Origin: Cohnella faecalis
GTDB lineage: Bacteria > Bacillota > Bacilli > Paenibacillales > Paenibacillaceae
DNA: 64,000 bases
NCBI RefSeq assembly: GCF_003570905.1
Contig: NZ_QXJM01000037.1
Coordinates: forward strand, 186,001-250,000
Reading direction: 5' to 3'
The translations under genes and the position numbers were made by a program. Numbering within the stretch: the stretch's first letter is position 1; every line of letters begins with the position of its first letter. Below the pieces are notes generated by a model. The model saw only the letters and a list, made by a program, of their open reading frames with translations. It was not told where the DNA came from and did not search any database. Below are positions 1 to 64,000 of this stretch, one piece after another.

Positions 1-325
1 CTTCGTTCGGCAGCCACTTGGCAGCCCAGTCGTTCATTTCGCTAATGACGCGGCGGAAGTCGAAGCCTTGGGGAGTGAGCGAATATTCGACGGTCACCGG
101 AGTGGTCGCGTAGACGGTTCTTTTGACGATGCCGCCGCTCTCCAGGCGGCGAAGCGTATCGGACAACGCTTTGGAGCTGATCGATTCCAGCGCCTGCTGC
201 AATTGGTGGTAACGTCTCGATCCGTTATAGAGCTGCGCTATCACTTCGAATGACCATTTTCCGCCGAATAGATCCAGTACGCGATGAAGCCGATTCAGAC
301 ATACGGATTGTTGTTGCTCGTTCAT
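1..325 (-). CDS. HxlR-family transcriptional regulator (C-terminus cut by window edge)
   Basis: A winged-helix DNA-binding protein of the HxlR/YodB class; 108 codons are visible and the 3' end lies outside the window. The reading contains the family signatures LFGGKWSFEVIAQL, RRYHQLQQALESISSKALSDTLRRL and VEYSLTPQG. A cysteine at residue 9, just before the first helix, sits where YodB and HypR carry their redox-sensing cysteine. I chose the ATG at 325 because AAGGA lies about 6 bases upstream; an in-frame ATG at 331 would abut it. It is divergent from a nitroreductase gene, a classic arrangement in which the HxlR protein controls the oxidoreductase in response to quinones or disulfide stress. 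The target is inferred from position. Confidence 0.85.
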   Translation of the reverse strand, partial: MNEQQQSVCLNRLHRVLDLFGGKWSFEVIAQLYNGSRRYHQLQQALESISSKALSDTLRRLESGGIVKRTVYATTPVTVEYSLTPQGFDFRRVISEMNDWAAKWLPNE

Positions 326-399
326 GTACATCCTTGATTCAACTCCCTAACAAGTTGGTAAGTAGATATAAGAAATATTACTGAATGAAAAAAATGTGC

Positions 400-421
400 G
401 TACTTCCTATTCTAAAGTAAC
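400..421. promoter_or_regulatory. Candidate HxlR operator between the divergent genes
   Basis: An inverted repeat TACTT-N9-AAGTA (401-405 and 415-419) lies between the HxlR gene and the nitroreductase. It resembles the TACT...AGTA operators known for YodB-type regulators. A second AGTA...TACT pair sits at about 361-382. Assignment is by motif and position only. Confidence 0.35.
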
Positions 422-474
422 GAGTTTACAATAACAACTGTGAAGATTATATCGCAGTTTGGAGGAATATCCCA

Positions 475-1074
475 ATGGCAAAAGAATTTTGGACAGCGGT
501 ACGCGAGCGTCGCTCGTTGTACGCGCTAAGCAAACAATCGCCTATTTCCGATGCGCGCATCCAGGAAATCGTAGAGGAAGCCGTCAAGCATACGCCTTCT
601 TCGTTCAACTCGCAAAGCGCACGACTTGTGCTTCTGCTCGGAGAGCAACACAACAAGCTATGGGACATTACGACAGAAGTACTGAAAGGGATCGTCCCCG
701 CGAACCAATTCGAGCCGACCCAACAAAAAATGGACGCTTTCCGCGGCGCTTACGGTACGGTGCTGTTCTTCGAAGACAAATCCGTCATCGAAGGGCTGCA
801 GGCGTCGTTCCCGTCGTACCAGGACAAATTCCCGATCTGGTCGCACCACACGAGCGCTATGCATCAATTCGTCGTTTGGACCGGGCTGGAAAGCGAAGGA
901 CTCGGAGCGAGCCTGCAGCACTACAACCCGATTATCGACGAGAAAGTAAAAGCGGAATGGAATCTACCGGCTTCCTGGTCGCTTGAAGCTCAGCTTCCGT
1001 TCGGCACTCCAGTCGCACCAGCCGGCGAAAAGCAATTCAAGCCGCTTGAAGAGCGAATCAAAGTATTCAGCTAA
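475..1074 (+). CDS. Nitroreductase family protein (Frm2/CinD-like)
   Basis: A 199-residue FMN-dependent oxidoreductase of the nitroreductase fold, cytoplasmic. The N-terminus (FWTAVRERRSLYALSK), the PSSFNSQSARLVLL segment and the central HHTSAMHQFVVWTGLESEGL segment match the Frm2/HBN1/CinD branch, which is shorter than NfsA/NfsB enzymes and is linked to copper, quinone and lipid-peroxide stress. GGAGG lies 8 bases before the ATG. It is transcribed away from the HxlR regulator, its probable controller, and is followed by a hairpin terminator. The natural substrate cannot be told from sequence. Confidence 0.85.
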   Translation: MAKEFWTAVRERRSLYALSKQSPISDARIQEIVEEAVKHTPSSFNSQSARLVLLLGEQHNKLWDITTEVLKGIVPANQFEPTQQKMDAFRGAYGTVLFFEDKSVIEGLQASFPSYQDKFPIWSHHTSAMHQFVVWTGLESEGLGASLQHYNPIIDEKVKAEWNLPASWSLEAQLPFGTPVAPAGEKQFKPLEERIKVFS

Positions 1075-1090
1075 TTAAAAGATATGATGG

Positions 1091-1144
1091 CAATAGGACT
1101 GTCCTTTTAGGTCTGTTATGACCAAGGGGATAGTCCTATTTTGC
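1091..1144 (+). terminator. Long-stem terminator after the nitroreductase gene
   Basis: AATAGGACT (1092-1100) and AGTCCTATT (1132-1140) are perfect inverted arms followed by further T residues. The loop is long (31 bases) with internal pairing, so strength is uncertain. Confidence 0.55.
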
Positions 1145-1169
1145 GTCTGGTCTCGTCAAGACATGCCGA

Positions 1170-1364
1170 GAGGCGCAACAGTGGTACGTGCTCCCATACA
1201 TGCGGCGGTTTGTGTGCTGAGAGGCGCAACAGTGGTACGTGCTCCCATACATGCGGCGGTTTGTGTGCTCGGAGGCGCAACAGTGGTACGTGCTTCCATA
1301 TATGCGGCGGTTTGTGTGCTCGGAGGCGCAACAGTGGTACGTGCTCCCATACATGCGGCGGTTA
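1170..1364. repeat. Tandem repeat, four copies of a 51-bp unit
   Basis: The block AGGCGCAACAGTGGTACGTG recurs at 1171, 1222, 1273 and 1324, exactly 51 bases apart, with few substitutions; the last copy ends early. Because 51 is a multiple of 3, several frames stay open across the array, but none has a convincing ribosome binding site or codon pattern. Units are contiguous, with no spacers. The stretch 1075-1500 otherwise shows no gene. Confidence 0.9.
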
Positions 1365-1501
1365 GATGGCTCATACGTCCAGTAGTGGGGCGAGTTGGCA
1401 TACTTTTGGAGAGAAATGCTGCCCGGCAGGAATAGATGCTGATGGGCGCCAAAAACTTTTCGACATTTCTCTCATTTTTATCATTTTTCTCTTTTTTTCA
1501 T

Positions 1502-1530
1502 TGAACCCGAATGCGATTTGCTTCGTCTAA
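1502..1530 (+). promoter_or_regulatory. ECF-sigma-like promoter upstream of the acyltransferase
   Basis: TGAACC (1502-1507), a 16-base spacer, and CGTCTAA (1524-1530) match the TGAAAC-N16-CGTC layout of Bacillus cell-envelope ECF sigma factors (SigM, SigV, SigW). In B. subtilis SigV raises OatA-type peptidoglycan O-acetylation in response to lysozyme, and the downstream gene here is OatA-like. The start codon is about 225 bases downstream, so the leader would be long. Confidence 0.5.
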
Positions 1531-1582
1531 TCGATTGTAAAAGCAAAAGAAAAAGGAGGCATGCTGGAAAGGACCTGAATGT

Positions 1583-1752
1583 TTGTTGAAATGCGGTTTT
1601 ACCGTACTTGACGCTGAGCAATTATTAAGACGAAAGGGAAGAACGGACATGGACTTTGAAATCGGCAGTCACCTTGGAAGGTTCGGATTTACGACAGGAA
1701 AGAGCAAGCGCAACGAGCGTCAAAGCGTCAAGAAGTGCGGAGGAGACCGCTA
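1583..1752 (+). CDS. Possible short leader ORF (56 codons), unproven
   Basis: An open frame from TTG 1583, with AAAGGA 9 bases upstream, runs to a TAA only 2 bases before the acyltransferase ATG. An internal ATG at 1649 would give 34 residues. The peptide is basic (RRKGRTDMDF, GKSKRNERQSVKKCGGDR) with no family I recognise. It could be a translated leader coupled to the next gene, or chance; an N-terminal extension of the acyltransferase overlaps it in another frame. Confidence 0.2.
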
Positions 1753-1754
1753 AT

Positions 1755-3737
1755 ATGAAAAATAACGAGCATGGCAACCGGCGCTACATGCCAGGGTTGG
1801 ATGGCCTCCGAACGTTAGCCGTATTCGCGGTTATCGCTTATCATCTCGACTTGAGATGGGCCACAGGAGGACTCTTGGGAGTAGGCGCGTTCTTTGTGCT
1901 GTCCGGATACCTCATTACGGATTTGCTTGTCGAGGAGCGGCAGCGGAACAATCGAATCGATTTGAAAATGTTCTGGATCCGGCGAGCGCGCAGACTTCTG
2001 CCCGCAATGCTGTTCATGATGCTTGTCGTCGTCGCGGTATTGTCGATAACCGACTCCGGCCGACTGGCATCCATAAAAGGGGACTTGTTGTCCGCGCTGA
2101 CTTATTCGAGCAACTGGTACTTAATTTTTCACGATGTTTCTTATTTCGAGAGCTTCGGACCGCCTTCGCCGATCGGCCATCTCTGGTCATTGGCGGTGGA
2201 AGAGCAATTCTACTTGCTATGGCCTTTGTTATTGACGGGCATCCTTATGCTCGTGCCTTCGAGGGGCAAAGTCGCGATGATCATCCTCGCGGGAGCCGCG
2301 TTGTCGTTCGCTTCCATGGCCATTCTGTACGAACCCGGCTCCGACCCGAGCCGCGTCTACTATGGAACGGATACGCGCGCATTCGGCTTGCTGATCGGTG
2401 CAGCGCTTGCGATCGTATGGCCTAGCGGCAAGCTGGCGGGTGCGTTCTCGCGAAAAGGAGCCTTGATCATCGACTCTTTAGGCGCCGCGGGTCTTGCTTG
2501 CACCGTCTACATGCTTGCTGCGACAGGCGAATATGACGAGTCTCTGTACAAGGGAGGCATGGTCGTGCTGTCGGTGGCGGTCGCCTTCGTAATCGCAGCT
2601 GTCGCGAGCCCATACAGCTTGATCGGCAAGCTGCTTGGCTGCAAACCGCTGCGCTGGCTGGGGGTACGATCGTACGGCATTTACTTGTGGCATTATCCGG
2701 TCATCGTCATGACGGGACCGGCTGTTCCGACCGGAGAGCCGGATGCCGTTCGAGCGTTGCTCCAAGTAGCCGCAAGCGTCGCATTGGCCGCATTCTCTTA
2801 CAAATACGTCGAAGAACCGATCCGTCGCGGCCGTTGGAAGCCATGGAAGGCCATTCTTCGGAAGAAAGACCGCCTCGGGTCCGGAAGGCTGCGGCTGCTT
2901 CGACAAAGGTCGACGAAGATGCTGACTGTCAGCTTGATCGTCATGATCTGTATCTCCTGTACGAATGGCAACAACGGTCATCCGAGCGTTTCCGCCGATT
3001 CCGGCAAACAGCCTGCGGTATCGGACGATTCTTCGGCATCGCCGGAAGCATCGGGCCCGGTTGATGTACCGGACACGACAAATCCAACCGTGCCGGCATT
3101 TCCTGCGCCCTCGGCAGCACAGGCCGAGCCTGCGCCGTCGCCGAAGCCATCGCCTTCGAAGGACTCTCCGGGCCCTTCGCCGACGGCTAAGCCGGTCGTG
3201 AAGCCTCCGAAGCCTATGCCGGATTCGTCGGATTCAAAGCCTTCTCCGGGCGCAGAAAAACCGGTCGAGGGAGCCGGAGGAATTACCGCTATAGGAGATT
3301 CGGTGTTGCTTGACGCGGAGCCTTACTTAAAGAAGCTTGTCCAGGGAATCCTAATCGACGGGAAGGTCGGACGGCAAATGTCGAAAGCGCAGGAAGTCGT
3401 CGATGGATTGCTCGCTGAGAAAAAGCTGGGGAACCTCGTTATTATCGAATTGGGCACGAACGGTTCTTTTACAGCGAAGCAGATGAACAAGCTGATCGAT
3501 ACGATCGGGAAAGATCGCCGTATCGTGCTCGTTAACACCCGCGTGCCCCGCAAGTGGCAAGATACGGTCAATTCGGCGCTCAGCAAAGCCGCTGCCGAAC
3601 ACGATAATGTTACGCTTATCGATTGGTACGCCTTCAGCGCCGACAAAGCGGAATGGTTCGCAAAGGACGGCGTACACCTGAAGCTCAAGGGAGCCGAAGC
3701 TTACGCGAAGCTCGTTGCCGATTCCTTGCCTAACTAG
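1755..3737 (+). CDS. oatA: OatA-type peptidoglycan O-acetyltransferase (acyltransferase 3 + SGNH domain)
   Basis: A 660-residue membrane enzyme predicted to move acetyl groups across the membrane and attach them to peptidoglycan, the basis of lysozyme resistance in the OatA family. Residues about 10-360 form a multi-spanning acyltransferase-3 domain beginning YMPGLDGLRTLAVFAVIAYH. A Pro/Ser/Lys-rich linker follows at about 410-510. The C-terminus is an extracellular SGNH hydrolase-like domain with GDSV near residue 515, a GTNG block, and the DGVHL catalytic Asp/His block near 637. GGAGGAG lies 9 bases before the ATG; a TTG 33 codons upstream is open but lacks a site. It is probably driven by the ECF-like promoter at 1502. 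The acceptor could instead be another wall polymer. Confidence 0.85.
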   Translation: MKNNEHGNRRYMPGLDGLRTLAVFAVIAYHLDLRWATGGLLGVGAFFVLSGYLITDLLVEERQRNNRIDLKMFWIRRARRLLPAMLFMMLVVVAVLSITDSGRLASIKGDLLSALTYSSNWYLIFHDVSYFESFGPPSPIGHLWSLAVEEQFYLLWPLLLTGILMLVPSRGKVAMIILAGAALSFASMAILYEPGSDPSRVYYGTDTRAFGLLIGAALAIVWPSGKLAGAFSRKGALIIDSLGAAGLACTVYMLAATGEYDESLYKGGMVVLSVAVAFVIAAVASPYSLIGKLLGCKPLRWLGVRSYGIYLWHYPVIVMTGPAVPTGEPDAVRALLQVAASVALAAFSYKYVEEPIRRGRWKPWKAILRKKDRLGSGRLRLLRQRSTKMLTVSLIVMICISCTNGNNGHPSVSADSGKQPAVSDDSSASPEASGPVDVPDTTNPTVPAFPAPSAAQAEPAPSPKPSPSKDSPGPSPTAKPVVKPPKPMPDSSDSKPSPGAEKPVEGAGGITAIGDSVLLDAEPYLKKLVQGILIDGKVGRQMSKAQEVVDGLLAEKKLGNLVIIELGTNGSFTAKQMNKLIDTIGKDRRIVLVNTRVPRKWQDTVNSALSKAAAEHDNVTLIDWYAFSADKAEWFAKDGVHLKLKGAEAYAKLVADSLPN

Positions 3738-3776
3738 CGGGAGTGCGGATGCGGCAGCCAATAGACGGGCTCTCGG

Positions 3777-3804
3777 AAAACGGAACGCTTATGCGTTCCG
3801 TTTT
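3777..3804. terminator. Hairpin terminator after the acyltransferase
   Basis: A perfect 12-bp stem (AAAACGGAACGC with its complement, 4-base loop) ends in TTTTCTT. The matching A run on the other side makes it potentially bidirectional. Confidence 0.85.
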
Positions 3805-3818
3805 CTTGCGCCGAAGGG

Positions 3819-3872
3819 TTGACAGATTGGCGGTTTGGGATTACATTTAATCATGTTTTAAACAGTGTTTAA
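3819..3872 (+). promoter_or_regulatory. Promoter plus palindromic operator for the TetR gene
   Basis: TTGACA (3819-3824), 17 bases, then TACATT (3842-3847) form a SigA-type promoter. Immediately downstream is a perfect 15-bp palindrome, TTAAACA-G-TGTTTAA (3858-3872). A repressor bound there would cover the transcription start, consistent with autorepression by the TetR protein encoded next. Confidence 0.65.
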
Positions 3873-3889
3873 CTCCGAGGTGAACGACC

Positions 3890-4486
3890 ACGACTAAGCA
3901 AAAGATACTGAACGCGACTCTGAGCCTCATTGCGACGGACGGCATCGAGCAAGTAACCATCCGCAAGATCGCAGCTTTGGCCGGATCTAACGTTGCGCTC
4001 ATCAACTATTATTTTGGCTCTAAGGAAAAGCTTATCGGAGAAGCGATCAAGGTTCAGTTCGATTCCTTCCGCGAAGCGTTCTCGGCGTTGGAGAACCGGG
4101 AAGTCGATTCTCTTACGCGGCTCAAATCATTTTTGCTTCAAATTTTGAGCTCCTTGCAGGAGCATCCGGAATTGATGAAAAGACTGGTCGGTCAGGGGCA
4201 AGAAAGCATGTCCGAATCCCAAGCGGAATACGTCAGCTTTTTCAAAACGAAGGGCTTCGAGCAAATTCGCGCAACCTTGGAGGAAATAACGGGCGAAACG
4301 AACGCCAAAGTGACCTCTGCGATGATGCAGCAAATTTTCGCGGCGATATTCTCGCCCGCATTCCGCTCCGCATGCGCTCGTAAGCAAGCGGGTGCCGACG
4401 ATGACCGGGAGTTTCTGACGAACGTCTCCGTCGAGGAGCAGGTTGACCTGTTTTTCAATCATTATTTTTACCGGTACTTAGCCTGA
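3890..4486 (+). CDS. TetR/AcrR-family regulator with an apparent ACG start
   Basis: A 198-residue one-component regulator with an N-terminal TetR helix-turn-helix (QKILNATLSLIATDGIEQVT, IRKIAALAGSNVALINYYFG, SKEKL) and a helical ligand domain. The full HTH requires translation from about 3890, yet the frame has no ATG, GTG or TTG before 3977; the codon at 3890, well spaced from GAGGTGA, is ACG. Starting at TTG 3977 would remove most of the DNA-binding domain. Either ACG is used, or an ATG has mutated or been misread. A promoter and palindromic operator lie directly upstream. The target beyond autoregulation is unknown; the following LtaS-type gene is a candidate. Confidence 0.75.
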   Translation, partial: TTKQKILNATLSLIATDGIEQVTIRKIAALAGSNVALINYYFGSKEKLIGEAIKVQFDSFREAFSALENREVDSLTRLKSFLLQILSSLQEHPELMKRLVGQGQESMSESQAEYVSFFKTKGFEQIRATLEEITGETNAKVTSAMMQQIFAAIFSPAFRSACARKQAGADDDREFLTNVSVEEQVDLFFNHYFYRYLA

Positions 4487-4600
4487 TTATGATGATTGGT
4501 TTTTTTCGCGGTGGAAGTTTCGAACCTTTAGAATTTTTTAAGAAACGAATTTGGGAGATTATAGTAGAGTAGAGAGAAGCTTTCACGCGTGGGGAAAGGG

Positions 4601-6484
4601 ATGAACATAATGGCGTTGCTTATTAAATTGGGAAACAGGCGGTTCATGCTTTTTACGCTGCTATTGTTGCTCAAGTGTTGCTTGGCGTGGTTCGTCGTTT
4701 TCGAGGATGGACCGTCCTGGACGACGATGCTGACGGAAATACCGTTCTTCTGGCTCGTGTTCTGCTTGATCGAGTGGTTCGCTGTCAAGCGAAAGCTGCT
4801 TTATTATACGATTGCCAACTTGCTTTTTACGCTGCTTTATTTTACCGTCCTTATGTATTTCAAATATTACGGCATCATCGTCACCTACCATGCGCTTAGC
4901 CAGGCTGACAAAGTTACGAAGGTCGGCAACAGTACTTATTCGCTTATGGATCCTTATTATTTGCTCGTGTTCATCGACATCGTCGTGCTGATCGCCATCC
5001 CGCTATGGCTGCGGCGCAGCAAGTCTAAAAAAATTCAAATGAACCTCAAGCCGATTCGCAAAACCGTGCTGTCCGCGCTGTTCCTCATGTCGATTGCTCT
5101 TTGTTATTTCAGCATCTGGCCGAACCGCGCGAGCATGAACGAGAACAAGCAAGCGGAAGAGATGGGCATTCTTAATTACGAAATTTTCACCATATTCTCG
5201 GACAGCACGGAGGACGCTGAGCTGGTGGATATGGAAGATATTACGCAGCCCGTCATCGACAATCTGAAAGGGAATACGGAGAAGCCGGGTACGGCGTACT
5301 TCGGGATAGACAAAGGCAAGAACGTTATCATCATCCAGATGGAATCGTTCCAGAATTTCCTGATCGGTCTGACCGTAGACGGCCAGGAAGTGACGCCAAA
5401 CTTGAATAAGCTGGCGAAGGAAAATGTTCATTTCGACAACTTCTACACGATGGTTGGTCAAGGTACGACGTCGGATGCCGAGTTTGTAGTCAACACATCG
5501 TTATACGTACCCAAGCATGAACCGGCCACTCAGAACAATGTGGAAAAGCAGCTTCCGAGCCTTCCGAAGCTTCTGGGAGCTCAAGGATATACGTCGGCGA
5601 CGTTCCACACGAACGAAGTGGAATTCTGGAACCGCAAGGAGCTGTACGATGCGGTCGGGTTCGACCGATACTACGACAAGAGCTTCTTCGGAGACGAGGA
5701 TCATGTCGCTTTCGGAGCTTCGGATGAAGTGCTTTATGCAAAAACGGCGGAAGAGCTGAAAAAGATGAGAGCCGCCGGCAAGCCTTTTTATGCCCAGATC
5801 ATTTCGATGAGCTCTCACCATCCGTATAACATTCCGGAAAACAAGTATCGAATGACTCTTCCCGAACGGATGGAGGATACGTTGGTCGGCCGCTACATCC
5901 GGGCTCAGAACTATTCCGACTACGCGCTTGGCAAGTTCATCGACGAGTTGAAGCAAAGCGGAATCTGGGACAATAGCATCGTGCTTCTGTACGGAGATCA
6001 TCAAGGACTGCCTGTCTATTCGTTGGACAACAAAGAGAAGGACTTGATGAAGGATATGCTCGGTCACGAATACAGCTACGCCGACATGTTCAACATTCCG
6101 CTCATCATGCACGCACCGGGAGTGACATCTCCGGCGTTGATCGAGAAAACGGGCGGACAAATCGACATTTTGCCGACTGTAGCCAACCTGACTGGCGTAT
6201 CTATTGCTAATCAAATTCATTTCGGGGTTGATTTGCTCAATCAGGGGCAAGCTTCCAGCGTTCTTCCGATGCGGCATTTCTTGCCGTCGGGGTCGTTCGT
6301 GACGGATTCCGACGTGTTCGTGCCTGGGATCGGATTCGAGGACGGAACGAATTATCCGTTGGGCTTAGCGCAAAACACGAATGCCGATGCCACGCAAAAG
6401 CAGTACGAGAATGCCCTCGAGCTGCTTCATTTATCGGACAGCTACGTGAAGCAGCTTCCGGACAAATATCCTTCGAAACAATAA
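4601..6484 (+). CDS. LtaS-family lipoteichoic acid synthase / phosphoglycerol transferase
   Basis: A 627-residue membrane enzyme of the LTA synthase family, which polymerises glycerol phosphate from phosphatidylglycerol onto a lipid anchor outside the cell. About five transmembrane segments fill residues 5-175. The extracellular sulfatase-fold domain starts near 238 with VIIIQMES (metal ligand Glu248), carries the catalytic threonine in GQGTTSD (Thr290), and has the YGDHQGLP metal-binding motif. Start choice is between ATG 4601 and ATG 4610 (AAAGGG lies 9 bases before the latter); GTG 4589 is also open. Whether it is the main synthase or a primase/stress paralogue like YvgJ or YfnI cannot be told. 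Confidence 0.9.
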   Translation: MNIMALLIKLGNRRFMLFTLLLLLKCCLAWFVVFEDGPSWTTMLTEIPFFWLVFCLIEWFAVKRKLLYYTIANLLFTLLYFTVLMYFKYYGIIVTYHALSQADKVTKVGNSTYSLMDPYYLLVFIDIVVLIAIPLWLRRSKSKKIQMNLKPIRKTVLSALFLMSIALCYFSIWPNRASMNENKQAEEMGILNYEIFTIFSDSTEDAELVDMEDITQPVIDNLKGNTEKPGTAYFGIDKGKNVIIIQMESFQNFLIGLTVDGQEVTPNLNKLAKENVHFDNFYTMVGQGTTSDAEFVVNTSLYVPKHEPATQNNVEKQLPSLPKLLGAQGYTSATFHTNEVEFWNRKELYDAVGFDRYYDKSFFGDEDHVAFGASDEVLYAKTAEELKKMRAAGKPFYAQIISMSSHHPYNIPENKYRMTLPERMEDTLVGRYIRAQNYSDYALGKFIDELKQSGIWDNSIVLLYGDHQGLPVYSLDNKEKDLMKDMLGHEYSYADMFNIPLIMHAPGVTSPALIEKTGGQIDILPTVANLTGVSIANQIHFGVDLLNQGQASSVLPMRHFLPSGSFVTDSDVFVPGIGFEDGTNYPLGLAQNTNADATQKQYENALELLHLSDSYVKQLPDKYPSKQ

Positions 6485-6496
6485 ACAGAGAGATAG

Positions 6497-6535
6497 GCCT
6501 CCCAAACCACTTTAGTGGGGAAGGAGGCTTTTCTT
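6497..6535 (+). terminator. Terminator after the LtaS-family gene
   Basis: GCCTCC (6497-6502) pairs with GGAGGC (6523-6528), with CCACT/AGTGG pairing inside, followed by TTTTCTTTTT. Confidence 0.85.
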
Positions 6536-6552
6536 TTTGCGTTTGCATTTGC

Positions 6553-6589
6553 TTGTCAATCGCAGTATTCTCACTAGAGTATGGAATAC
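6553..6589 (+). promoter_or_regulatory. Possible promoter and inverted repeat before the permease pair
   Basis: TTGTCA (6553-6558), 16 bases, TAGAGT (6575-6580) is a fair promoter match. GTATTC (6565-6570) and GAATAC (6584-6589) form a 6-bp inverted repeat over it, a possible repressor site. It does not match a Zur box I would recognise. Confidence 0.3.
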
Positions 6590-6612
6590 GGATCGAATGC
6601 TTGGAGGAACTT

Positions 6613-7527
6613 ATGAAAATCTTTTTGCAGCTGAACACCGTCTTCTTGAGCATGGTTATGGAGGCTATTCCTTTCGTTCTGATCGGTGTGCTGGTGTCCG
6701 GATTAATCCAAATGTTCGTCACGGAAAAATGGATCGCCAAAGTTATGCCGAAAAATCGGTTCCTGTCGACCGTACTAGGGTGCGGGATCGGCGTGCTGTT
6801 TCCGTCGTGCGAATGCGGTATTGTACCGATTACGCGAAGGCTGCTCGGAAAAGGCGTGCCTCTCAACGCCGGTATTGCCTTCATGCTAACCGGACCGGTC
6901 ATTAACCCCATCGTTCTGTTCTCGACCTACATTGCTTTCGGCAACGACTGGACCGTCGTTTTCGTTCGAGCGGGAATGGCGATCGCCGTCGCTTTCTGCG
7001 TCTCTCTAATAATCGCGCTAGTATTTCCTCAGCTTCCGATGCGGATCGGAGCCGACAATCCGGCTCCCGTCGCGGCGACGGTGGATCACGCTGTCGTTCC
7101 CGAGACGAGGGCTTCGGCAGGCAAAAGATTGTACAGCGTTCTGACTCATGCCATCGAAGAGTTTTTTGACGTCGGCAAGTTTCTGGTGCTCGGCGCGTTC
7201 ATCGCAGCGTGTATGCAAACGTTCATCCCGACCTCGTCGCTGATGCATCTGGGCAGCAATCCATGGACAGCTTCGCTCGTTATGATCGGACTTGCGTTTA
7301 CGATGTCGCTCTGCTCGGAAGCCGACGCTTTCATCGCTTCGTCGTTCCGCAGCACGTTTTCCATGGGGGCGTTATCGGCGTTCCTCGTCTTCGGCCCGAT
7401 GATCGATATCAAAAATACGCTGATGCTGCTAGGAACGTTCCGAGGCAAATTCGTCGCCGTACTAATCGCGCTAGTTACCGTATTCACGCTGCTGGGTTCG
7501 ATTATCGTAGGGAGGTTGGTCGGATGA
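6613..7527 (+). CDS. Permease of the DUF318/YcgR type
   Basis: A 304-residue multi-spanning membrane protein. It carries the signature PSCECG (in VLFPSCECGIVPITRRL), repeated GxPLNAG/LTGPVINPI-type segments, and a second membrane half with SLCSEADAF. The family includes B. subtilis YcgR and ArsP-like permeases; the cysteine motif suggests handling of a metal or metalloid, but the substrate is not established. GGAGGAA sits 7 bases before the chosen ATG. Its stop overlaps the start of the next gene (ATGA), so the two are translationally coupled, as ycgR/ycgQ are paired in Bacillus. Confidence 0.85.
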   Translation: MKIFLQLNTVFLSMVMEAIPFVLIGVLVSGLIQMFVTEKWIAKVMPKNRFLSTVLGCGIGVLFPSCECGIVPITRRLLGKGVPLNAGIAFMLTGPVINPIVLFSTYIAFGNDWTVVFVRAGMAIAVAFCVSLIIALVFPQLPMRIGADNPAPVAATVDHAVVPETRASAGKRLYSVLTHAIEEFFDVGKFLVLGAFIAACMQTFIPTSSLMHLGSNPWTASLVMIGLAFTMSLCSEADAFIASSFRSTFSMGALSAFLVFGPMIDIKNTLMLLGTFRGKFVAVLIALVTVFTLLGSIIVGRLVG

Positions 7528-8528
7528 TGTCTCGCTTTTGCATTCTGCTAGGGTTCACGGTCATGTTCATTTCGCTCCATCTAAGCGGCAATTTGAACAA
7601 ATATATCAATACGAAATACTCGTATCTATCGATCATCGCCATTGTGATCCTTGGTATCCTTTGTCTGGTTCAATTCGAAGCCATGTACCGTAAGGAAAAG
7701 GAAGAAGAGAAGAAGAAGGCGGCCGAAGCGTTGAAGGCGGAAGGAAGCAAGGATGAAGGGACTCACGAGCCTCTTCACGAGAATAGTCATGATCACAGCC
7801 ATGATCTTGCTTGCGATCACGAGCATAATCATAACCACGAGCATGAGCATAGCCACAATCACGACCATGACCATTTCGGCCATGATCACGGTCATTCGCA
7901 TGGCAGCTCTTCCGGCTGGAAGCGTGCGATCAGCTACGTCATTCTGATCGTGCCGATTCTCACGGGACTGTTCCTGCCGGTTCAGACGCTCGATTCGAGC
8001 TTTGTCAAAGCGAAAGGCTTCTCATTCCCGGATTTCGACGCTTCGTCGGACAATCCCGGCCAGCACCAATTTCTGAAGCCCGACACGAGCGTCTATTACG
8101 GCGACGAAAATTACCAGAAAGTGAAGAATAGAGAGCTGGCCGAATTCGTTAACCGGGAGTCGGTAAAGCTGTCGGACGAGGAGTTTTTGAAGGGGATGGA
8201 AGTCATCTACAACTTCCCCGGCAATTTCATGGGCAAGACGATTAGCTTCAACGGCTTTGCCTACAAGGGTGAGCAGGCGGACGGGAATCATTACTTTATT
8301 TTCCGTTTCGGCTTCATCCATTGCGTGGCCGACTCCGGTGTTTTCGGCATGCTTGTCGATTTCCCCAAGAACGCCCCGGCCTTCAGCGACGATGACTGGG
8401 TGCATGTAGAAGGCAAGCTGACATGGGAATTTTACCAGCCGTTCAAACAAACGATTCCCGTCCTCAAAGTCACCTCCTGGGAAAAAATCGACGAACCGAA
8501 GGATCCTTATGTATACCGGGTAAGTTGA
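7524..8528 (+). CDS. YcgQ-type permease partner (TIGR03943 family) with a His-rich loop
   Basis: A 334-residue membrane protein with two N-terminal transmembrane helices (about 5-20 and 33-52), a charged linker, a strongly His/Asp-rich stretch at residues 81-126, a third helix at about 135-155, and a C-terminal domain of about 180 residues containing GFIHCVADSGVFGMLVD. Gene order and overlap with the preceding permease identify it as the YcgQ-like partner. The His-rich loop is a likely Zn/Ni/Co-binding segment and supports a metal-related job for the pair; this is inference. GGGAGG lies 8 bases before ATG 7524. Confidence 0.8.
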   Translation: MMSRFCILLGFTVMFISLHLSGNLNKYINTKYSYLSIIAIVILGILCLVQFEAMYRKEKEEEKKKAAEALKAEGSKDEGTHEPLHENSHDHSHDLACDHEHNHNHEHEHSHNHDHDHFGHDHGHSHGSSSGWKRAISYVILIVPILTGLFLPVQTLDSSFVKAKGFSFPDFDASSDNPGQHQFLKPDTSVYYGDENYQKVKNRELAEFVNRESVKLSDEEFLKGMEVIYNFPGNFMGKTISFNGFAYKGEQADGNHYFIFRFGFIHCVADSGVFGMLVDFPKNAPAFSDDDWVHVEGKLTWEFYQPFKQTIPVLKVTSWEKIDEPKDPYVYRVS

Positions 8529-8568
8529 GTAAAAGGGGATATGTGTGATTTCGAATCTGAACTAGCCT

Positions 8569-8645
8569 AAAGGTTCCCGACTCCAAAACAGATGAAGCCG
8601 CCCCAACAATGCGCTCAACTGTTTACAGAAGGGAACCTTTGTTTT
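8569..8645 (+). terminator. Nested stem-loop between ycgQ-like and the nucleotidase gene
   Basis: AAAGGTTCCC (8569-8578) and GGGAACCTTT (8631-8640) are perfect arms, with AAACAG (8586-8591) and CTGTTT (8619-8624) nested inside and GTTTT after. It could end the upstream transcript or structure the leader of the next gene. Confidence 0.5.
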
Positions 8646-8702
8646 ATGATTTTGAAATATATTGAAAAAGATGCAAATGAAGTGCGTGAAAGGGAGAGAA
8701 CG

Positions 8703-9635
8703 ATGGGATATCAAATTCAAGAGAAATTCGTTGTGGCCGTTGCTTCCAGCGCCTTGTTTGATCTTTCGGAGTCGGATTCCGTATTCCAGAAATCGGGAGA
8801 AGACGAATATCGAACCTATCAGAGAAGGAATGAAAATGTCGTGCTCGGCAAGGGAGTTGCTTTTCCCCTTATTAAGCGATTGCTGAATATGAACGGAACG
8901 GACTCTGACGATCGGCAAGTGGAGGTTGTTTTGTTGTCGCGCAATGACCCGGATACGGGTCTTCGCGTATTCAAGTCGATAGAACATTACGAGCTTCCTA
9001 TTAGCCGGGCTGTTTTTGTAACGGGCAACGATCCGTTCAATTATATGGACGCATTCAACGCGTCGCTGTTTTTGTCTGGGAACAAAGAGGATGTCAAACA
9101 AGCTGTTGCGTTGGGATTGCCTGCGGGATGCGTTTATCCGACCGATTTTGTCGATGACGATGCGGACGACGAATTGAGAATTGCCTTTGATTTCGATGGA
9201 ATTATCGCCGACGATTCTTCCGAATCGGTCTATGAGCAAGGAGCTATAGAGCTTTTTCACCAGCACGAACGATTGAAAGCGGGAGAGCCTATGCCGGAGG
9301 GGCCGCTGCTGCGATTTTTCCTGGAAATATCCAAGCTTCAAAAAAGGGAACTGGCCAAAAAAGCGGAGAAAGCCGATTATAGGACGAAAATAAGAGTGGC
9401 TATCGCTACGGCGCGAAACGCCCCGGCGCATGAACGAGTCATCTCTACGCTTAGGAAATTGGATATTCGGATCGATGAGGCTTTCTTTTTGGGCGGTATT
9501 GATAAAGAGAGGGTTTTGAAAATTTTCAAGCCGCATATCTTTTTCGACGATCAGGTCGGGCATATTGAAGGAGTTGCCAGAATTGCGCCTTCCGTTCACG
9601 TGCCTTTTGGAGTTAGAAATGCGGGCGAATTTTAG
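8703..9635 (+). CDS. 5'-nucleotidase of the cN-I family
   Basis: A 310-residue cytosolic nucleotidase predicted to dephosphorylate nucleoside monophosphates. It shows the PF06189-type pattern: LVVAVASSALFDL-like N-terminus, RNENVVLGKGVAFPL, then the HAD-like nucleophile region FDFDGIIADDSSE near residue 163, an AIATARNAPAHERVI segment, and DEAFFLGGIDK/FFDDQ near the end. I started at ATG 8703, preceded by GGGAGAG; an upstream frame extension to 8592 lacks a site and would include the hairpin. It heads a run of co-directional small enzyme genes. An antisense frame of similar length is a shadow. Confidence 0.85.
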   Translation: MGYQIQEKFVVAVASSALFDLSESDSVFQKSGEDEYRTYQRRNENVVLGKGVAFPLIKRLLNMNGTDSDDRQVEVVLLSRNDPDTGLRVFKSIEHYELPISRAVFVTGNDPFNYMDAFNASLFLSGNKEDVKQAVALGLPAGCVYPTDFVDDDADDELRIAFDFDGIIADDSSESVYEQGAIELFHQHERLKAGEPMPEGPLLRFFLEISKLQKRELAKKAEKADYRTKIRVAIATARNAPAHERVISTLRKLDIRIDEAFFLGGIDKERVLKIFKPHIFFDDQVGHIEGVARIAPSVHVPFGVRNAGEF

Positions 9636-9682
9636 CGATGGATATTGCGGATATGAAACTCGGAAAAAGGTCGTGAATCGGG

Positions 9683-10099
9683 ATGAACATTGAAGTGATC
9701 TATGCGATAACGGAACGTTTCTTCTTGGACCTTCTTAAGCTGTATGAACAAGAAGAGTGGACGAACAAACGAAACCCCGCTGGAATCAAAAAAATGATGG
9801 AGCATTGCACGATTATCGGGCTGGTTGACAAAGATAACGATAAATTAGTTGGGTTTTTAAGAGTAATAACGGACTTTGTTTATCGTGCAACCGTGTACGA
9901 TGTCATTATTCAAAGCGACTATCAGGGCAAAGGGTTAGGGAGAATGCTGATGGATGAAGTCGTCAATCACCCGGAATTAAAAGACATCGAAAGAATAGAG
10001 CTGTATTGCGCGCCGGACAAAATTGAATTTTATAATAAATGGGATTTTTATAAAGTTTCCGAATTCACTCATTTTATGAGAAAAACGAACACTATATGA
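9683..10099 (+). CDS. GNAT-family N-acetyltransferase
   Basis: A 138-residue acetyl-CoA-dependent acetyltransferase. The acetyl-CoA-binding motif A appears as VIIQSDYQGKGLGRMLMDEV, and the C-terminal ELYCAPDKIEFYNKWDFYK follows the usual GNAT strand-helix-strand order. The acceptor substrate is unknown. GGG before the start is a weak ribosome binding site. Confidence 0.85.
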   Translation: MNIEVIYAITERFFLDLLKLYEQEEWTNKRNPAGIKKMMEHCTIIGLVDKDNDKLVGFLRVITDFVYRATVYDVIIQSDYQGKGLGRMLMDEVVNHPELKDIERIELYCAPDKIEFYNKWDFYKVSEFTHFMRKTNTI

Positions 10100-10112
10100 A
10101 GGGGGCGAGTGT

Positions 10113-10640
10113 GTGGATGCTATTCGGTTCCCGATCGGTCAGTTCGAAGCTATTGTGAACCTTACGAATGAAGAAAGAATCGCTATTACCGAACAGATTC
10201 CGGAGATTACGAAGAAGCTAAGGGAAACAATAAGCAAGCTTAAACCGGAGCAGCTTGATGTCCCGTATCGTCAGGACGGCTGGACGATTAAGCAAATCGT
10301 TCATCATCTTGCCGATAACGACATGAACGCGTATTTGAGGTTCAAGAAGGCGTTAACCGAGGACGAACCGATGGGACAGTCTTATCGAGAAGACTTGTGG
10401 GCCGAATTGAGCGACTACGGGCAAGTTCCCGTCGAGAATTCAATTGTATTAATGGAAACGCTTCATCTTCGTTTTATGATCCTTATTCATGCCTTGAAGC
10501 CGGAAGACTTCCAACGGAAATTGCGTACACAAGTATTGGGCAGCGTAACCTTGGATGTTGCTCTCCAACGATTCGTATGGCACCATCGGCACCATTTTGC
10601 TCAGATTGAGTCGTTGATTGGGAGAAAGGCATGGCTGTAA
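10113..10640 (+). CDS. DinB/YfiT-family metal-dependent protein (BstA-like)
   Basis: A 175-residue four-helix-bundle protein of the DinB superfamily, closest in pattern to YfiT. YfiT-type proteins bind Ni or Zn, and related enzymes are bacillithiol S-transferases. Candidate ligands are the HH pair at 64-65 (KQIVHHLADND) and the H157-H161 cluster (VWHHRHHF). The start is GTG 10113 behind GGGGGCGAG, giving the typical MDAIRFPIGQF opening. Thiol-transferase activity is inferred from the family, not shown. Confidence 0.8.
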   Translation: MDAIRFPIGQFEAIVNLTNEERIAITEQIPEITKKLRETISKLKPEQLDVPYRQDGWTIKQIVHHLADNDMNAYLRFKKALTEDEPMGQSYREDLWAELSDYGQVPVENSIVLMETLHLRFMILIHALKPEDFQRKLRTQVLGSVTLDVALQRFVWHHRHHFAQIESLIGRKAWL

Positions 10641-10667
10641 TTAAAAATTCGGAAGGAAAAAATTCAG

Positions 10668-11171
10668 ATGAATAGCGAACCGCTGCTTAGTACTAACTAT
10701 CAAGTTACTTTAGAAGATTACACGGAATTTGTTTTGTTTCATAGCAGAATGTCGATTCGGTTTTTTCCCTTATTTAATATCGTCCTATTTGTATGCTGGG
10801 CGCTACTTGCAGGAGCTGACGCCAGCAGTTTAGGTATCCTTATTTCGTTAGGAATAGTAATAACTCTTTTATTTACTATATTTTTTGTCGTGTTCTTGAA
10901 AATAAAAGCAAAAAGAGTTTTCAAATCCAATAAGTTGTTACGTCAAGAGTATGTTTTTCAATTTTTTGAGCAAGGAATTAATATGGAAACCGATACAAGC
11001 AAAGGACTTATTCAGTGGAACGAAATTTACAGAGTATCCGAGTCCAAAAAACTATTTATTATTTATATTGCTCAAAATCAAGGAATGATCCTTCCAAAAT
11101 CGTTAGTAGACGAACAAAAATTAAGGTCGATAATTCATACATATTTTAATAAAAAGGCAATCCATTCATAG
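10668..11171 (+). CDS. YcxB-like membrane protein
   Basis: A 167-residue protein with two hydrophobic helices at about 31-50 and 56-77, then a C-terminal domain (FEQGINMETDTSKGLIQWNE, IYRVSESKKLFIIYI, KSLVDEQKLRSII) typical of YcxB-like proteins of unknown function. It is clearly more AT-rich than the genes around 20-50 kb. GGAAGGA lies upstream of the ATG. Confidence 0.7.
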   Translation: MNSEPLLSTNYQVTLEDYTEFVLFHSRMSIRFFPLFNIVLFVCWALLAGADASSLGILISLGIVITLLFTIFFVVFLKIKAKRVFKSNKLLRQEYVFQFFEQGINMETDTSKGLIQWNEIYRVSESKKLFIIYIAQNQGMILPKSLVDEQKLRSIIHTYFNKKAIHS

Positions 11172-11204
11172 GAGTTCTTAAAGCTTCACGTAGGTGATCC
11201 GCCA

Positions 11205-11888
11205 ATGGGGATGGAATGGTACGATGCCATTGCTCGGCGCAATGGGGGTTATAAGAGCAATGCGATATACAGCGTAGAAGGCCAATCGGGCGAACAGGTT
11301 TTTGAAGAACGGTTGAAGGAATTATTGGCGTTTAGCAAGCATGCATTGGATGCCGGATGCGGGCATGGAGACTTTACGATTCGCATGTCGTCATTTGGTT
11401 CGCGAATAACGGGACTCGACAATTCCATCGAGATGATCAAGCTTGCAGAAGCATCCCTGCACGATACACCCAACCCGGCAATCCGATTTATCCACGCGAC
11501 GACTAAGGAAAAATTGCCCTTTGAGGATGGTGAATTCGATCTTATCTATAATCGCCGAGGGCCGACTTCCATACTAAATCATGCGCGAATTCTTAAGCCC
11601 AAAGGGAAAATAATCGGTATACATACCGGCGCTATGGAAGTAGTCAAGGAAAGGCTTGCTAGCAATGAATTCGTCAATATCGAAGTCGAAATATTCGACC
11701 AGGCGATGATCTACTTTCCGAACGATCGGGAACTGGCAAAATTTCTGACGGGAGTGCCCGGAAATATCGATTATACGAACCCGGATAATATCGAGTTATT
11801 TAGAGCAAGAAAAGAACCATTTATTTTGCACGACGGTCGATTGGGAATGCGGGAATGGAAATACATCTGGACGGCGGAGAAGCGTTGA
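11205..11888 (+). CDS. Class I SAM-dependent methyltransferase
   Basis: A 227-residue methyltransferase with motif I ALDAGCGHGDFT (about 48-59), an acidic residue after the second strand (ITGLDNS), and a post-motif FDLIYNRRGPTSI. The fold is well supported, but the C-terminus does not point to a known substrate. It continues the accessory gene run in the same direction. Confidence 0.8.
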   Translation: MGMEWYDAIARRNGGYKSNAIYSVEGQSGEQVFEERLKELLAFSKHALDAGCGHGDFTIRMSSFGSRITGLDNSIEMIKLAEASLHDTPNPAIRFIHATTKEKLPFEDGEFDLIYNRRGPTSILNHARILKPKGKIIGIHTGAMEVVKERLASNEFVNIEVEIFDQAMIYFPNDRELAKFLTGVPGNIDYTNPDNIELFRARKEPFILHDGRLGMREWKYIWTAEKR

Positions 11889-11923
11889 CAGGTTGAACCG
11901 AATAGGTAAAGGCAGGGAATAAT

Positions 11924-12490
11924 TTGTATAAGTTCACCGAATTAGAGGGGCAGAGAGTTAGGCTCATGCCATTGGAGATGGAGCATGTTCTTCCTCTTTA
12001 TGATTGTTCCAAAAATCCCGAAATATGGGCTAATTATCCGACAAAGATTAACTCTGTCGAGGCAATGAAAAGCTTTGTGCAAAAAGCGATCGAAGGTCGT
12101 GAACGTAGAGATCAGTTCCCGTTTGCCGTATACGACAAAGAACTTCAGGAATATGTGGGCTCGACCCGGTTCCTTAGAATTTCCGAAGAGAACAACAATT
12201 TGAATATAGGCTCTACTTGGTATTGTCCGAAGGTATGGAGGACTAGAGTTAATACGGAAACGAAGTATTTGATGTTGAAATACGCATTCGAATTTTTACA
12301 TACGGTTCGGGTTGAAATTATAACGACTACGGAAAATACAAGATCGCAAAAAGCGATCGAAAGATTAGGCGCTGTGAAAGAAGGAGTGCTCAGAAAAAAA
12401 TACAATAACATGGATTATGTAATTTATAGCATCACAAACGATGAATGGCTTGACGTAAGAAGAAGATTGGAAGGATATCTTAATTTCTAA
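11924..12490 (+). CDS. GNAT acetyltransferase, RimJ/RimL-like
   Basis: A 188-residue acetyltransferase. LEGQRVRLMPLEMEHVLPLY, YVGSTRFL, and RVEIITTTENTRSQKAIERLG are standard features of the RimJ/RimL branch, which acetylates protein N-termini or small amines. The start is TTG 11924 behind GCAGGGA. The substrate is unknown. Confidence 0.85.
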   Translation: MYKFTELEGQRVRLMPLEMEHVLPLYDCSKNPEIWANYPTKINSVEAMKSFVQKAIEGRERRDQFPFAVYDKELQEYVGSTRFLRISEENNNLNIGSTWYCPKVWRTRVNTETKYLMLKYAFEFLHTVRVEIITTTENTRSQKAIERLGAVKEGVLRKKYNNMDYVIYSITNDEWLDVRRRLEGYLNF

Positions 12491-12516
12491 TAAATTTCAA
12501 GGGAGACAACCCCATA

Positions 12517-12975
12517 ATGATGCCCATTCGTAATTCTGCCAAAGCCATCATTATTCATAACGAAAGTTTGTTATTGACTAAGAACAAAGACGATCAAGGC
12601 TATTTTTATCTTTTTCCTGGTGGAGGACAAGAAAAGGGAGAAGAGCTTAAACACGCTGTCAAGAGGGAATGTATGGAAGAGGCCGGGTGTGAAGTAGAAG
12701 TAGAAGATCTACTATTTATACGTGAATATATAGGGAAAAATCATGAATTTGCCGAATGGGACAAAGAGGTTCATCAAGTTGAGTTTTACTTTCGATGCAT
12801 CTTGGAGAATAAGGATACACCGGCTTCAATCGGGGAAAATCCAGATGAGAATCAAGTTGGCGTCGAGTGGGTGGAGTTAAGTCGCTTGGACGAGATAAGG
12901 CTGTACCCGAACGCATTGGGAGAAAAAATTAAACGAGGCAATTATAGTCCGTGTTACCTAGGCGATTCTAATTGA
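12517..12975 (+). CDS. Nudix hydrolase
   Basis: A 152-residue pyrophosphohydrolase. The Nudix box is complete at about residues 36-58, with GGQEKGEE and the REXXEE core (RECMEEAG). Such enzymes cleave nucleoside diphosphate derivatives; this one's substrate cannot be read from sequence. ATG 12517 and ATG 12520 are both possible. It lies 20 bases before the phosphatase-fold gene. Confidence 0.85.
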   Translation: MMPIRNSAKAIIIHNESLLLTKNKDDQGYFYLFPGGGQEKGEELKHAVKRECMEEAGCEVEVEDLLFIREYIGKNHEFAEWDKEVHQVEFYFRCILENKDTPASIGENPDENQVGVEWVELSRLDEIRLYPNALGEKIKRGNYSPCYLGDSN

Positions 12976-12995
12976 CTAGAGCAAGGAGCGAACAA

Positions 12996-13583
12996 ATGAA
13001 CACGACGATCTATATGGTCAGACACGCGGAATCGCCGCATATTTTCGGAGAAGAGAGATCGAGGGGACTATCGGAAGAAGGCCTGGAAGCCGCGAAAAAA
13101 GTGGCCGAGACGATGAAAAATGTTGAAGTCCATTGCGTTGCTTCGAGCTCGTACGCAAGAGCGATTCAGACGGTTCGTTATTTGGCCGAAGCCAACAATT
13201 TGCCTATCATAGAATATGACGAACTCATTGAGAGGCCAATCATGGGATTGAACTACAAAGCTCCATGGGAACAACTATTCGAAGCTATAAAGAGGTCGTT
13301 CACCGATATCGATTACGCTTTGGAAGGCGGAGAATCGACACGCGCAGCCGGGCAAAGAGCCATTCCGGTTGTGCAGAAGCTGCTGCAGGACTACGAAGGC
13401 AAAAATATCGTCATAGGGACTCACGGCAATATAATGACGATAATAATGAACTATTTCGATAAGAGCTTCGGCTTTGAGTTTTGGAACGGCACTTCCAAGC
13501 CGGATATTTATCGGATGACTTTCGTTGGCGATCGGTTGGAGAAAATCGATAGAGTGTGGGAGAGCGGGCAGGATCGGTCATAA
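12996..13583 (+). CDS. Histidine phosphatase family protein
   Basis: A 195-residue phosphoglycerate mutase-like enzyme. The catalytic RHAE motif (Arg9-His10) starts the protein, SSSYARAIQTVRYLA carries the second arginine, and VIGTHGNI carries the second histidine. I chose ATG 12996, 7 bases after AAGGAG, rather than TTG 12972. It could be a nucleotide or sugar phosphatase. It ends the accessory gene run. Confidence 0.85.
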   Translation: MNTTIYMVRHAESPHIFGEERSRGLSEEGLEAAKKVAETMKNVEVHCVASSSYARAIQTVRYLAEANNLPIIEYDELIERPIMGLNYKAPWEQLFEAIKRSFTDIDYALEGGESTRAAGQRAIPVVQKLLQDYEGKNIVIGTHGNIMTIIMNYFDKSFGFEFWNGTSKPDIYRMTFVGDRLEKIDRVWESGQDRS

Positions 13584-13652
13584 TTTCGCTATTCGCCAAA
13601 GTAAAGATTTCCTAAAATATGACTATTTTCGACATTAATCAATTGTCATCCT

Positions 13653-14005
13653 GCACCTAACGGCAAAGCCGGTTATATCGACAAGAAAGGCACGCTCGTC
13701 GTGAAGCCTCAATATGACGGCGGGATCGCTTTTCGGAAGGGCTTGCTCCCGTTGCGATCAAGGGGAAAGTCGGATTTATCGACAAAAAGGGCAAGCTGGT
13801 TATCCAAGCGAAAAATTACGGAGTGGACAGCTTCTATGAAGGAATGGCGGCTTTCGTCGCTACTGAGGATTCCAAGCTCGGTTATATGGACAAAACCGGC
13901 CTACGAAGGGATGTCCGACTTTTCGGAGGGCATGTCCGCGGTGTCTAACGGAGGCAAATTCGGGTACGTGGTCAATCCGTTAAAAAATAAGAGTTTGTTA
14001 ATGGG
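13653..14005 (+). pseudogene. WG-repeat protein remnant
   Basis: Fragments of a WG/KWG beta-repeat protein are recognisable in three frames: GKAGYIDKKGTLVVKPQYDG, then KVGFIDKKGKLVI with FYEGMAAF, then YEGMSDFSEGMSAV. The first frame change is repaired by adding one G at the GG at 13735-13736. The second needs a larger change near 13900. No start codon with a ribosome binding site and no proper C-terminus remain, so this is a decayed or truncated gene. Confidence 0.75.
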
Positions 14006-14127
14006 CGAGGAGCCTCCGATTTCCGATTTTTTGGAAGCAGGGGGCTCTTTCCTATTCGGGAATGAAACGAACGGCTTTCCGGGCATACTCAGTGTGGAAA
14101 TATGAACGTATGAGGGAGGCCTATTTC

Positions 14128-14742
14128 GTGGCAAACGTTAAACTAGCCGTCATCTACTATAGCTCGACGGGGACGAATTATCAGCTTGCGCAATGGGCGT
14201 CGGACGGCGCTAAAGAAACGGGAGCGGAAGTCAAGGTGCTTAAGGTGCCGGAGCTTGCACCGGAGTCGGCTATCGCAGGCAACCCCGCTTGGAAGGCGCA
14301 TGTCGATGCAACGAAGGATGTTCCAACCGTTACGCTCGTAGACCTGGAGTGGGCGGACGCGATCATATTCAGCGTACCGACCCGGTTCGGCAACATTCCC
14401 GCTCAGATGAAGCAATTTCTCGATACGACAGGCGGGTTGTGGTTTCAAGGGAAGCTAGCTAACAAAGTTGTCAGCGCAATGTCCAGCACGAGCAATCTTC
14501 ATGGCGGGCATGAAGCGACGATATTGGCGCTGTATACGACCATGTACCATTGGGGAGCGATTGTCGCTGCGCCCGGCTACACGGACCCAGTAACGTTCGC
14601 GGCCGGAGGCAATCCCTATGGCACCAGCGTAACGGTTGGTCAAGACGGCAAAATGACGGAAGACGTTCAGGCGGCCGTGAAGCACCAGGCGAAGCGCACT
14701 GTAACGGTCGCCGGGTGGGTGAAGCAGGGCAGCGGAGCTTGA
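14128..14742 (+). CDS. wrbA: WrbA-like NAD(P)H:quinone oxidoreductase (flavodoxin fold)
   Basis: A 204-residue flavoprotein. The FMN phosphate loop YYSSTGTNYQLA is at the N-terminus, followed by the WrbA-type segments ADAIIFSVPTRFGNIPAQMK, FLDTTGGLW, and HGGHEATILALYTTMYHWG. It reduces quinones by two electrons and so avoids semiquinone radicals. The start is GTG 14128, preceded by GGGAGG; an upstream in-frame ATG (14062) lies in the WG remnant and lacks a site. It is monocistronic, with a terminator downstream. Confidence 0.9.
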   Translation: MANVKLAVIYYSSTGTNYQLAQWASDGAKETGAEVKVLKVPELAPESAIAGNPAWKAHVDATKDVPTVTLVDLEWADAIIFSVPTRFGNIPAQMKQFLDTTGGLWFQGKLANKVVSAMSSTSNLHGGHEATILALYTTMYHWGAIVAAPGYTDPVTFAAGGNPYGTSVTVGQDGKMTEDVQAAVKHQAKRTVTVAGWVKQGSGA

Positions 14743-14775
14743 GCCAATAAACCAAATAATCGTCAATAAGTCGAC

Positions 14776-14809
14776 GGCAACCGGAAATTTATCGGTTGCC
14801 ATTTATTTT
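14776..14809 (+). terminator. Terminator after wrbA
   Basis: GGCAACCG and CGGTTGCC form an 8-bp stem with a short AT-rich loop, followed by ATTTATTTT. Confidence 0.8.
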
Positions 14810-14873
14810 GACCTGTGACATCATGATGGAAGATACGAGCAACCACGACAAACGGGCGTAGAGGAGAAAGAAG

Positions 14874-15671
14874 ATGAACATTGAGTTGGGGCTTTTAACC
14901 GGTAATGACAAAGGAGCGATCAATGAAGGGTGTCCGAGCTTGACGCCATATTTGCTGGAAGGCAAAGGTCCTTATCCCGTCGTTATTGTGTACCCGGGCG
15001 GCGGTTACGGAAACCGGGCCGATCATGAAGGAGAGCCTGTTGCCAGATGGCTCAATGAACTAGGCGTATCCGCCTTCGTCCTGAATTACCGCGTCGCTCC
15101 GTTCAAGTATCCCGACCCTCACGATGACGCAACCCGGGCGATCCGAACGGTAAGAGCGCGCGCAGACGAGTGGAAGCTCGATCCGGACAGAGTCGGCATT
15201 CTCGGTTTTTCCGCAGGCGGTCATCTGGCTTCCTCCTCAGGCACTCATTACGACCGCGGGAATCCGGCAGCCGAAGATCCGATAGAACGGGTAAGCAGCC
15301 GGCCCGATCTGATAATTTTATGCTATCCCGTCATTACAATGGGGGATTATACTCATGAAGGCAGTCGAACGAATCTGTTCGGCGACAATCCTTCTCCGGA
15401 ATTGATCGATGCCTATTCCAACGAGAATCAAGTGACGAGCGATACGCCGCCGACTTTTCTATGGCATACGGCGGATGACGGAGCGGTTCATGCGGAGAAC
15501 AGCCTAAGGTTCGCATCGGCGTTAATCCGTCACGGCGTATCGTGCGAGCTTCATCTGTTCGAGAGCGGGAGGCACGGGCTGGGACTGGCAGCCGATCATG
15601 AGGGAGTCCGAGTATGGTCCGAGCTTTGCGAAGCATGGCTGAAAGCGCGGCATTTTATCCGAACTTCATAA
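14874..15671 (+). CDS. Alpha/beta hydrolase, BD-FAE/acetyl-esterase type
   Basis: A 265-residue cytosolic esterase. The oxyanion-hole motif YPGGGYGNRADHEG, the nucleophile elbow GFSAGG (Ser113), an acidic residue in WHTADDG, and the late histidine in SGRHGLGLA give a complete catalytic set. The pattern resembles xylan acetyl-esterase and bacillolysin-like feruloyl-esterase-fold (BD-FAE) hydrolases. GAGGAGAAAG precedes the ATG. No sugar-use genes lie beside it, so the physiological substrate is open. Confidence 0.85.
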   Translation: MNIELGLLTGNDKGAINEGCPSLTPYLLEGKGPYPVVIVYPGGGYGNRADHEGEPVARWLNELGVSAFVLNYRVAPFKYPDPHDDATRAIRTVRARADEWKLDPDRVGILGFSAGGHLASSSGTHYDRGNPAAEDPIERVSSRPDLIILCYPVITMGDYTHEGSRTNLFGDNPSPELIDAYSNENQVTSDTPPTFLWHTADDGAVHAENSLRFASALIRHGVSCELHLFESGRHGLGLAADHEGVRVWSELCEAWLKARHFIRTS

Positions 15672-15733
15672 TGACAGGCTAAAGTTCCTAATATCGGTCT
15701 TTGCGTATTTTATCGTTTTGCGTTAGAATTACT

Positions 15734-15748
15734 TTGTAATTATTCTAA
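15734..15748 (+). promoter_or_regulatory. PerR-box-like operator upstream of fur
   Basis: TTGTAATTATTCTAA matches the Bacillus Per box TTATAATNATTATAA at 12 of 14 defined positions. It forms the right half of a wider palindrome, TTAGAAT (15723-15729) with ATTCTAA (15742-15748). In B. subtilis fur is itself repressed by PerR, and perR is present in this window. A Fur autoregulatory role is the alternative. Confidence 0.6.
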
Positions 15749-15783
15749 TGTGATAACGGCAAGCATGGGGGTGCCAACAGTCC

Positions 15784-16257
15784 ATGACCATCACAGAACA
15801 AATCGATAAGATCAATCGTCAGCTGACGCAGAAGGGCTTCAAGCTCACGAAACAGCGCGAGGCGACTTTGATGGTTCTGCTTGAGAACGAGAAGGATCAT
15901 CTAAGCGCCGAAGAAGTGTTCATGCTCGTGAAAGGCCGCTATCCCGACATCGGACTTGCGACCGTCTACCGGACATTGGAGCTGCTCAGCGAGCTGCATG
16001 TCGTTCAAAAGATGAATTTCGGCGACGGGGTTGCGCGCTTCGATCTGCGAGAAGACCATACGCATATGCATCATCACCTGATTTGCAGCGAATGCGGTTC
16101 GGTTAAGGAAATCAAGGAAGATTGGCTTCTGGAGCTGGAGCAGCGGCTGGAGCGGGAATTCGGCTTCACGGTTACGGATCACCGGCTCGATTTTACCGGA
16201 TATTTCAACAAATGCGGCAACAAGGAATGCAAGCGAACGCGTAAAGCGGTGTCGTGA
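15784..16257 (+). CDS. fur: Ferric uptake regulator Fur
   Basis: A 157-residue iron-responsive repressor. The winged-helix half reads LTKQREATLMVLLENEKDHL, then SAEEVF and GLATVYRTLELL, very close to B. subtilis Fur. The dimer/metal half has the HTHMHHHLICSECG block, whose CSEC pairs with CGNKEC near the C-terminus as the structural zinc site. It differs clearly from the PerR at 36858. A Per-box-like palindrome lies 36 bases upstream and a terminator follows. Confidence 0.93.
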   Translation: MTITEQIDKINRQLTQKGFKLTKQREATLMVLLENEKDHLSAEEVFMLVKGRYPDIGLATVYRTLELLSELHVVQKMNFGDGVARFDLREDHTHMHHHLICSECGSVKEIKEDWLLELEQRLEREFGFTVTDHRLDFTGYFNKCGNKECKRTRKAVS

Positions 16258-16261
16258 AAGA

Positions 16262-16287
16262 GCCTTCCCGGAGGGAGGCTTTTTTCT
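16262..16287 (+). terminator. Terminator after fur
   Basis: GCCTTCCC and GGGAGGC form a short-loop stem followed by TTTTTTCTTCT. Confidence 0.85.
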
Positions 16288-16346
16288 TCTACATACGTTT
16301 ACGGGTCGAAGGGGATATTTGAATCTAAACGTGAAGGAGAGCGTAT

Positions 16347-17102
16347 ATGAGCGTCAAGCAAGCAATCGACCCTAAGGTCATCGATATTCTAAAGCCGAAA
16401 ATCAAGCTCATTCGCTCTGACAAAGGCGCAATCTACTTGGTCGGCCCCATCAGGCTGCCTGTCAAATTAGAGGACGAGACGGTCATTTTCCAATGGTACT
16501 GCTGGTTGAATTGCGAAGAGGTAACGGACGACACCGAACGGATCATCGAGAAGCTTTCCTCCATTAACTTGGCGGAGTTCCAGCAATCGAGCGTTCTCGT
16601 CTACGGCGACTTCGAAGCGGCGGACGATGCGCTCATTCGTTTTCACTCGATATGCCATACCGGCGACATCTTCGGAAGCAAGCGCTGCGACTGCGGCTTC
16701 CAGCTTAAGCAGTCGCTTAAGCTGATAGCCGATCACGGAAGCGGGGCGCTGTTCTATCTCGCCAATCACGAAGGCAGAGGAATCGGCTTGTTCAGCAAGG
16801 CGATGGCTTACGTGCTGCAAGAGAACGGCTACGATACGGTCGATGCGAATTTGAGCCTTGGATTCGTTGACGATTCCCGCAGCTACGGGGACGCGATCCA
16901 TGTATTGAAGGCATTGCGGTCCAAGCCGGTCAAGCTCATTACTAACAATCCGAAGAAGCTGGACGCTCTGCGCTATTCCGGGCTGGACGTGGCGGATCGG
17001 GTCGAGCTGTGGGGCGACGTGTCCGAATACAATCAAAATTACTTGAAGACAAAAATCAATCGCTCGGGTCATTTGGAAGAAGGCTGCTGCGATAACGATT
17101 GA
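16347..17102 (+). CDS. ribA: GTP cyclohydrolase II
   Basis: A 251-residue stand-alone GTP cyclohydrolase II, which opens GTP to the pyrimidine precursor of riboflavin. The zinc site is complete in CHTGDIFGSKRCDCGFQL (about 103-120), followed by NHEGRGIGL (about 139-147), LGFVDDSRSYG, and the GTP-binding LITNNPKK. The N-terminal 70 residues are not part of a DHBP synthase domain. Many Bacillota carry a fused RibBA in a rib operon; no other rib gene is adjacent and I see no FMN riboswitch in the 89 bases upstream. AAGGAGAG precedes the ATG. Confidence 0.9.
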   Translation: MSVKQAIDPKVIDILKPKIKLIRSDKGAIYLVGPIRLPVKLEDETVIFQWYCWLNCEEVTDDTERIIEKLSSINLAEFQQSSVLVYGDFEAADDALIRFHSICHTGDIFGSKRCDCGFQLKQSLKLIADHGSGALFYLANHEGRGIGLFSKAMAYVLQENGYDTVDANLSLGFVDDSRSYGDAIHVLKALRSKPVKLITNNPKKLDALRYSGLDVADRVELWGDVSEYNQNYLKTKINRSGHLEEGCCDND

Positions 17103-17126
17103 GGTTGGCGCGGAGGTAATGCATCT

Positions 17127-18149
17127 ATGATAAAGCTGAGTGTATTGGACCATACGCATGTCGCTGAAGGGCTCTCGGTCAAACAATCGCTTGAACTGAC
17201 AGTGCGGCTGGCGCAAGAAGCGGAGCGGCTCGGTTATACCCGATTCTGGGTACCCGAGCATCACTCCATGCTTTCAATCGCCTCGTCGAGCCCCGAAGTG
17301 ATGATCGCGCATCTCGCCGCGCGGACGGAAACGATCCGGATCGGCTCGGGAGGAGTCATGCTTCCTCATTACAGCGCTTATAAGGTTGCGGAAAATTTCC
17401 GGCTGCTGGAAGCTCTCTATCCCGGCAGGATCGACCTTGGGGTCGGCAGAGCTCCCGGAGGAATGCCGATCGCCACGCGCGCATTGCAGGAAGGCAAGAT
17501 TGGTCACGTCGACTTGTACGGGGAGCAAATAGCCGATCTGGCCGGCTACTTGCACGATTCGCTGCCGGAATCGCATCGGTTCGCCGGTCTCCAAGCTTCG
17601 CCGGCCATTCCGACAGCTCCGGAGCTGTGGCTGCTCGGTTCGAGCGGAGGCAGCGCCCACATCGCGGCCGCACAAGGAACGGGGTTCGCCTACGCTCAAT
17701 TTTTCGGAGTTCCGGGCAGCGAGGATGCCGTGCCGTATTACGAGGAACGGTTTAAGCCGTCGCAGCTTAACGAGAAGCCCAAAGCTCTATCGGCCGTTTT
17801 CGTCATCTGCGCGGACACGGAGGAGGAGGCCGATCGGCTCGGACAATCGGCCGACCTGTTCTTTCTGCTGCTTGAGACCGGAAGGCTCCGATCGTCGTTT
17901 CCTTCGGCACAGGCTGCCGCCGAGTTCCCTTATACCGAATTAGATAAAGAACGAATGAAAGCAGGGCGCAGACGCCGGTTCGTCGGTACGCCGGCCCAAG
18001 TAAAAGCCCGCCTGACGGCTTATGCGAATCAGTACGGGCTTGAGGAATTGATGATCGTCACCATGGTGCACGATTTCGAGGCGCGGCTGAATTCCTTCCG
18101 GCTTCTGTCGGAAGCTTTCGGCCTTCTAGGGAATGGAAAAGGGGAATAG
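17127..18149 (+). CDS. LLM-class flavin-dependent oxidoreductase (luciferase-like)
   Basis: A 340-residue flavin-dependent monooxygenase-fold protein of the short-chain luciferase-like group (YceB type). The opening SVLDHTHVAEGLSVKQSLE, FWVPEHHS, IRIGSGGVMLPHYS, and the family hallmark PGRIDLGVGRAPG are all present. GGAGGTAA precedes the ATG by about 9 bases. It lies 24 bases after ribA; coupling a flavin-producing enzyme with a flavin user is plausible but unproven. Its 3' end overlaps the convergent cdaS gene by 24 bases. Confidence 0.88.
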   Translation: MIKLSVLDHTHVAEGLSVKQSLELTVRLAQEAERLGYTRFWVPEHHSMLSIASSSPEVMIAHLAARTETIRIGSGGVMLPHYSAYKVAENFRLLEALYPGRIDLGVGRAPGGMPIATRALQEGKIGHVDLYGEQIADLAGYLHDSLPESHRFAGLQASPAIPTAPELWLLGSSGGSAHIAAAQGTGFAYAQFFGVPGSEDAVPYYEERFKPSQLNEKPKALSAVFVICADTEEEADRLGQSADLFFLLLETGRLRSSFPSAQAAAEFPYTELDKERMKAGRRRRFVGTPAQVKARLTAYANQYGLEELMIVTMVHDFEARLNSFRLLSEAFGLLGNGKGE

Positions 18150-18752
18150 CTTGCCGTCGAGGCAGAAGGACGCTTTGCCGGTCTCTTCCGACACGACGAT
18201 GGTCAGAGCGTCCGTCAACTCCGACAAGCCGATGGCTGCGCGGTGCCTCGTTCCGAGCTTCTTCTCCCCGTAGGACTGCCTTGTCAGCGGAAGCACGTTC
18301 GCCGCGGATACGATTTTGTCGGAGCGAATGTAGACGGCGCCGTCGTGCAACGGACTGGCGGGCACGAATATCGAATCGAGCAGCGAGCTGGTAATGTCCG
18401 CCGCGAGAGGAATTCCCGGAGTCATCCACGGCTCGACGGGCTTTTCCCGTTGGATAACGAGCAGGGCGCCTTGTTTTTTGGCGCAAAGATGTTGGATCGA
18501 GCGAGAGATTTCGTTGTATTTGCTCGTATAAGGAGACAGGAAACAGCGCAAGTAATAAGTCGACGCCAATGCGCCCGATTCGGTGAAGCGGCTCAGAATA
18601 TGTTCCATTTCGTTCAGCAGACAGCCTTCCCCTTCGTCCAGACTCGCGATGATTTGTCCCATTCGGGTGTGAATGTCCGACAGCTGTTCCTTTAATTCGA
18701 GGCGCAATGGGGAAAAATCGCAGTCCCCGCGTTCCATCGTTTCGTCGTTCAT
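18126..18752 (-). CDS. cdaS: Diadenylate cyclase, CdaS type
   Basis: A 208-residue enzyme that makes cyclic di-AMP from two ATP. The DAC domain starts near residue 92 (AKKQGALLVIQREKPVEPW), with the active-site DGA at 137-139 (SPLHDGAVYI) and RHR at 169-171 (LGTRHRAAIGLSE). Residues 10-88 form the two-helix autoinhibitory region typical of CdaS, the sporulation-linked cyclase of Bacillus; there are no transmembrane helices, which excludes CdaA, and no helix-hairpin-helix domain, which excludes DisA. GGAAGGA lies 6 bases before the chosen ATG; two upstream in-frame ATGs lack sites. It overlaps the oxidoreductase gene tail to tail. Confidence 0.9.
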   Translation of the reverse strand: MNDETMERGDCDFSPLRLELKEQLSDIHTRMGQIIASLDEGEGCLLNEMEHILSRFTESGALASTYYLRCFLSPYTSKYNEISRSIQHLCAKKQGALLVIQREKPVEPWMTPGIPLAADITSSLLDSIFVPASPLHDGAVYIRSDKIVSAANVLPLTRQSYGEKKLGTRHRAAIGLSELTDALTIVVSEETGKASFCLDGKLFPFSIP

Positions 18753-18903
18753 ATCGGTTCCTTCCATTCCTGCCATTGGCATAATGATGAATTAGGATAT
18801 CCAAATTGGATGGGTCAGAATCGCCCGGAATGGATGGTGTTCATCCTCGCCAATATCGCTACAATCGGAGTACGGACAAGGAAAGGTGAAAGGTGGATAT
18901 CAA

Positions 18904-19110
18904 ATGAATACGGGGCTATTGATTATACTCGTCGTAGTCGTCATGGTCGCAGCCGTCGCGGCAACGCTGATGGTCGGTTTTTCGCGAAGCAACAACCAGG
19001 AGGATACAGGGTATACCGCCAATACGGGACGGAAATGGGGACGGCTGATCGCTTTGTATGCGGTATCGATCATTTTGGTCGCGATCCTGTTTATAGCGCT
19101 GATGGATTGA
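18904..19110 (+). CDS. Small two-helix membrane protein
   Basis: A 68-residue hypothetical protein. MNTGLLIILVVVVMVAAVAA begins helix 1, a hydrophilic middle (SRSNNQEDTGYTANTGRK) follows, and helix 2 is LIALYAVSIILVAILFIAL. AAAGGTGGA stands 8 bases before the ATG. No family recognised. It is divergent from cdaS and followed by another tiny membrane protein. Confidence 0.6.
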   Translation: MNTGLLIILVVVVMVAAVAATLMVGFSRSNNQEDTGYTANTGRKWGRLIALYAVSIILVAILFIALMD

Positions 19111-19242
19111 GTGTAAGGTCGGCACGTTCGGGCGAGGTCGCGAATCTATATTCGGATTGCAGGTTTCGCCGGAGCGGACGATATGATAAATTAGAAGTGG
19201 AAGATTTTTGATGCAGCATTGCAGAGCAGGGGAGCAACGAAG

Positions 19243-19359
19243 ATGAACGATTCGGCGGTTCAATCCGAGTTTTCGCTAAGCGCTACGCTGACATTCGCCG
19301 TAGGGCTTGTTTTAGTCATCGGCTTGGCGATTTCTTTGTACAAGAGAAGAAGGAAATAA
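19243..19359 (+). CDS. Very small single-helix membrane protein (38 aa)
   Basis: An ATG behind AGGGGAGC opens a 38-residue peptide: a polar N-terminus (MNDSAVQSEFSLS), one hydrophobic helix (LTFAVGLVLVIGLAISLY), and a basic tail KRRRK. It is followed within 4 bases by a strong terminator, which supports expression. The layout, with one helix and positive residues inside, is that of small regulatory or sporulation membrane peptides, but no function is assigned. Confidence 0.55.
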   Translation: MNDSAVQSEFSLSATLTFAVGLVLVIGLAISLYKRRRK

Positions 19360-19362
19360 GAG

Positions 19363-19390
19363 ATCTTCACCATTCGGTGAAGATTTTTTA
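19363..19390 (+). terminator. Strong terminator after the 38-aa gene
   Basis: A perfect 9-bp stem, ATCTTCACC with GGTGAAGAT and a 4-base loop, followed by TTTTTATT. Confidence 0.9.
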
Positions 19391-19429
19391 TTAGGCGTCG
19401 TTGAGCGGGTTGTTACCGTGGTTTAGGGA

Positions 19430-19650
19430 AGCGATTGCGAGTGTAAATGCATTACATACAGGTATTGCAAGCAAAGGAGCGGAAATGGTGCGAATAGCTG
19501 CAGAAAGTGCATGTATTTTAGCCGCTTTGACGAAATTTCACATTAGTTAATCACATTAACTGTATGAAATGCATGTGTTCGCAGCATTCCTGAAAACGAC
19601 AGCATTTAACGGTATGTTATGCATGTAATAGATATTGGGCCGTGCCGCAG
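19430..19650. repeat. Intergenic stretch with degenerate TGCATGTA-type repeats
   Basis: The 475 bases before the channel gene hold no credible gene. They contain several related 20-25-base segments: TTAACTGTATGAAATGCATG, TTAACGGTATGTTATGCATG, and AGTGCATGTATTTTAGCCG. A similar segment (TTTAACGGAATGTTTTACAT) occurs at about 55775, so this may be a dispersed intergenic repeat family. Copies are diverged. Confidence 0.4.
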
Positions 19651-19741
19651 CGCGTTAGTCCATATTCTGCGGATGATGCTATCGCCGTCGCTCAGTATCC
19701 TTCGTCCGAAAAGAAGCCGAATCTGTTGCCGTTTTGTGAAC

Positions 19742-19757
19742 TGTGACTTTTGTCACA
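19742..19757 (+). promoter_or_regulatory. Fnr box upstream of the channel-ldh operon
   Basis: TGTGACTTTTGTCACA is a perfect match to TGTGA-N6-TCACA, the Bacillus Fnr site. It lies 103 bases before the start codon, leaving room for a promoter with the site near -41. A Bacillus-type fnr gene lies in the same cluster, so anaerobic activation of the formate/nitrite-type channel and lactate dehydrogenase genes is the natural reading. Confidence 0.8.
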
Positions 19758-19859
19758 ATGGATCGGGTGCTCGTCGTGTTAAGCTGACTTCATCGAAGGA
19801 GACGAAAGCTGCGGTGACAGCAGCTTTAGCGGCACTCCAGGTGGCGAGGTGAGGGCGAA

Positions 19860-20642
19860 ATGGAAATCGAAGCGCTGCATCAAGTAGAGAAGCTGGCCGA
19901 GAAGAAGCTGGCGGTGTTTCGCCAAAGCTTCATCCGGTACATAGCCAGATCGATGCTGGCGAGTATGTTCATCGGCTTCGGAGTCATCGTAGCGTTCAAG
20001 ACGGGGAATTACTTTTATACCGAGCATTCCCCGCTGACGTATCCCGCGGCGGCGATTACGTTCGGAGCGGCGATCATTCTTATCTTTTACGGCGGCGGAG
20101 ACTTGTTCACCGGCAATACGTTCTACTTCACGTTCTCCGCGCTCCGGAAGAAGATGCAATGGCTGACCGTACTCCGGCTTTGGCTGTTCACTTACATTGG
20201 CAACATGCTCGGGGCTTGCTGCTTCGCGCTGCTGATCTACTTGACGGGCTTGTTCGAGGATTCGTCGGTGAACGGGTTTTTGCTCAGCGTAGTGGCGCAC
20301 AAGATGCAGACTCCGACGTCGGAGCTCTTTTTCCGGGGGATTTTGTGCAACTGGCTCGTCTGCCTCGCCTTCTTCGTTCCGATGTCGATGAAGCAAGACG
20401 GCTCCAAAATGTTCGCGATGATGCTGTTCGTATTCTGCTTCTTCATCTCCGGCTACGAGCACAGCATTGCCAATATGTGCACGTTCGCGATTGCGCTTGT
20501 GCTGAATCATCCAGGCACGATTTCCGTGGACGGCGTCCTGCACAACTTGATTCCGGTTACGCTCGGCAATATTTTGGGCGGCAGCGTGTTCATGGGCTTC
20601 ATGTATTATTTCGTTAATAAACCTTTGCTGGACAAAGAATAG
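19860..20642 (+). CDS. Formate/nitrite transporter family (FNT) channel
   Basis: A 260-residue, six-helix channel of the FocA/NirC family, which conducts small monovalent anions such as formate, nitrite or lactate. It shows the conserved slots GGGDLFTGNTF, GILCNWLVCLA, and SGYEHSIANM, whose histidine is the central pore residue in the family. It sits 13 bases before L-lactate dehydrogenase and behind an Fnr box. Lactate or formate export during fermentation is therefore as likely as nitrite transport. Confidence 0.9.
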   Translation: MEIEALHQVEKLAEKKLAVFRQSFIRYIARSMLASMFIGFGVIVAFKTGNYFYTEHSPLTYPAAAITFGAAIILIFYGGGDLFTGNTFYFTFSALRKKMQWLTVLRLWLFTYIGNMLGACCFALLIYLTGLFEDSSVNGFLLSVVAHKMQTPTSELFFRGILCNWLVCLAFFVPMSMKQDGSKMFAMMLFVFCFFISGYEHSIANMCTFAIALVLNHPGTISVDGVLHNLIPVTLGNILGGSVFMGFMYYFVNKPLLDKE

Positions 20643-20655
20643 GAGGACGACTTTC

Positions 20656-21573
20656 ATGAAAAAAACGAGAATCGTAGTTATAGGCGTAGGAGCGGTAGGC
20701 TCGACGACGGCGTATACGCTGCTGCTTAGGGAACGCGCCGATGAATTGGTGCTTATCGATGCCAACAAAGAGAAAGCCGCAGGCGATGCGCTCGATATGA
20801 ACCACGGACTTCCGTTCCTGGGACGGACTAAAGTATGGGCGGGCACTTACGAGGACTGCCGTGACGCGGATATCGTCGTCGTGACGGCGGGAGCGGCGCA
20901 AAAACCGGGCGAGTCGCGCATCGATTTGCTTAAGCGGAACGTCGGGATATTCGACAGCATCATCGGGGAAGTGACGAAGTACAATTCGAACGGCATTCTT
21001 CTTATCGCAACTAATCCCGTCGACGTCATGAGCTACTTCTCGTGGAAAAAATCGAATTGGCCGGCCTCCAGAGTCATCGGTTCGGGCACCGTGCTCGACA
21101 GCGCAAGATTTCGCTATTTGATCGGGGAGCAGCTCGGCATCGACGCCAGAAGCGTTCATGCCCAAATCGTCGGAGAGCACGGCGATTCCGAGCTGCCGCT
21201 GTGGAGCTTGGCGAACGTTGCCGGGACGGAGCTGAACTTCGACGAGGAGGAGAAGGCATCGATCTTCACGAATACGAGGGATGCCGCTTACCAGATTATC
21301 GAGGCGAAGGGCGCGACATACTACGCCATCGGGCTTGCTCTGGATCGGATCTGCACGGCGATTTTGAAAGATGAGGGCGCGGTGCTGAACGTGTCGACTT
21401 TATTGGAAGGGCAGCAAGGTCTGTCGGACGTCTACTTGGGAGTTCCTTGCATCGTCGACCGTCAAGGCGTTCGACGGACGATGGACATCGAGCTGTCCGA
21501 CAAGGAACTAGAGCAGCTGCGGCAGTCGTCCGCTAAGCTGAAAGGTCTGATCGCATCGTTGGAGCTGCAATAA
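20656..21573 (+). CDS. ldh: L-lactate dehydrogenase
   Basis: A 305-residue NAD-dependent enzyme reducing pyruvate to L-lactate. It has the Rossmann loop GVGAVGSTTAY, Asp35 for NAD preference, the substrate loop GESRIDLLKRN (Arg88), and the catalytic His175 in GEHGDSE. Arg at the substrate loop and the LDH-type TNPVDVM segment separate it from malate dehydrogenase, though the two families are close. GGAGG precedes the ATG. It forms an operon with the FNT channel and is presumably induced without oxygen through Fnr. Confidence 0.92.
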   Translation: MKKTRIVVIGVGAVGSTTAYTLLLRERADELVLIDANKEKAAGDALDMNHGLPFLGRTKVWAGTYEDCRDADIVVVTAGAAQKPGESRIDLLKRNVGIFDSIIGEVTKYNSNGILLIATNPVDVMSYFSWKKSNWPASRVIGSGTVLDSARFRYLIGEQLGIDARSVHAQIVGEHGDSELPLWSLANVAGTELNFDEEEKASIFTNTRDAAYQIIEAKGATYYAIGLALDRICTAILKDEGAVLNVSTLLEGQQGLSDVYLGVPCIVDRQGVRRTMDIELSDKELEQLRQSSAKLKGLIASLELQ

Positions 21574-21583
21574 CGAATGAACC

Positions 21584-21618
21584 AAAAAGCCGATCCCGGC
21601 AGGGATCGGCTTTTTGGT
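21584..21618. terminator. Bidirectional terminator between ldh and fnr
   Basis: ACCAAAAAGCCGATCCC and its exact complement flank a GGCA loop, giving a T run on both strands between two convergent genes. Confidence 0.92.
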
Positions 21619-21633
21619 TGAACGAGCAAAAAT

Positions 21634-22389
21634 TTATATGCGGCATATTTCCTTCGGACATTGAGGACAAGATGGGCAATGGCAAATGCCGCGAAGCTTC
21701 TCAAGGCTAAGAATGACAATGTAGCCTTTCCGAAGCTCGATCGCACCGTCATCCTTCAAGGCGCTAAGCATCCGGTTGACGCTTTCCCTGGTCGTTCCGA
21801 TGAAATCCGCCAGTTCGGCATTGGTCAGCTTGAGGCTGATCCGAATTCCTTCCGGGCAGGCGATCCCGTAAGAGTTCGACAGACGAATAAGCGTGGAGGC
21901 CAGAGCGCCCGGCTTGCCGAACAACAGCAGATCACGAAATTTCGATTCCGTAATCCGGTGCAGGAGAGCCATCCACTTCATGAACCGCATGGCGAAGTCG
22001 CCGTTGCGGTACAAAATAATATCGAGATCCTTCCGCTGAATGACGCCAAGCTCCGTATGCTCCATCACTTCCGCGCAGTAGCTATGCTGCTGGGTCATGC
22101 CGTCCTCCGGCTCGCAGAGCAGATCGCCGGCTTGGAGGATGGAGATAATGAACTCTTTGCCGTCCTCGGTCGTTTTTTTCAGTTTGATTTTGCCGGAACG
22201 AATGTAGTAGAGCTTATCGGAGACGTCTCCCTCGCGGAATACGCAATTTCCTGCGGATGCGCGTTTCGGATACATGATTTCCTCAAGCATCCCGAATTGC
22301 TCTTCCGAGAAGAATGCGGCGATTCCAAGCGGATTTTCTGTTTTTGCGGCGAGCTCGTACCGATGGGCTTCCATGGCGTTCATAGCCAA
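21634..22389 (-). CDS. fnr: Fnr-type oxygen-sensing transcription regulator
   Basis: A 251-residue Crp/Fnr protein closely resembling B. subtilis Fnr. The cyclic-nucleotide-binding-like fold is followed by SKFRDLLLFGKPGALASTLI, which contains the Asp that helps bind the cluster in Bacillus, and by the helix-turn-helix LTNAELADFIGTTRESVNRM. The C-terminus carries cysteines at 236, 238, 241, 244 and 249 (CHCPSCPQCPKEIC); in Bacillus Fnr the [4Fe-4S] cluster is held by C-terminal cysteines, unlike E. coli FNR. AAGGAG is 9 bases before the TTG at 22389; ATG 22383 is the alternative. Two Fnr boxes flank this gene within 5 kb. Confidence 0.9.
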   Translation of the reverse strand: MAMNAMEAHRYELAAKTENPLGIAAFFSEEQFGMLEEIMYPKRASAGNCVFREGDVSDKLYYIRSGKIKLKKTTEDGKEFIISILQAGDLLCEPEDGMTQQHSYCAEVMEHTELGVIQRKDLDIILYRNGDFAMRFMKWMALLHRITESKFRDLLLFGKPGALASTLIRLSNSYGIACPEGIRISLKLTNAELADFIGTTRESVNRMLSALKDDGAIELRKGYIVILSLEKLRGICHCPSCPQCPKEICRI

Positions 22390-22474
22390 TGCATCCAACT
22401 CCTTCCGGACCTTCTCATCTTTATCATACTCGTCTTTGCGAATTAACGTTATCAGGGAAAAACCTGATCTTCAT

Positions 22475-22488
22475 GGGGGAAAACCCTT
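22475..22488 (+). promoter_or_regulatory. Possible NreC-type GGG-N4-CCC site before nreC
   Basis: GGGGGAAAACCCTT contains GGG-AAAA-CCC (22477-22486), the core of the GGG-N4-CCC palindrome described for staphylococcal NreC. A -10-like TAAAAT lies at 22507-22512 with no good -35, so the site is placed for activation. ATCAGG/CCTGAT forms a second inverted repeat at 22451-22468. Confidence 0.4.
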
Positions 22489-22546
22489 GGATCGAGCGTA
22501 ATATGCTAAAATGTGTCTAAAGGCGTACTCGAAAAGGGGAAGACGG

Positions 22547-23200
22547 ATGGTTCGCATTATGGTAGTGGACGACCATGCGGTCGTTCGATCAGGTCTCGTC
22601 TTGCTGCTGGACGGCAAGCATGGCATGCAAGTCGTCGGAGAAGCGGCGGATGGAGACGAAGCGATACGGAAGGGCGAGGAGCTTCGCCCTGACGTCGTAC
22701 TTATGGATTTGAGCATGCCGAACGGCAAAGACGGGCTCACCGCAACCTCCGAGCTGAAAAAGCGGTTGCCGGACACGTCCGTTCTCATTCTGACGATGCA
22801 TGACGACGATGAATATTTGTTCCGCGCGATCAAAGCGGGAGCTTCCGGATACTTGCTCAAGAGCGCGCCGCACGAAGAGCTGCTGGCGGCTATTCGAAAC
22901 ATCGCGGACGGCAACGCTTATTTATACCCGACGGCGACGAAGAAGCTGATGGGAGATTATTTGGAGAAGCTGAAGCACGGCGACCATTCGGGAGCTTACG
23001 ATTCGTTGACGGCGCGCGAGAAGGAAATTATGGCGAAGGTCGCCCAAGGCTATTCCAACAAGGAAATAGCCGAGCTGCTTCAAATAAGCGTGAAAACCGT
23101 AGAGACGCATAAGAGCAACCTGATGGAGAAGCTGGGAATCCGGACGAAGCCGGACTTGGTCAAATTCGCCTTGAAAAAGGGGCTTCTGACATATGAGTGA
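22547..23200 (+). CDS. nreC: NreC-like response regulator
   Basis: A 217-residue NarL/NreC-family response regulator: receiver domain with phosphoacceptor Asp54 (VVLMDLSMPNGKDGL), switch Thr/Lys residues (LILTMHD, YLLKSAP), then a LuxR-type helix-turn-helix (SLTAREKEIMAKVAQGYSNK, EIAELLQISVKTVETH). AAAAGGGGA precedes the ATG. It overlaps the kinase gene by 8 bases, so the pair is co-translated. In Staphylococcus NreBC activates nitrate/nitrite respiration when oxygen is low; placement between fnr and a mobA operon fits that role. Confidence 0.85.
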   Translation: MVRIMVVDDHAVVRSGLVLLLDGKHGMQVVGEAADGDEAIRKGEELRPDVVLMDLSMPNGKDGLTATSELKKRLPDTSVLILTMHDDDEYLFRAIKAGASGYLLKSAPHEELLAAIRNIADGNAYLYPTATKKLMGDYLEKLKHGDHSGAYDSLTAREKEIMAKVAQGYSNKEIAELLQISVKTVETHKSNLMEKLGIRTKPDLVKFALKKGLLTYE

Positions 23201-24311
23201 CACGGCGAGCCTAAACCCCTTCGGGCCGGAGAGCAGCGCAGCGCACGTCGCTTCGCTGCTGGCGGAATTCGACGCCCAGGTCGAAGACGAAGCGATTCGC
23301 GTCAGGCTGAAAAATTCGCTCAAGCAGCTTGTCGACGTTAAGCTTGCTCTCGACGAGGCGTCGATTGTGGCCGTTACGGACCGCAAGGGGAAAATTCAGT
23401 ACGTCAACGACAAATTTTGCGCGATATCGGGATACGGTAGGGATGAACTGCTGGGCGAGGATCACCGGATCATTAATTCGGGACATCACGATAAATCGTT
23501 CATGCGCGAGCTGTGGAGCACGATATCTTCCGGGCGCGTATGGAGGGGCGACATCAAAAATCGGGCCAAGGACGGCCGATACTATTGGGTGAATACGACA
23601 ATCGTTCCGTTTGTCGGCGATGGGGGAGAGCCCTATCAATATTTGGCGATTCGTCATGAAGTGACCCGCTTGAAGGAGACGGAGGAAGAGCTGCAGACGA
23701 TGGTGTCCCAAATCATGCACATTCAAGAGGAGCAGCGCAAACAGTTTTCCCGCGATTTGCACGACGGCATCGGTCAAAGCTTGTTTTCTCTGAAAATATC
23801 GCTGGACCGAATGATCTCCGACAACGATTCCCCGGATTTGAACGCTCTTAGGCAGGATGTGACTCAATTGATGACGGAAGTGCGCGGACTCGCTTGGGAG
23901 ATGCGTCCTTCCGTGCTTGACGATCTGGGCGTCGTGCCCGCTTTGCGCACTTATACCGAACATATTAGCCGCTACTACGGCATTCACGTCCGCTTCGACA
24001 GCGAGCTGAGCGCAAGACCGCCGCTGTCGGCAGAGACGACGATTTACCGCGTTGTGCAGGAGGCGCTTACGAATATCGGCAAATACGCCCGCGCTTCGGA
24101 AGCCGTTGTTGCGCTGCGCGAGCGGGACGATCTGATCGAGGCTGTCGTCTCGGACGACGGCATCGGATTTAACAAGGAATCGAAGGGGAGCGGAGTCGGT
24201 CTTTTCGGGATGGAGGAACGGGCGAGAGCCGTCTCGGGCGAGCTATCGATTGTTTCCTCGCCGGGGCAAGGCACTACCGTCAAACTGGTAATCCCCGTTG
24301 TAAAACGATAA
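23193..24311 (+). CDS. nreB: NreB-like PAS sensor histidine kinase
   Basis: A 372-residue soluble kinase: a helical N-terminus, a PAS domain at about 52-165 (ASIVAVTDRKGKIQYVNDKF, then DGRYYWVNTTIVPFVGDGGE), a HisKA_3 helix with phosphorylated His190 (FSRDLHDGIGQSL), and an HATPase_c domain with EALTNIGKYA, DDGIGF and GVGLFGMEERA. No transmembrane helix is present. Staphylococcal NreB senses oxygen with an Fe-S cluster held by four PAS cysteines; this PAS has only one cysteine (Cys76), so a different cofactor or ligand must be used. It shares an operon with nreC and is followed by a terminator. Confidence 0.85.
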   Translation: MSDTASLNPFGPESSAAHVASLLAEFDAQVEDEAIRVRLKNSLKQLVDVKLALDEASIVAVTDRKGKIQYVNDKFCAISGYGRDELLGEDHRIINSGHHDKSFMRELWSTISSGRVWRGDIKNRAKDGRYYWVNTTIVPFVGDGGEPYQYLAIRHEVTRLKETEEELQTMVSQIMHIQEEQRKQFSRDLHDGIGQSLFSLKISLDRMISDNDSPDLNALRQDVTQLMTEVRGLAWEMRPSVLDDLGVVPALRTYTEHISRYYGIHVRFDSELSARPPLSAETTIYRVVQEALTNIGKYARASEAVVALRERDDLIEAVVSDDGIGFNKESKGSGVGLFGMEERARAVSGELSIVSSPGQGTTVKLVIPVVKR

Positions 24312-24373
24312 AAGTTAATGTGATTAATTAATGTAATTAAATAATAGCGACTAAAGCAGTTGCTTCAATAAAC

Positions 24374-24408
24374 GTCGACGGGAGTGTAAGCTCCTGTCGG
24401 CTTTTTTT
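24374..24408 (+). terminator. Terminator after nreB
   Basis: CGACGGGAG pairs with CTCCTGTCG (one G-T pair) around a 6-base loop, followed by GCTTTTTTT. Confidence 0.85.
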
Positions 24409-24438
24409 GCTTGGGAAAATGCTAGTGTTTTTGATTTT

Positions 24439-24516
24439 GTACCATTATCCCTTCGCGTCAGAAACGGGCTGTTTTCGTCTTGAGAGCCGTTTTCTGAACG
24501 AAAGGGATAATGGGAC
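24439..24516. repeat. Long imperfect palindrome (hairpin element)
   Basis: CCATTATCCCTTCG (24442-24455) plus TCAGAAACGG (24458-24467) are mirrored by CCGTTTTCTGA (24487-24497) plus CGAAAGGGATAATGG (24499-24513), a stem of about 24 bp with a 19-base loop. There is no T run and no gene inside. It could be a REP/MITE-like element or a leader structure. The rest of the 356-base gap holds the nreB terminator and an Fnr box. Confidence 0.7.
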
Positions 24517-24575
24517 GTCCCGGTCAAAAGGATAGTATCGAACAACGACCGTATTCACAAATTAGACGAAAGGAT

Positions 24576-24591
24576 AGTGACAAACTTCACA
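24576..24591 (+). promoter_or_regulatory. Fnr box upstream of the doxX operon
   Basis: AGTGACAAACTTCACA matches TGTGA-N6-TCACA with one mismatch. CATACT (24613-24618) downstream is in the position of a -10 box for an activator bound near -41. The start codon of the DoxX gene is 77 bases past the site. Confidence 0.65.
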
Positions 24592-24667
24592 TTCACGGAG
24601 CGGCTTCTCCTTCATACTGGGGTTGTAAGGCAAACCTAATCTCAACACCCGGAGGGAGTTGGCCGTA

Positions 24668-25204
24668 ATGGTCATGAAATGGTACAGGGAAAATGTATGG
24701 GCGGCGGTTCTGGTCACGGTGGCAAGGATATATCTGGGCTGGCAGTGGCTCGATGCCGGTTGGCATAAGCTGACGGCGGACAATGCGTTCAACGCCGGAG
24801 GATTTTTGAAGGGAGCGGTGACGAAGCCGGTTGCCGATCATGAGACGGGCGCGATGATTTTTCCGAACTACACATACTTTCTGGACCACTTCGCGCTGCC
24901 TAACGTCAAGCTGATTAACTTTCTCATTCCTGTCGGCGAATTTTTAATCGGGCTCGGACTGATCGTCGGAGGACTCACGCTTACGGCAGGCTTGTTCGGA
25001 ATGCTGCTGAACTTCCTCTTCCTGTTCGCCGGAACGGTAAGCACGAATCCATGGCTGCTGCTCATCGGATTCATCGTATTTACGGCAGGTGCCAACGCAG
25101 GACGCTTCGGGCTTGACCGCTACCTGACTCCGCTTCTGCGCAAAGGATGGAAAAAGCTGTTTGCCGGCAAGGCTGCCGGCGGCGGAGGCCACGTAACAGG
25201 ATAA
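24668..25204 (+). CDS. DoxX-family membrane protein
   Basis: A 178-residue protein with four predicted membrane helices (around 12-33, 75-95, 97-116 and 118-137), opening VLVTVARIYLGWQWLDAGWH, with FLIPVGEFLIGLGLIVGGLT as a helix typical of DoxX/DoxD-like proteins. Relatives are subunits of thiosulfate:quinone oxidoreductase or are linked to redox stress; the biochemical role here is not known. GGAGGGAG lies 9 bases before ATG 24668. It leads an Fnr-boxed operon with a hemerythrin-like protein and mobA. Confidence 0.8.
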   Translation: MVMKWYRENVWAAVLVTVARIYLGWQWLDAGWHKLTADNAFNAGGFLKGAVTKPVADHETGAMIFPNYTYFLDHFALPNVKLINFLIPVGEFLIGLGLIVGGLTLTAGLFGMLLNFLFLFAGTVSTNPWLLLIGFIVFTAGANAGRFGLDRYLTPLLRKGWKKLFAGKAAGGGGHVTG

Positions 25205-25253
25205 AGGGGGGGACATCATTCCCTTTGAATGAGAAAGAGAGGTGCTGACGACA

Positions 25254-25736
25254 ATGCCGCATTCGAATCCGCCGATGCTGGAATTGTACCGGGAATACGA
25301 TCAGTGGAAAGCCGAGCATGAGGAGCTCCAAGTCGAAGTGCGATTGCTGTGCGCTTACGTGCAGCGCAAGAGATCAAGCTTCGATTACGAGCGATGGGAG
25401 CGGCAGCACGAGGAGCTGGACGAACGGTTCCGAGCGTTCATGAGCAACTGGCATCGGCTTCTGAACAAGGAACGCAGAGCAATCTATCCCATCGCAAAAC
25501 CGTTAACCGGCGGTCGGGCTGGCCCGATCGCCGTTCTTGAGCAGGATGGCCAAATCGCCGATCTGTATTACGCGGAATACGTGAAGCTATCGGCGGAGGG
25601 GGCTCTTACCGACGAGACGCTGACTTGCTTGCATCAGTGCCTACTAATCGTTTCGGAGCATTTTCGAATCGAGAACGAGGTGCTTTTGCCGGTTACGGAA
25701 ATGCTCATGGATCATATCGAATTAGGCAGCCTATAA
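25254..25736 (+). CDS. Hemerythrin-like (HHE) protein
   Basis: A 160-residue, all-helical protein. AEHEELQVEVRLLCAYVQ, NWHRLLNKERRAIYPI and LHQCLLIVSEHFRIENEVLL follow the His/Glu spacing of hemerythrin HHE helices that hold a di-iron site. Such proteins bind O2 or NO or help repair iron-sulfur centres. The match is by pattern and somewhat diverged. GAGAGG precedes ATG 25254; GTG 25242 is also open. It sits between doxX and mobA in an operon with an Fnr box, which supports a role in oxygen or NO handling. Confidence 0.6.
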   Translation: MPHSNPPMLELYREYDQWKAEHEELQVEVRLLCAYVQRKRSSFDYERWERQHEELDERFRAFMSNWHRLLNKERRAIYPIAKPLTGGRAGPIAVLEQDGQIADLYYAEYVKLSAEGALTDETLTCLHQCLLIVSEHFRIENEVLLPVTEMLMDHIELGSL

Positions 25737-25775
25737 TGGAGCTTTCGTTCAAGGGAAAGGAAGGAGGAATGTGCG

Positions 25776-26423
25776 ATGAATGGACTCGCCGGCACAGTGA
25801 CGGGCGCCATTCTGGCGGGGGGGCCTAACACCGGGATGGATGGCCGGTCGAAGGCGCTGCTTCCGTTCGGCAACGAGCCCCTCGTTCAGAGGCAAATTCA
25901 AGCGATGCAGGAAATATGCCGGGAAGTCGTCGTTGTGACGAACGACCCGAAGCCTTTTTTTCGAATACTCGATCATTCGGTTCGCATCATTACCGACTCC
26001 TATTCGGGCAGCGGTCCGATGAGCGGCGTCCACGCGGCGCTGCGCCTGGCGAGAAACCCGTTCGTCTGGATTGTCGGCAGCGATATGCCGTTTATATCGG
26101 CAGAGGCGGCCGCCCGCTTGGTCATGGCAGGCCGATTCGGCAATCATTTCGATGCCGTTTTGCCCGTTCTGGGAGGAAAGCCGGTTCCGCTTCACGGCGT
26201 ATACGACACGCGCTGCGCCGATAAGGTGCAATCCACGCTGGAAGAAGGACGAGGCGAGCTTACCGATTTGATGGGAGCGATTCGCTGGTACGGATTGCCG
26301 GCCGACTCGTGGGAACGAGCATCGGAACGGGAAGGGTTAGCGGGAAGCTTCGCTTATTCTTTCGACGATCAGATAGAGTACGAGAGGGCGCTGGAGCTCG
26401 CTTTTGGCTCCCTAAAGGAATAG
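25776..26423 (+). CDS. mobA: Molybdenum cofactor guanylyltransferase MobA-like
   Basis: A 215-residue nucleotidyltransferase. It has the MobA opening AILAGGPNTGMDGRSKALLP, close to the LAGGxxxRMGGxDK consensus, GPMSGVHAAL, the metal-binding GSDMPFIS, and GGKPVPLHGVY. MobA adds GMP to molybdopterin for enzymes of the DMSO reductase family, including nitrate reductase and formate dehydrogenase; no such enzyme gene is in the window. GGAGG lies 9 bases before the ATG. Other MobA-fold nucleotidyltransferases are possible. Confidence 0.8.
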   Translation: MNGLAGTVTGAILAGGPNTGMDGRSKALLPFGNEPLVQRQIQAMQEICREVVVVTNDPKPFFRILDHSVRIITDSYSGSGPMSGVHAALRLARNPFVWIVGSDMPFISAEAAARLVMAGRFGNHFDAVLPVLGGKPVPLHGVYDTRCADKVQSTLEEGRGELTDLMGAIRWYGLPADSWERASEREGLAGSFAYSFDDQIEYERALELAFGSLKE

Positions 26424-26435
26424 TCCGGACAACAA

Positions 26436-26475
26436 CGCGGCGTGTCTCCATAACGGAGACCGCTGCTTTTTTTTA
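26436..26475 (+). terminator. Terminator after mobA
   Basis: GCGGCGTGTCTCC pairs imperfectly with GGAGACCGCTGC around ATAAC, followed by eight T residues. Confidence 0.85.
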
Positions 26476-26557
26476 GTCCGAACGATGCGTTATTCCAAGC
26501 GTTGTCATATGACGAGGGTCACCACATTGTACTGACTAATGTGACGACGGCGGTCAC

Positions 26558-26585
26558 TTGTTGAATAGTCTGCACCCGGTAAAAT
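26558..26585 (+). promoter_or_regulatory. Possible promoter for the SLH protein gene
   Basis: TTGTTG (26558-26563), 16 bases, TAAAAT (26580-26585), 38 bases before the start codon. Inverted repeats (CACATT/AATGTG, GTGAC/GTCAC) lie just upstream and may bind a regulator. Confidence 0.4.
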
Positions 26586-26623
26586 GATACACATGGTATC
26601 GATAAATGGGGAGGCTATTCGAA

Positions 26624-29600
26624 ATGAGTGGGAAGCGTAAAGGAAATGCAGGCTTTCGGGCATGGGTTTATTTTTTATCTGTCTGTCTGCTTGCCAGCAC
26701 CGTGCTCGGGGGACGGCGCAAGCGTACGCCGCCAAGCAATCGCCGCACGGTCGTGCAATCGGCAAGACGGAAGGAACCGGGCTGGCGGCGGACGGTGCCC
26801 GTTGGAATCATCTTGTCCGCGTATACGACGAGCGGATTCCAGTCGTGGCCGACAATGTTCGGATCACGCCGGACGGAAGATACGTTGCATTTATTAATTT
26901 CGAGTACGTCGGAAGCGCGGGCGGAGGCGAGCTTCATTCGAAGCTTGTCTTGTATGACCGGGAGACCGGAACTATCGAAGAGCTGCTCAAGAGCGTCGAT
27001 GCCAAGGAGCCTGTCCGTTTTGCGATGTCGTCTGACGCAAGATGGTTCGCGTATTCGGGCAAGACGAGGCTGATGGGAGTCGAGGAAACCCAAGTATACG
27101 TATACGATAGGAAGCGGCAAGAGGTCGAGCTTATTAGCAAGCAGCCGGACGGTTTGCCGGCATCGGGCATGAGCGACAATCCGTCTATTAGCGCCGACGG
27201 GCGATTCGTCGCTTACGATTCCTCCGCTGCGGATATCGTGGCGGGCGATTCGGATAATTTCGATGTCTTCGTCTACGACCGGGAGAGCGGTTTGACGGAG
27301 CAAATAAGCAAAGCCGTAACGTCAGAGGATCCGGACGAAATCAGCTCCGGCAACAGCGAGAGGCCTTCGATCAGCGCAGACGGGAAGTTCGTAGCCTTCG
27401 AATCAAGCTCATCTTTCTTGACCGAGGGGGACGATAACGGCAATACGGATGTGTTCTTGTTCGACCGCTCGGAACGGAAGGCGCAGCTCCTTAGCGTAAC
27501 CGCAGCGGGAAGCCAATCCGCGGAAGAAAGCGGGCACGCCTCGATAAGCGCCAATGGGGAAATCGTTGCGTTCCAGTCTTACGCGGCTTTGGCGGATGAC
27601 GATACGAACGGGATGCTGGACATTTACGTTTACCGTCAATCGAACGGATCGGTCGAGCGTGTATCCGTCGCGCCGGATGGCACCGAGAACGATTATGACA
27701 GCTTCGAGCCTAAAGTCGGGGCGGACGGAGCGTATGTCGCCTACGAGTCGTCGCCGGATACCGAAGACTTCGACGAGTCGATGATCGCAGACTTGAATTC
27801 TCGCAGCACGTCGGAGGTTACGATCTCGGGTACGGAGGAACAGCTGACTTTGCCGCTCACCGATTTAGCTCTTAGCGGGGGAGCCGGAGTCGGAGCCTTC
27901 AATGCCGGCTACACCGTTGTCGATCCGGGCACCGGAGAAGAGTTTCCGATGATCGGACTGTTCATCGCCTCCAAAATCGACGGGGAGGCGCCGACTTGGC
28001 CGGCAGGGAGCAAGCTGGAGAGCTCGGAAGTGAAGACGGACCGGGCGACGCTGACTTGGACGCCGGCGTCCGACGCGATTGGGATTAAAGAGTATCGCAT
28101 ATACGCGAACGACGAATTGATCGCTGCCGTGGATGGCTCGAAAACTTCTTATACGGCGACGGAGCTCGCACCTGCAACGGAATATTTGTTCCGTGTGGAG
28201 GCCGTTAACGAGGACGATATTGCGAGCAGCGGCGGACCGACGATCGTTCTAACAACGGAAGCTGACGATCGGACCTTCGAGCTGGCTGCCGTATTCGACC
28301 GGGTTGCGACGGGGAATTTGCCGTATACGAACAGCGTTCTTACGATATCGAGCAAGGCGAAGACCGGCCGAACGATAACGGCAACGATCGCGTATGCCTC
28401 ATGGCTGGACGATGCCGGAGAGAGGCTTCCCGCCGCCCGAACGGTATCCGAAACGTTGAAGCTGAATGAAACGGCCGCCGGATCCGGCGATTATGCCGCT
28501 GCTTTTTCCGTCAAGGAAGGCATCTCGGAGCTGACATCGGTATCGGCGATTATGACCGGAGCTGCGGGCGGGCCGATTGAGAAGCAGGCGGAAGGGCTTC
28601 CGCGAGCCGTCAGCGGCAACTTGAAGCTCGCATTCGATAATCCGGGGGAAGTAAGCATCGACAAAGCTCGCCTCACGGTGGTCAGTCCGAGCCGTAAAAA
28701 CTATAAGGTCGTTACGCTCAGCGGAAGCGGTCCGGTAATCGTGGAAGGCTTGGCTGCCGCTTCGGACTACGAGGTTCAATTAATCGCCGCCAACGGGAAA
28801 TTGTTGGCCTCGAATTCGGGCGTGCTTATAGAAAGCGGCATGAGCGAGTCGTTGTCCATGACCGTCCTACAAGAAGCGCAATTCCGATTCAAGGTGACCG
28901 ATCAGGATGGCAAGCCTGTTCCCGGCATCACAATCGATGTCTGGGACGAAGCTGGGAGTGAACTGCTGGCGGACTACCTCAGCGACGCAAATGGGCTTAC
29001 GTCGTGGACGGCAGTGAGCGACAACCTGAAGAAGCTCACGGCTAAGGTCCATTTGGAAGAATCGAATTACGAGCCGTTGCCTGACAAGGCGATCTCGTTG
29101 AAGCCGGGAGACAATGAAATTCCAATTGCCCTGGAGCATTCGGCGGAAGGCAAGCTGCAGGGCAAGGTGTTGAATCCGGAAGGCAAGCCCGTATTCAACG
29201 CTCTCGTAACCGCAACCCAAACGTACAAAGGCAAGCCGGTCGTAAAGCAATCGTACACCGATCTTAACGGGACTTATTCGCTGACGCTGTTCGCCGGAGA
29301 AGCGGCGATTCAAGCCGCCCAATCTTCCTATCATTACAATTCGGCCGAAGGCTTGCGAGCAGTCGTCGTCAAGGACGAAACGACGACGCTCGACATTCCG
29401 GTGAAGATGTTCGACAAAGGGATGGTCGTTCTTCAAGTGCATGTCAAAATGATCGGCGGAGAATGGCAAGGGCCGATCGATATGGAGCAGCTGGCGTTCA
29501 GGGCGCAATTGAATTCCAAGTTCGGCTCTCGCACGAGTTATTATCAGAATTCGATTTCGTTCCAAGGACAGCCGGGGGAACACATCGAAGTGTGCGTGTC

Positions 29601-30375
29601 CGGCGTTCTGCACAAGTCCGTCACCGAATGCAAATCGATCTTGCTGGACGAGAACGCGAACGGCGTCGCAGATATTTGGATCGAAGAGAAGGGCGGACTC
29701 ATAGAAGGCCAAGTCGCAGCGCAAACGGGAGCGTGGACTTACGCGAATCTGTACGAAGTGGACGGCGACAATCTGCGGCATGTCGGCTCGGAAAGTTTCC
29801 GAACTTCCCAATTCGCGATTCATGCGCCGAAAGCAGGCACTTACCGCCTCGAATTGAATCGGAGAAACTCAACGACGAACAAGCAGGAAACAGCGTTCAA
29901 GCAGCTCGTCGTCAAGGAGCAGGAGACGCTGAACGTAGGAACGATTGCGCTCCAGCCTTCGAGCTACTTTAGTCACGTTACGGCGAACGGCTTTATTGCG
30001 CAGCCGATTGAAGCGTCTCCCGGCGGCACCGTTAATTTGCGGGCGTTTTACCGGAACAGCGGAGAGGGCGCGGTTGCGGACGCGATTCTGAGCATCGAAT
30101 TGCCGGGAGGGATCCGGCCCGTTACCGATTCAAGCAGCCGGATTCCCGTGAAGGTTAACGGAACCGTCGGCACGGCAACGTTGAAAGACCGTATGCTTGA
30201 AATTGCGTTAGGCAATCTGGAGCAAAAAGCTTCGGGGACCGTTACTTTGCAGACGAAGCTGGACGACAACTTCAGCCTCGGCAAAGCGCAGCTGACGGCG
30301 CGGATCGAAGGCACTGCCGGGGAGCTTCGATCAGCGAGTCATTGGGATATGTCCAGCTTGACGTTCCGAGGATGA
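26624..30375 (+). CDS. Giant SLH surface protein, N-terminal part (frameshifted)
   Basis: The first half of one very large secreted protein. ATG 26624, behind GGGGAGG, opens a signal peptide with basic start MSGKRKGN and core AWVYFLSVCLLASTVLGG; the AQAYA cleavage site continues only in the -1 frame after the five-G tract at 26708-26712. From there the frame runs to a stop at 30375. Visible parts: a TolB/PD40-like beta-propeller (about residues 55-395) with repeated SISADGRFVAYDS units, a fibronectin type III domain (WPAGSKLES...VEAVNEDDIAS), and carboxypeptidase-regulatory-like beta-sandwiches (GKLQGKVLNPEGKPVFNALV). It ends where the reading jumps to the next entry. If both shifts are undone the product is about 2,608 residues. 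Confidence 0.8.
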
Positions 30376-33300
30376 CCCTTGAAGCGCCGGACCGCGTGGC
30401 GTCTAACGTCGTGAAGGTCGTCGGTCTGGCTCCTGCCGGAAGCGGCGTTCGAATCTATGACGACAACGTGCTGATCGGCACGGCGGAAGCGTCAGCCGCT
30501 GGAACGTGGCAAGGCACGGTTACGCTGGACAGTGCGGCAGGCTCCGATGATCACCTGCTGTGGGCCCAATCGGTATCCGGTGCAAAGACGCTGCAGTCCG
30601 AGCACAAGCTCGTTCACTACGAGCAAAGTCAGCCGATTTTGACAGAGGTCGCCATGGCTCAATACCCGAACGGCAAGTGGCTGCGCCTGAACGTGGAGAA
30701 TGGAATCGCCCAACTGCCTTACACGGTCGTACCCGGCAACCCGTTCGCGTTCAACCTGAAATTCAGCGATCCTGATAAGGTTAAGAACGTCACCGTCTAT
30801 TTGGGCGGTCAAATCGGCGGCCCGGTAACGGCCGAACGCGGAGCCGACGGCTTGTTCCGAGCGACGGTGCCTACGACGAGAGGCGCTTTGGGCGGTCTCT
30901 ACGTCGATTACGACACGGTAAAGCCGAAGGTTGTCGTTAGCCGTGAAATTCCTACGGACGAGGAGACGCGGCAATCGCTTCCAGCCAAGCTTAGAGATTT
31001 CGAGCTCGTCGAGAAGACGCCCTTCACCTTGAAGGACAATGTTTATTCGGGCAGCGCAGTATTCGATTTCCCGCAAGTTCCGAACATGCGATTGGTTGCA
31101 AAGCAGACGATCGACTTGACGCCGAACTCTTACAGGCCGACGGTCGAGGAGATCGTTAAAGCCGAAGCGACAGGCGTTCTTATGTATAACGTCAGCTTCG
31201 AGGCGAAGGAGACGGCGGACGGCTTCGTTGTCAAAATGAAAGGCTACGTCCCGAAAACGGTTCTTATTCCCGCGAGCGTCTCCGGCAGCGGGTTCGACAA
31301 GGAGGATGTCGCAGGCAAATCGAAGGGCGAGGTCAAGTCGCTCGCCTCGTTCGACGAAGTCGATCCTTTGGAAATTCTCGACGATATGGGGATTGATCCG
31401 TCCCCTTACAAGCAAGGCATGATTCAAGTGTCGACAGACTATGCGATGATTGCGAAAGAAGCTTCCGGTCCGCTTTTCGATATCAAGGAGCAATACAAGG
31501 GTTACCGCGAGTACGCGGGCAAAATCAATAAGATCATGTCCAACGTCGAAGCTGCGACGGTGTGTCCGGAAAATATGGAGATGACCGGTGAGCAGGCTGG
31601 CAAAGCGTTACTCGTGACGGTAGGCGGCGAAATCGCGAAGACGGCGATCGGGGCTTGGACGGGCGCGATGATGCTGGAGGGACCCGTGGGTTTTATTGGC
31701 GGATATGCGGGCAAGTATGTGTCCAACAAAATCGACAGCTACGTCGATGAGCAAATCGACAAAATTACGACGGCCGGACCTACGCCGACGGAAAATTGCA
31801 TGGACGACAGCTACGACGATCTCGATGAAGAGAACATTTATAAAAAGAGGTTGAAGCGAATAGCCCGCATGAAGTGGATTTACGATCCGAGCGGCTATGT
31901 GTATGAAGCGGTCGAAGGAAATCGGCTGGAAGGCGTCAAAGCGACCGTTCTTTACAAAGATTCCGCATCGGGCAAGTGGGCCGTCTGGTCCGACGCGCGG
32001 GATTACGATCAAATCAATCCTCAATTCACGGACAAAGAAGGCCGCTACGGATGGGACGTACCTGAAGGAACATGGAAGGTCGTATGGGAAAAAGCGGGGT
32101 ATGAGCCGGCCGGCAGCGCCGAATTGACCGTGCCGCCTCCTCACTTCGATGTGAATGCCGGTCTAGTATCGAAAGCTTCTCCGACAGTCGCCGACGTTAA
32201 AGCTTATGCGGGCGAAGGCGGCAGCTATATCGACATCGAGTTCAGCAAATATTTGCGTACGACGACCGCGATTCCCGCAACCGAAATAACGGTGACGGGA
32301 CCGGACGGAGCCGTCGTTGAAGGAACTTCGGCATACGTGGAAAAGCAAAAGAACCCCGGCCGCGATCAAGAGTGGTCGCGCAAAATCCGGTTCACTCCCG
32401 GCGCGACGGTCTTGCAAGCCGGAGATGCCTATGAGATCAAGGTCGTTCCGGAGACGATCGTCAGCTACGCGGGAAGCGTTATGCTGGACACCGTCGCCAA
32501 GTCGGCGATAGCCGTTGAGCAGGATACGCGAGGCCCGCTGCCGGAGAAGGCGGAGGCGGCGAGCGGCAACACGGTCATTAAGGTTTATTACGACGAACCG
32601 ATCGACGGTGACGTTCTTCTGAGTCCCGAGTCGTTCGAATTAACGGGACTAAACGGTGAGGGTATCGGAATAAATAGCGCTATTCTGTCCGCCGTCGTCG
32701 AGCGGCCGGAAGGGAACGAGCAGCCGACGGCGGTTATCTTGACCCTGTCCCGGCCGTTGTCCGACGGAGCTGGGTTGAAGCTCAATTCCAAGGAAGGCGC
32801 CGTATCTGACGCATTAAGCAATCCGTCTCAAGCGAAGTCCGTCGAATTGGCCGGTCCGAACGCCTCTCTCAGCGGCTTAACGATTGCGGGAGGAACGATG
32901 ACGGAGCCGTTCGCAAGCGACAAATTCTCTTATACGGTGAAAGTTGCCGCATCGGCGACCCGTCTGCAACTGAAAGCGACCTTGGCAGAGGCGGGAGGAA
33001 AGCTCTCCATTAGCGGAGTGCCGCTTGCGAGCGGTGTCGAGCGATCCGTCGAAATTCCGACGGACGGCAAGATCGTCATTCTCGCGCAAGCTGCCAATCA
33101 TCCGGACATCGCTAAATCGTACAGTCTCATCGTCCAACGGAACGGATCCGATCCGGATCCTGGCCCGGGGCCCGGACCGGGTACCGGATCCGGTACAGGC
33201 ACGGAATCGCCGACAGGCGATAAAGGGGACATTGGCCATAACGCCAAAGTGATTTCCAAGACGGAGTCCGACGGACGAACGGGCGTCGTTATCGATATTA

Positions 33301-34448
33301 AGGCGGAAACGGTTAGAGACGCGCTAAAATCGGCGGTTAGCGGCGATGAAATGTTCGTGAAGGTGCCGGAGAACGCGGATTCCTATGACGTTCGAGTTCC
33401 GATCGACGCTTTCCGAGAGCTGGCGCAATCGCAATTGAAGGTAAATCTGCAAGCCGGAAATCAAACCGTTCTCGTTCAGCCCTCGGCATGGACAACGAAC
33501 GTGACGGATCGCATGTCCGCCGTACACTTCATTATTCGGCGTGCATCCGTGCAAGAAGAGCGCAGTTGGCTTGACGGACTGAAAGCTAGGTTCGGAAGCT
33601 TGATTCCGCAATCCGGTCTGTACAAGTTCGCGGTGGAAGCGGAGGCGGAGGGTGGTGTCGTCGTTCTTCCGTTGGCCGTTCCGAACGCCGTGTTCGTAAA
33701 ATGGGAGCTGGCCAAAGAACCTCCGGCGCGTCAAGGAACGACAGGTCTATACCGTTATAACGCGAGCGAGAAGCAATGGACGCATGTCATCGGCGCAGCG
33801 GACTCTCAAAGCCGAAATATTGAATTCGCGCTCCGCGATTCGAACTATTTGTCCGTTATGACTTATGTCAGCGAGTTCGCGGATATCGCAAACCATTGGG
33901 CGAAAGCGCAAATCGATTGGATGGCTGCCCGGATGCTCGTCAGCGGCTATTCGGAGGAGACGTTCAAGCCGGATCGGAAGGTGACGCGCGCCGAGTTTGC
34001 GGCGATGCTCGCTCGCGTGCTCGGTCTGAAGCCCCCGGTCGAAGGAGGACCGTCTTTCGCCGATGTGAAGCCTGGGGACTGGTACTACGATGCGGTCAGA
34101 GCGGCGGCCGCCGCTCGACTGATCGCGGGAGACGGCAACGGACGCTTCGAGCCGACCGAGCTCGTCACGCGGGAGCAAATGACGGCGATGACTTGGAGAG
34201 CCTACAAGCAGATTACAGGCGAATCCGGCGCCGCGCCGGGCGAGGAGGAGCAGCGTCGCCTGCTTGAGCCTTACCAAGATAGGAACGCGATTCACGATTG
34301 GGCGCGTTCGGATGTCGCTGCGGCGATTCAATCGGGTCTTGCGCAAGGGGTAAGCGGGTCCAGGTTCAATCCGGGCGGAGTCGCAACGCGCGGCCAAGCG
34401 GTTACGATACTGAAACGGATCGCGGAAAAACTCGAAAACAAGATGTAG
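30342..34448 (+). CDS. Giant SLH surface protein, C-terminal part with three SLH domains (frameshifted)
   Basis: Continuation of the preceding gene in the -1 frame; adding one G at 30319-30322 joins them. TTG 30342 has no ribosome binding site and the product has no signal peptide, so independent translation would strand its surface-anchoring domains in the cytoplasm. Visible parts: Ig-like segments, a second carboxypeptidase-like sandwich near 530, a cadherin-like beta-sandwich near 845-930, a Gly/Pro linker (DPDPGPGPGPGTGSGTGT), and three SLH domains at about 1180-1365 (FADIANHWAKAQIDWMAAR first). SLH domains bind pyruvylated wall polymer. The full protein is probably a large surface or adhesive protein; its ligand is unknown. 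Confidence 0.85.
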   Translation: MGYVQLDVPRMTLEAPDRVASNVVKVVGLAPAGSGVRIYDDNVLIGTAEASAAGTWQGTVTLDSAAGSDDHLLWAQSVSGAKTLQSEHKLVHYEQSQPILTEVAMAQYPNGKWLRLNVENGIAQLPYTVVPGNPFAFNLKFSDPDKVKNVTVYLGGQIGGPVTAERGADGLFRATVPTTRGALGGLYVDYDTVKPKVVVSREIPTDEETRQSLPAKLRDFELVEKTPFTLKDNVYSGSAVFDFPQVPNMRLVAKQTIDLTPNSYRPTVEEIVKAEATGVLMYNVSFEAKETADGFVVKMKGYVPKTVLIPASVSGSGFDKEDVAGKSKGEVKSLASFDEVDPLEILDDMGIDPSPYKQGMIQVSTDYAMIAKEASGPLFDIKEQYKGYREYAGKINKIMSNVEAATVCPENMEMTGEQAGKALLVTVGGEIAKTAIGAWTGAMMLEGPVGFIGGYAGKYVSNKIDSYVDEQIDKITTAGPTPTENCMDDSYDDLDEENIYKKRLKRIARMKWIYDPSGYVYEAVEGNRLEGVKATVLYKDSASGKWAVWSDARDYDQINPQFTDKEGRYGWDVPEGTWKVVWEKAGYEPAGSAELTVPPPHFDVNAGLVSKASPTVADVKAYAGEGGSYIDIEFSKYLRTTTAIPATEITVTGPDGAVVEGTSAYVEKQKNPGRDQEWSRKIRFTPGATVLQAGDAYEIKVVPETIVSYAGSVMLDTVAKSAIAVEQDTRGPLPEKAEAASGNTVIKVYYDEPIDGDVLLSPESFELTGLNGEGIGINSAILSAVVERPEGNEQPTAVILTLSRPLSDGAGLKLNSKEGAVSDALSNPSQAKSVELAGPNASLSGLTIAGGTMTEPFASDKFSYTVKVAASATRLQLKATLAEAGGKLSISGVPLASGVERSVEIPTDGKIVILAQAANHPDIAKSYSLIVQRNGSDPDPGPGPGPGTGSGTGTESPTGDKGDIGHNAKVISKTESDGRTGVVIDIKAETVRDALKSAVSGDEMFVKVPENADSYDVRVPIDAFRELAQSQLKVNLQAGNQTVLVQPSAWTTNVTDRMSAVHFIIRRASVQEERSWLDGLKARFGSLIPQSGLYKFAVEAEAEGGVVVLPLAVPNAVFVKWELAKEPPARQGTTGLYRYNASEKQWTHVIGAADSQSRNIEFALRDSNYLSVMTYVSEFADIANHWAKAQIDWMAARMLVSGYSEETFKPDRKVTRAEFAAMLARVLGLKPPVEGGPSFADVKPGDWYYDAVRAAAAARLIAGDGNGRFEPTELVTREQMTAMTWRAYKQITGESGAAPGEEEQRRLLEPYQDRNAIHDWARSDVAAAIQSGLAQGVSGSRFNPGGVATRGQAVTILKRIAEKLENKM

Positions 34449-34461
34449 AAACGCAAACGAA

Positions 34462-34498
34462 GAGGAGTCGGCATTTTAGAGCCGGCTCCTCATTTTTT
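34462..34498 (+). terminator. Terminator after the SLH gene
   Basis: GAGGAGTCGGC pairs with GCCGGCTCCTC (one G-T pair), followed by ATTTTTTAT. Confidence 0.9.
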
Positions 34499-34597
34499 AT
34501 GTCCAAAATTCGAAAAACCGAATATAATAAAGGTACATTGTAAGCGCAACCAAATTGGATCTCCTATCGAGAATCGAATTCGAATGAGGTGATAACC

Positions 34598-35089
34598 GTG
34601 GGAACCCGCTTATTGTCAGAATCTTTAATTAAAAGCCGTTATCCGCATCTCAGATATGTCAGAATCCATACCGGCGGGAGCCATAAGGCTACCATCTACG
34701 CCTGGAACGAGCAATTGCAATTGCCCGAGGAAGAAATCTACGAGTTGAAAAAGTTCGCCTCCGACCATTTACTCCCCTATGTCTGCTTTCAAGTGAAAGC
34801 CTATCCGATGATTCGGCAGGAGCAGGTTCCTCCGGTATATGAGCTGCCGGAGCCGATTACGCAAGCGGCCATGAGCCGTGGCTTGACGCTGTACGGAATA
34901 GTTAACATCATTAATGATATGTTCGTAAACGGGGAAATGACGATTCACAAATACGATTCGTTCCGAGGCGTCATCCATCTGAAGGTTCAGACGGCAACGG
35001 CGCTGACCGATATCGAAAAGGAGCTTATTCGTCAATACCTCTACGAGATGGTGCCGCTAGGGTCGTGCTTTGAAGTGGCTTATTGTTAA
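34598..35089 (+). CDS. Hypothetical protein, 163 aa
   Basis: I do not recognise the family. The protein is soluble-looking and mixed alpha/beta, opening MGTRLLSESLIKSRYPHLRY, with an AMSRGLTLYGIVNIINDMF segment and a cysteine-containing end (GSCFEVAYC). GTG 34598 follows GAGGTGATAACC; GTG 34589 is an alternative overlapping that site. It stands alone between two strong terminators, so it is probably a monocistronic gene. Confidence 0.65.
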   Translation: MGTRLLSESLIKSRYPHLRYVRIHTGGSHKATIYAWNEQLQLPEEEIYELKKFASDHLLPYVCFQVKAYPMIRQEQVPPVYELPEPITQAAMSRGLTLYGIVNIINDMFVNGEMTIHKYDSFRGVIHLKVQTATALTDIEKELIRQYLYEMVPLGSCFEVAYC

Positions 35090-35144
35090 AAACCGGCTGC
35101 GTTCGTTATGGCGCTCATGGATGCATTATTGTGCCCGCGAGCGC

Positions 35145-35182
35145 GACAAAGCCCCGGCCAATCGTTCGGCCGGGGCTTTGTC
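35145..35182. terminator. Bidirectional terminator between the 163-aa gene and katA
   Basis: A perfect 15-bp stem, GACAAAGCCCCGGCC with its complement and an 8-base loop, between convergent genes. Confidence 0.85.
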
Positions 35183-35198
35183 GGAATCGATCTCTCGA

Positions 35199-36660
35199 TC
35201 AGCCATGGGATACCAAATGCTTCAAGTACGGAGCGAGATCAACCTGCAAGCGATCGGCGAGTGCTTGACCTAACGCCGCGTCGGCGCGATAGAAGTTGCA
35301 AATCGCCCGCAGCTTCGTCGACTCCGTTACCGACGCCAGATCGGCGGATAAATTCGCGATAACGGCCGCTTTTTCTTCTTCGGAGTAACGGTTCCATACT
35401 TGGCCCGCTTGCCCGAAATCGTTCGTTTTTTCGATTTTTTGACGTCCTGCAGCTCCGTTCAGAGGAGTCGGCGCATCGTTGTAGGCCGGATCCTCCTTCG
35501 GGGTATCCTGGTAACGGTTCGGCTCGTAGTTGATATGTGACTTTTGCTGTCCGACTGGCATAGCGCCGTCCCGCTGATTATTGTCGACCTTGGCGAACGG
35601 GCAATTAATCGGCAATTGCAAATAGTTCGTGCCGATCCGGTAACGCTGTGTATCCGAGTAAGAGAACAGCCGGCCTTGCAGCAGCTTATCCTCGGAAGGC
35701 TCGATTCCGGGACGACAACGCCGGGATTGAAGCCAACCGACTCGGTTTCGGCGAATACGTTGTCCGGGTTCCGGTTGAGCGTCATCGTGCCGACGAGCTG
35801 ATAAGGAATGACGTCTTCGAACCAATCCTTCGTCGGATCGAGAGGATCGAAGTCGAGATTGTCCGCGTCGGCCGGGTCCAAAATTTGCGCGTGCAGCTCC
35901 CATTCCGGATAGTCCCCGCGCTCGATCGCTTCGTACAGATCGCGGCTCGCATGGTTGAAATCGTTCGCTTGAATAGCCGCCGCTTCCTGCGCGCTCAAGT
36001 TGGCGACGCCCTGCTTAGGCACCCAGCGCAGCTTGACGTAGACCGAATTGCCGAACGCATTGATCCACTTGAAGGCATGAACGCTGGAGCCTCTCATCTG
36101 ACGATAATTGGCCGGAATGCCTTCATCTGAGAATAAATGAACGAGCATATTCGTAGACTCCGGCGTAAGGGACATGAAATCCCAATAACGGTCGGGATTT
36201 TGAATGTTATTGCGCGGGTCGGGCTTTAAGGAATGGACCATGTCCGGAAATTTCATGGCGTCGCGAATGAAGAAGACCGGAAGATTGTTGCCGACTACGT
36301 CGTAATTGCCTTCCGAGGTGTAGAATTTGATCGCGAATCCACGAGGATCCCTTAGCGTCTCGGGGAATGCTGACCATGTATAACGGTGGAGAAACGGACG
36401 AACACGGGAGTTTCGATACCCGCTTCTTGCAGGAAAGCGGCTTTCGTATAACGCTTCATGCTGTTCGTCAGCGTAAATACGCCGTGAGCTCCGGCGCCGC
36501 GGGCGTGAACGACGCGTTCCGGGACGCGCTCGCGATCGAAGTGGGCCAGCTTCTCCAGAAGCTGGTAGTCCTCCAGAAGAGTCGGTCCCCGAACTCCCGC
36601 CGTTTTGGAATTTTGATTATCGCCGATAGGTGCTCCTTGATTGGTCGTTAGTCTCGTCAT
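35199..36660 (-). pseudogene. katA: Haem catalase KatA, interrupted by two single-base frameshifts
   Basis: A monofunctional catalase that splits hydrogen peroxide. In three frames one reads [15 protein letters not shown], catalytic His in [24 protein letters not shown]; then [35 protein letters not shown]; then GIEPSEDKLLQGRLFSYSDT with the haem-ligand Tyr in YSDTQRYRIG. Adding one base at 36361 and one at 35707-35708 (both next to short C/G runs on the + strand) restores a continuous 487-residue protein of normal length. Start is ATG 36660, or ATG 36672 next to AAGGAGA. It is divergent from perR with Per boxes between. All active-site residues are intact, so sequencing error is a real possibility. 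Confidence 0.88.
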
Positions 36661-36782
36661 GCGTACACTCATTCTCCTTCCGTATGGGTAGAATTAGACG
36701 CATAGTAATCGTCTTGGCGAATGCAACAATAAAGGTCGCTCATTTAACTGTAAGGGCAATTTATATTATAGTCAATATTTAA

Positions 36783-36814
36783 TGATAATAATTATAAATA
36801 AATATTGATTATAA
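36783..36814. promoter_or_regulatory. Two Per boxes between katA and perR
   Basis: TGATAATAATTATAA (36783-36797) matches TTATAATNATTATAA with one mismatch. AAATATTGATTATAA (36800-36814) matches with three. They lie in the AT-rich divergent promoter region, as expected for PerR control of katA and perR itself in response to peroxide. Confidence 0.85.
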
Positions 36815-36857
36815 ATGCTTTCCATCTATAATAAATAATAAAGGAGGCGGATGGACG

Positions 36858-37277
36858 ATGAGCGTAGAATCGGTGCTGCGTCAGTTCAAAGAGAAAGGGC
36901 TGCGCATGACTCCTCAGCGGGCTCACGTAACGAAGCTTCTTTATGAAATGGGGCATCCGACGGCCGACCAGCTTTATTGCCGGTTGATAGAGCGGTATCC
37001 GTACGTCAGTCACGCAACCGTATACAACACTTTGAAGCTGCTGAAGGAGCATGGACTCGTCACCGAGCTTACGCATAGCGACCGGGTCAGTCATTACGAG
37101 CTCGCCCAAGCGGAGCATTGGCATTTCACGTGCAAGTCGTGCAAGGAAATATTCGATATGGAAGCCGGGGAGCCGGGTTTGCCGCGGGTTTTTTCGAGCT
37201 TGCAGGAAGGGTTTGTCGTCGACGGCTACCGCATCGAAATATACGGAACCTGTCCAAACTGCTCTAAGGTGCTATAA
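36858..37277 (+). CDS. perR: Peroxide-responsive repressor PerR
   Basis: A 139-residue Fur-family repressor. The winged helix reads MTPQRAHVTKLLYEMGHPTA, then SHATVYNTLKLL; the metal region has His33, EHWHF (His87, His89) and IFDME (Asp100), which align with B. subtilis PerR His37, His91, His93 and Asp104. CKSC and CPNC make the zinc site. The residue aligning with PerR Asp85 is Glu81 here. AAAGGAGGCGG precedes the ATG. Divergence from katA and the Per boxes confirm the PerR rather than Fur or Zur assignment. Confidence 0.9.
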   Translation: MSVESVLRQFKEKGLRMTPQRAHVTKLLYEMGHPTADQLYCRLIERYPYVSHATVYNTLKLLKEHGLVTELTHSDRVSHYELAQAEHWHFTCKSCKEIFDMEAGEPGLPRVFSSLQEGFVVDGYRIEIYGTCPNCSKVL

Positions 37278-37329
37278 TGGAGATGATCTTTTTCGCATTC
37301 GAGCATTCGATTGGAGATTAATTCCGTTC

Positions 37330-38225
37330 ATGAAAACGTTCAAAAAGTTCTATATCGAAATTACGAGCATTTGCAACCTGGCGTGCAGCTTCTGTCCTCC
37401 GACTCAGAGGGCCAAAGGCTTTATCGGGCTCGACGAGTTCTCGCATCGGCTGGATCAAATTAAGCCGCATACGAATCATATTTATTTGCACGTCAAAGGA
37501 GAACCGCTGCTTCATCCGAAGCTTGACGCGATTCTCGATATAAGCCACGCCAAAGGATTCAAGGTGAATATTACGACGAACGGCACGCTGATCGAGAAAA
37601 ACAGGCATAAGCTTCTGGATAAGCCCGCGCTGCGGCAAATGAACTTTTCTCTCCACAGCTTCGACGGACACGAAGGCTCAACCGACAAAGACGGGTATGT
37701 CGCCAGCGTCCTGTCGTTCGCCAAGGAGCTAGTGAAGCAGCCGGATGTGTTCGTCTCCTTCCGTCTATGGAACTTGACCAAAGACAACGGACCAACCTGG
37801 AGCGCAAGCGAAACAAGGAAATCGTCGAAATGCTGGAACGGGAGTTCGCGCTGGATTTCCGAATCGAGGAGAAGTTCGTGCGCGGCGGCGGCATTAAGCT
37901 GGCGGATCGCGTCTACCTGAATCAGGATCACGAATTCGAATGGCCGGATTTGAAGGAAGACGAGGACGACGGCATCGGCTTCTGTCACGGGCTGCGCAAT
38001 CAAGCGGGCGTACTGCTCGATGGCACGGTCATTCCTTGCTGTCTGGACGGGGAAGGGGTCATTAACCTCGGCAACATAGGCGAGACGGCTTTCTCCGATA
38101 TTATCGAGGGCGAGCGGGCGAACCGCTTGTACGACGGCTTCTCCAGACGAGAAGTCGTCGAAGAGCTTTGCCGCAAGTGCGGCTACCGCAGAAGGTTCGA
38201 CTTGGAAGCGAAAGTCCGCGCATAG
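37330..38225 (+). pseudogene. Radical SAM/SPASM-type protein, one frameshift
   Basis: A radical S-adenosylmethionine enzyme. The first part has the cluster motif CNLACSFC (in ITSICNLACSFCPP), GEPLLHPKLD, and NITTNGTLIE. After the break the second part has CHGLRNQAGVLLDGTVIPCC and LCRKCGY, cysteines typical of a SPASM/twitch cluster domain. Adding one base at about 37789-37790 (GG to GGG) joins LWNLTKDNG to TNLERKRNKEIVEMLE and gives about 298 residues. It lies 52 bases after perR with a weak ribosome binding site. Substrate unknown; no precursor peptide gene is seen beside it. Confidence 0.8.
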
Positions 38226-38270
38226 CGCGGGCTTTTCTTGTGCTTCGGCAAGCGGGCAGAGCGCGGCACT

Positions 38271-38962
38271 CTATGCGAAACGGTCCATTATCCAAGGGAG
38301 CAAGCCTAGCGTCAGGAAAGCCGTTGCAAGCATCGAGACGGTCGCAATCGCTCCGGCCAAGCCGCCACCCAGCTCGAACGCTTTGTAGGAGCCGGCTGTG
38401 TGAGCGCTCGTCCCCATCATTACGCCTTTGGCGCATTCGCTGCGGATGCGCAGCGCCCGAATGACGAACGGGCCAGTCGTCATTCCGAGCAACCCGGTGA
38501 TGAGCACGATAACGGCGGTAATCGCGGACGCGCCTCCGATTCGGGACGATATCGCCAGAGCGACCGGGGTCGTCGTCGAGCGCAGCATAATTCCCGCGAG
38601 CAGAGAATCGTTCAGATGAAGGAGACGGATATTTCAAGCGCGGACAGAAAGCCCATCAAGGAACCGCCGAGCGTACCGAGCGCGATTTCCTTCGCATGCT
38701 TTTTCAAAACGCCAAAATGCTGGTGCAAAGGAACCGCGAGCGCGACGGTCGCCGGGCTAATCAAGCGGGTCAGCCACTTGCCGCCTTCGTTATAGTCGTC
38801 GAACGAAATATGCCCCGCTGCAAGAATGACGATGAGAAGGATCGGCGTCACCAGAAGCGGAGACAGAACGATTGCCGGTTTCGCGCGATACAGTCTTTTT
38901 GCCCCGCCGTAAAGCAGTGCGGTTAGCAATAGGAAGGTTATGGCATTCATCGCATTCATCAT
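38271..38962 (-). pseudogene. lrgB: LrgB/CidB-family membrane protein, one frameshift
   Basis: The LrgB/CidB protein works with the holin-like LrgA/CidA in control of murein hydrolases, pyruvate uptake or overflow metabolism. The first frame ends GSLMGFLSALEISVSFI and the second continues LNDSLLAGIMLRSTTTPVAL and MMGTSAHTAGSYKAF. Adding one base near 38606-38611 restores about 230 residues, the usual family length. Its start overlaps the stop of the upstream lrgA-type gene, so the two are coupled. Confidence 0.85.
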
Positions 38963-39339
38963 CCCGCAGCCTGCTCCTTCCGTTTGCCGATCCGGTCGAC
39001 CAGCATTCCGGCTGTCAGCATGACTACGAATGTGCTGACGACGATGACGAGCAGGAGGCTGAGGCCGTTCGATAGAAGGAGATGCTTGAATTGAACGATT
39101 CCCGCCGTTGCCGGGATGAAGAACAAGAGCATCTCCGCGATGAGCCAGCGGGCCCCCGCTTCAATCCAGCGGAGCTTGATCGCGCCTGTCCGGAGCAGCG
39201 CGAACAGAAGCGCCATTCCGATAATGCTGCCGGGAATCGGAAGCTTGCACGCTTCCGCCGCCTGATCCAGCACCAACGCAAACGCATAGAGGATGGAGAT
39301 TTGAAGCGCGGCGACGAGCTTGTTTTTGACGGCTTTCAT
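38959..39339 (-). CDS. cidA: LrgA/CidA-family holin-like protein
   Basis: A 126-residue membrane protein with four helices and the family segments LPIPGSIIGMALLFALL, EMLLFFIPATAGIV, and LLLVIVVSTFVVML. CidA/LrgA proteins resemble phage holins and act with LrgB/CidB. The gene is divergent from a LysR regulator, the usual cidR arrangement. Whether it behaves as Cid or Lrg cannot be told; the CidR-like neighbour favours Cid. Confidence 0.85.
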   Translation of the reverse strand: MKAVKNKLVAALQISILYAFALVLDQAAEACKLPIPGSIIGMALLFALLRTGAIKLRWIEAGARWLIAEMLLFFIPATAGIVQFKHLLLSNGLSLLLVIVVSTFVVMLTAGMLVDRIGKRKEQAAG

Positions 39340-39427
39340 AAGATGTCCTTCTTTCCGTTGTCGTTCCGTTGTTTCGTTGTCATTGAAAGTATACGCCGGT
39401 TATTTTCATAGGTAAAATACATATGTG

Positions 39428-39442
39428 GAATGTTAGATATTC
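39428..39442. promoter_or_regulatory. Candidate LysR-type operator between cidA and cidR
   Basis: GAATGTTAGATATTC is a short palindrome (GAAT/ATTC arms) 29 bases before the LysR start codon, in the usual place for an LTTR recognition site. Confidence 0.35.
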
Positions 39443-39470
39443 ATAACTTTGATGACCGGGAGCTGTTCCA

Positions 39471-40361
39471 GTGGATATTCGCCATCTGCAGTATTTCATC
39501 GAAGTAGCCATGACGGGAAGCTTCACGCAGGCGGCCGAGTCGCTCCGGGTAAGCCAGCCCACGATCAGCAAAGCGATCAAGGACATGGAAGAGGAGCTCG
39601 GAGTCCATCTATTCGATCGTACGGGCAAAAAAGCGGAGCTGACGAACGACGGCCAAACGGTGCTGGCCCAGTCCAGAGACATCGTCCAGTCGTTCGAAAA
39701 TTTGACAACCGGATTGAATCCCGATGCTCGCGCTCAGAAGGGGAAGCTTCGCATCGGGCTGCCGCCTATGGCGGGAGCGGGGTATTTTCCGGAAATAATC
39801 GGACGATTTCATGAGCGATATCCCGGCATTTCGCTCGAATTGATGGAATCCGGCGCGAGAAAAATCGAGGACGATATCGAGAGCGGGGCGCTGGACATCG
39901 GAGTCGTGCTTCTTCCGACCAAGCAGCAACACATTTATCATACGATCCCGATCGCCGACGAACGTCTAGCGGTTATCGTGCATGTCGGGCACCCGTTGGC
40001 GTCCCGGGAAAGCGTGACGCTGAAGGAGCTTGCGGGGCAAGCTTTCATTCTGTTCCAAGAAGATTTCGCGCTTCACGGGAGAATTTCGGCAGCCTGCTTG
40101 GGCGCCGGCTTCCAGCCGCGAATCGTGTGCGAGTCGTCGCAATGGGATTTTATCGGCAATTTGGTGGCCGCCAAGCTCGGCATATCGCTGCTTCCGAAAA
40201 TAATCTGCCGGCGAATGTCGCCCGATCGGATAACCGTATTGCCGCTCGCCGACCCCGTTATTCCATGGAGCTTAGCGTTCGTTTGGCGCAAAGACCGCTA
40301 TTTGTCGTTCGCCGCCCGGGAGTGGATTCGTTTCGTTCGGACGTTCTACCCGAACGTTTGA
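39471..40361 (+). CDS. cidR: LysR-family regulator, CidR-like
   Basis: A 296-residue LysR-type regulator. The HTH reads MDIRHLQYFIEVAMTGSFTQ and AAESLRVSQPTISKAIKDME; the effector domain (RIGLPPMAGAGYFPEIIG onward) is standard. It starts at GTG 39471 behind GGGAG. Its divergence from cidA/lrgB matches CidR, which activates cidAB in response to acetate or overflow metabolism. Confidence 0.85.
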   Translation: MDIRHLQYFIEVAMTGSFTQAAESLRVSQPTISKAIKDMEEELGVHLFDRTGKKAELTNDGQTVLAQSRDIVQSFENLTTGLNPDARAQKGKLRIGLPPMAGAGYFPEIIGRFHERYPGISLELMESGARKIEDDIESGALDIGVVLLPTKQQHIYHTIPIADERLAVIVHVGHPLASRESVTLKELAGQAFILFQEDFALHGRISAACLGAGFQPRIVCESSQWDFIGNLVAAKLGISLLPKIICRRMSPDRITVLPLADPVIPWSLAFVWRKDRYLSFAAREWIRFVRTFYPNV

Positions 40362-40472
40362 CAAACTCGCCGAACGAGCGCGCATTCATTTGTTTTGCTG
40401 GAAATACTACTTGCCATTGGCGACGCGGCGGGACCAAGCGTCGGGCAGCGATCCTGAAAGGAAGATGCAAAA

Positions 40473-42512
40473 ATGGAAACGTTCTTGGCCGTCCTTATTC
40501 TGCTGGGCTTAATCGGCGTATCGAATGTCCTTAACCGGTATGTTCCGTTCATTCCGGTACCGCTTATTCAAATCGCGCTAGGCATCGTCGTCGCCGTACT
40601 GCCGTCGGGCGTTCATCTTCCGCTGGAGCCTGAGCTGTTCTTCGTGCTGTTCATCGCACCGCTTCTCTATAATGACGGCAAGCATACGCCGCGCGACGAG
40701 CTGTGGAAGCTGCGCGCGCCTATTTTGCTGCTCGCGGTCGGTCTTGTGTTCATCACCGTATTCGCAGTCGGATATGCGATTCACGGCATGATCCCGACAA
40801 TTCCGTTGCCCGCGGCGTTCGGGCTGGCGGCGATTTTGTCGCCGACGGATGCCGTTGCGGTAAGCGCCCTCGCCGGAAGAATCCATCTGCCGAAAAGCAT
40901 GATGCGTCTGCTGGAAGGCGAAGCGCTCATGAACGACGCGTCGGGGCTTGTCGCGTTCAAGTTCGCCATCGCGGCCGCCGTGACCGGCGTGTTCTCGCTT
41001 CCGAAAGCGTCGGTCAGCTTCGTCCTTATTTCATTGGGCGGTCTCGCAATCGGCGCCGCGCTGGCTTTTCTCATCACCTGGATACGACTGCTGCTCCGCC
41101 GTTCGGGCATGGAAGACGTCACAATGCATATGCTCATTCAAATTTTAACGCCCTTCATTCTGTACATAACGGCGGAGGAGCTCGGAATGTCGGGCATCTT
41201 GGCTGCCGTTGCGGGCGGAATCGTTCATGCGATCGAGCGCGATCGGACGGAATCGCCGATTCTCAACTTGAAGACCGTGTCGGACAATACGTGGTCGGTC
41301 ATTCTTTTTATATTGAACGGTCTCGTATTCGTCATCCTGGGGCTGCAAATTCCAGGGGTTTCCCGCGTCATTCTGAGCGATCCGGCCTTCGACAACTTCA
41401 AAGTGATCGGCTATGCGGTCGCTATTTTCGCTATGCTCATCGCTCTACGCTTCGGCTGGCTATTCGCCTTTACGAGGACGCCCCGATTTTTCGGCGGCAA
41501 TGAAGACAAGAAGCCGCTCGGCCTCAAGATGCTGGTCATGACTTCGTTCTCGGGTGTACGCGGCGCGGTTACGCTCGCTGGAGCTTTCTCCATCCCGCTC
41601 GTTGTCGAGGGAGGCGGCCCTTTTCCCGAACGCAACCTCATACTGTTCCTAGCCGCATTGGTTATCCTGCTCTCGCTCATCGCGGCAAGCGTGCTGCTGC
41701 CCCTGCTCGCCAAGAAGAAAGGCTCGGAAGCGAGCGCCGAGGCGGAGCAGAACGAGCGGGAAATCCGAATTAAAGTGTTGAAGGCAGCCGTTCAAGCGGT
41801 GATGCTGATGAAAGAGGAACACGAGCATAAAGCCGCGGCCGCTTCCGTCATCGCCGACTATCGCAAATGGATTCACGAGGCGCGGACGAGCGGAGACAGC
41901 GGAAGAAGACCGACCCGATCCCGGGAAACGGAGACGGAGCTGCGCCTTCTTGCGATTGGAGCTGAACGGGAATACGTGAGGAATATGCTCCGGGATGAAG
42001 AGATCAATCGCGAGCAAGCCGCCAGGTTGATGAAAAGACTGGATCAGGCGGAGCTAATCGTGTCGAACCGGACGCATCTCTGGAAAATGACGTTCAAGCT
42101 GCTTTTTCGGCGAATAAAGGCAGGATTGACACCCGGCAGACGGAGCACGGACGATAAGCTTTCCGGCAATGAGCTCGAAACGTTGAGAAAAGCGAAAATC
42201 CAGACGTGCCAAGCTGCCATCCGCGAGGTGAACAAGATAAGGTGCGCGGACAACGAGGAGGAATCCTACGGGATCGTAACGTTCTACAATGAAGTGGTCG
42301 ATCGGTTAAGCCGGACGTCTCTGACGACAGGCCGAACGGATCCTGCCTTTTTGGATGCGAAAAAGGAGCTTCGGTGGACGGCGATCCAGGCGGAGAGGGA
42401 CGAGGTGCAGTCGCTGTTCGAAAAAGGGGAAATATCGCGCGAGATCGCGGGAGACCTCCGTCGGATGATTCGCGACAGGGAAGCGGCGATGTTCGAGCAG
42501 GACGAGATGTAG
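40473..42512 (+). CDS. CPA1-family Na+(K+)/H+ antiporter, NhaP/NhaK-like
   Basis: A 679-residue antiporter. About twelve membrane helices fill residues 1-415, with the CPA1 signatures LSPTDAVAVSAL, LEGEALMNDASGLVAFKF and FSGVRGAVTLAGAFS. Residues 420-679 form a cytoplasmic, charged helical tail. The layout matches B. subtilis NhaK (YvgP), a pump for Na+, K+, Li+ or Rb+. AAGGAAG precedes the ATG. The ion cannot be read from sequence. Confidence 0.9.
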   Translation: METFLAVLILLGLIGVSNVLNRYVPFIPVPLIQIALGIVVAVLPSGVHLPLEPELFFVLFIAPLLYNDGKHTPRDELWKLRAPILLLAVGLVFITVFAVGYAIHGMIPTIPLPAAFGLAAILSPTDAVAVSALAGRIHLPKSMMRLLEGEALMNDASGLVAFKFAIAAAVTGVFSLPKASVSFVLISLGGLAIGAALAFLITWIRLLLRRSGMEDVTMHMLIQILTPFILYITAEELGMSGILAAVAGGIVHAIERDRTESPILNLKTVSDNTWSVILFILNGLVFVILGLQIPGVSRVILSDPAFDNFKVIGYAVAIFAMLIALRFGWLFAFTRTPRFFGGNEDKKPLGLKMLVMTSFSGVRGAVTLAGAFSIPLVVEGGGPFPERNLILFLAALVILLSLIAASVLLPLLAKKKGSEASAEAEQNEREIRIKVLKAAVQAVMLMKEEHEHKAAAASVIADYRKWIHEARTSGDSGRRPTRSRETETELRLLAIGAEREYVRNMLRDEEINREQAARLMKRLDQAELIVSNRTHLWKMTFKLLFRRIKAGLTPGRRSTDDKLSGNELETLRKAKIQTCQAAIREVNKIRCADNEEESYGIVTFYNEVVDRLSRTSLTTGRTDPAFLDAKKELRWTAIQAERDEVQSLFEKGEISREIAGDLRRMIRDREAAMFEQDEM

Positions 42513-42626
42513 CAGCTACGTATTTTTCCAGAATCATCCTATAGTAACTTGAATATATCCGAATCGTTGATTACTCTGAAGGACAGAGCGACTCTGCTGT
42601 CCAGAGCAAACGAGGAGGAGTTTCCC

Positions 42627-43550
42627 ATGGATCCGGTTATCCGCTTGGATAAAATTCGGAAAACGTATGGCGCGAAGCTGGCTGTCGACGATTTGACGCT
42701 TGAAATCGGCAAGGGCGAAATATTCGGCATCGTTGGTCCTAATGGCGCGGGAAAGACGACGCTGATCGAAATTATCGAAGGGCTGCGTCAAGCCGATGGC
42801 GGCACCGCTGCGGTGCTGGGTATGGATATAGGCAAGGAAGCCGATCGAATCAAGCAAAAAATCGGAGTGCTGCTCCAGTCGACTTCGATCCCGGGAAAAG
42901 CAAGGGTAGGGGAGCTGCTCCGCTTATTCTCCTCCTTCTACGACAAGTCCGCCGACGTACAAGCCGTTGCCCGCTCGTTCGGTCTGGACGACAAGCTTGA
43001 TGCGATGTACAAATCTCTTTCCGGCGGCTGGAAGCAGCGGGTCGCGCTTGCGCTGTCGCTAATCAACGATCCCGAAATCGTCTTCCTGGACGAACCGAGC
43101 ATGGGGCTCGATCCGAATGCCCGGCATGAGATGTGGCAGACCATTCTCAAGCTCCGCAAGGAGGGAAGAACGATCGTCGTCACCACCCACTACATGGAGG
43201 AAGCCGAGGCGCTATGCGACCGCGTTGCTATTATTAGCGGCGGCCGGCTAATCGCGCTCGACGCTCCGAATAAGCTTATTACGATGCTTGGCGGGACGAA
43301 GCGTCTTAGCTTCAAAAACCCGGGCAAGTCGGGCAAGGCCGCATTCGAGAGCCTCGCTAATGTCGTCGGCGTCGAATGGGAAGCGGAAATCGTCAGGCTG
43401 CAGACGACGGATATGGATTTGACGCTCAAGCATCTATTCCATCTTGCGGATAAGGAAGATTGGCTCGTGAGCGGGCTCCGTCTGGAAGAAGCGACGATGA
43501 ACGAAGTATTTACGGCACTTACCCAGCGGCATGGAGGGACAGCGGTATGA
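42627..43550 (+). CDS. ABC-2 exporter ATP-binding protein
   Basis: A 307-residue ATPase: Walker A GPNGAGKTT, Q-loop LLQST, signature LSGGWKQRVALALSL, Walker B IVFLDEPSMGLDP, and switch His in THYMEE. The C-terminal 80 residues resemble DrrA/CcmA-type drug or lipid exporters. GAGGAGGAG lies 7 bases before ATG 42627; an upstream extension lacks a site. It overlaps the permease gene by 4 bases. Confidence 0.92.
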   Translation: MDPVIRLDKIRKTYGAKLAVDDLTLEIGKGEIFGIVGPNGAGKTTLIEIIEGLRQADGGTAAVLGMDIGKEADRIKQKIGVLLQSTSIPGKARVGELLRLFSSFYDKSADVQAVARSFGLDDKLDAMYKSLSGGWKQRVALALSLINDPEIVFLDEPSMGLDPNARHEMWQTILKLRKEGRTIVVTTHYMEEAEALCDRVAIISGGRLIALDAPNKLITMLGGTKRLSFKNPGKSGKAAFESLANVVGVEWEAEIVRLQTTDMDLTLKHLFHLADKEDWLVSGLRLEEATMNEVFTALTQRHGGTAV

Positions 43551-44296
43551 GCGCCTATTTCCGATTGATCGCTTTTGATTTCCGATTGTATTTGCGCGAT
43601 TGGATGACGATATTCTGGGTGCTCGTCTACCCTGTCCTCATGCTGCTTATTTTCGGATCGTTATTCGGAGAAGAGGCGGGAGCCGATCCGGGAACCCGAT
43701 ACATCGATTATTACGTTCCGGCCTTGTGCGTGATGAGCGTCTTATCCGTTGGAGTATTTACGTTGAACATCAATATGATCACGTACAGGGAGAGCGGCAT
43801 TTTACGGAGATTTCGCGTAACTCCGCTTCGCAAATCGGCGGTGCTGGTGTCCCATTTCATACAAGGACTCGTACTTATTGTATTGGGAGCGATCGAAGTC
43901 ATCGTCATCGCCAAGCTCGTATGGAACATCGACATTACGTTCGGAGGAGCGGCTCTTCTGCTGCTGGTCATGCTGATCGGGGCCATCGGCTGCTTCTGTC
44001 TGGGGTTTGCTTTGTCAGGGCTAGTGAGCACGCCGGGCGCTGCTAGCGGCGTCGCCATGGCGATTTTTTTTCCGATGCTCTTTCTGTCCGGAATCGCGAT
44101 GCCGCTGTCTATTTTTCCGGAATTTATGAAGGCGATCAGCAAGGCGATTCCGATGACCTATTTCGTCGAGCTGGCGCAAGGCGTATGGCAGGGGCATTCC
44201 GTGTCGGGCTATGGCGCGCAATTGGCGGTGCTGGCCGGATTCGCTATAGTGTGCGGCGTGCTGGCGCTGCGATTGTTTCGTTGGGAGAACCGGTAG
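43547..44296 (+). CDS. ABC-2 type transporter permease
   Basis: A 249-residue permease with six predicted helices, the ABC-2 segments RESGILRRFRVTPLRKS, FFPMLFLSGIAMPLSIFP, and PMTYFVELAQGVWQG. Start ATG 43547 overlaps the TGA of the ATPase gene, so the two form one export system of the DrrAB type. The cargo (drug, lipid or peptide) is unknown. Confidence 0.9.
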   Translation: MSAYFRLIAFDFRLYLRDWMTIFWVLVYPVLMLLIFGSLFGEEAGADPGTRYIDYYVPALCVMSVLSVGVFTLNINMITYRESGILRRFRVTPLRKSAVLVSHFIQGLVLIVLGAIEVIVIAKLVWNIDITFGGAALLLLVMLIGAIGCFCLGFALSGLVSTPGAASGVAMAIFFPMLFLSGIAMPLSIFPEFMKAISKAIPMTYFVELAQGVWQGHSVSGYGAQLAVLAGFAIVCGVLALRLFRWENR

Positions 44297-44351
44297 GCGC
44301 GGAACGGTAATTCCAGCGTATTGACACATTGGAACGAGCTTCGTCAAGTCT

Positions 44352-44380
44352 TTGCTTTTGCCGAAGAATCGTGTGATAAT
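44352..44380 (+). promoter_or_regulatory. Promoter of the helicase gene
   Basis: TTGCTT (44352-44357), 17 bases, GATAAT (44375-44380), 35 bases before the GTG start. Confidence 0.45.
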
Positions 44381-44414
44381 GTCACGATATGATTTTCGTG
44401 GAGGATCAACAGCC

Positions 44415-46364
44415 GTGAGCCGTTACCCATTTGAATTCGAGCATGCCAAGCCCTTTCTGCAGCAGGCGGGAGAATGGATCGCAGACGTGTTCTACGATAT
44501 ATTGCCGGAAGCGGGCTTCGAGGTTCGCGACGAGCAGATTTACATGGCCTTCCAGCTTGAGCGCGCGTTCGCGGAGAAGAAGACGATCTTCGCGGAAGCG
44601 GGGGTTGGAACCGGGAAGACGCTCGTCTATTTGCTATACGCCATCTGTTATGCGCGATACACCCGCAAGCCCGCCGTTATCGCTTGCGCGGACGAGTCTT
44701 TGATCGAACAGCTCGTAAAGCCGGAAGGCGACGTCGCCAAGCTTGCCCAACATCTGAGCTTGGCTATCGACGCGAGATTGGGCAAGTCGCCGGACAAGTA
44801 CTTGTGCCTCGTCAAGCTTGACGAAGCGAGAGGCGGCCCTGAGTATGTGGAGGCTTATCAGGATATCCATGACCGGCTTCCTTCGTTCGTTAACAAATTC
44901 GAAGCGATGCAGACGTTCCATGCATACGGCGACCGCCGGGAATATCCGGACTTGAACGACGAGCAGTGGAACAGCATCAGCTGGGACCCGTTTCAGGATT
45001 GCTTCGTATGCGAGCGGAGGCACCGATGCGGACAGACGCTGTCCCGCGAACATTATCGGCAATCGGCCGATTTGATTATTTGCTCGCACGACTTTTACAT
45101 GGAGCATGTATGGACCTATGAAGGGCGCAAAAGAGAAGGCCAGCTGCCTTTGCTGCCGGAGCATTCGTCGGTTGTCTTCGACGAAGGCCATCTGCTGGAA
45201 GCCGCCGCCCAGAAGGCGCTCACTTACCGGTTGAAGCATTCCGTGTTCGAGCAGCTCGTATCCCGATTGCTGCAGAACGAGATTCGCGAATCGCTGGCTG
45301 TGCTTATCGACGAAGCTATCGACCGCAGCGAAGCGTTGTTCGACTTGCTGTCGCGCCAAAGCGTCGCTATCGCCGGTTCGGATCGAAAGCACATCATGAT
45401 TACCGAGAGACTTCAGCGCGACGTATCCGCTTTTCGCGGCGTCATCGAAGCGATCGAAGAGGAGCTGGTGTTCGAGAGCGAGCTGTATACGCTGGACGAC
45501 TACCAGCTCCGTATCGTGGAGGAGCATCTGGAGATGATCCAGAAAGCGCTCGGCCTGTTCCAGCAGTCGGCTTCCTTGATATGTTGGGCAACGGACAGCT
45601 CGGAAGGACTGACGCTGGTCATTATGCCGAGAGCGGTCAAAGAGGTGTTAAGAGAGCGGGTGTTCGGCTCTAACGTTCCGGTCGTCTTCTCTTCGGCGAC
45701 GCTATCGGTAGACGGTTCGTTCGACTATGTAGCGGACAGTCTCGGCATCGGCGATTATTTGTCCTTCAGCGTCGATTCGCCTTACGATTACGCCGATCAG
45801 ATGGAAGCGGTGGCGCCGACATGGCCTCCGGGAGGAGCCGCCTTCACGGATAAAATGACGGCTGCTGCCCGTCTGCTTGGCGGCTCCGACGGAGGAGCGC
45901 TGGTGTTGTTCCCTTCCAAAGAGGAGCTGCAGCGGTTCAAGGCGTCGATTTCTTCGTATTCCGAGTGCGCGAACAAGCGTATCCTGTTCGAAGGGGATCG
46001 GGAAATCAGCCATCTCATTTCCGATTTCCAGAACGACGAAGCCAGCATTCTCTGCGCGGTCAGCCTATGGGAAGGGCTCGATATTCCCGGTCCGTCCCTC
46101 AACAAAGTTATCGTCTGGTCGCTTCCTTATCCGCCGCAAGATCCGGTCTACATGGCTAAGAGGCAAGCTGCGGCTTCGCCTTTCGAGGAAGTGGACATGC
46201 CTTATATGCTGCTTCGGATGAAGCAAGGCATGGGCCGATTGATCCGTTCGAGAGACGATAGAGGCTTCGTCGCCATTCTTAGCGAGGAAATTCACGACGA
46301 CTCGAAGTTAAGAGAGAGAATCGAAGCTTTGCTTCCCGAAGGAGTAGCTTTGAAGAACGTATAG
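44415..46364 (+). CDS. DinG/XPD-family ATP-dependent DNA helicase (YpvA-like)
   Basis: A 649-residue superfamily 2 helicase. Walker A is EAGVGTGKT, the DEAH-box variant is VVFDEGHLLEAA, and motif VI is MKQGMGRLIRS. Four cysteines between (YLCLVKL, CFVCERRHRC, then a later cysteine in IICSHDF) are placed like the Fe-S cluster of DinG/XPD enzymes. It most resembles B. subtilis YpvA and lacks an exonuclease domain. GTG 44415 follows GGAGG; the longer frame from 44352 runs through the promoter. It is expected to unwind 5'-tailed DNA or R-loops during repair. Confidence 0.85.
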   Translation: MSRYPFEFEHAKPFLQQAGEWIADVFYDILPEAGFEVRDEQIYMAFQLERAFAEKKTIFAEAGVGTGKTLVYLLYAICYARYTRKPAVIACADESLIEQLVKPEGDVAKLAQHLSLAIDARLGKSPDKYLCLVKLDEARGGPEYVEAYQDIHDRLPSFVNKFEAMQTFHAYGDRREYPDLNDEQWNSISWDPFQDCFVCERRHRCGQTLSREHYRQSADLIICSHDFYMEHVWTYEGRKREGQLPLLPEHSSVVFDEGHLLEAAAQKALTYRLKHSVFEQLVSRLLQNEIRESLAVLIDEAIDRSEALFDLLSRQSVAIAGSDRKHIMITERLQRDVSAFRGVIEAIEEELVFESELYTLDDYQLRIVEEHLEMIQKALGLFQQSASLICWATDSSEGLTLVIMPRAVKEVLRERVFGSNVPVVFSSATLSVDGSFDYVADSLGIGDYLSFSVDSPYDYADQMEAVAPTWPPGGAAFTDKMTAAARLLGGSDGGALVLFPSKEELQRFKASISSYSECANKRILFEGDREISHLISDFQNDEASILCAVSLWEGLDIPGPSLNKVIVWSLPYPPQDPVYMAKRQAAASPFEEVDMPYMLLRMKQGMGRLIRSRDDRGFVAILSEEIHDDSKLRERIEALLPEGVALKNV

Positions 46365-46377
46365 CGCATTTCTTTAC

Positions 46378-46409
46378 GACAAAGCCTGAGCGATCGGGCT
46401 TTGTCTTCA
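46378..46409 (+). terminator. Terminator after the helicase gene
   Basis: A 9-bp perfect stem, GACAAAGCC and GGCTTTGTC, followed by TTCATT. The weak T run lowers confidence. Confidence 0.65.
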
Positions 46410-46446
46410 TTATCGACCGAATGAAAATGAGGAGGAGACGATAACG

Positions 46447-47130
46447 ATGAAAAGCACCGCGAAAAATGCGCGTCAACGCACAGCGAGCGTCGGAACGGCC
46501 AAATGGGAAAGTCCCCGCATTCCGCAAGCGTTGTTGCCTGTCGAATTGCCTGCGGAATTTCAGCGCGAGGAGGCGGTACGGATGGGGCTTGTTTCCGATC
46601 GGCTCATCGACAGCCAGGAAGCCGACAGAGCGTGCTTCGAGAGCGTGATCTTTACGAACGTCACATTTTCGCGCAACGCTTTTTCGAATGCCGAATTTAC
46701 GGACGTTATTTTCGAAAAATGCGATTTTTCCAACGAGAGCTTTCGAGAATGCAACATTCATCGGGCGGAGTTCCGCAATTGCAAGCTGATGGGGCTCGAT
46801 TTGTCGGACTCTACGTTGCGGTACGTCCTTTTCCAATCGTGCTCCGGCGATTACGCGAATTTCCGGTACGCGGATATGAAGCAGGTAAAATTCGAGGATT
46901 GCTCGCTTCGCCATGCCGATTTTTACAGCTCGACGATGCTGAAGGTCGATTTGGAGCGTTCGAACCTTGACGGAGCGCAGCTGTCAGGGACCAAGCTGGA
47001 CGGAATCGATTTGAGCGATTGCGAATTTACCGTGCTAGGCGTCGAAGCGGAGGATTTGCGGGGCTGCATCATTAACGAAGGTCAAGCGGCGGTGTTCGCC
47101 AGCTTGTTCGGTCTCATTATCAAGTCGTAA
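46447..47130 (+). CDS. Pentapeptide-repeat protein (Qnr-like layout)
   Basis: A 227-residue right-handed beta-helix protein. From about residue 60 it reads A(D/N)(L/F)XX-type pentapeptides (ESVIFTNVTFSRNAFSNAEF, SNLDGAQLSGTKLDGIDLSD), with a C-terminal end EDLRGCIINEGQAAVFASLF. Length, a break in the coil near the middle, and this ending resemble chromosomal Qnr-like proteins that mimic DNA and protect gyrase; other pentapeptide proteins share the pattern, so resistance is only a hypothesis. GGAGGAG precedes the ATG. Confidence 0.8.
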   Translation: MKSTAKNARQRTASVGTAKWESPRIPQALLPVELPAEFQREEAVRMGLVSDRLIDSQEADRACFESVIFTNVTFSRNAFSNAEFTDVIFEKCDFSNESFRECNIHRAEFRNCKLMGLDLSDSTLRYVLFQSCSGDYANFRYADMKQVKFEDCSLRHADFYSSTMLKVDLERSNLDGAQLSGTKLDGIDLSDCEFTVLGVEAEDLRGCIINEGQAAVFASLFGLIIKS

Positions 47131-47162
47131 CGGCAATTGCGCGTGGGCGGGAGGTGCATACG

Positions 47163-48011
47163 ATGGCCGAATACCAGTACAATCCGTTTCGTCCTGCCGA
47201 GACGCCGGCGCGGCTCCATCTGCTGTTCTGGGGCAAGGAGGCTTGCTCTCCCGGACATGCGGTCGGACCCGGCGTTCGCGATGTGTACAAAATTCATTTC
47301 GTTCACGACGGCAAAGGAAAAGTTCGGGTCGGAGGGCAAACCTATTCGCTAGTTGCGGGTCAAGGCTTTCTCATCGTTCCGAACGTCGTCTACTATTACG
47401 AAGCGGACGAGGCCGAGCCGTGGACGTACTCCTGGATCGGCTTCGCAGGAACCGATGTCGCGGCGCTGCTTGAACGGACGGTAATAACCGCTGACAGGCC
47501 CGTATTTACAATGGACAAAAAAACGATGCCCGCGCTCTACGAACAACTGACGTTATCATCGACGGCGAGCGTAGCGAGAGACTTGCGGCTTCAAGCTCAT
47601 TTTTATGAATTTTTGGCGGCATGGATCGAAATATCGGCTAAAGTGTCCAGCGCGGCGGCGCTCCCGGGGCGGCAAGAGGAGTACGTGCATCGAACGTTGG
47701 AATGTTTGCGTTCCCACTACAGCGACAACATTTCGATCGAACAAATCGCGGAAAGTCTCGGCCTCGACCGCAAATACTTAAGCGCCATTTTCAAAAAAGC
47801 GCTCGATGTTCCTCCTATGCAATATTTGCTTCGTTATCGGATGGACAAGGCATGCGAGCTGCTCGGCGGGGGAACGCTGACAGTAGGCGAGGTGGCGAGA
47901 TCGGTAGGCTATCGGGATCCGCTGTTATTTTCCAGAATGTTTCACAAAGTGAAGGGCGTTTCGCCAAGCGTTTACCGGGCGAATGCGACCAAAACGGACA
48001 TTAATCCATAA
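47163..48011 (+). CDS. AraC-family transcriptional regulator
   Basis: A 282-residue regulator with an N-terminal cupin-like sensor (VYKIHFVHDGKGKVRVGGQ, GQGFLIVPNVVYYYEADE) and a C-terminal double HTH (DNISIEQIAESLGLDRKYLS, LTVGEVARSVGYRDPLLFSR, KGVSPSVYR). This layout is common among sugar-responsive regulators of Paenibacillus. GGGAGG lies 9 bases before ATG 47163. The adjacent aldo/keto reductase gene is a possible target. Confidence 0.88.
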   Translation: MAEYQYNPFRPAETPARLHLLFWGKEACSPGHAVGPGVRDVYKIHFVHDGKGKVRVGGQTYSLVAGQGFLIVPNVVYYYEADEAEPWTYSWIGFAGTDVAALLERTVITADRPVFTMDKKTMPALYEQLTLSSTASVARDLRLQAHFYEFLAAWIEISAKVSSAAALPGRQEEYVHRTLECLRSHYSDNISIEQIAESLGLDRKYLSAIFKKALDVPPMQYLLRYRMDKACELLGGGTLTVGEVARSVGYRDPLLFSRMFHKVKGVSPSVYRANATKTDINP

Positions 48012-48089
48012 TTGACTTCCTTCTTGGTATAGGCTAATTCTCGCTTCGCTAGTATGATAAATGTGAATTTACATAGGGGAGTGATTGCG

Positions 48090-49081
48090 ATGGTCTACAC
48101 GGCGCATGAAGGAAGATACGAATCGATGACATATCGCAGGAGCGGCAAAAGCGGGCTGAAGCTTCCGGCTATCTCGCTTGGCTTGTGGCATAATTTCGGC
48201 GGTATCGACAAATACGAGAACGGCAGGAGCATGGTTCGCCGAGCGTTTGATCTGGGCATTACCCACTTCGACCTTGCTAACAACTACGGTCCGCCGGCCG
48301 GTTCCGCCGAGGAGACGTTCGGGCGAATTTTGAAGGACGATTTCGCCTCTTACCGGGATGAGATCATCGTCTCGTCGAAGGCGGGCTATTACATGTGGCC
48401 GGGGCTTACGGGGAATGGGGCTCCAAGAAGAGCTTGGTCGCCAGCCTCGATCAAAGTCTTCGCAGACTCGGTCTGGAATATGTCGACATCTTTTATCACC
48501 ACCGTCCCGACCCGGATACGCCGCTGGAGGAAACGATGGCAGCCTTGGATCTGATCGTTCGTCAAGGCAAAGCGCTGTATGTAGGCTTCTCGAATTACTC
48601 GCCGGAGCAGACTCGGGAGGGCGCTCGTATTTTGAAAAGGCTCGGAACGCCTTGTCTCATTCACCAGCCGAAGTATTCGATGCTGTCGCGTCAACCGGAG
48701 AACGGGCTGCTGGACGTGCTTGAGGAAGAAGGGATCGGCTCCATCGTCTTTTCTCCGCTTGAGAAGGGGATTTTGACCGACCGGTACTTGAACGGCATCG
48801 CGACGGATTCGCGGGCGGCGGGACCGAGCCCATTTTTGCGGCCCGAGGAGCTGACGGAGGCGGTTATGTCCAAGGTGGCCCAACTGAACGAGCTCGCTCG
48901 GGAGCGCGGACAAAAGTTGTCGCAGATGGCGCTTGCGTGGGTGCTTCGCGGCGGCAAGGTGACTTCGGCGTTAATCGGTGCGAGCCGATCGTCGCAAATC
49001 GAAGACGCAGTCGATGCTCTGAGCAATTCAACGTTCGCGGACGAAGAGCTGGCGCGGATTGAGAGCATTTTGGCACAATAA
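48090..49081 (+). pseudogene. Aldo/keto reductase (YghZ-like), one frameshift
   Basis: An NADPH-dependent reductase of the AKR14/YghZ type, which reduces small aldehydes such as glyceraldehyde 3-phosphate or methylglyoxal. The first frame covers YRRSGKSGLKLPAISLGLWH and FDLANNYGPPAGSAEE with the catalytic Asp/Tyr; the second covers YGEWGSKKSLVASLDQSLRR, then FSPLEKGILTDRYL and ALIGASRSSQIEDAV. Adding one G to the four-G run at 48401-48404 joins them as YYMWPGAYGEWGS and gives 330 residues, full family length. All expected motifs survive, so an error in the G run is likely. GGGGAG precedes ATG 48090. Confidence 0.85.
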
Positions 49082-49088
49082 CGGATTA

Positions 49089-49132
49089 AAAGGTTGAGCG
49101 GGGGAGTTGTTGACCCTTGCTCAACCTTTTGT
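49089..49132 (+). terminator. Terminator after the aldo/keto reductase
   Basis: AAAGGTTGAGC (49089-49099) pairs with GCTCAACCTTTT (49119-49130). Confidence 0.8.
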
Positions 49133-49137
49133 TATAT

Positions 49138-49310
49138 GTGCCACGAATCATCGCAACTCCGCCGAAGCTTCGAGTGCGAGCCGGAATTGTGCCGCGAATC
49201 ATCACAACTCAAGCCGAAGCTTCGAGTGCGAGCCGGAATTGTGCCGCGACTCATCACAACTCAAGCCGACGCTTCAAGTACGAGCTAGCGATGTGCCGCG
49301 ACTCAATTGC
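49138..49310. repeat. Tandem repeat, about three copies of a 52-bp unit
   Basis: GCCGAAGCTT-type blocks start at 49161, 49213 and 49265, and GTGCCGCGA blocks recur with the same 52-bp spacing. The first copy has a one-base deletion and the last is diverged. Units are contiguous without spacers, and the array ends just before the arsC stop codon on the other strand. Confidence 0.85.
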
Positions 49311-49314
49311 TCTC

Positions 49315-49740
49315 TCACTTTCCGTCCAGCAAAAAGAGCTCAATTCGAGCTTTGATGGCATCGCGCACGTGGCGAAACTGGGAAATGATTTCGTGTTCGG
49401 TTCCGGTTGCTTTGGCCGGATCGTCGAAGCCCCAATGATATTTAATGACATTAACGTTCGTAATGACCGGGCAATGCTCGTCCGCATGTCCGCACAGCGT
49501 TATGACGTAAGCAGCCCGGTTCAACAGCTCCGGATCGATAACGTCCGATGAGTGGCCGGAAATGTCGATTCCGGCTTCTTGCATAACTTGGACAGCTCGC
49601 GGGTTAAGGCCGTGCGCTTCCAGTCCGGCGCTTTTCACTTCATACCAGTCGCTCCCGAGCGCTTTCATGAACCCGTCGGCAATTTGGCTGCGGCAAGAGT
49701 TGCCTGTGCATAAGAAATAGATAAGCGGTTTATTAACCAT
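49315..49740 (-). CDS. arsC: Arsenate reductase, thioredoxin-dependent ArsC
   Basis: A 141-residue enzyme of the low-molecular-weight phosphatase fold that reduces arsenate to arsenite. The P-loop CTGNSCRS holds Cys11 and Arg17; the redox relay Cys83 and Cys90 lies in [10 protein letters not shown], exactly the three-cysteine layout of the S. aureus pI258/B. subtilis ArsC family. AAAGGGGA lies about 10 bases before ATG 49740. It follows arsB by 31 bases, so arsB-arsC is an operon: reduction, then export. Confidence 0.95.
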
Positions 49741-49771
49741 GTTAAGAAAATCCCCTTTGAATTGAAATGAG

Positions 49772-51064
49772 TTAGCCAACAACAGTCAGCCACAAATAAA
49801 GCGCCGCCAGAGTAACGAACAATACCGGAATAACGAGGATAATTCCCGTTCGGAAATAAGCGCCCCACGTGATTTTGACCCCTTTTCGAGACAGAACGTG
49901 AAGCCAGAGCAGGGTAGCCAGCGAGCCGATCGGCGTAATTTTCGGGCCCAGATCGGAGCCGATCACGTTAGCGTACACGAACGCTTCATGCAAAGCTCCG
50001 CTCGAATTCGTCCCTTCGATTGCAAGCGCGTTGATCATAACGGTCGGCATGTTGTTCATGACGGAGGAAAGAACAGCGGCTATGAAGCCCGAGCCGATTG
50101 TCGCGACGAACAGTCCTTGTTCGCCGACCCAGGCAAAAAGGTCCCCGAGCTTGTCCGTCATTCCCGCATTGCGCAGCCCGTACACGACGACATACATCCC
50201 GATCGAAAAGACGACGACGGCCCAGGGGGCGCCTTTGACGACGTTCCACGTACGGATTTCCCGATTTCTCCTTGCAAGCGACAGAAACGCGATTGCCGCA
50301 GCGCCTGCGATAATAGAGACGGGAACCTCCAGCAGCCCGCTAGTCATATAAGCCGCCAACAGTATGACAAGAATGACCCATGTGATCCGAAACAAACGAA
50401 TATCCTTGATCGCGTTTTTCGGCTGCTTTAACTGCGCCAGATCATACCGCTTTGGAATGCTTCTTCGGTAGAACAAGATCAGCACGAGCAAGCTCGAAGC
50501 AATGGCAAACAACGCAGGAACGAGCATCCGATGGGCATACTGCGCGAATCCGATTCCGAAAAAGTCCGAGGAGACGATGTTCACGAGGTTGCTGACGACC
50601 AGCGGCAAGGAGGCGGTATCCGATATGAAGCCGCACGCCATGACGAAGGGGAGAATCATACGATCTTCGAACTTCAAGGCTCGCACCATTGCCAGCACGA
50701 TCGGAGTCAAAATGAGTGCGGCGCCGTCATTCGCGAACAATGCGGCTACGGCGGCTCCTAGCAATACGACGTATACAAACAGGAGCGTTCCGTTTCCTCG
50801 AGCCAATCTTGCCACCTGCAAAGCCGCCCATTCGAAAAATCCGATTTCGTCCATCATCAACGAAATCAGAATGACGGCGACGAAGGCCAACGTGGCATTC
50901 CAGACGATAAGGGTCACGTCCCATACGTCCCCAATGTCGACAACTCCGATAATAAGAGCGATAACGGCTCCCCCGCATGCCGACCATCCGATGTTGAGAC
51001 CCTTTGGCTGCCAGATGACAAAAACTAAAGTAATGACGAATAAAGCCGATGCGACAACTGCCAT
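49772..51064 (-). CDS. arsB: Arsenite efflux pump ArsB
   Basis: A 430-residue membrane transporter with about twelve helices. The opening [60 protein letters not shown], and [20 protein letters not shown] are nearly diagnostic of staphylococcal-type ArsB, not Acr3. It extrudes arsenite and antimonite. AGGAGG lies 4 bases before ATG 51064. A MerR-type promoter with a 19-base spacer stands upstream, and no ArsR gene is adjacent, which is unusual. Confidence 0.95.
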
Positions 51065-51108
51065 AAAACCTCCTTGTTGAAGTTTTTCCAATCCGGTATG
51101 CTTGTTGA

Positions 51109-51139
51109 AGCGTATCACTTAAAGCTAGCTTGAAGTCAA
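51109..51139 (-). promoter_or_regulatory. MerR-type promoter and operator driving arsBC
   Basis: On the minus strand TTGACT (51139-51134) and TACGCT (51114-51109) are separated by 19 bases, the stretched spacing of MerR-activated promoters. The spacer holds ACTTCAAGCTAGCTTTAAGT (51136-51117), an 18-of-20 palindrome resembling the SoxR box (13 of 18 positions). The MerR gene starts 14 bases beyond, so one operator can serve both genes. Confidence 0.75.
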
Positions 51140-51152
51140 GGAGGTTTTTCTT

Positions 51153-51554
51153 TTGCTTTCGATAGGCGAAGTAGCCAGACAAAGCGGCGCATCGGCATCG
51201 ACGCTCCGTTACTACGAACAGATCGGCTTGATCCCGCCGCCGCAGCGGATAAGCGGGAAGAGGGCATACACGGAAGAGATTGTCAGCCGCTTGGAAATCA
51301 TTAAGCTGGCCCAGAGCGCAGGCTTTCAAATCGTCGAAATCAAGCAACTGCTGGACGGCTTCGATTCCAATGTTCCGCCTTCGGAGCGGTGGAGAGTCAT
51401 GGCTAGGCAGAAGCAGCAAGAGCTGGAGGAGCAAATCAACCAGATGAAGAGGATGCAGTCCGTACTGGCAAAAAGCATCGGATGCGACTGTCTCTCCTGG
51501 GAGCAATGCTTCTCGGACCCAAGTCCTATGACCATCAAAATGAAAGATGACTGA
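51153..51554 (+). CDS. SoxR-like MerR-family regulator with three C-terminal cysteines
   Basis: A 133-residue regulator: MerR winged helix (LSIGEVARQSGASASTLRYY, ISGKRAYTEEIVSRLEIIKL), a long dimer helix, and a sensor end with Cys111, Cys113 and Cys119 (IGCDCLSWEQC). E. coli SoxR has CIGCGCLSxxxC with four cysteines holding [2Fe-2S]; here the first is Ser108, leaving C-x-C-x5-C. Divergence from arsBC and the 19-bp-spacer promoter suggest that it controls arsenic resistance, perhaps binding As(III) or Sb(III) by three thiolates. That is inference. Start TTG 51153 follows AAGGAGG by 8 bases. Confidence 0.85.
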   Translation: MLSIGEVARQSGASASTLRYYEQIGLIPPPQRISGKRAYTEEIVSRLEIIKLAQSAGFQIVEIKQLLDGFDSNVPPSERWRVMARQKQQELEEQINQMKRMQSVLAKSIGCDCLSWEQCFSDPSPMTIKMKDD

Positions 51555-51577
51555 CCGCGCTAAGCGCGGTTTTTTTA
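51554..51577 (+). terminator. Terminator after the MerR gene
   Basis: ACCGCGC-TAA-GCGCGGT followed by TTTTTTATTT; it begins at the stop codon. Confidence 0.9.
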
Positions 51578-51728
51578 TTTTTTCGGACATATTATCGCCT
51601 GTGGGGGATCGACAAAGAAATCGCAGAACGAAACCAGATCGTTTGACATGATTCTCAACGACTACTGAGTACAATCTTATCTATATCGTAACGAGCATCT
51701 TTCATCCAACCAAGAAAGAGGTGTTGTT

Positions 51729-52751
51729 ATGCGTATGAACCTCCGAAAAACCGGGTTCCTCTATATGCTCTGCGTTATCGTGATCTTCACGATGGGCATG
51801 AGCTTTCCCGCTCAACATGTCGTCCAGTCTCCCTCGCCGACAGTGAACGAACCGCAAGCCGCCGCGCAGGAGGAGCCGGCCGCATCAGATCTTTCCTCGC
51901 CGTTCAAACTGTTTATTCAACCTTACGGCCTCGCTACAGGCTTGTTGCAAGCACGCTACCTTGCAGTGAACGCCGCGCCATCCGTGGAACGTCTCCCTGC
52001 AAGCTCTCCAGTCATTCAGAACGAACCCTCCAAGCAGCCGATTGTTCAAGAACCCCCGGAAACGATGGAGTATACATATGAAGTAACCGCCTATTACCTC
52101 AACGTGAGGGAGAAGCCCAATTCCAAGTCCAAAATACTTAATGTCATTAAACATGGAACGGCGATTGCTGTGAAAAGAACGACGGATAACGGTTGGCTCG
52201 AGCTGGAAGGAAGAGGTTACGTTCATGCCGATTATGCCGTATTAAAGAACAGCAAAACCGTGACGGCGATCGCCAAAACGGACGAACCGGTCGTCGTCCT
52301 CGATACAATTGAAGATCCGAAGCAGCCGACATCTGCCGTAAGCTCCGATTCGGGCTTGACGGAGGAGCATATTGCAACGATTTTCAAAGGAACGGCTTTA
52401 GCGGGACACGGTCTGGAGGAGGCGATTCTGGACATCGAGGAGGAGTATGGCATCAACGCCTACTTCACGATTGCAGTGATGAAGCTCGAAAGCGGCAACG
52501 GCAAAAGCAGGCTTGCCAAAATCAAAAACAACCTTTTCGGCTTGAACGCCATCGACGGAGCCCATAATAAAGCTTTCAGCTTCGAAACGAAAGAAGACAG
52601 CGTACATACGTTTGGCCGTTTGCTGTCCAAAAGCTATGTCGGGAAGGGCTATACGACCATAGAGAAGATCGCAAAAAAATATTGTCCCTCCAATCCGAAG
52701 TGGCCCGGTTTAGTGATAAGCATCATGAAGGGCGATTATAAAAAGCTGTAG
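51729..52751 (+). CDS. Secreted SH3b-glucosaminidase wall hydrolase
   Basis: A 340-residue exported protein: signal anchor ([20 protein letters not shown]), a low-complexity Pro/Glu linker to about 110, a bacterial SH3 domain at about 115-175 ([20 protein letters not shown]), and a C-terminal glucosaminidase fold at about 210-335 ([31 protein letters not shown]). The catalytic Glu is in KLESGNG. It is predicted to cut the glycan strands of peptidoglycan. GAGGTG precedes the ATG. It heads a same-strand set of wall-related genes. Confidence 0.85.
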
Positions 52752-52851
52752 CTTGCCTTCGTTCGTTTTCGAACGACGAGCTTATTTGAGCTATCTGTTT
52801 TATAATGATGGAAGGATGCCAAGGCGGAAATATCGGAGAGGATCGTCGCGT

Positions 52852-53589
52852 ATGACGCACACTGTTAGGAAGCTGGCTCTCATCGTCATAGCTTTGTCGC
52901 TCGCTCTCGTTGTGCCGACGGTCGGGGCTCAAGCCGCCACAAGCAATATCAAGAAGGATACGGCCGAGAAAAAACGCGAATTGCCTAAAGGCTTTGTGTA
53001 CTTGGACGAAGCGATTCCGACGGCTATATTCGATATTCGTTACTACGGCGACAATAATTTTGTCGGCGCTCGAATCGACGGCTATAAGGCTCCGTACGCT
53101 ATTCTGACCTCCAAGGCGGCGTCTTCCTTAAAATCGGTCAGCGACGAGCTTGCGAAAAAAGGATATCGGCTCAAAATTTTCGATGCCTATCGTCCGCAAA
53201 AAGCGGTAGATCACTTTATTCGATGGTCCAAAGACGCGAAGGATACGAAGGCGAAGAAGTCCTATTATCCTAATGTAGCTAAGAAGGATTTGTTTAAGCT
53301 TGGATACTTGGCGAGCAAATCCGGTCATTCGAGAGGCAGCACCGTCGATCTGACGCTTGTGATCGCGAAGACGGGCGAAGAGGCGGACATGGGAGGCTCC
53401 TTCGACTTTCTGGACCCGGTGTCCAGTCACGGGACGAAGAAAATAACGGCCAAGCAGACGGCGAATCGCACTCTGCTCAAGAAGGCGATGGAGAAGCACG
53501 GCTTCAAGTCCTACAGTAAGGAATGGTGGCATTATACGCTGCGGTCCGAGCCATATCCGAAAACCTACTTTAATTTCAACGTGGAGTGA
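52852..53589 (+). CDS. Exported D-alanyl-D-alanine dipeptidase, VanX/DdpX type
   Basis: A 245-residue Zn-dependent dipeptidase with a signal peptide ([20 protein letters not shown], cleavage near AQAA). VanX-family motifs are [20 protein letters not shown], the Arg in DAYRPQKA, the zinc-binding [13 protein letters not shown], and the base plus third ligand EWWHYTL. The enzyme would cut D-Ala-D-Ala outside the cell, for wall turnover rather than vancomycin resistance, since no vanHA genes are near. GAGAGGA precedes ATG 52852. Confidence 0.88.
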
Positions 53590-53595
53590 TGGAAG

Positions 53596-53853
53596 ATGAG
53601 CAGCAAGAACAGAAGGTCCCAGCCGGTAAAAGCGGAAGCTTCGGATAAGCCCGCAACGTTAAAAGATCTGTTGAGCGCCGATACATTGGCCAAGCTCAAG
53701 GCTCATACGGATCAGATGAAGCAGGAGCAGCTTCAGCAAGCCGAGCAGAAGAGGAAGAAGGAAGAGGAAGCCCGCAAGGAAGAGCAGAAGCGCAACGAGA
53801 ACGATTTTGCCTATTTGCTCAACCATTCGAAAGTGAAAACGACCAAATATTGA
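53596..53853 (+). CDS. YqkE-like small charged protein (DUF3886)
   Basis: An 85-residue soluble protein, strongly charged and helical, with a coiled-coil-like middle (QMKQEQLQQAEQKRKKEEEA) and ending NDFAYLLNHSKV, the pattern of DUF3886. Function unknown. It starts 6 bases after the dipeptidase stop, with GGAAG upstream, so it is co-transcribed. Confidence 0.75.
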   Translation: MSSKNRRSQPVKAEASDKPATLKDLLSADTLAKLKAHTDQMKQEQLQQAEQKRKKEEEARKEEQKRNENDFAYLLNHSKVKTTKY

Positions 53854-53902
53854 ATCGGTTCAACCCGTAACGGAAATATTCACCAATATCGCTTTTATAG
53901 CG

Positions 53903-53929
53903 CGCGGCCCGCAGGTCGTGTTTTTTTTG
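53903..53929 (+). terminator. Terminator after the DUF3886 gene
   Basis: CGCGGCC pairs with GGTCGTG (two G-T pairs), followed by eight T residues. Confidence 0.7.
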
Positions 53930-54044
53930 CGTTTTGGCGACGTTCGACAAGGATTTAGCATTGCTAAACCATTCGATTTATTCTATAAATAAGAGTGTTG
54001 CCAAGGAAATATATAGAAATATTAGATATGTAAAGGGGAGTTTC

Positions 54045-55541
54045 ATGAAAGCCTTCCTCGGAAAAAGGAGCTTGAGTCTGCTGCTCTTATCGTTGATGCT
54101 GCTCGTTCAAGGAACGGCTGAAGCGCAAAGCATCATCTCGTACAAATGGAGTCAACTGCCGAAGCCGCAGCAATTTCCCGAAGTTTACACCGAAGTGGAG
54201 GGCGTGCTGACGTTTCGCGGCTCGAGCGAAAGAAGCGCTCCCGCATTCGGGACGACAGAGATGAAGCAATTCAAGCCTGTAATCGCTTGGAACAAAGCAA
54301 CGAAGAAGAGCAGCTGGGGCGGTGGCGCCGGATGGACGGGACAGCCTGCTATCGTGAAGTGGAGCCCGGAAGTACTGAAGACGATGAACGTGAAGGCCAA
54401 ATTTTTGAAAAAGCCGGGATTCACGGAAGTCATCTACGCCTCCCTTGACGGAAACGTCTATTTTTTGGATTTGCAGACGGGGGAAGAGACGCGAAGCCCG
54501 ATCAAGATCGGCAATCCGATCAAGGGCAGCGTGTCGGTCGACGCTCGCGGCTATCCGCTTCTATACGTCGGAGAGGGTATTCCGGAGAAAGGAACGATCG
54601 GCTTTAGCCTGTTCAGCCTGACCAACCAAAAAAGGCTATACTACATGTCGGGCAAGGACCCTTACGCCAAGCGCACATGGGGAGCCTTCGACAGCTCGGC
54701 GCTGTTCAATCGCGAAGAGGATACGTTGGTGGTCGGCGGCGAGAACGGCTTGTTTTTCAACATCAAGCTGAACACGGCGTTTAACCCCGCGCAAAAATCG
54801 ATCAAGGTTAGCCCGGTCGTCAGCAAGTATCGTTATCAAATCGCGGGCAACAGCTATCAGGGAATCGAGAATTCCGTGGCGGTCTATCGAAATTTGGCTT
54901 TCTTCGCCGATAACGGCGGCAGCTTGCAGGCGATGGATCTGGAGAAGAACGTTCCGCTCTGGACGCTGCCGGCGAGCGACGATACGGACGCGTCGATCGT
55001 TATCGAGCAGGAGGAGGGCGTTCCCTACCTTTATACCGGTACCGAGGTAGATAAGCAGGGAATCGGCGGCTATTCGTTCCTTCGAAAAATCAACGGACTG
55101 ACCGGCAAAGTCGTCTGGACTCGCAAATATCCGTGCTTCTCGCTGCTAGGAGAGCATCCGGTCAACGGCGGTCTCCTGGCTACTCCTGCGCTAGGCAAGA
55201 AAGAAATCGGCCATATGGTCATTTTCACGCTTGCCCGTCACGGGACGTTCAAGGGCGGGCTGATGGTCGCCGTCGACAAGAAGTCGGGCAAGGAGCTATG
55301 GAAGCTCCCGATGAAAAATTACAGCTGGTCGTCTCCGGTAGACGTATACAGCGAGGCGGGAAAAGCGTATATCGTGCAAGCCGATTCGGTCGGCAATGTC
55401 TCCATCGTTTCGGCGATCGACGGGAAGGTTCGAGGAACCGCGAACGTCGGGGCGAACGTCGAATCGTCGCCGGCCGTCTTTGGCGACTATGCCGTCGTAG
55501 CGTCGCGCGGAGGGAAAATTTTCGGCTTGAAGCTGCAATAG
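54045..55541 (+). CDS. Exported PQQ-like beta-propeller protein
   Basis: A 498-residue secreted protein: signal peptide with KRSLSLLLLSLMLLVQG and cleavage at AEA-Q, then repeated propeller blades such as VIYASLDGNVYFLDLQTGEE, LQAMDLEKNVPLWTLPA, and VDKKSGKELWKLPM, typical of PQQ/BamB-like repeats. No cofactor-binding residues can be assigned; most Gram-positive members are not quinoproteins. AAGGGGAG precedes ATG 54045; the frame is open upstream to 53934 without a site. Confidence 0.85.
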   Translation: MKAFLGKRSLSLLLLSLMLLVQGTAEAQSIISYKWSQLPKPQQFPEVYTEVEGVLTFRGSSERSAPAFGTTEMKQFKPVIAWNKATKKSSWGGGAGWTGQPAIVKWSPEVLKTMNVKAKFLKKPGFTEVIYASLDGNVYFLDLQTGEETRSPIKIGNPIKGSVSVDARGYPLLYVGEGIPEKGTIGFSLFSLTNQKRLYYMSGKDPYAKRTWGAFDSSALFNREEDTLVVGGENGLFFNIKLNTAFNPAQKSIKVSPVVSKYRYQIAGNSYQGIENSVAVYRNLAFFADNGGSLQAMDLEKNVPLWTLPASDDTDASIVIEQEEGVPYLYTGTEVDKQGIGGYSFLRKINGLTGKVVWTRKYPCFSLLGEHPVNGGLLATPALGKKEIGHMVIFTLARHGTFKGGLMVAVDKKSGKELWKLPMKNYSWSSPVDVYSEAGKAYIVQADSVGNVSIVSAIDGKVRGTANVGANVESSPAVFGDYAVVASRGGKIFGLKLQ

Positions 55542-55551
55542 CGAACGAATA

Positions 55552-55595
55552 AAGAACCGGGCGAAGTTTATTGCTTCCCCGGTTCTTCTTTTTTT
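55552..55595 (+). terminator. Terminator after the propeller gene
   Basis: AAGAACCGGG (55552-55561) pairs with CCCGGTTCTT (55578-55587), followed by CTTTTTTT. Confidence 0.9.
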
Positions 55596-55659
55596 CGTTA
55601 GAAATAGCTGATCTTCGTGCAGGTACTTTATGCTGGTAAGGAGCGATGGAGGGACTAAC

Positions 55660-55800
55660 TGTAAATCGTGCACTTCATTTCCCCAATCTCATCGGAAATC
55701 GGGATAATAAGCCAAACTAGCTGCAACAAATGCAGGTATCGGATGAATACGAACCAACAGCAACCGATTTAACGGAATGTTTTACATGTATGCGCTTCTG
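55660..55800. other. Gene-free intergenic stretch with TGCATGTA-like segments
   Basis: The 306 bases between the propeller gene and the MFS gene hold a terminator and no gene. AGCTGCAACAAATGCAGGTA and TTTAACGGAATGTTTTACAT resemble segments in the gap at 19430-19650. Confidence 0.35.
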
Positions 55801-55847
55801 CTTTGGCTTTTCGCGTAAGTCTGGACAACTGTTCCCTCATCAACGAA

Positions 55848-57098
55848 TTACAACAATTCGTTTCGCTTCTTCAGGCGGCGATACAGAATAATGCCCGTTG
55901 CCGAGCATAAGAGAGCGCATAGGGCGATGAACGAGTACCCCGCCTGCAGTCCTCGCATCAAACCGGCGTCCGCTCTGGCTGTATCGCCGGCTTTGAAGCT
56001 TTGTGTGATAGCGCCGATCAAGTAATTGCCGATAACGTTGCCGATGCCCATGAGCGTGACGGTGAACGTGATAACCGTGTCGCTCTGCCGGCGATACCTC
56101 TTCGCAATGAAAGCCATAATCGTCGGATATACGGGGGCGATGCCGATTCCGGCTGCCGCGAACAGAATGGCTCCGGCTTGTCCGGCCGCTATTGCCGCAA
56201 TCGTACACAATCCTGAAAATCCGGAAAAAATAATTAACGATAGAGTAAAGCCGATTCGGTCTGTAATCGGTCCGAGAAAGAGCCTGGCGAACGTAAAGCA
56301 TAGGAAGAACGCGGACAGCATTCCGGAAGCGGACGCCGATTCCCAGCCATAAGCCTTCTCCAAATAGTTGACAAGCCAGCCGCCGACGGCAAGCTCCGAT
56401 ACGACTCCGAACGTCAAGATGAGCACCAAGAGCCAAACGGTGCGATCGCGCATCAAGGAGGACCAAGGGATTCTTTCGTTTTCCGCCAGCTCGTCGCCTG
56501 GAAAAGAGGCGAATAGAGCCGGAATCATCGGAATGACGGAGAGGGAAAGAATGAGCAGGTACATTCCCCGCCAATCCAATTCCCAGCTGAGCACCGTCAC
56601 CGTCATCAAGCCGGAGGCGATCATCGGAGCGACGGTGGAGCTTAGTCCGTAGAAAAAGTGGGACAGGTTCATCATCGTGCCGGTATTGCGCACGAATATT
56701 CTCGCTCCGAGTATAGCTAGGGCGATTTCCAGAATCCCATTGCCTATGTACATAAGGAAGTAAGAAACTGAAAAAGCCGAGTAGTGATGAGACAAAAAAA
56801 TTAGAATTCCGGAAAGCGTCATGGATCCGAAAGCAAACAGGCTGACCCGCTTAATGCCGAGCTTACGGACAAGGAATGCCGTGAATGTGCAAGCCAGCAA
56901 ATAGCCTAGAGCATTGAGAGACAGCAGCGTTCCGAGCTGCATCTCATCAATGCCGAAGCTCGTCTGAATCCGGGGAATAGCGGGTCCCTTTATATTTTCC
57001 GAAAATCCGAACACGAGAAAACCGACAAAGACGGTAGCAAGCTGAAGCTTATAATTGCGGGAGAGACGAGACTTGGTGTCTGGACGTTCGCTAGTCAA
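55848..57098 (-). CDS. MFS transporter
   Basis: A 416-residue major facilitator with about twelve helices. It has the MFS loop signature after helix 2 (FLVRKLGIKRVSLFAFG), MYIGNGILEIALAILGARIF, and FLGPITDRIGFTLSLI at the start of the second half. Helix 4 and IKGPAIPRIQTSFGID suggest the sugar/fucose-permease-like branch, but the cargo is uncertain. It reads convergent with the propeller gene; a gene for a YdjM-like protein starts upstream in the same direction. Confidence 0.85.
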   Translation of the reverse strand: MTSERPDTKSRLSRNYKLQLATVFVGFLVFGFSENIKGPAIPRIQTSFGIDEMQLGTLLSLNALGYLLACTFTAFLVRKLGIKRVSLFAFGSMTLSGILIFLSHHYSAFSVSYFLMYIGNGILEIALAILGARIFVRNTGTMMNLSHFFYGLSSTVAPMIASGLMTVTVLSWELDWRGMYLLILSLSVIPMIPALFASFPGDELAENERIPWSSLMRDRTVWLLVLILTFGVVSELAVGGWLVNYLEKAYGWESASASGMLSAFFLCFTFARLFLGPITDRIGFTLSLIIFSGFSGLCTIAAIAAGQAGAILFAAAGIGIAPVYPTIMAFIAKRYRRQSDTVITFTVTLMGIGNVIGNYLIGAITQSFKAGDTARADAGLMRGLQAGYSFIALCALLCSATGIILYRRLKKRNELL

Positions 57099-57109
57099 GG
57101 CAAATCTCC

Positions 57110-57763
57110 TTACGATAGAGGAAATTTAATAGATTTTTTGTAAATCGGATAAAGCCACTTAACGCCTTGAGGCGTTAACGTATCGGCCAGCAAGTGCGAG
57201 GCGTATCCGGCTGCGGAGGCCGCCATGATTCCATCCAAGCCAAGCTGCCTCTCCAGCCCGCGCCCGATAAGCGCCCACAGCAGCAAGGCCCACACGGTAT
57301 GAGTCATGCCGCGATGCTTCAACCAAGGCGCCCAAGCTACGAACAAGCCAAAGCCCATTAGCCACGGCTGCCCGGAAGTAAATCCGGCATATAGAAAACC
57401 GCCGCCGATCACACTGACGAGCAAGTTGCGAATGACGCCCTCCTTCGTCGCGATTCCAATTAGAAAAAGCGCAATCCCGGAAGCGGCGAACGTCTTGTCG
57501 AACCGAAGATCCGAATAATAACGATAAGCGACGATTCCCATTAAGAGAACGCCCGCCCAAATAACGAACTCTCTCAGCGCCTCGGCCAGCTTGCCCAGCT
57601 TAAGCTTGTTGCTTAAGAGGCTCGGGCCGTCAAGGTCCGCGCTTAATGCGGAGACGGAAGCTGCGGTTACGTATAACGCCGCGCTGTGAAAGCTGAACGG
57701 ATAGTACAAGGAGGCGGCGGCTCCTACGGCCGCGCCGATAGCAAGATGGGTCGAACCTTTCAT
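57110..57763 (-). CDS. YdjM-like membrane-bound metal-dependent hydrolase family protein (DUF457)
   Basis: A 217-residue membrane protein. MKGSTHLAIGAAVGAAASLY, SALSADLDGPSLLSNK, KHRGMTHTVWALLLWALIG and ASHLLADTLTPQGVKWLYPI are the conserved His/Asp motifs of the DUF457/YdjM family. The histidine and aspartate set suggests metal binding, yet no activity is proven for the family. E. coli ydjM is LexA-regulated, and a LexA-like box sits at the promoter here. GGAGGGAA precedes ATG 57763. It is 11 bases from the MFS gene and likely co-transcribed. Confidence 0.85.
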   Translation of the reverse strand: MKGSTHLAIGAAVGAAASLYYPFSFHSAALYVTAASVSALSADLDGPSLLSNKLKLGKLAEALREFVIWAGVLLMGIVAYRYYSDLRFDKTFAASGIALFLIGIATKEGVIRNLLVSVIGGGFLYAGFTSGQPWLMGFGLFVAWAPWLKHRGMTHTVWALLLWALIGRGLERQLGLDGIMAASAAGYASHLLADTLTPQGVKWLYPIYKKSIKFPLS

Positions 57764-57810
57764 GATTTCCCTCCGCGGACTGACAGGATGTAGACGGGAG
57801 CTCCGACTAC

Positions 57811-57861
57811 GCAAACGTACGTTTGCTTCGTTATTATACCCGCAGTGCCGGCCTGGGACAA
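57811..57861 (-). promoter_or_regulatory. SigA promoter overlapped by a LexA (SOS) box
   Basis: On the minus strand TTGTCC (57861-57856), 17 bases, TATAAT (57838-57833) form a strong promoter. Immediately downstream GCAAACGTACGTTTGC (57826-57811) is a perfect 16-bp palindrome matching the Bacillota LexA/DinR box CGAACRNRYGTTYG with one mismatch. The repressor would sit on the transcription start. The remainder of the gap to 58021 shows nothing else. Confidence 0.75.
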
Positions 57862-58021
57862 CCAACCGGGAAGAGGGCGGCTTGCAGGACGTTCGCCGTT
57901 TTTTGAAAAAGATAGGTTGGCGTCGATTGAGCTTGGTAGAGAAGTGACGTAACTTTAAAACTAAAATGACCAAATGATTGAATAGTCCGACTTTATAGAT
58001 TCGTTCGGGGAGGGCATCATT

Positions 58022-58819
58022 ATGGATAATAACGGCTCATCGAATCAATCTCCAGGCACGGCTTCGTTCGACCAGAAGCTGGAGAAGGCGATCGAATGGC
58101 AACAGAAAGGAGCGGCTGGCGACCGGGACGCCGTTAGGACGGCGGAACGCGCATTCAAGCGGCTTCGGACCGAGCACCCGGATCAACCGATAGTGGACGC
58201 TTATTTTGGAAGCGTATTGGCATTGCTCGCGAGAGACGAGACCAAGCCGAAAGAACGGCTGAGGCTGGCGAAAAGCGCCTTAAAGCTTCTCGACGATGCG
58301 GTTGCCCGCGCACCGCATGACCGTACGATCCGGCTGCTTAGAGGCAAAGTGGCGTACCGTCTTCCGGAAAAATATTTCAGCCGCACGGGTACGGCAATCG
58401 AAGACTACAAGTTTCTGATCGAAGCCTGCCAATCCGATCCGTCCTCGCTCGCGCCCGGAATTTATCAGGAGTTGCTGTACGAGCTGGGCGCCGCTTATTT
58501 CCGTTCCGATCGTCAGGCGGAAGCCGATAGCTGGTGGGGCAAATTAATGGAGCAGCCGGATAGCCACCAATACCGCGGCTTAATCGATCAAATGAAGAAG
58601 GGGACGAACGAGAAAGCGGGCTCTAGACAATCGAGCCGTGGGAGCAGCAAGCTGCAAGCCGTGAAAACTTCGCTGCTCGGTTCCGTTCAGCAAGCGCTTC
58701 TTAATGAAAGAACAGGCACGACAATCGTTCTTTTAGGCGCTTCCATCATCTCAATGGGACCTCGAAAATTTTCGAAAAAGTTTCTTTCTTCGCTGCGCAA
58801 GGAGCTATTGAAGCGTTAA
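58022..58819 (+). CDS. TPR-like hypothetical protein
   Basis: A 265-residue protein, helical, with tetratricopeptide-like pairs at about 50-175 (RAFKRLRTEHPDQPIVDAYF, ALKLLDDAVARAPHDRTIRL, LLYELGAAYFRSDRQAEADS), then a basic Ser/Lys-rich end (RKFSKKFLSSLRKELLKR). GGGGAGGG precedes the ATG and a terminator follows, so it is a single-gene unit. TPR proteins are scaffolds; the partner is unknown. Confidence 0.7.
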   Translation: MDNNGSSNQSPGTASFDQKLEKAIEWQQKGAAGDRDAVRTAERAFKRLRTEHPDQPIVDAYFGSVLALLARDETKPKERLRLAKSALKLLDDAVARAPHDRTIRLLRGKVAYRLPEKYFSRTGTAIEDYKFLIEACQSDPSSLAPGIYQELLYELGAAYFRSDRQAEADSWWGKLMEQPDSHQYRGLIDQMKKGTNEKAGSRQSSRGSSKLQAVKTSLLGSVQQALLNERTGTTIVLLGASIISMGPRKFSKKFLSSLRKELLKR

Positions 58820-58842
58820 TCTGATGCACTTATGGGTAGAAG

Positions 58843-58888
58843 AAGGCAGCCCCTGTTTCCGATGGAGGGCTGCCTTTCCGTTTTTTGG
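58843..58888 (+). terminator. Terminator after the TPR-like gene
   Basis: AAGGCAGCCC pairs with GGGCTGCCTT, followed by CCGTTTTTT. Confidence 0.88.
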
Positions 58889-58915
58889 GTAAGGAATTGA
58901 TATCGGTGCTTTCAT

Positions 58916-60040
58916 TCAGTACAATGTTTTCGTCGATTCTTGCGAATAAGGGCGCAGCTCGTCCGAGCGGCCATCGCGGATTTTGACGGCCCATTCGGGG
59001 TCGTGAAGAAGCGCGCGGCCGACGGCTACCAGATCGAAATCGCCGCGGTTCAGTCGATCAAGCAGCTTGTCCAGCGTAACAGTATTGGCGCTTTCGTCTC
59101 TCTTCGTGAATTCGACGTCAAGGCCGACGGAGCCGACCGTAATCGTCGGTTTGCCGGTTAATTTCTTCGTCCAGCCTGCAAGGTTCAGGTCGGAGCCTTC
59201 GAACTCGGGCTCCCAGAAGCGACGAGTCGAGCAATGAAAGACATCGACGCCGGCTTCGGCCAGTGGGGCCAAGAATTGCTCCAACTCTTCGGGAGTTTGA
59301 ACCAGCTTCGCCGAGTAATCGGCTCCTTTCCATTGAGAGAATCGGAACACGATAGGAAAGTCGGGACCGACGGCTTGCCGGCAAGCTTTCACAACTTCCG
59401 TCGCGAAGAGGGTGCGAGCGGCCAGGCTGCCGCCGTAGCGATCCGTTCTCCGGTTCGTTTTTTCCCAGAAAAACTGATCGATCAAATAACCGTGCGCGCC
59501 ATGAATTTCGATACCGTCGAACCCGATTCGCTTGGCATCGGATGCCGCTTGGGCGAACGCTTCGACCAAGGAAGCGATCTCTTGCTCCGATAATGGCTCG
59601 GATACTTGTTCTCCCGTCGCCGCATCGATTCCGGACGGTCCGACGGGCAGCGCTTCGGGATTCGGGAGGCTCCCGATCTTGCGGGTCGTACCGACATGCC
59701 ACAATTGCGGAATGATCCGTCCGCCCGCCGAGTGAACGGCTTCAACGACTTTGGCCCATCCTTGCAAAGCCTCATCTCCATGGAAGTTCGGCCAATTCGG
59801 GCTTGCAGCCGCCGCCGGATGATTGATCAACGTTCCCTCGGTTACAATCAGGCCAACGCCGTTCGCCGCTCGTCTGCGGTAATAGTCGGCTACGTCCGGA
59901 CCGGGAACTCCGTTCGGGGAAAAGCCTCTCGTCATCGGAGCCATCACGATTCGGTTAGATAGCTTCAAATTTCCCTCTTGGTAAGGCTCGAACAAGGCTT
60001 GCACCGTTACTTCATCGGCCGTGCTTTCTTGACTGGACAT
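58916..60040 (-). CDS. Old Yellow Enzyme-family NADH:flavin oxidoreductase
   Basis: A 374-residue FMN-dependent ene-reductase-like TIM barrel. It opens LFEPYQEGNLKLSNRIVMAP MTRG and carries YYRRRAANGVGLIVTEGTLI, the ligand pair in EIHGAHGYLIDQFFWEKTN, RTDRYGGSL, and FDLVAVGRALLHDPEW. Members reduce activated C=C bonds or nitro compounds. AAGGAGG lies 7 bases before ATG 60040; a longer frame to 60148 lacks a site. Confidence 0.9.
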   Translation of the reverse strand: MSSQESTADEVTVQALFEPYQEGNLKLSNRIVMAPMTRGFSPNGVPGPDVADYYRRRAANGVGLIVTEGTLINHPAAAASPNWPNFHGDEALQGWAKVVEAVHSAGGRIIPQLWHVGTTRKIGSLPNPEALPVGPSGIDAATGEQVSEPLSEQEIASLVEAFAQAASDAKRIGFDGIEIHGAHGYLIDQFFWEKTNRRTDRYGGSLAARTLFATEVVKACRQAVGPDFPIVFRFSQWKGADYSAKLVQTPEELEQFLAPLAEAGVDVFHCSTRRFWEPEFEGSDLNLAGWTKKLTGKPTITVGSVGLDVEFTKRDESANTVTLDKLLDRLNRGDFDLVAVGRALLHDPEWAVKIRDGRSDELRPYSQESTKTLY

Positions 60041-60237
60041 GCTTATTCCTCCTTCATAGGCATTTGCGATTCGGCTCTCCGATAGGTTAACATTGGCGCA
60101 ACGGATGTTGCTTAACGTCCATTCTCGCATATTACGAACCAAAGTCAAAGAAGCAGGGACGAAATTCCGATCGAATTAATCGATATTAAGATTGAAATCA
60201 TTAATACAGGTACATTTTGGGGAGGGAGCGGTCACAT

Positions 60238-60651
60238 ATGGAAAATAGAACGTTTACGCTTGACGAAGCGAACGCCTTGCTGCCAAGGTTGAAGGAGGAC
60301 TTGGGAAACGTACAGGCGCTTATGGCGGAGCTTCGAACCCGATACGTCAAATTGCAAAAAAGGAAAGCTCTGCATAAGCAGATGTCGATAGGCACGGAGG
60401 AGGATCCCTTTTTCGAAGAAGAGGGCAAGCTCGATTTCATGAGAGCCGAGGCGGAGCTCCTGCTGGAGAACTTCAAACGAAACGGCGTTCTGTTGAAATC
60501 GATAGAGCCCGGTTTGATCGATTTCCCCGCCGTCCTGGATGGCAAAGACGTGCTGATCTGCTGGATGGAAGGGGAAGAGAGCATTACCCATTACCATGGG
60601 TGGCACGACGGATTTGCGGGTCGAAAGTCTTTGTCGGATCGCGAGGAGTGA
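60238..60651 (+). CDS. DUF2203-family protein
   Basis: A 137-residue soluble protein opening RTFTLDEANALLPRLKEDLG, with a coiled central helix and the closing block LIDFPAVLDGKDVLICWMEG then ITHYHGWHDGFAGRKSL, all typical of DUF2203. Function unknown. GGGGAGGGAG lies 10 bases before ATG 60238. Confidence 0.85.
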   Translation: MENRTFTLDEANALLPRLKEDLGNVQALMAELRTRYVKLQKRKALHKQMSIGTEEDPFFEEEGKLDFMRAEAELLLENFKRNGVLLKSIEPGLIDFPAVLDGKDVLICWMEGEESITHYHGWHDGFAGRKSLSDREE

Positions 60652-60682
60652 ATAACCCTTTATTCTCATCGCAATTGTAGTG

Positions 60683-60750
60683 TATAATAGCGGTGCTGCA
60701 ATCGACCAGAAGACTGGAGATCTGTTTCCTTAGGGGCGGGTCTCTTTTGT
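60683..60750 (+). promoter_or_regulatory. Promoter -10 and leader hairpin before the rhodanese gene
   Basis: TATAAT (60683-60688) lacks a clear -35. About 30 bases on, GAGATC (60717-60722) can pair with GGTCTC (60739-60744), followed by TTTTG, so the leader may contain a weak terminator or attenuator. It does not match a riboswitch class I know. Confidence 0.35.
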
Positions 60751-60781
60751 TATTTATCCAAATACTTGGAGGCTGACGGAA

Positions 60782-61615
60782 ATGAGCTATGTGAAGGACT
60801 ATACGAACGGGCATTTGTTAGCGGATGTGAACGAGGTCGAGCGCTATTCGCTTAAAGAGGGCGCTATTATTATCGACGCGAGAACGAAGGGCTTCGAAGA
60901 CGGGCATATTCCGGGAGCCGTATCGCTACCGTCGGCGCTAACCAAGTCGAAGGACGGCATCGGCATCGTTCCGGCCGATTTGTTTACCGAGCTCGCGCAG
61001 TCTGCCGGCATTAACGCCAATACGACAGTGATCGTCTATGACGAAGGAGATTCGGTCCAAGCGACCCGTCTTTTTTATGCGCTTGAATATTACGGACATG
61101 CGGACAAGGTAAAGGTGTTGAACGGCGGCCTCGCCATATGGCTGCGAGCCGGCAAACCGTTGTCGGTCGAAGAAACCTGGCAAGCCCGGGGGAATTTCTC
61201 GGCAACTCCGCATCCGGAGCGCTTCACCGGGAAGAATCAATTGCAGCGGGAATTGAACGATACCAGCATCGTTGCGCTGGATACCCGAGCTATCGACGAG
61301 TACCGGGGAGACAATCTGCGCAACAATGCCAGAGGCGGCCATATTCCGGGAGCCGTACATTTGGAATGGAAGGATGCCGTCGATCGCACGGTTCCGGAAG
61401 CTCCGATTTTCAAGAGCGGCGCGGTACTGACGGAGCAATTCGAGAGCGCCGGCGTCTTGAAGGAGAAGACAGTCGTGCCTTATTGCCAATCGAACGGCAG
61501 GGGCGCTCATACTTATTTCGCGCTTCGGCTGCTCGGTTATCCGAACGTGCGGCCATACGAAGGCTCCTGGGCGGAGTGGGGGAATTCGGAGGATACGGAA
61601 ATCTCTCTTCCTTGA
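60782..61615 (+). CDS. Two-domain rhodanese (sulfurtransferase)
   Basis: A 277-residue thiosulfate or 3-mercaptopyruvate sulfurtransferase. The inactive N-terminal domain has IIDARTKGFEDGHIPGAVSL; the C-terminal domain has ALDTRAIDEYRG, RGGHIPGAVHLEW, and the active-site loop PYCQSNGRGAHTY with the persulfide cysteine. A CQSNGR loop resembles thiosulfate-type more than the CGSGVTA mercaptopyruvate-type loop. GGAGG precedes the ATG at 13 bases. Confidence 0.9.
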   Translation: MSYVKDYTNGHLLADVNEVERYSLKEGAIIIDARTKGFEDGHIPGAVSLPSALTKSKDGIGIVPADLFTELAQSAGINANTTVIVYDEGDSVQATRLFYALEYYGHADKVKVLNGGLAIWLRAGKPLSVEETWQARGNFSATPHPERFTGKNQLQRELNDTSIVALDTRAIDEYRGDNLRNNARGGHIPGAVHLEWKDAVDRTVPEAPIFKSGAVLTEQFESAGVLKEKTVVPYCQSNGRGAHTYFALRLLGYPNVRPYEGSWAEWGNSEDTEISLP

Positions 61616-61726
61616 GAATGTCTCCATCGCCCAGTCTTTCTGCGGTCGCTTTCCAACTGAATCGGTCGAGAACGGCGCCTTAAGATTGCATGGGCGGGAG
61701 CGGATTTTTTCTTCATGATATATTAG

Positions 61727-61757
61727 GCGGCCTTTCCTTAGGGAGAGGTCGCTTTTT
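61727..61757 (+). terminator. Terminator in the gap after the rhodanese gene
   Basis: GCGGCCT pairs with AGGTCGC (one G-T pair), followed by TTTTTC. The rest of the 266-base gap shows no gene. Confidence 0.6.
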
Positions 61758-61881
61758 CAGGTTTGAAGAACCATTGATATCCACTTAATAAATGAGTAAT
61801 AAACGGTTAATCGATCTTTTATTTTTTCGCTATACCATAGTGGAAGAACCGATAAGATACGAAAGTGGAGGAGGATTTCGA

Positions 61882-62691
61882 TTGAAAGATCAGAGATCGA
61901 TCGCTATGAATGAAACAGCAACGGTTATGCCGCTAGTTCGGCAAATGTTGAACAAAGTGCCGGAAGTTACGATCTTTTTCTGGATTATCAAGATTATGGC
62001 TACTACGGTAGGGGAGACAGCCGCAGATTTTCTTACTTTTAACTTGAACTGGGGACTGACCTGCACAACCTTGCTTGTGGCTGGACTCTTGTGCGTTTCT
62101 CTCGTCATCCAATTTAGAGCGAAGAAGTACGTGCCTTGGATTTATTGGCTCACAGTCTTGTTGATTAGCGTCATCGGTACGCTCATTACCGATAACCTCG
62201 TCGATAACTTCGGAGTACCTCTCGTAACGACCACCGTCATTTTTGCGATTGCGCTGCTGGCGACTTTTACGGTTTGGTACGCAAGCGAGAAAACGCTGTC
62301 CATTCACTCCATCTACACATCCAAGCGGGAATCCTATTACTGGTTAGCCATCTTGTTTACCTTTGCCTTGGGGACTTCCGCAGGAGATTTATTATCCGAG
62401 GCTCTGGATCTGGGCTATTGGCTGTCGGCGTTGCTATTCGCGGTGCTGATCGGGATCGTGACGGTCGCTTACTACCGGTTTAAGCTGAATTCGGTTTTAG
62501 CCTTTTGGATAGCTTATATTTTGACGCGTCCGCTCGGCGCTTCTATTGGCGACTATCTCTCTCAGCCTAGCGATGAACGCGGCCTGGGACTTGGGACGAC
62601 GGGAATCAGCGTCATTTTTCTCCTCACGATTTTGGGTCTTGTTATTTACCTGACGGTAACGAGAAGAGACGAAGTCAATCCGTTGAAGTGA
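61882..62691 (+). CDS. Uncharacterised membrane protein (COG4705-like)
   Basis: A 269-residue protein with about eight helices arranged as an internal duplication: VPEVTIFFWIIKIMATTVGE TAADF in the first half is echoed by YYWLAILFTFALGTSAGDLL in the second and by ILTRPLGASIGDYLS at the end. This matches uncharacterised COG4705 proteins; function unknown. TTG 61882 follows GGAGGAGG by 7 bases; ATG 61906 is an alternative. Confidence 0.75.
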   Translation: MKDQRSIAMNETATVMPLVRQMLNKVPEVTIFFWIIKIMATTVGETAADFLTFNLNWGLTCTTLLVAGLLCVSLVIQFRAKKYVPWIYWLTVLLISVIGTLITDNLVDNFGVPLVTTTVIFAIALLATFTVWYASEKTLSIHSIYTSKRESYYWLAILFTFALGTSAGDLLSEALDLGYWLSALLFAVLIGIVTVAYYRFKLNSVLAFWIAYILTRPLGASIGDYLSQPSDERGLGLGTTGISVIFLLTILGLVIYLTVTRRDEVNPLK

Positions 62692-62696
62692 AACGA

Positions 62697-62730
62697 ACAG
62701 CGACCTTTTCACTAAAGAGAGGTCGCTGTT
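62697..62730. terminator. Hairpin between the COG4705-like and PAP2 genes
   Basis: ACAGCGACC and GGTCGCTGT make a 9-bp stem between convergent genes, with a weak T run. Confidence 0.6.
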
Positions 62731-62733
62731 CGG

Positions 62734-63321
62734 TTACTTGGATCGTGGAAGAAATGCAAGGCTAAGCTTATTTGTTAATTTCCTGTAAAGCCGGATGAAG
62801 AGCATAGGCGCGGCATCCATTCGTCTGTTCATTTTAGCGATCGCGAAGCAAGTTATGAGGGACAGGACCATCGCTCCCAGAATGTCGGCAGGATAATGGA
62901 CCCCGACATATACCCTCGCTACTCCTGTCAATAAGGCCAGCAGAAATAGATGAGCTCCCAGCAGGCGGCGATTCGCGAACCAGACGCCGAAAGCGAGAGA
63001 GAATGCCAGCGTTGCGTGATCGCTTGGGAAGGAGGGGTCCGGCGCGTGCGGGATTAATTGATGGACGGTATGCCCGACGAACGGCCGAGGATGATTGATT
63101 CCGGGTGACAGGAGGAAGCTAGCCACGATCAACGCGACGGCAGCCGACAATCCCGAATAGAATACGAGCTTCTGATTAGCGGTTTTCCCGGAGAGCCATA
63201 GCAATGCCATCACGGCCAGCATGATCCATACGATGTCCTGGGCGCAAAACTCCATAAAGTCGTCAATCCAGTCATATCGGCCCGCCAAATCGTTGAGCAA
63301 TCGAAACAGGTTTACATTCAC
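62734..63321 (-). CDS. PAP2-family membrane phosphatase
   Basis: A 195-residue, five-to-six-helix phosphatase. The PAP2 blocks are present as NHPRPF, PSFPSDHATLAFSLAFGVWF (catalytic His in PSDH) and RVYVGVHYPADILGAM. Length and pattern resemble BcrC-type undecaprenyl-pyrophosphate phosphatase, which recycles the wall lipid carrier and gives bacitracin tolerance; phosphatidylglycerophosphatase is the alternative. Start is GTG 63321, 9 bases after AAGGAG. Confidence 0.85.
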   Translation of the reverse strand: MNVNLFRLLNDLAGRYDWIDDFMEFCAQDIVWIMLAVMALLWLSGKTANQKLVFYSGLSAAVALIVASFLLSPGINHPRPFVGHTVHQLIPHAPDPSFPSDHATLAFSLAFGVWFANRRLLGAHLFLLALLTGVARVYVGVHYPADILGAMVLSLITCFAIAKMNRRMDAAPMLFIRLYRKLTNKLSLAFLPRSK

Positions 63322-63518
63322 AGTCGTGTTCTCCTTTATTTTTTAACCTACTATAACTCTCGTTTCTTAACGATTTATTAAGCGGCTCATTTCGCGGCGA
63401 CGGCCGCTCTGCGGAATGCGATTGAGATTGTGACAAGCAAGTAAAAAGCGCATACTGGAGAAAGTTAGGGGAGGACTCCTTGGAACGTCAAAATTAACCG
63501 AAGCGGGGAATCGGGTTC

Positions 63519-64000
63519 ATGTCTATCCGTTTCAAATTAATACTATCTTATGCGGCCATGCTCGTCGTGCCGTTGCTCCTTCTCGTCATGACGACTTTGC
63601 TGCTTGTCGTCGTTTATCGAGGCCATTTTCCGAATTTGGCCAACTTCTACGAGACGAAAGTGGAAGGCTTCGAGCAGTCGGATTACAACCGGCTGCTCAA
63701 TCATACGATAGCCGGAAATCCCGAGCTTCTCTCCAACCCCGAATATTTGGAGGGGTTATCGAGCGAAATGAAAACGAAGGACGCGTTTCTCGTCATCCGG
63801 ATGGAAGGCCGCACCGTCTATGCATCCGAAGGAATCCGCAGCCGAACGGACGTTCTGTCGAGCCTTCCGGCTTTTTCGCATGAATCGTTCCGGAACGTTA
63901 TAGCGGCTAAGTCTTACGGGAATGAGCTGTTCTCGATTTTGCAATACGATCTGATGTCAAAAAAACGCGAGCCTGTCAGCTTGTTCATATTGATGGAGGT
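63519..64000 (+). CDS. Sensor histidine kinase, N-terminal part (cut by window edge)
   Basis: The first 160 codons of a membrane sensor. MSIRFKLILSYAAMLVVPLL and LLVMTTLLLVVVY form the first helix, then an extracytoplasmic region with FETKVEGFEQSDYN-like text and DAFLVIRMEGRTVYASEGIR. This opening is typical of HAMP-type histidine kinases, but the kinase domain lies outside the window. The reading is open to the last base. GGGGAATCGGG precedes ATG 63519. Confidence 0.65.
   Translation, partial: MSIRFKLILSYAAMLVVPLLLLVMTTLLLVVVYRGHFPNLANFYETKVEGFEQSDYNRLLNHTIAGNPELLSNPEYLEGLSSEMKTKDAFLVIRMEGRTVYASEGIRSRTDVLSSLPAFSHESFRNVIAAKSYGNELFSILQYDLMSKKREPVSLFILME

Follow-up and report, generated by a model that had tools for sequence, protein, structure and literature searches.

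Bacterial ars operons are described as being repressed by ArsR. In the genome of Cohnella faecalis an arsB-arsC operon lies divergent from a gene for a MerR-family protein, which raises the question of what controls these efflux genes and to which signal the control responds. The window analysed here is the 64,000-nucleotide stretch of contig NZ_QXJM01000037.1 from position 186,001 to 250,000 (assembly GCF_003570905.1). An initial annotation, made from the letters of the window, had suggested that a SoxR-like scaffold retaining three cysteines controls arsBC and may have become an arsenite or antimonite activator. The region to which it referred (51109-51554) extends from the arsB -10 element through the stop codon of the regulator gene. 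The features of the locus are listed in Table 1.

Table 1. Features of the arsBC locus and of its regulator gene (positions in the window)
Feature	Position	Strand	Basis or remark
arsC, thioredoxin-type arsenate reductase	49315-49740	-	TIGR02691; exact start assumed
arsB, ArsB-type arsenite/antimonite efflux pump, 430 aa	49772-51064	-	PF02040, NCBIfam
Possible promoter of regulator gene, TTGTTG-N17-TATGCT	51074-51102	+	inferred from sequence
arsB promoter: TTGACT (51139-51134), 19-base spacer, TACGCT (51114-51109)	51109-51139	-	
Operator palindrome ACTTAAAGCTAGCTTGAAGT	51117-51136		near-perfect, 20 bases, overlaps arsB spacer
SoxR-like MerR-family regulator, 133 aa	51153-51554	+	ORF, ribosome-binding site, Pfam domains
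Sensor loop Ser108-Cys119 (S-I-G-C-D-C-L-S-W-E-Q-C)	51474-51509	+	alignment with SoxR 119-130
Loop Cys codons: Cys111, Cys113, Cys119	51483-51485, 51489-51491, 51507-51509	+	
Intrinsic terminator of regulator gene	51553-51576	+	CCGCGC-TAA-GCGCGG, then seven T

The arsBC locus and its divergent regulator gene

The pump was assigned by PF02040 (E 1.1e-187) and NCBIfam 2a45 (689.8 bits against a cut-off of 415), and the reductase by TIGR02691 (191.9 bits against a cut-off of 174.3). The start of arsB is best placed at the ATG at 51064 rather than in a longer GTG reading frame. An 88-base intergenic stretch separates arsB-arsC from the divergent regulator gene, whose TTG start is preceded by an AAGGAGG ribosome-binding site and whose terminator region (51545-51590) folds at -14.2 kcal/mol (z -3.49). 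On the other side of the operon, about three copies of a 52-base unit form a tandem repeat (49136-49305) between arsC and an aldo-keto reductase gene. The aldo-keto-reductase-like reading frame (48054-49081) is split, its first part ending at a stop at 48554 and its second part lying in another frame from about 48395, owing to either a frameshift or an assembly error.

The regulator carries the Pfam domains PF13411, PF00376 and PF09278. No HTH_5 match was obtained in it at E 0.001; it has MerR domains instead of those of the ArsR/SmtB type. The general attributes of the MerR family, a winged helix-turn-helix, a long dimerisation helix and a palindrome within a 19-20 base spacer, are all present. 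In the AlphaFold model, a monomer, helices span residues 42-55, 60-71 and 78-109, and the sensor loop follows the last and long one. Model confidence is low at this loop (block means of 67 for residues 111-120 and 48 for 121-130) and hence no thiol geometry is claimed from the monomer.

Within the arsB promoter, 9 of the 10 bases in each arm of ACTTAAAGCTAGCTTGAAGT are paired, a degree of pairing reached by 25 of 5000 sequences obtained by dinucleotide shuffling of the 88-base region between the two genes. The 18-base core of the box shares 13 of its positions with that of E. coli soxS. The commonest form of the arsB box among the relatives, CTTCAAGTTAACTTGAAG, shares 16 of 18. The arsB promoter thus has the soxS-type operator in a 19-base spacer that is expected of SoxR targets.

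Recurrence of the regulator, its operator and its sensor loop

Homologues of the regulator (E <= 1e-15) were found at 20 places in 19 of 60 genomes, namely that of the window and 59 relatives. Among the latter, the nine nearest homologues are, like the window's regulator itself, all divergent from arsB. A scan of named genomes yielded nine loci, eight from Cohnella and one from Gracilibacillus dipsosauri. The proteins form two clades. In clade 1, to which the window's protein belongs, 10 of 11 loci are divergent from arsB, and the Gracilibacillus member adjoins a small Cys-Cys protein, not arsB. Clade 2 (28 proteins, including the single row that bears Ala at the first cysteine place of SoxR) has members in the genus that share 45-58% identity with the window's protein, and is found throughout the family and in other Bacilli. 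The lineage is uncommon: at E 1e-25 it was detected in 32 of the 394 family genomes and in 6 of the 398 class genomes, the window's own being included in each count. The phylum sample of 398 genomes gave the window's own genome only, plus two weak matches of another MerR type. All 33 places of the family-wide search were read, as were 11 places among the 2838 plasmid records that matched. Five loci were dropped before counting: L019, a weak match without the loop cysteines; L061 and L062, the weak phylum matches; L115, which shares identical neighbours with L167; and L184, the same locus as L131. The search for further such MerR proteins beside arsB, which the initial annotation had called for, gave 10 genomes of the genus with the divergent arrangement, that of the window included.

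The operator recurs with the regulator. The box pattern ACTTNAAGNTNNCTTNAAGTNAA has a single match in the 6.4-Mb genome of the window, at the arsB promoter, and 19 matches in 37 genomes, 15 of which adjoin such a regulator gene, while the reversed control pattern gave no match in the same 37 genomes. The pattern misses slightly differing local boxes in 3 of the 17 regulator-bearing genomes (G003, G018, G021). One of the four remaining matches, in G003, is separated by transposase-like genes from a nearby gene for a Cys-Cys protein, and the other three lie in G004. Two of those in G004 flank a different MerR-family gene (L190:3496-4035), which lies upstream of a gene resembling those for alcohol dehydrogenases, so that the presence of such a box does not in itself indicate a link to arsenic. 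The distance from TTGACT to TAnnnT was exactly 19 bases at 39 of 39 loci, and spacings of 14-18 and 20-22 occurred 0 or 1 times; the box counted for Gracilibacillus is the one at the promoter of the Cys-Cys protein. The palindrome and the 19-base spacing reported initially for arsB were borne out beyond the window. Conservation of the promoter and of the cysteines at 39 of 41 loci provides stronger support than the palindrome statistic of one sequence.

Cysteine occurs in the regulator at positions 111, 113 and 119 only, and position 108 is Ser. The phmmer alignment pairs S108, C111, C113 and C119 with C119, C122, C124 and C130 of E. coli SoxR, which confirms the initial description of a C-x-C-x5-C loop headed by Ser108; in the C-x2-C-x-C-x5-C motif, which holds the [2Fe-2S] cluster in SoxR, the first cysteine is thus replaced by this serine. 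At 39 of the 41 family loci read, C-x-C-x5-C is retained and the first cysteine of SoxR is absent, the residue in its place being Ser in 11 proteins (all of clade 1), Gly in 27 and Ala in one. None of the 40 family members having a sensor loop carries all four SoxR cysteines. The pattern has exceptions, since L192, a clade-2 relative (3999-4430), has the first cysteine of SoxR and Arg at the second, hence three of the four but a different trio, and since the L193 protein stops before the loop. At L192 neither a recognisable neighbour nor a match to the box pattern was found; L193 has a box upstream and its regulator gene has probably decayed.

Ser108, Cys111, Cys113 and Cys119 are invariant across the 10 arsB-linked proteins of clade 1, and Ser is also found at position 108 in the Gracilibacillus protein. 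The arsB-linked clade-2 protein L038 has Gly at this place with the same three cysteines, so Ser108 cannot be a general fourth ligand. An extra Cys near the C-terminus is present in 21 of 28 clade-2 proteins and in none of the 11 arsB-linked proteins; the L185 protein has an additional Cys four residues ahead of its C-x-C pair. In the alignment, Ser77 occupies the position at which Bacillus MerR has its other-subunit cysteine; it is kept in at least 90% of 19 aligned proteins, and the available thiols are therefore three from one loop. The other-subunit cysteine near positions 77-82, typical of the metal sensors MerR, CadR and PbrR, is accordingly missing from the regulator. Outside these clades, the Gemmatirosa protein L176:2501-3100 has C-x-C-x5-C without the first SoxR cysteine and is divergent from a thioredoxin-like gene; judging by this protein, the first cysteine may have been lost elsewhere too.

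The family placement of the regulator was addressed by several comparisons. Among 24 PDB sequences searched by phmmer, E. coli SoxR was best (57.5 bits, residues 2-119 on SoxR 12-130) and Bacillus MerR was level with it (57.2 bits over residues 3-106). SoxR (TIGR01950) was the best of 15 NCBIfam families with 89.5 bits, but this is below its cut-off of 116.9. The two clades grouped with each other with good support (95/96) in a 33-row tree, and both clades together with SoxR and the Gemmatirosa protein were split from the other four (100/99), which are two MerR proteins, a CueR and a Nostoc metal regulator; the tree has few rows and flagged long branches, and its root was set by the analyst at these four. 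From NCBIfam and the tree an origin on the SoxR side is likely, and in this sense the SoxR scaffold claimed at the outset is upheld, whereas membership in SoxR itself is not supported. The fold leaves the subfamily undecided: in Foldseek SoxR ranked first (E 3.5e-6), closely followed by CueR, CadR and MerR, and VIA-align 2 placed PbrR691 first (Z 13.7, rmsd 5.9, 118 residues), SoxR having Z 12.0, rmsd 6.6 over 117 residues.

A true SoxR was ruled out, as the four cysteines are never present and the score lies under the cut-off. With E. coli SoxR (PDB 2zhg/2zhh) the regulator shares the fold, the loop position, the C-x-C-L-S-x3-C spacing, the operator type and the 19-base spacer; it differs in that the first cluster cysteine is gone and the target is arsBC instead of soxS. 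AdhR/NmlR proteins share the MerR fold and have a similar box; the MerR protein beside such a box in L190 was assigned a name by none of the searches. AdhR/NmlR are described as sensing aldehyde or carbonyl stress by another mechanism, and MerR and CadR as taking one thiolate from the other subunit (PMC9909328). Promoter architecture, the MerR fold and a thiolate loop after the dimerisation helix are common to the regulator and to MerR (Tn501, Bacillus), CadR, PbrR and CueR. However, Ser77 stands where MerR and CadR have their second-subunit cysteine, and metal sensors such as MerR and CueR lie apart from the regulator clades on the small analyst-rooted tree. A mercury MerR of known type was ruled out by the absence of the second-subunit cysteine.

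Probable exchange with ArsR in Cohnella

An ArsB-like gene is present in all 37 genomes of the genus. In these genomes 46 arsB loci were counted, at 67-100% identity to the window's ArsB, and 15 ArsB-like matches at <=41% identity were left out. A clade-1 MerR protein accompanies 10 of the loci, a clade-2 MerR protein one (L038/L088), and a co-operonic ArsR 25; the remaining 10 have neither a MerR protein of these clades nor a co-operonic ArsR. The co-operonic arsR ends 12-17 bases before arsB, and all 25 ArsR proteins have the C-V-C pair. Among the ten loci with neither, L086, L101 and L139 have another arsR within 0.6 kb upstream and L106 and L133 have arsR remnants; at the other five nothing was recognised by the reference set used.

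A MerR-type regulator and a co-operonic ArsR were never found together (0 of 46 loci; 11 against 25, hypergeometric 2.6e-5, a value that overstates the certainty because kinship is ignored). In an ArsB tree built by a quick method, from which L141 is absent, pumps of the MerR type and of the ArsR type are interleaved, with five changes on the best tree, two of which are forced by well-supported branches. At 4 of the 11 arsB-linked loci a separate arsR is found on the side of the regulator gene away from arsB, accompanied at three of them by an arsM-like methyltransferase gene. These extra genes mark the four as arsenic islands, and an ArsR could take part there.

The claim that the MerR protein controls arsBC is thus supported by 10 divergent loci without a co-operonic ArsR. 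From the linkage, the absence of co-operonic ArsR, the operator and the spacing, which genome comparison established along with the loss of the first cysteine and the retention of the other three, such control is judged very likely.

A proposed arsenic switch and its alternatives

The reading that we favour, and hold to be probable, is that a MerR-family switch from the SoxR side controls arsBC in the place of ArsR, being off when unliganded and activated by As(III), probably also Sb(III), on Cys111, Cys113 and Cys119. The unliganded dimer would sit on the palindrome in the over-long 19-base spacer and hold the arsB promoter off. As(III), and probably Sb(III), would then be bound by the three cysteines of the loop after the dimerisation helix. 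Binding of the ligand would lead to a DNA distortion of the MerR type that brings the -35 and -10 elements into register, and arsBC would be transcribed.

Activation by DNA distortion is established for other members of the MerR family, as is the coordination of As(III) and Sb(III) by sulfur in ArsR. ArsR acts as a repressor that is released from DNA. The regulator, of another fold family, would in contrast be a bound activator, although the two have in common the control of arsBC and a thiolate site based on C-x-C. Three conserved thiols of one loop would fit As(III) or Sb(III). As the first of the four iron-sulfur cysteines is absent, arsenite is probably sensed directly by the remaining three; the identity of the ligand, a trigonal As-S3 geometry and activation by distortion are proposed here. 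Promoters of the MerR type with 19-20 base spacers are weak until the bound regulator distorts them (PMC1526738, PMC9909328), and the regulator therefore most likely both represses and activates.

The neighbours of the sister clade bear on the ligand. They were counted at 28 clade-2 loci (for L110-L122, within 1.5 kb on each side). The Cys-Cys protein adjoins 19 of the regulators and a MerT-like small membrane protein 18, one or both being present at 25; YnfA is found at 9, an ACR3-like transporter at 7 and an arsB divergent from the regulator at 1, and no locus lacks all five neighbour types. The Cys-Cys protein is small, with a Cys-Cys-Pro-Phe motif (L165:3327-3659, L131:4387-4719, L032:4317-4766 and others). 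For the members tried, neither Pfam nor NCBIfam nor PHROG gave a match at E 0.001, and the PDB gave nothing better than E 0.4; it is perhaps a metal or metalloid chaperone. The MerT/MerF-like protein has a C-A-L-C-C-A-L-P-type motif (L032:4747-4998, L165:3686-3922, L167:3666-3917) and a sub-threshold FeoB-associated match only. Transporters adjoining clade-2 regulators at L165:4480-5448, L166:2174-3145, L185:4465-5439 and L186:4465-5454 are named only ACR3-like, as the two that were scored reached 47.8 and 46.3 bits, far short of the NCBIfam ACR3 cut-off of 282.8. One of the seven ACR3-linked loci lies in an arsenic island on a Cytobacillus plasmid, with arsR, arsC, arsD and arsN1; an arsB-like gene of this island (L166:5003-6297) is present as two overlapping reading frames and is absent from the distributed gene table.

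The three thiols could instead sense another thiophilic ion, Hg(II), Cu(I), Ag(I) or Pb(II), the link to arsBC being secondary. The MerT-like and Cys-Cys neighbours of clade 2, and a Peribacillus clade-2 locus near merR1-merA, suggest that the wider lineage may do so, and it is mainly the predominance of MerT-like neighbours that calls for caution on what this lineage senses. Ser77 in the place of the second-subunit cysteine of CadR and MerR points the same way, as the monovalent sensor CueR also has a serine there (PMC9909328). Yet clade 1 is divergent from arsB at nearly all of its loci, with the co-operonic arsR missing there, and an ACR3-like gene or arsB adjoins 8 of the 28 clade-2 regulators, and for the regulator of arsBC another ion is unlikely.

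Marginally less probable again is a protein that has remained a redox sensor, with a [2Fe-2S] cluster on the three cysteines and Ser108, so that arsBC would answer the oxidative stress caused by arsenic, or redox-cyclers. Serine can ligate iron, and Ser108 is invariant in all arsB-linked clade-1 proteins and shared by that of Gracilibacillus. SoxR is, moreover, the best curated family and the commonest arsB operator is close to the soxS box. The SoxR score falls short of the family cut-off, however, and clade 2, the arsB-linked L038 included, has Gly with the same three cysteines. Single cysteine changes in E. coli SoxR reportedly abolish its function.

It is very improbable that arsBC is under an unlinked or neighbouring ArsR, the MerR protein being auxiliary or serving thiol stress (a disulfide switch, sulfane sulfur or electrophiles). 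The window's genome has 14 ArsR-type HTH_5 matches, the one nearest to the co-operonic ArsR being 55% identical with C-V-G, and another, L051, having a C-C pair at the corresponding position. With the assembly at 92% completeness, an ArsR may be missing from it. Against such control, none of the 14 proteins has cysteines placed as in the C-V-C pair of ArsR, none lies on the window's contig, and the box and spacing sit inside the arsB promoter itself. The same genome has seven MerR-DNA-bind matches, and the cysteine loop of the regulator occurs in no other of them. Finally, a one-off or chance arrangement was ruled out by the 39 of 41 related loci that keep the cysteines and the promoter.

Returning to the arsenic-responsive switch, we also lean, with somewhat less assurance, towards a separate origin of arsenic sensing. 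A MerR protein from the SoxR side would have lost the first [2Fe-2S] cysteine, turned the other three into a trigonal site for As(III)/Sb(III) and, as a DNA-bound activator of arsBC, been exchanged for ArsR, probably more than once, in Cohnella; the sister clade would serve ACR3-like pumps and the pair of MerT-like and Cys-Cys proteins in the same or a similar way. Among the matches listed from open-licence PubMed Central papers, none described a MerR-type protein that regulates ars genes or senses arsenic, and the main text of a 2021 review of the MerR family has no word beginning with 'arsen' (PMC9909328). If true, a MerR-type arsenite activator would represent a novel type of arsenic switch and a natural case in which the loss of one ligand converted an iron-sulfur sensor into a sensor of metalloids, and it would be a possible part for arsenic biosensors.
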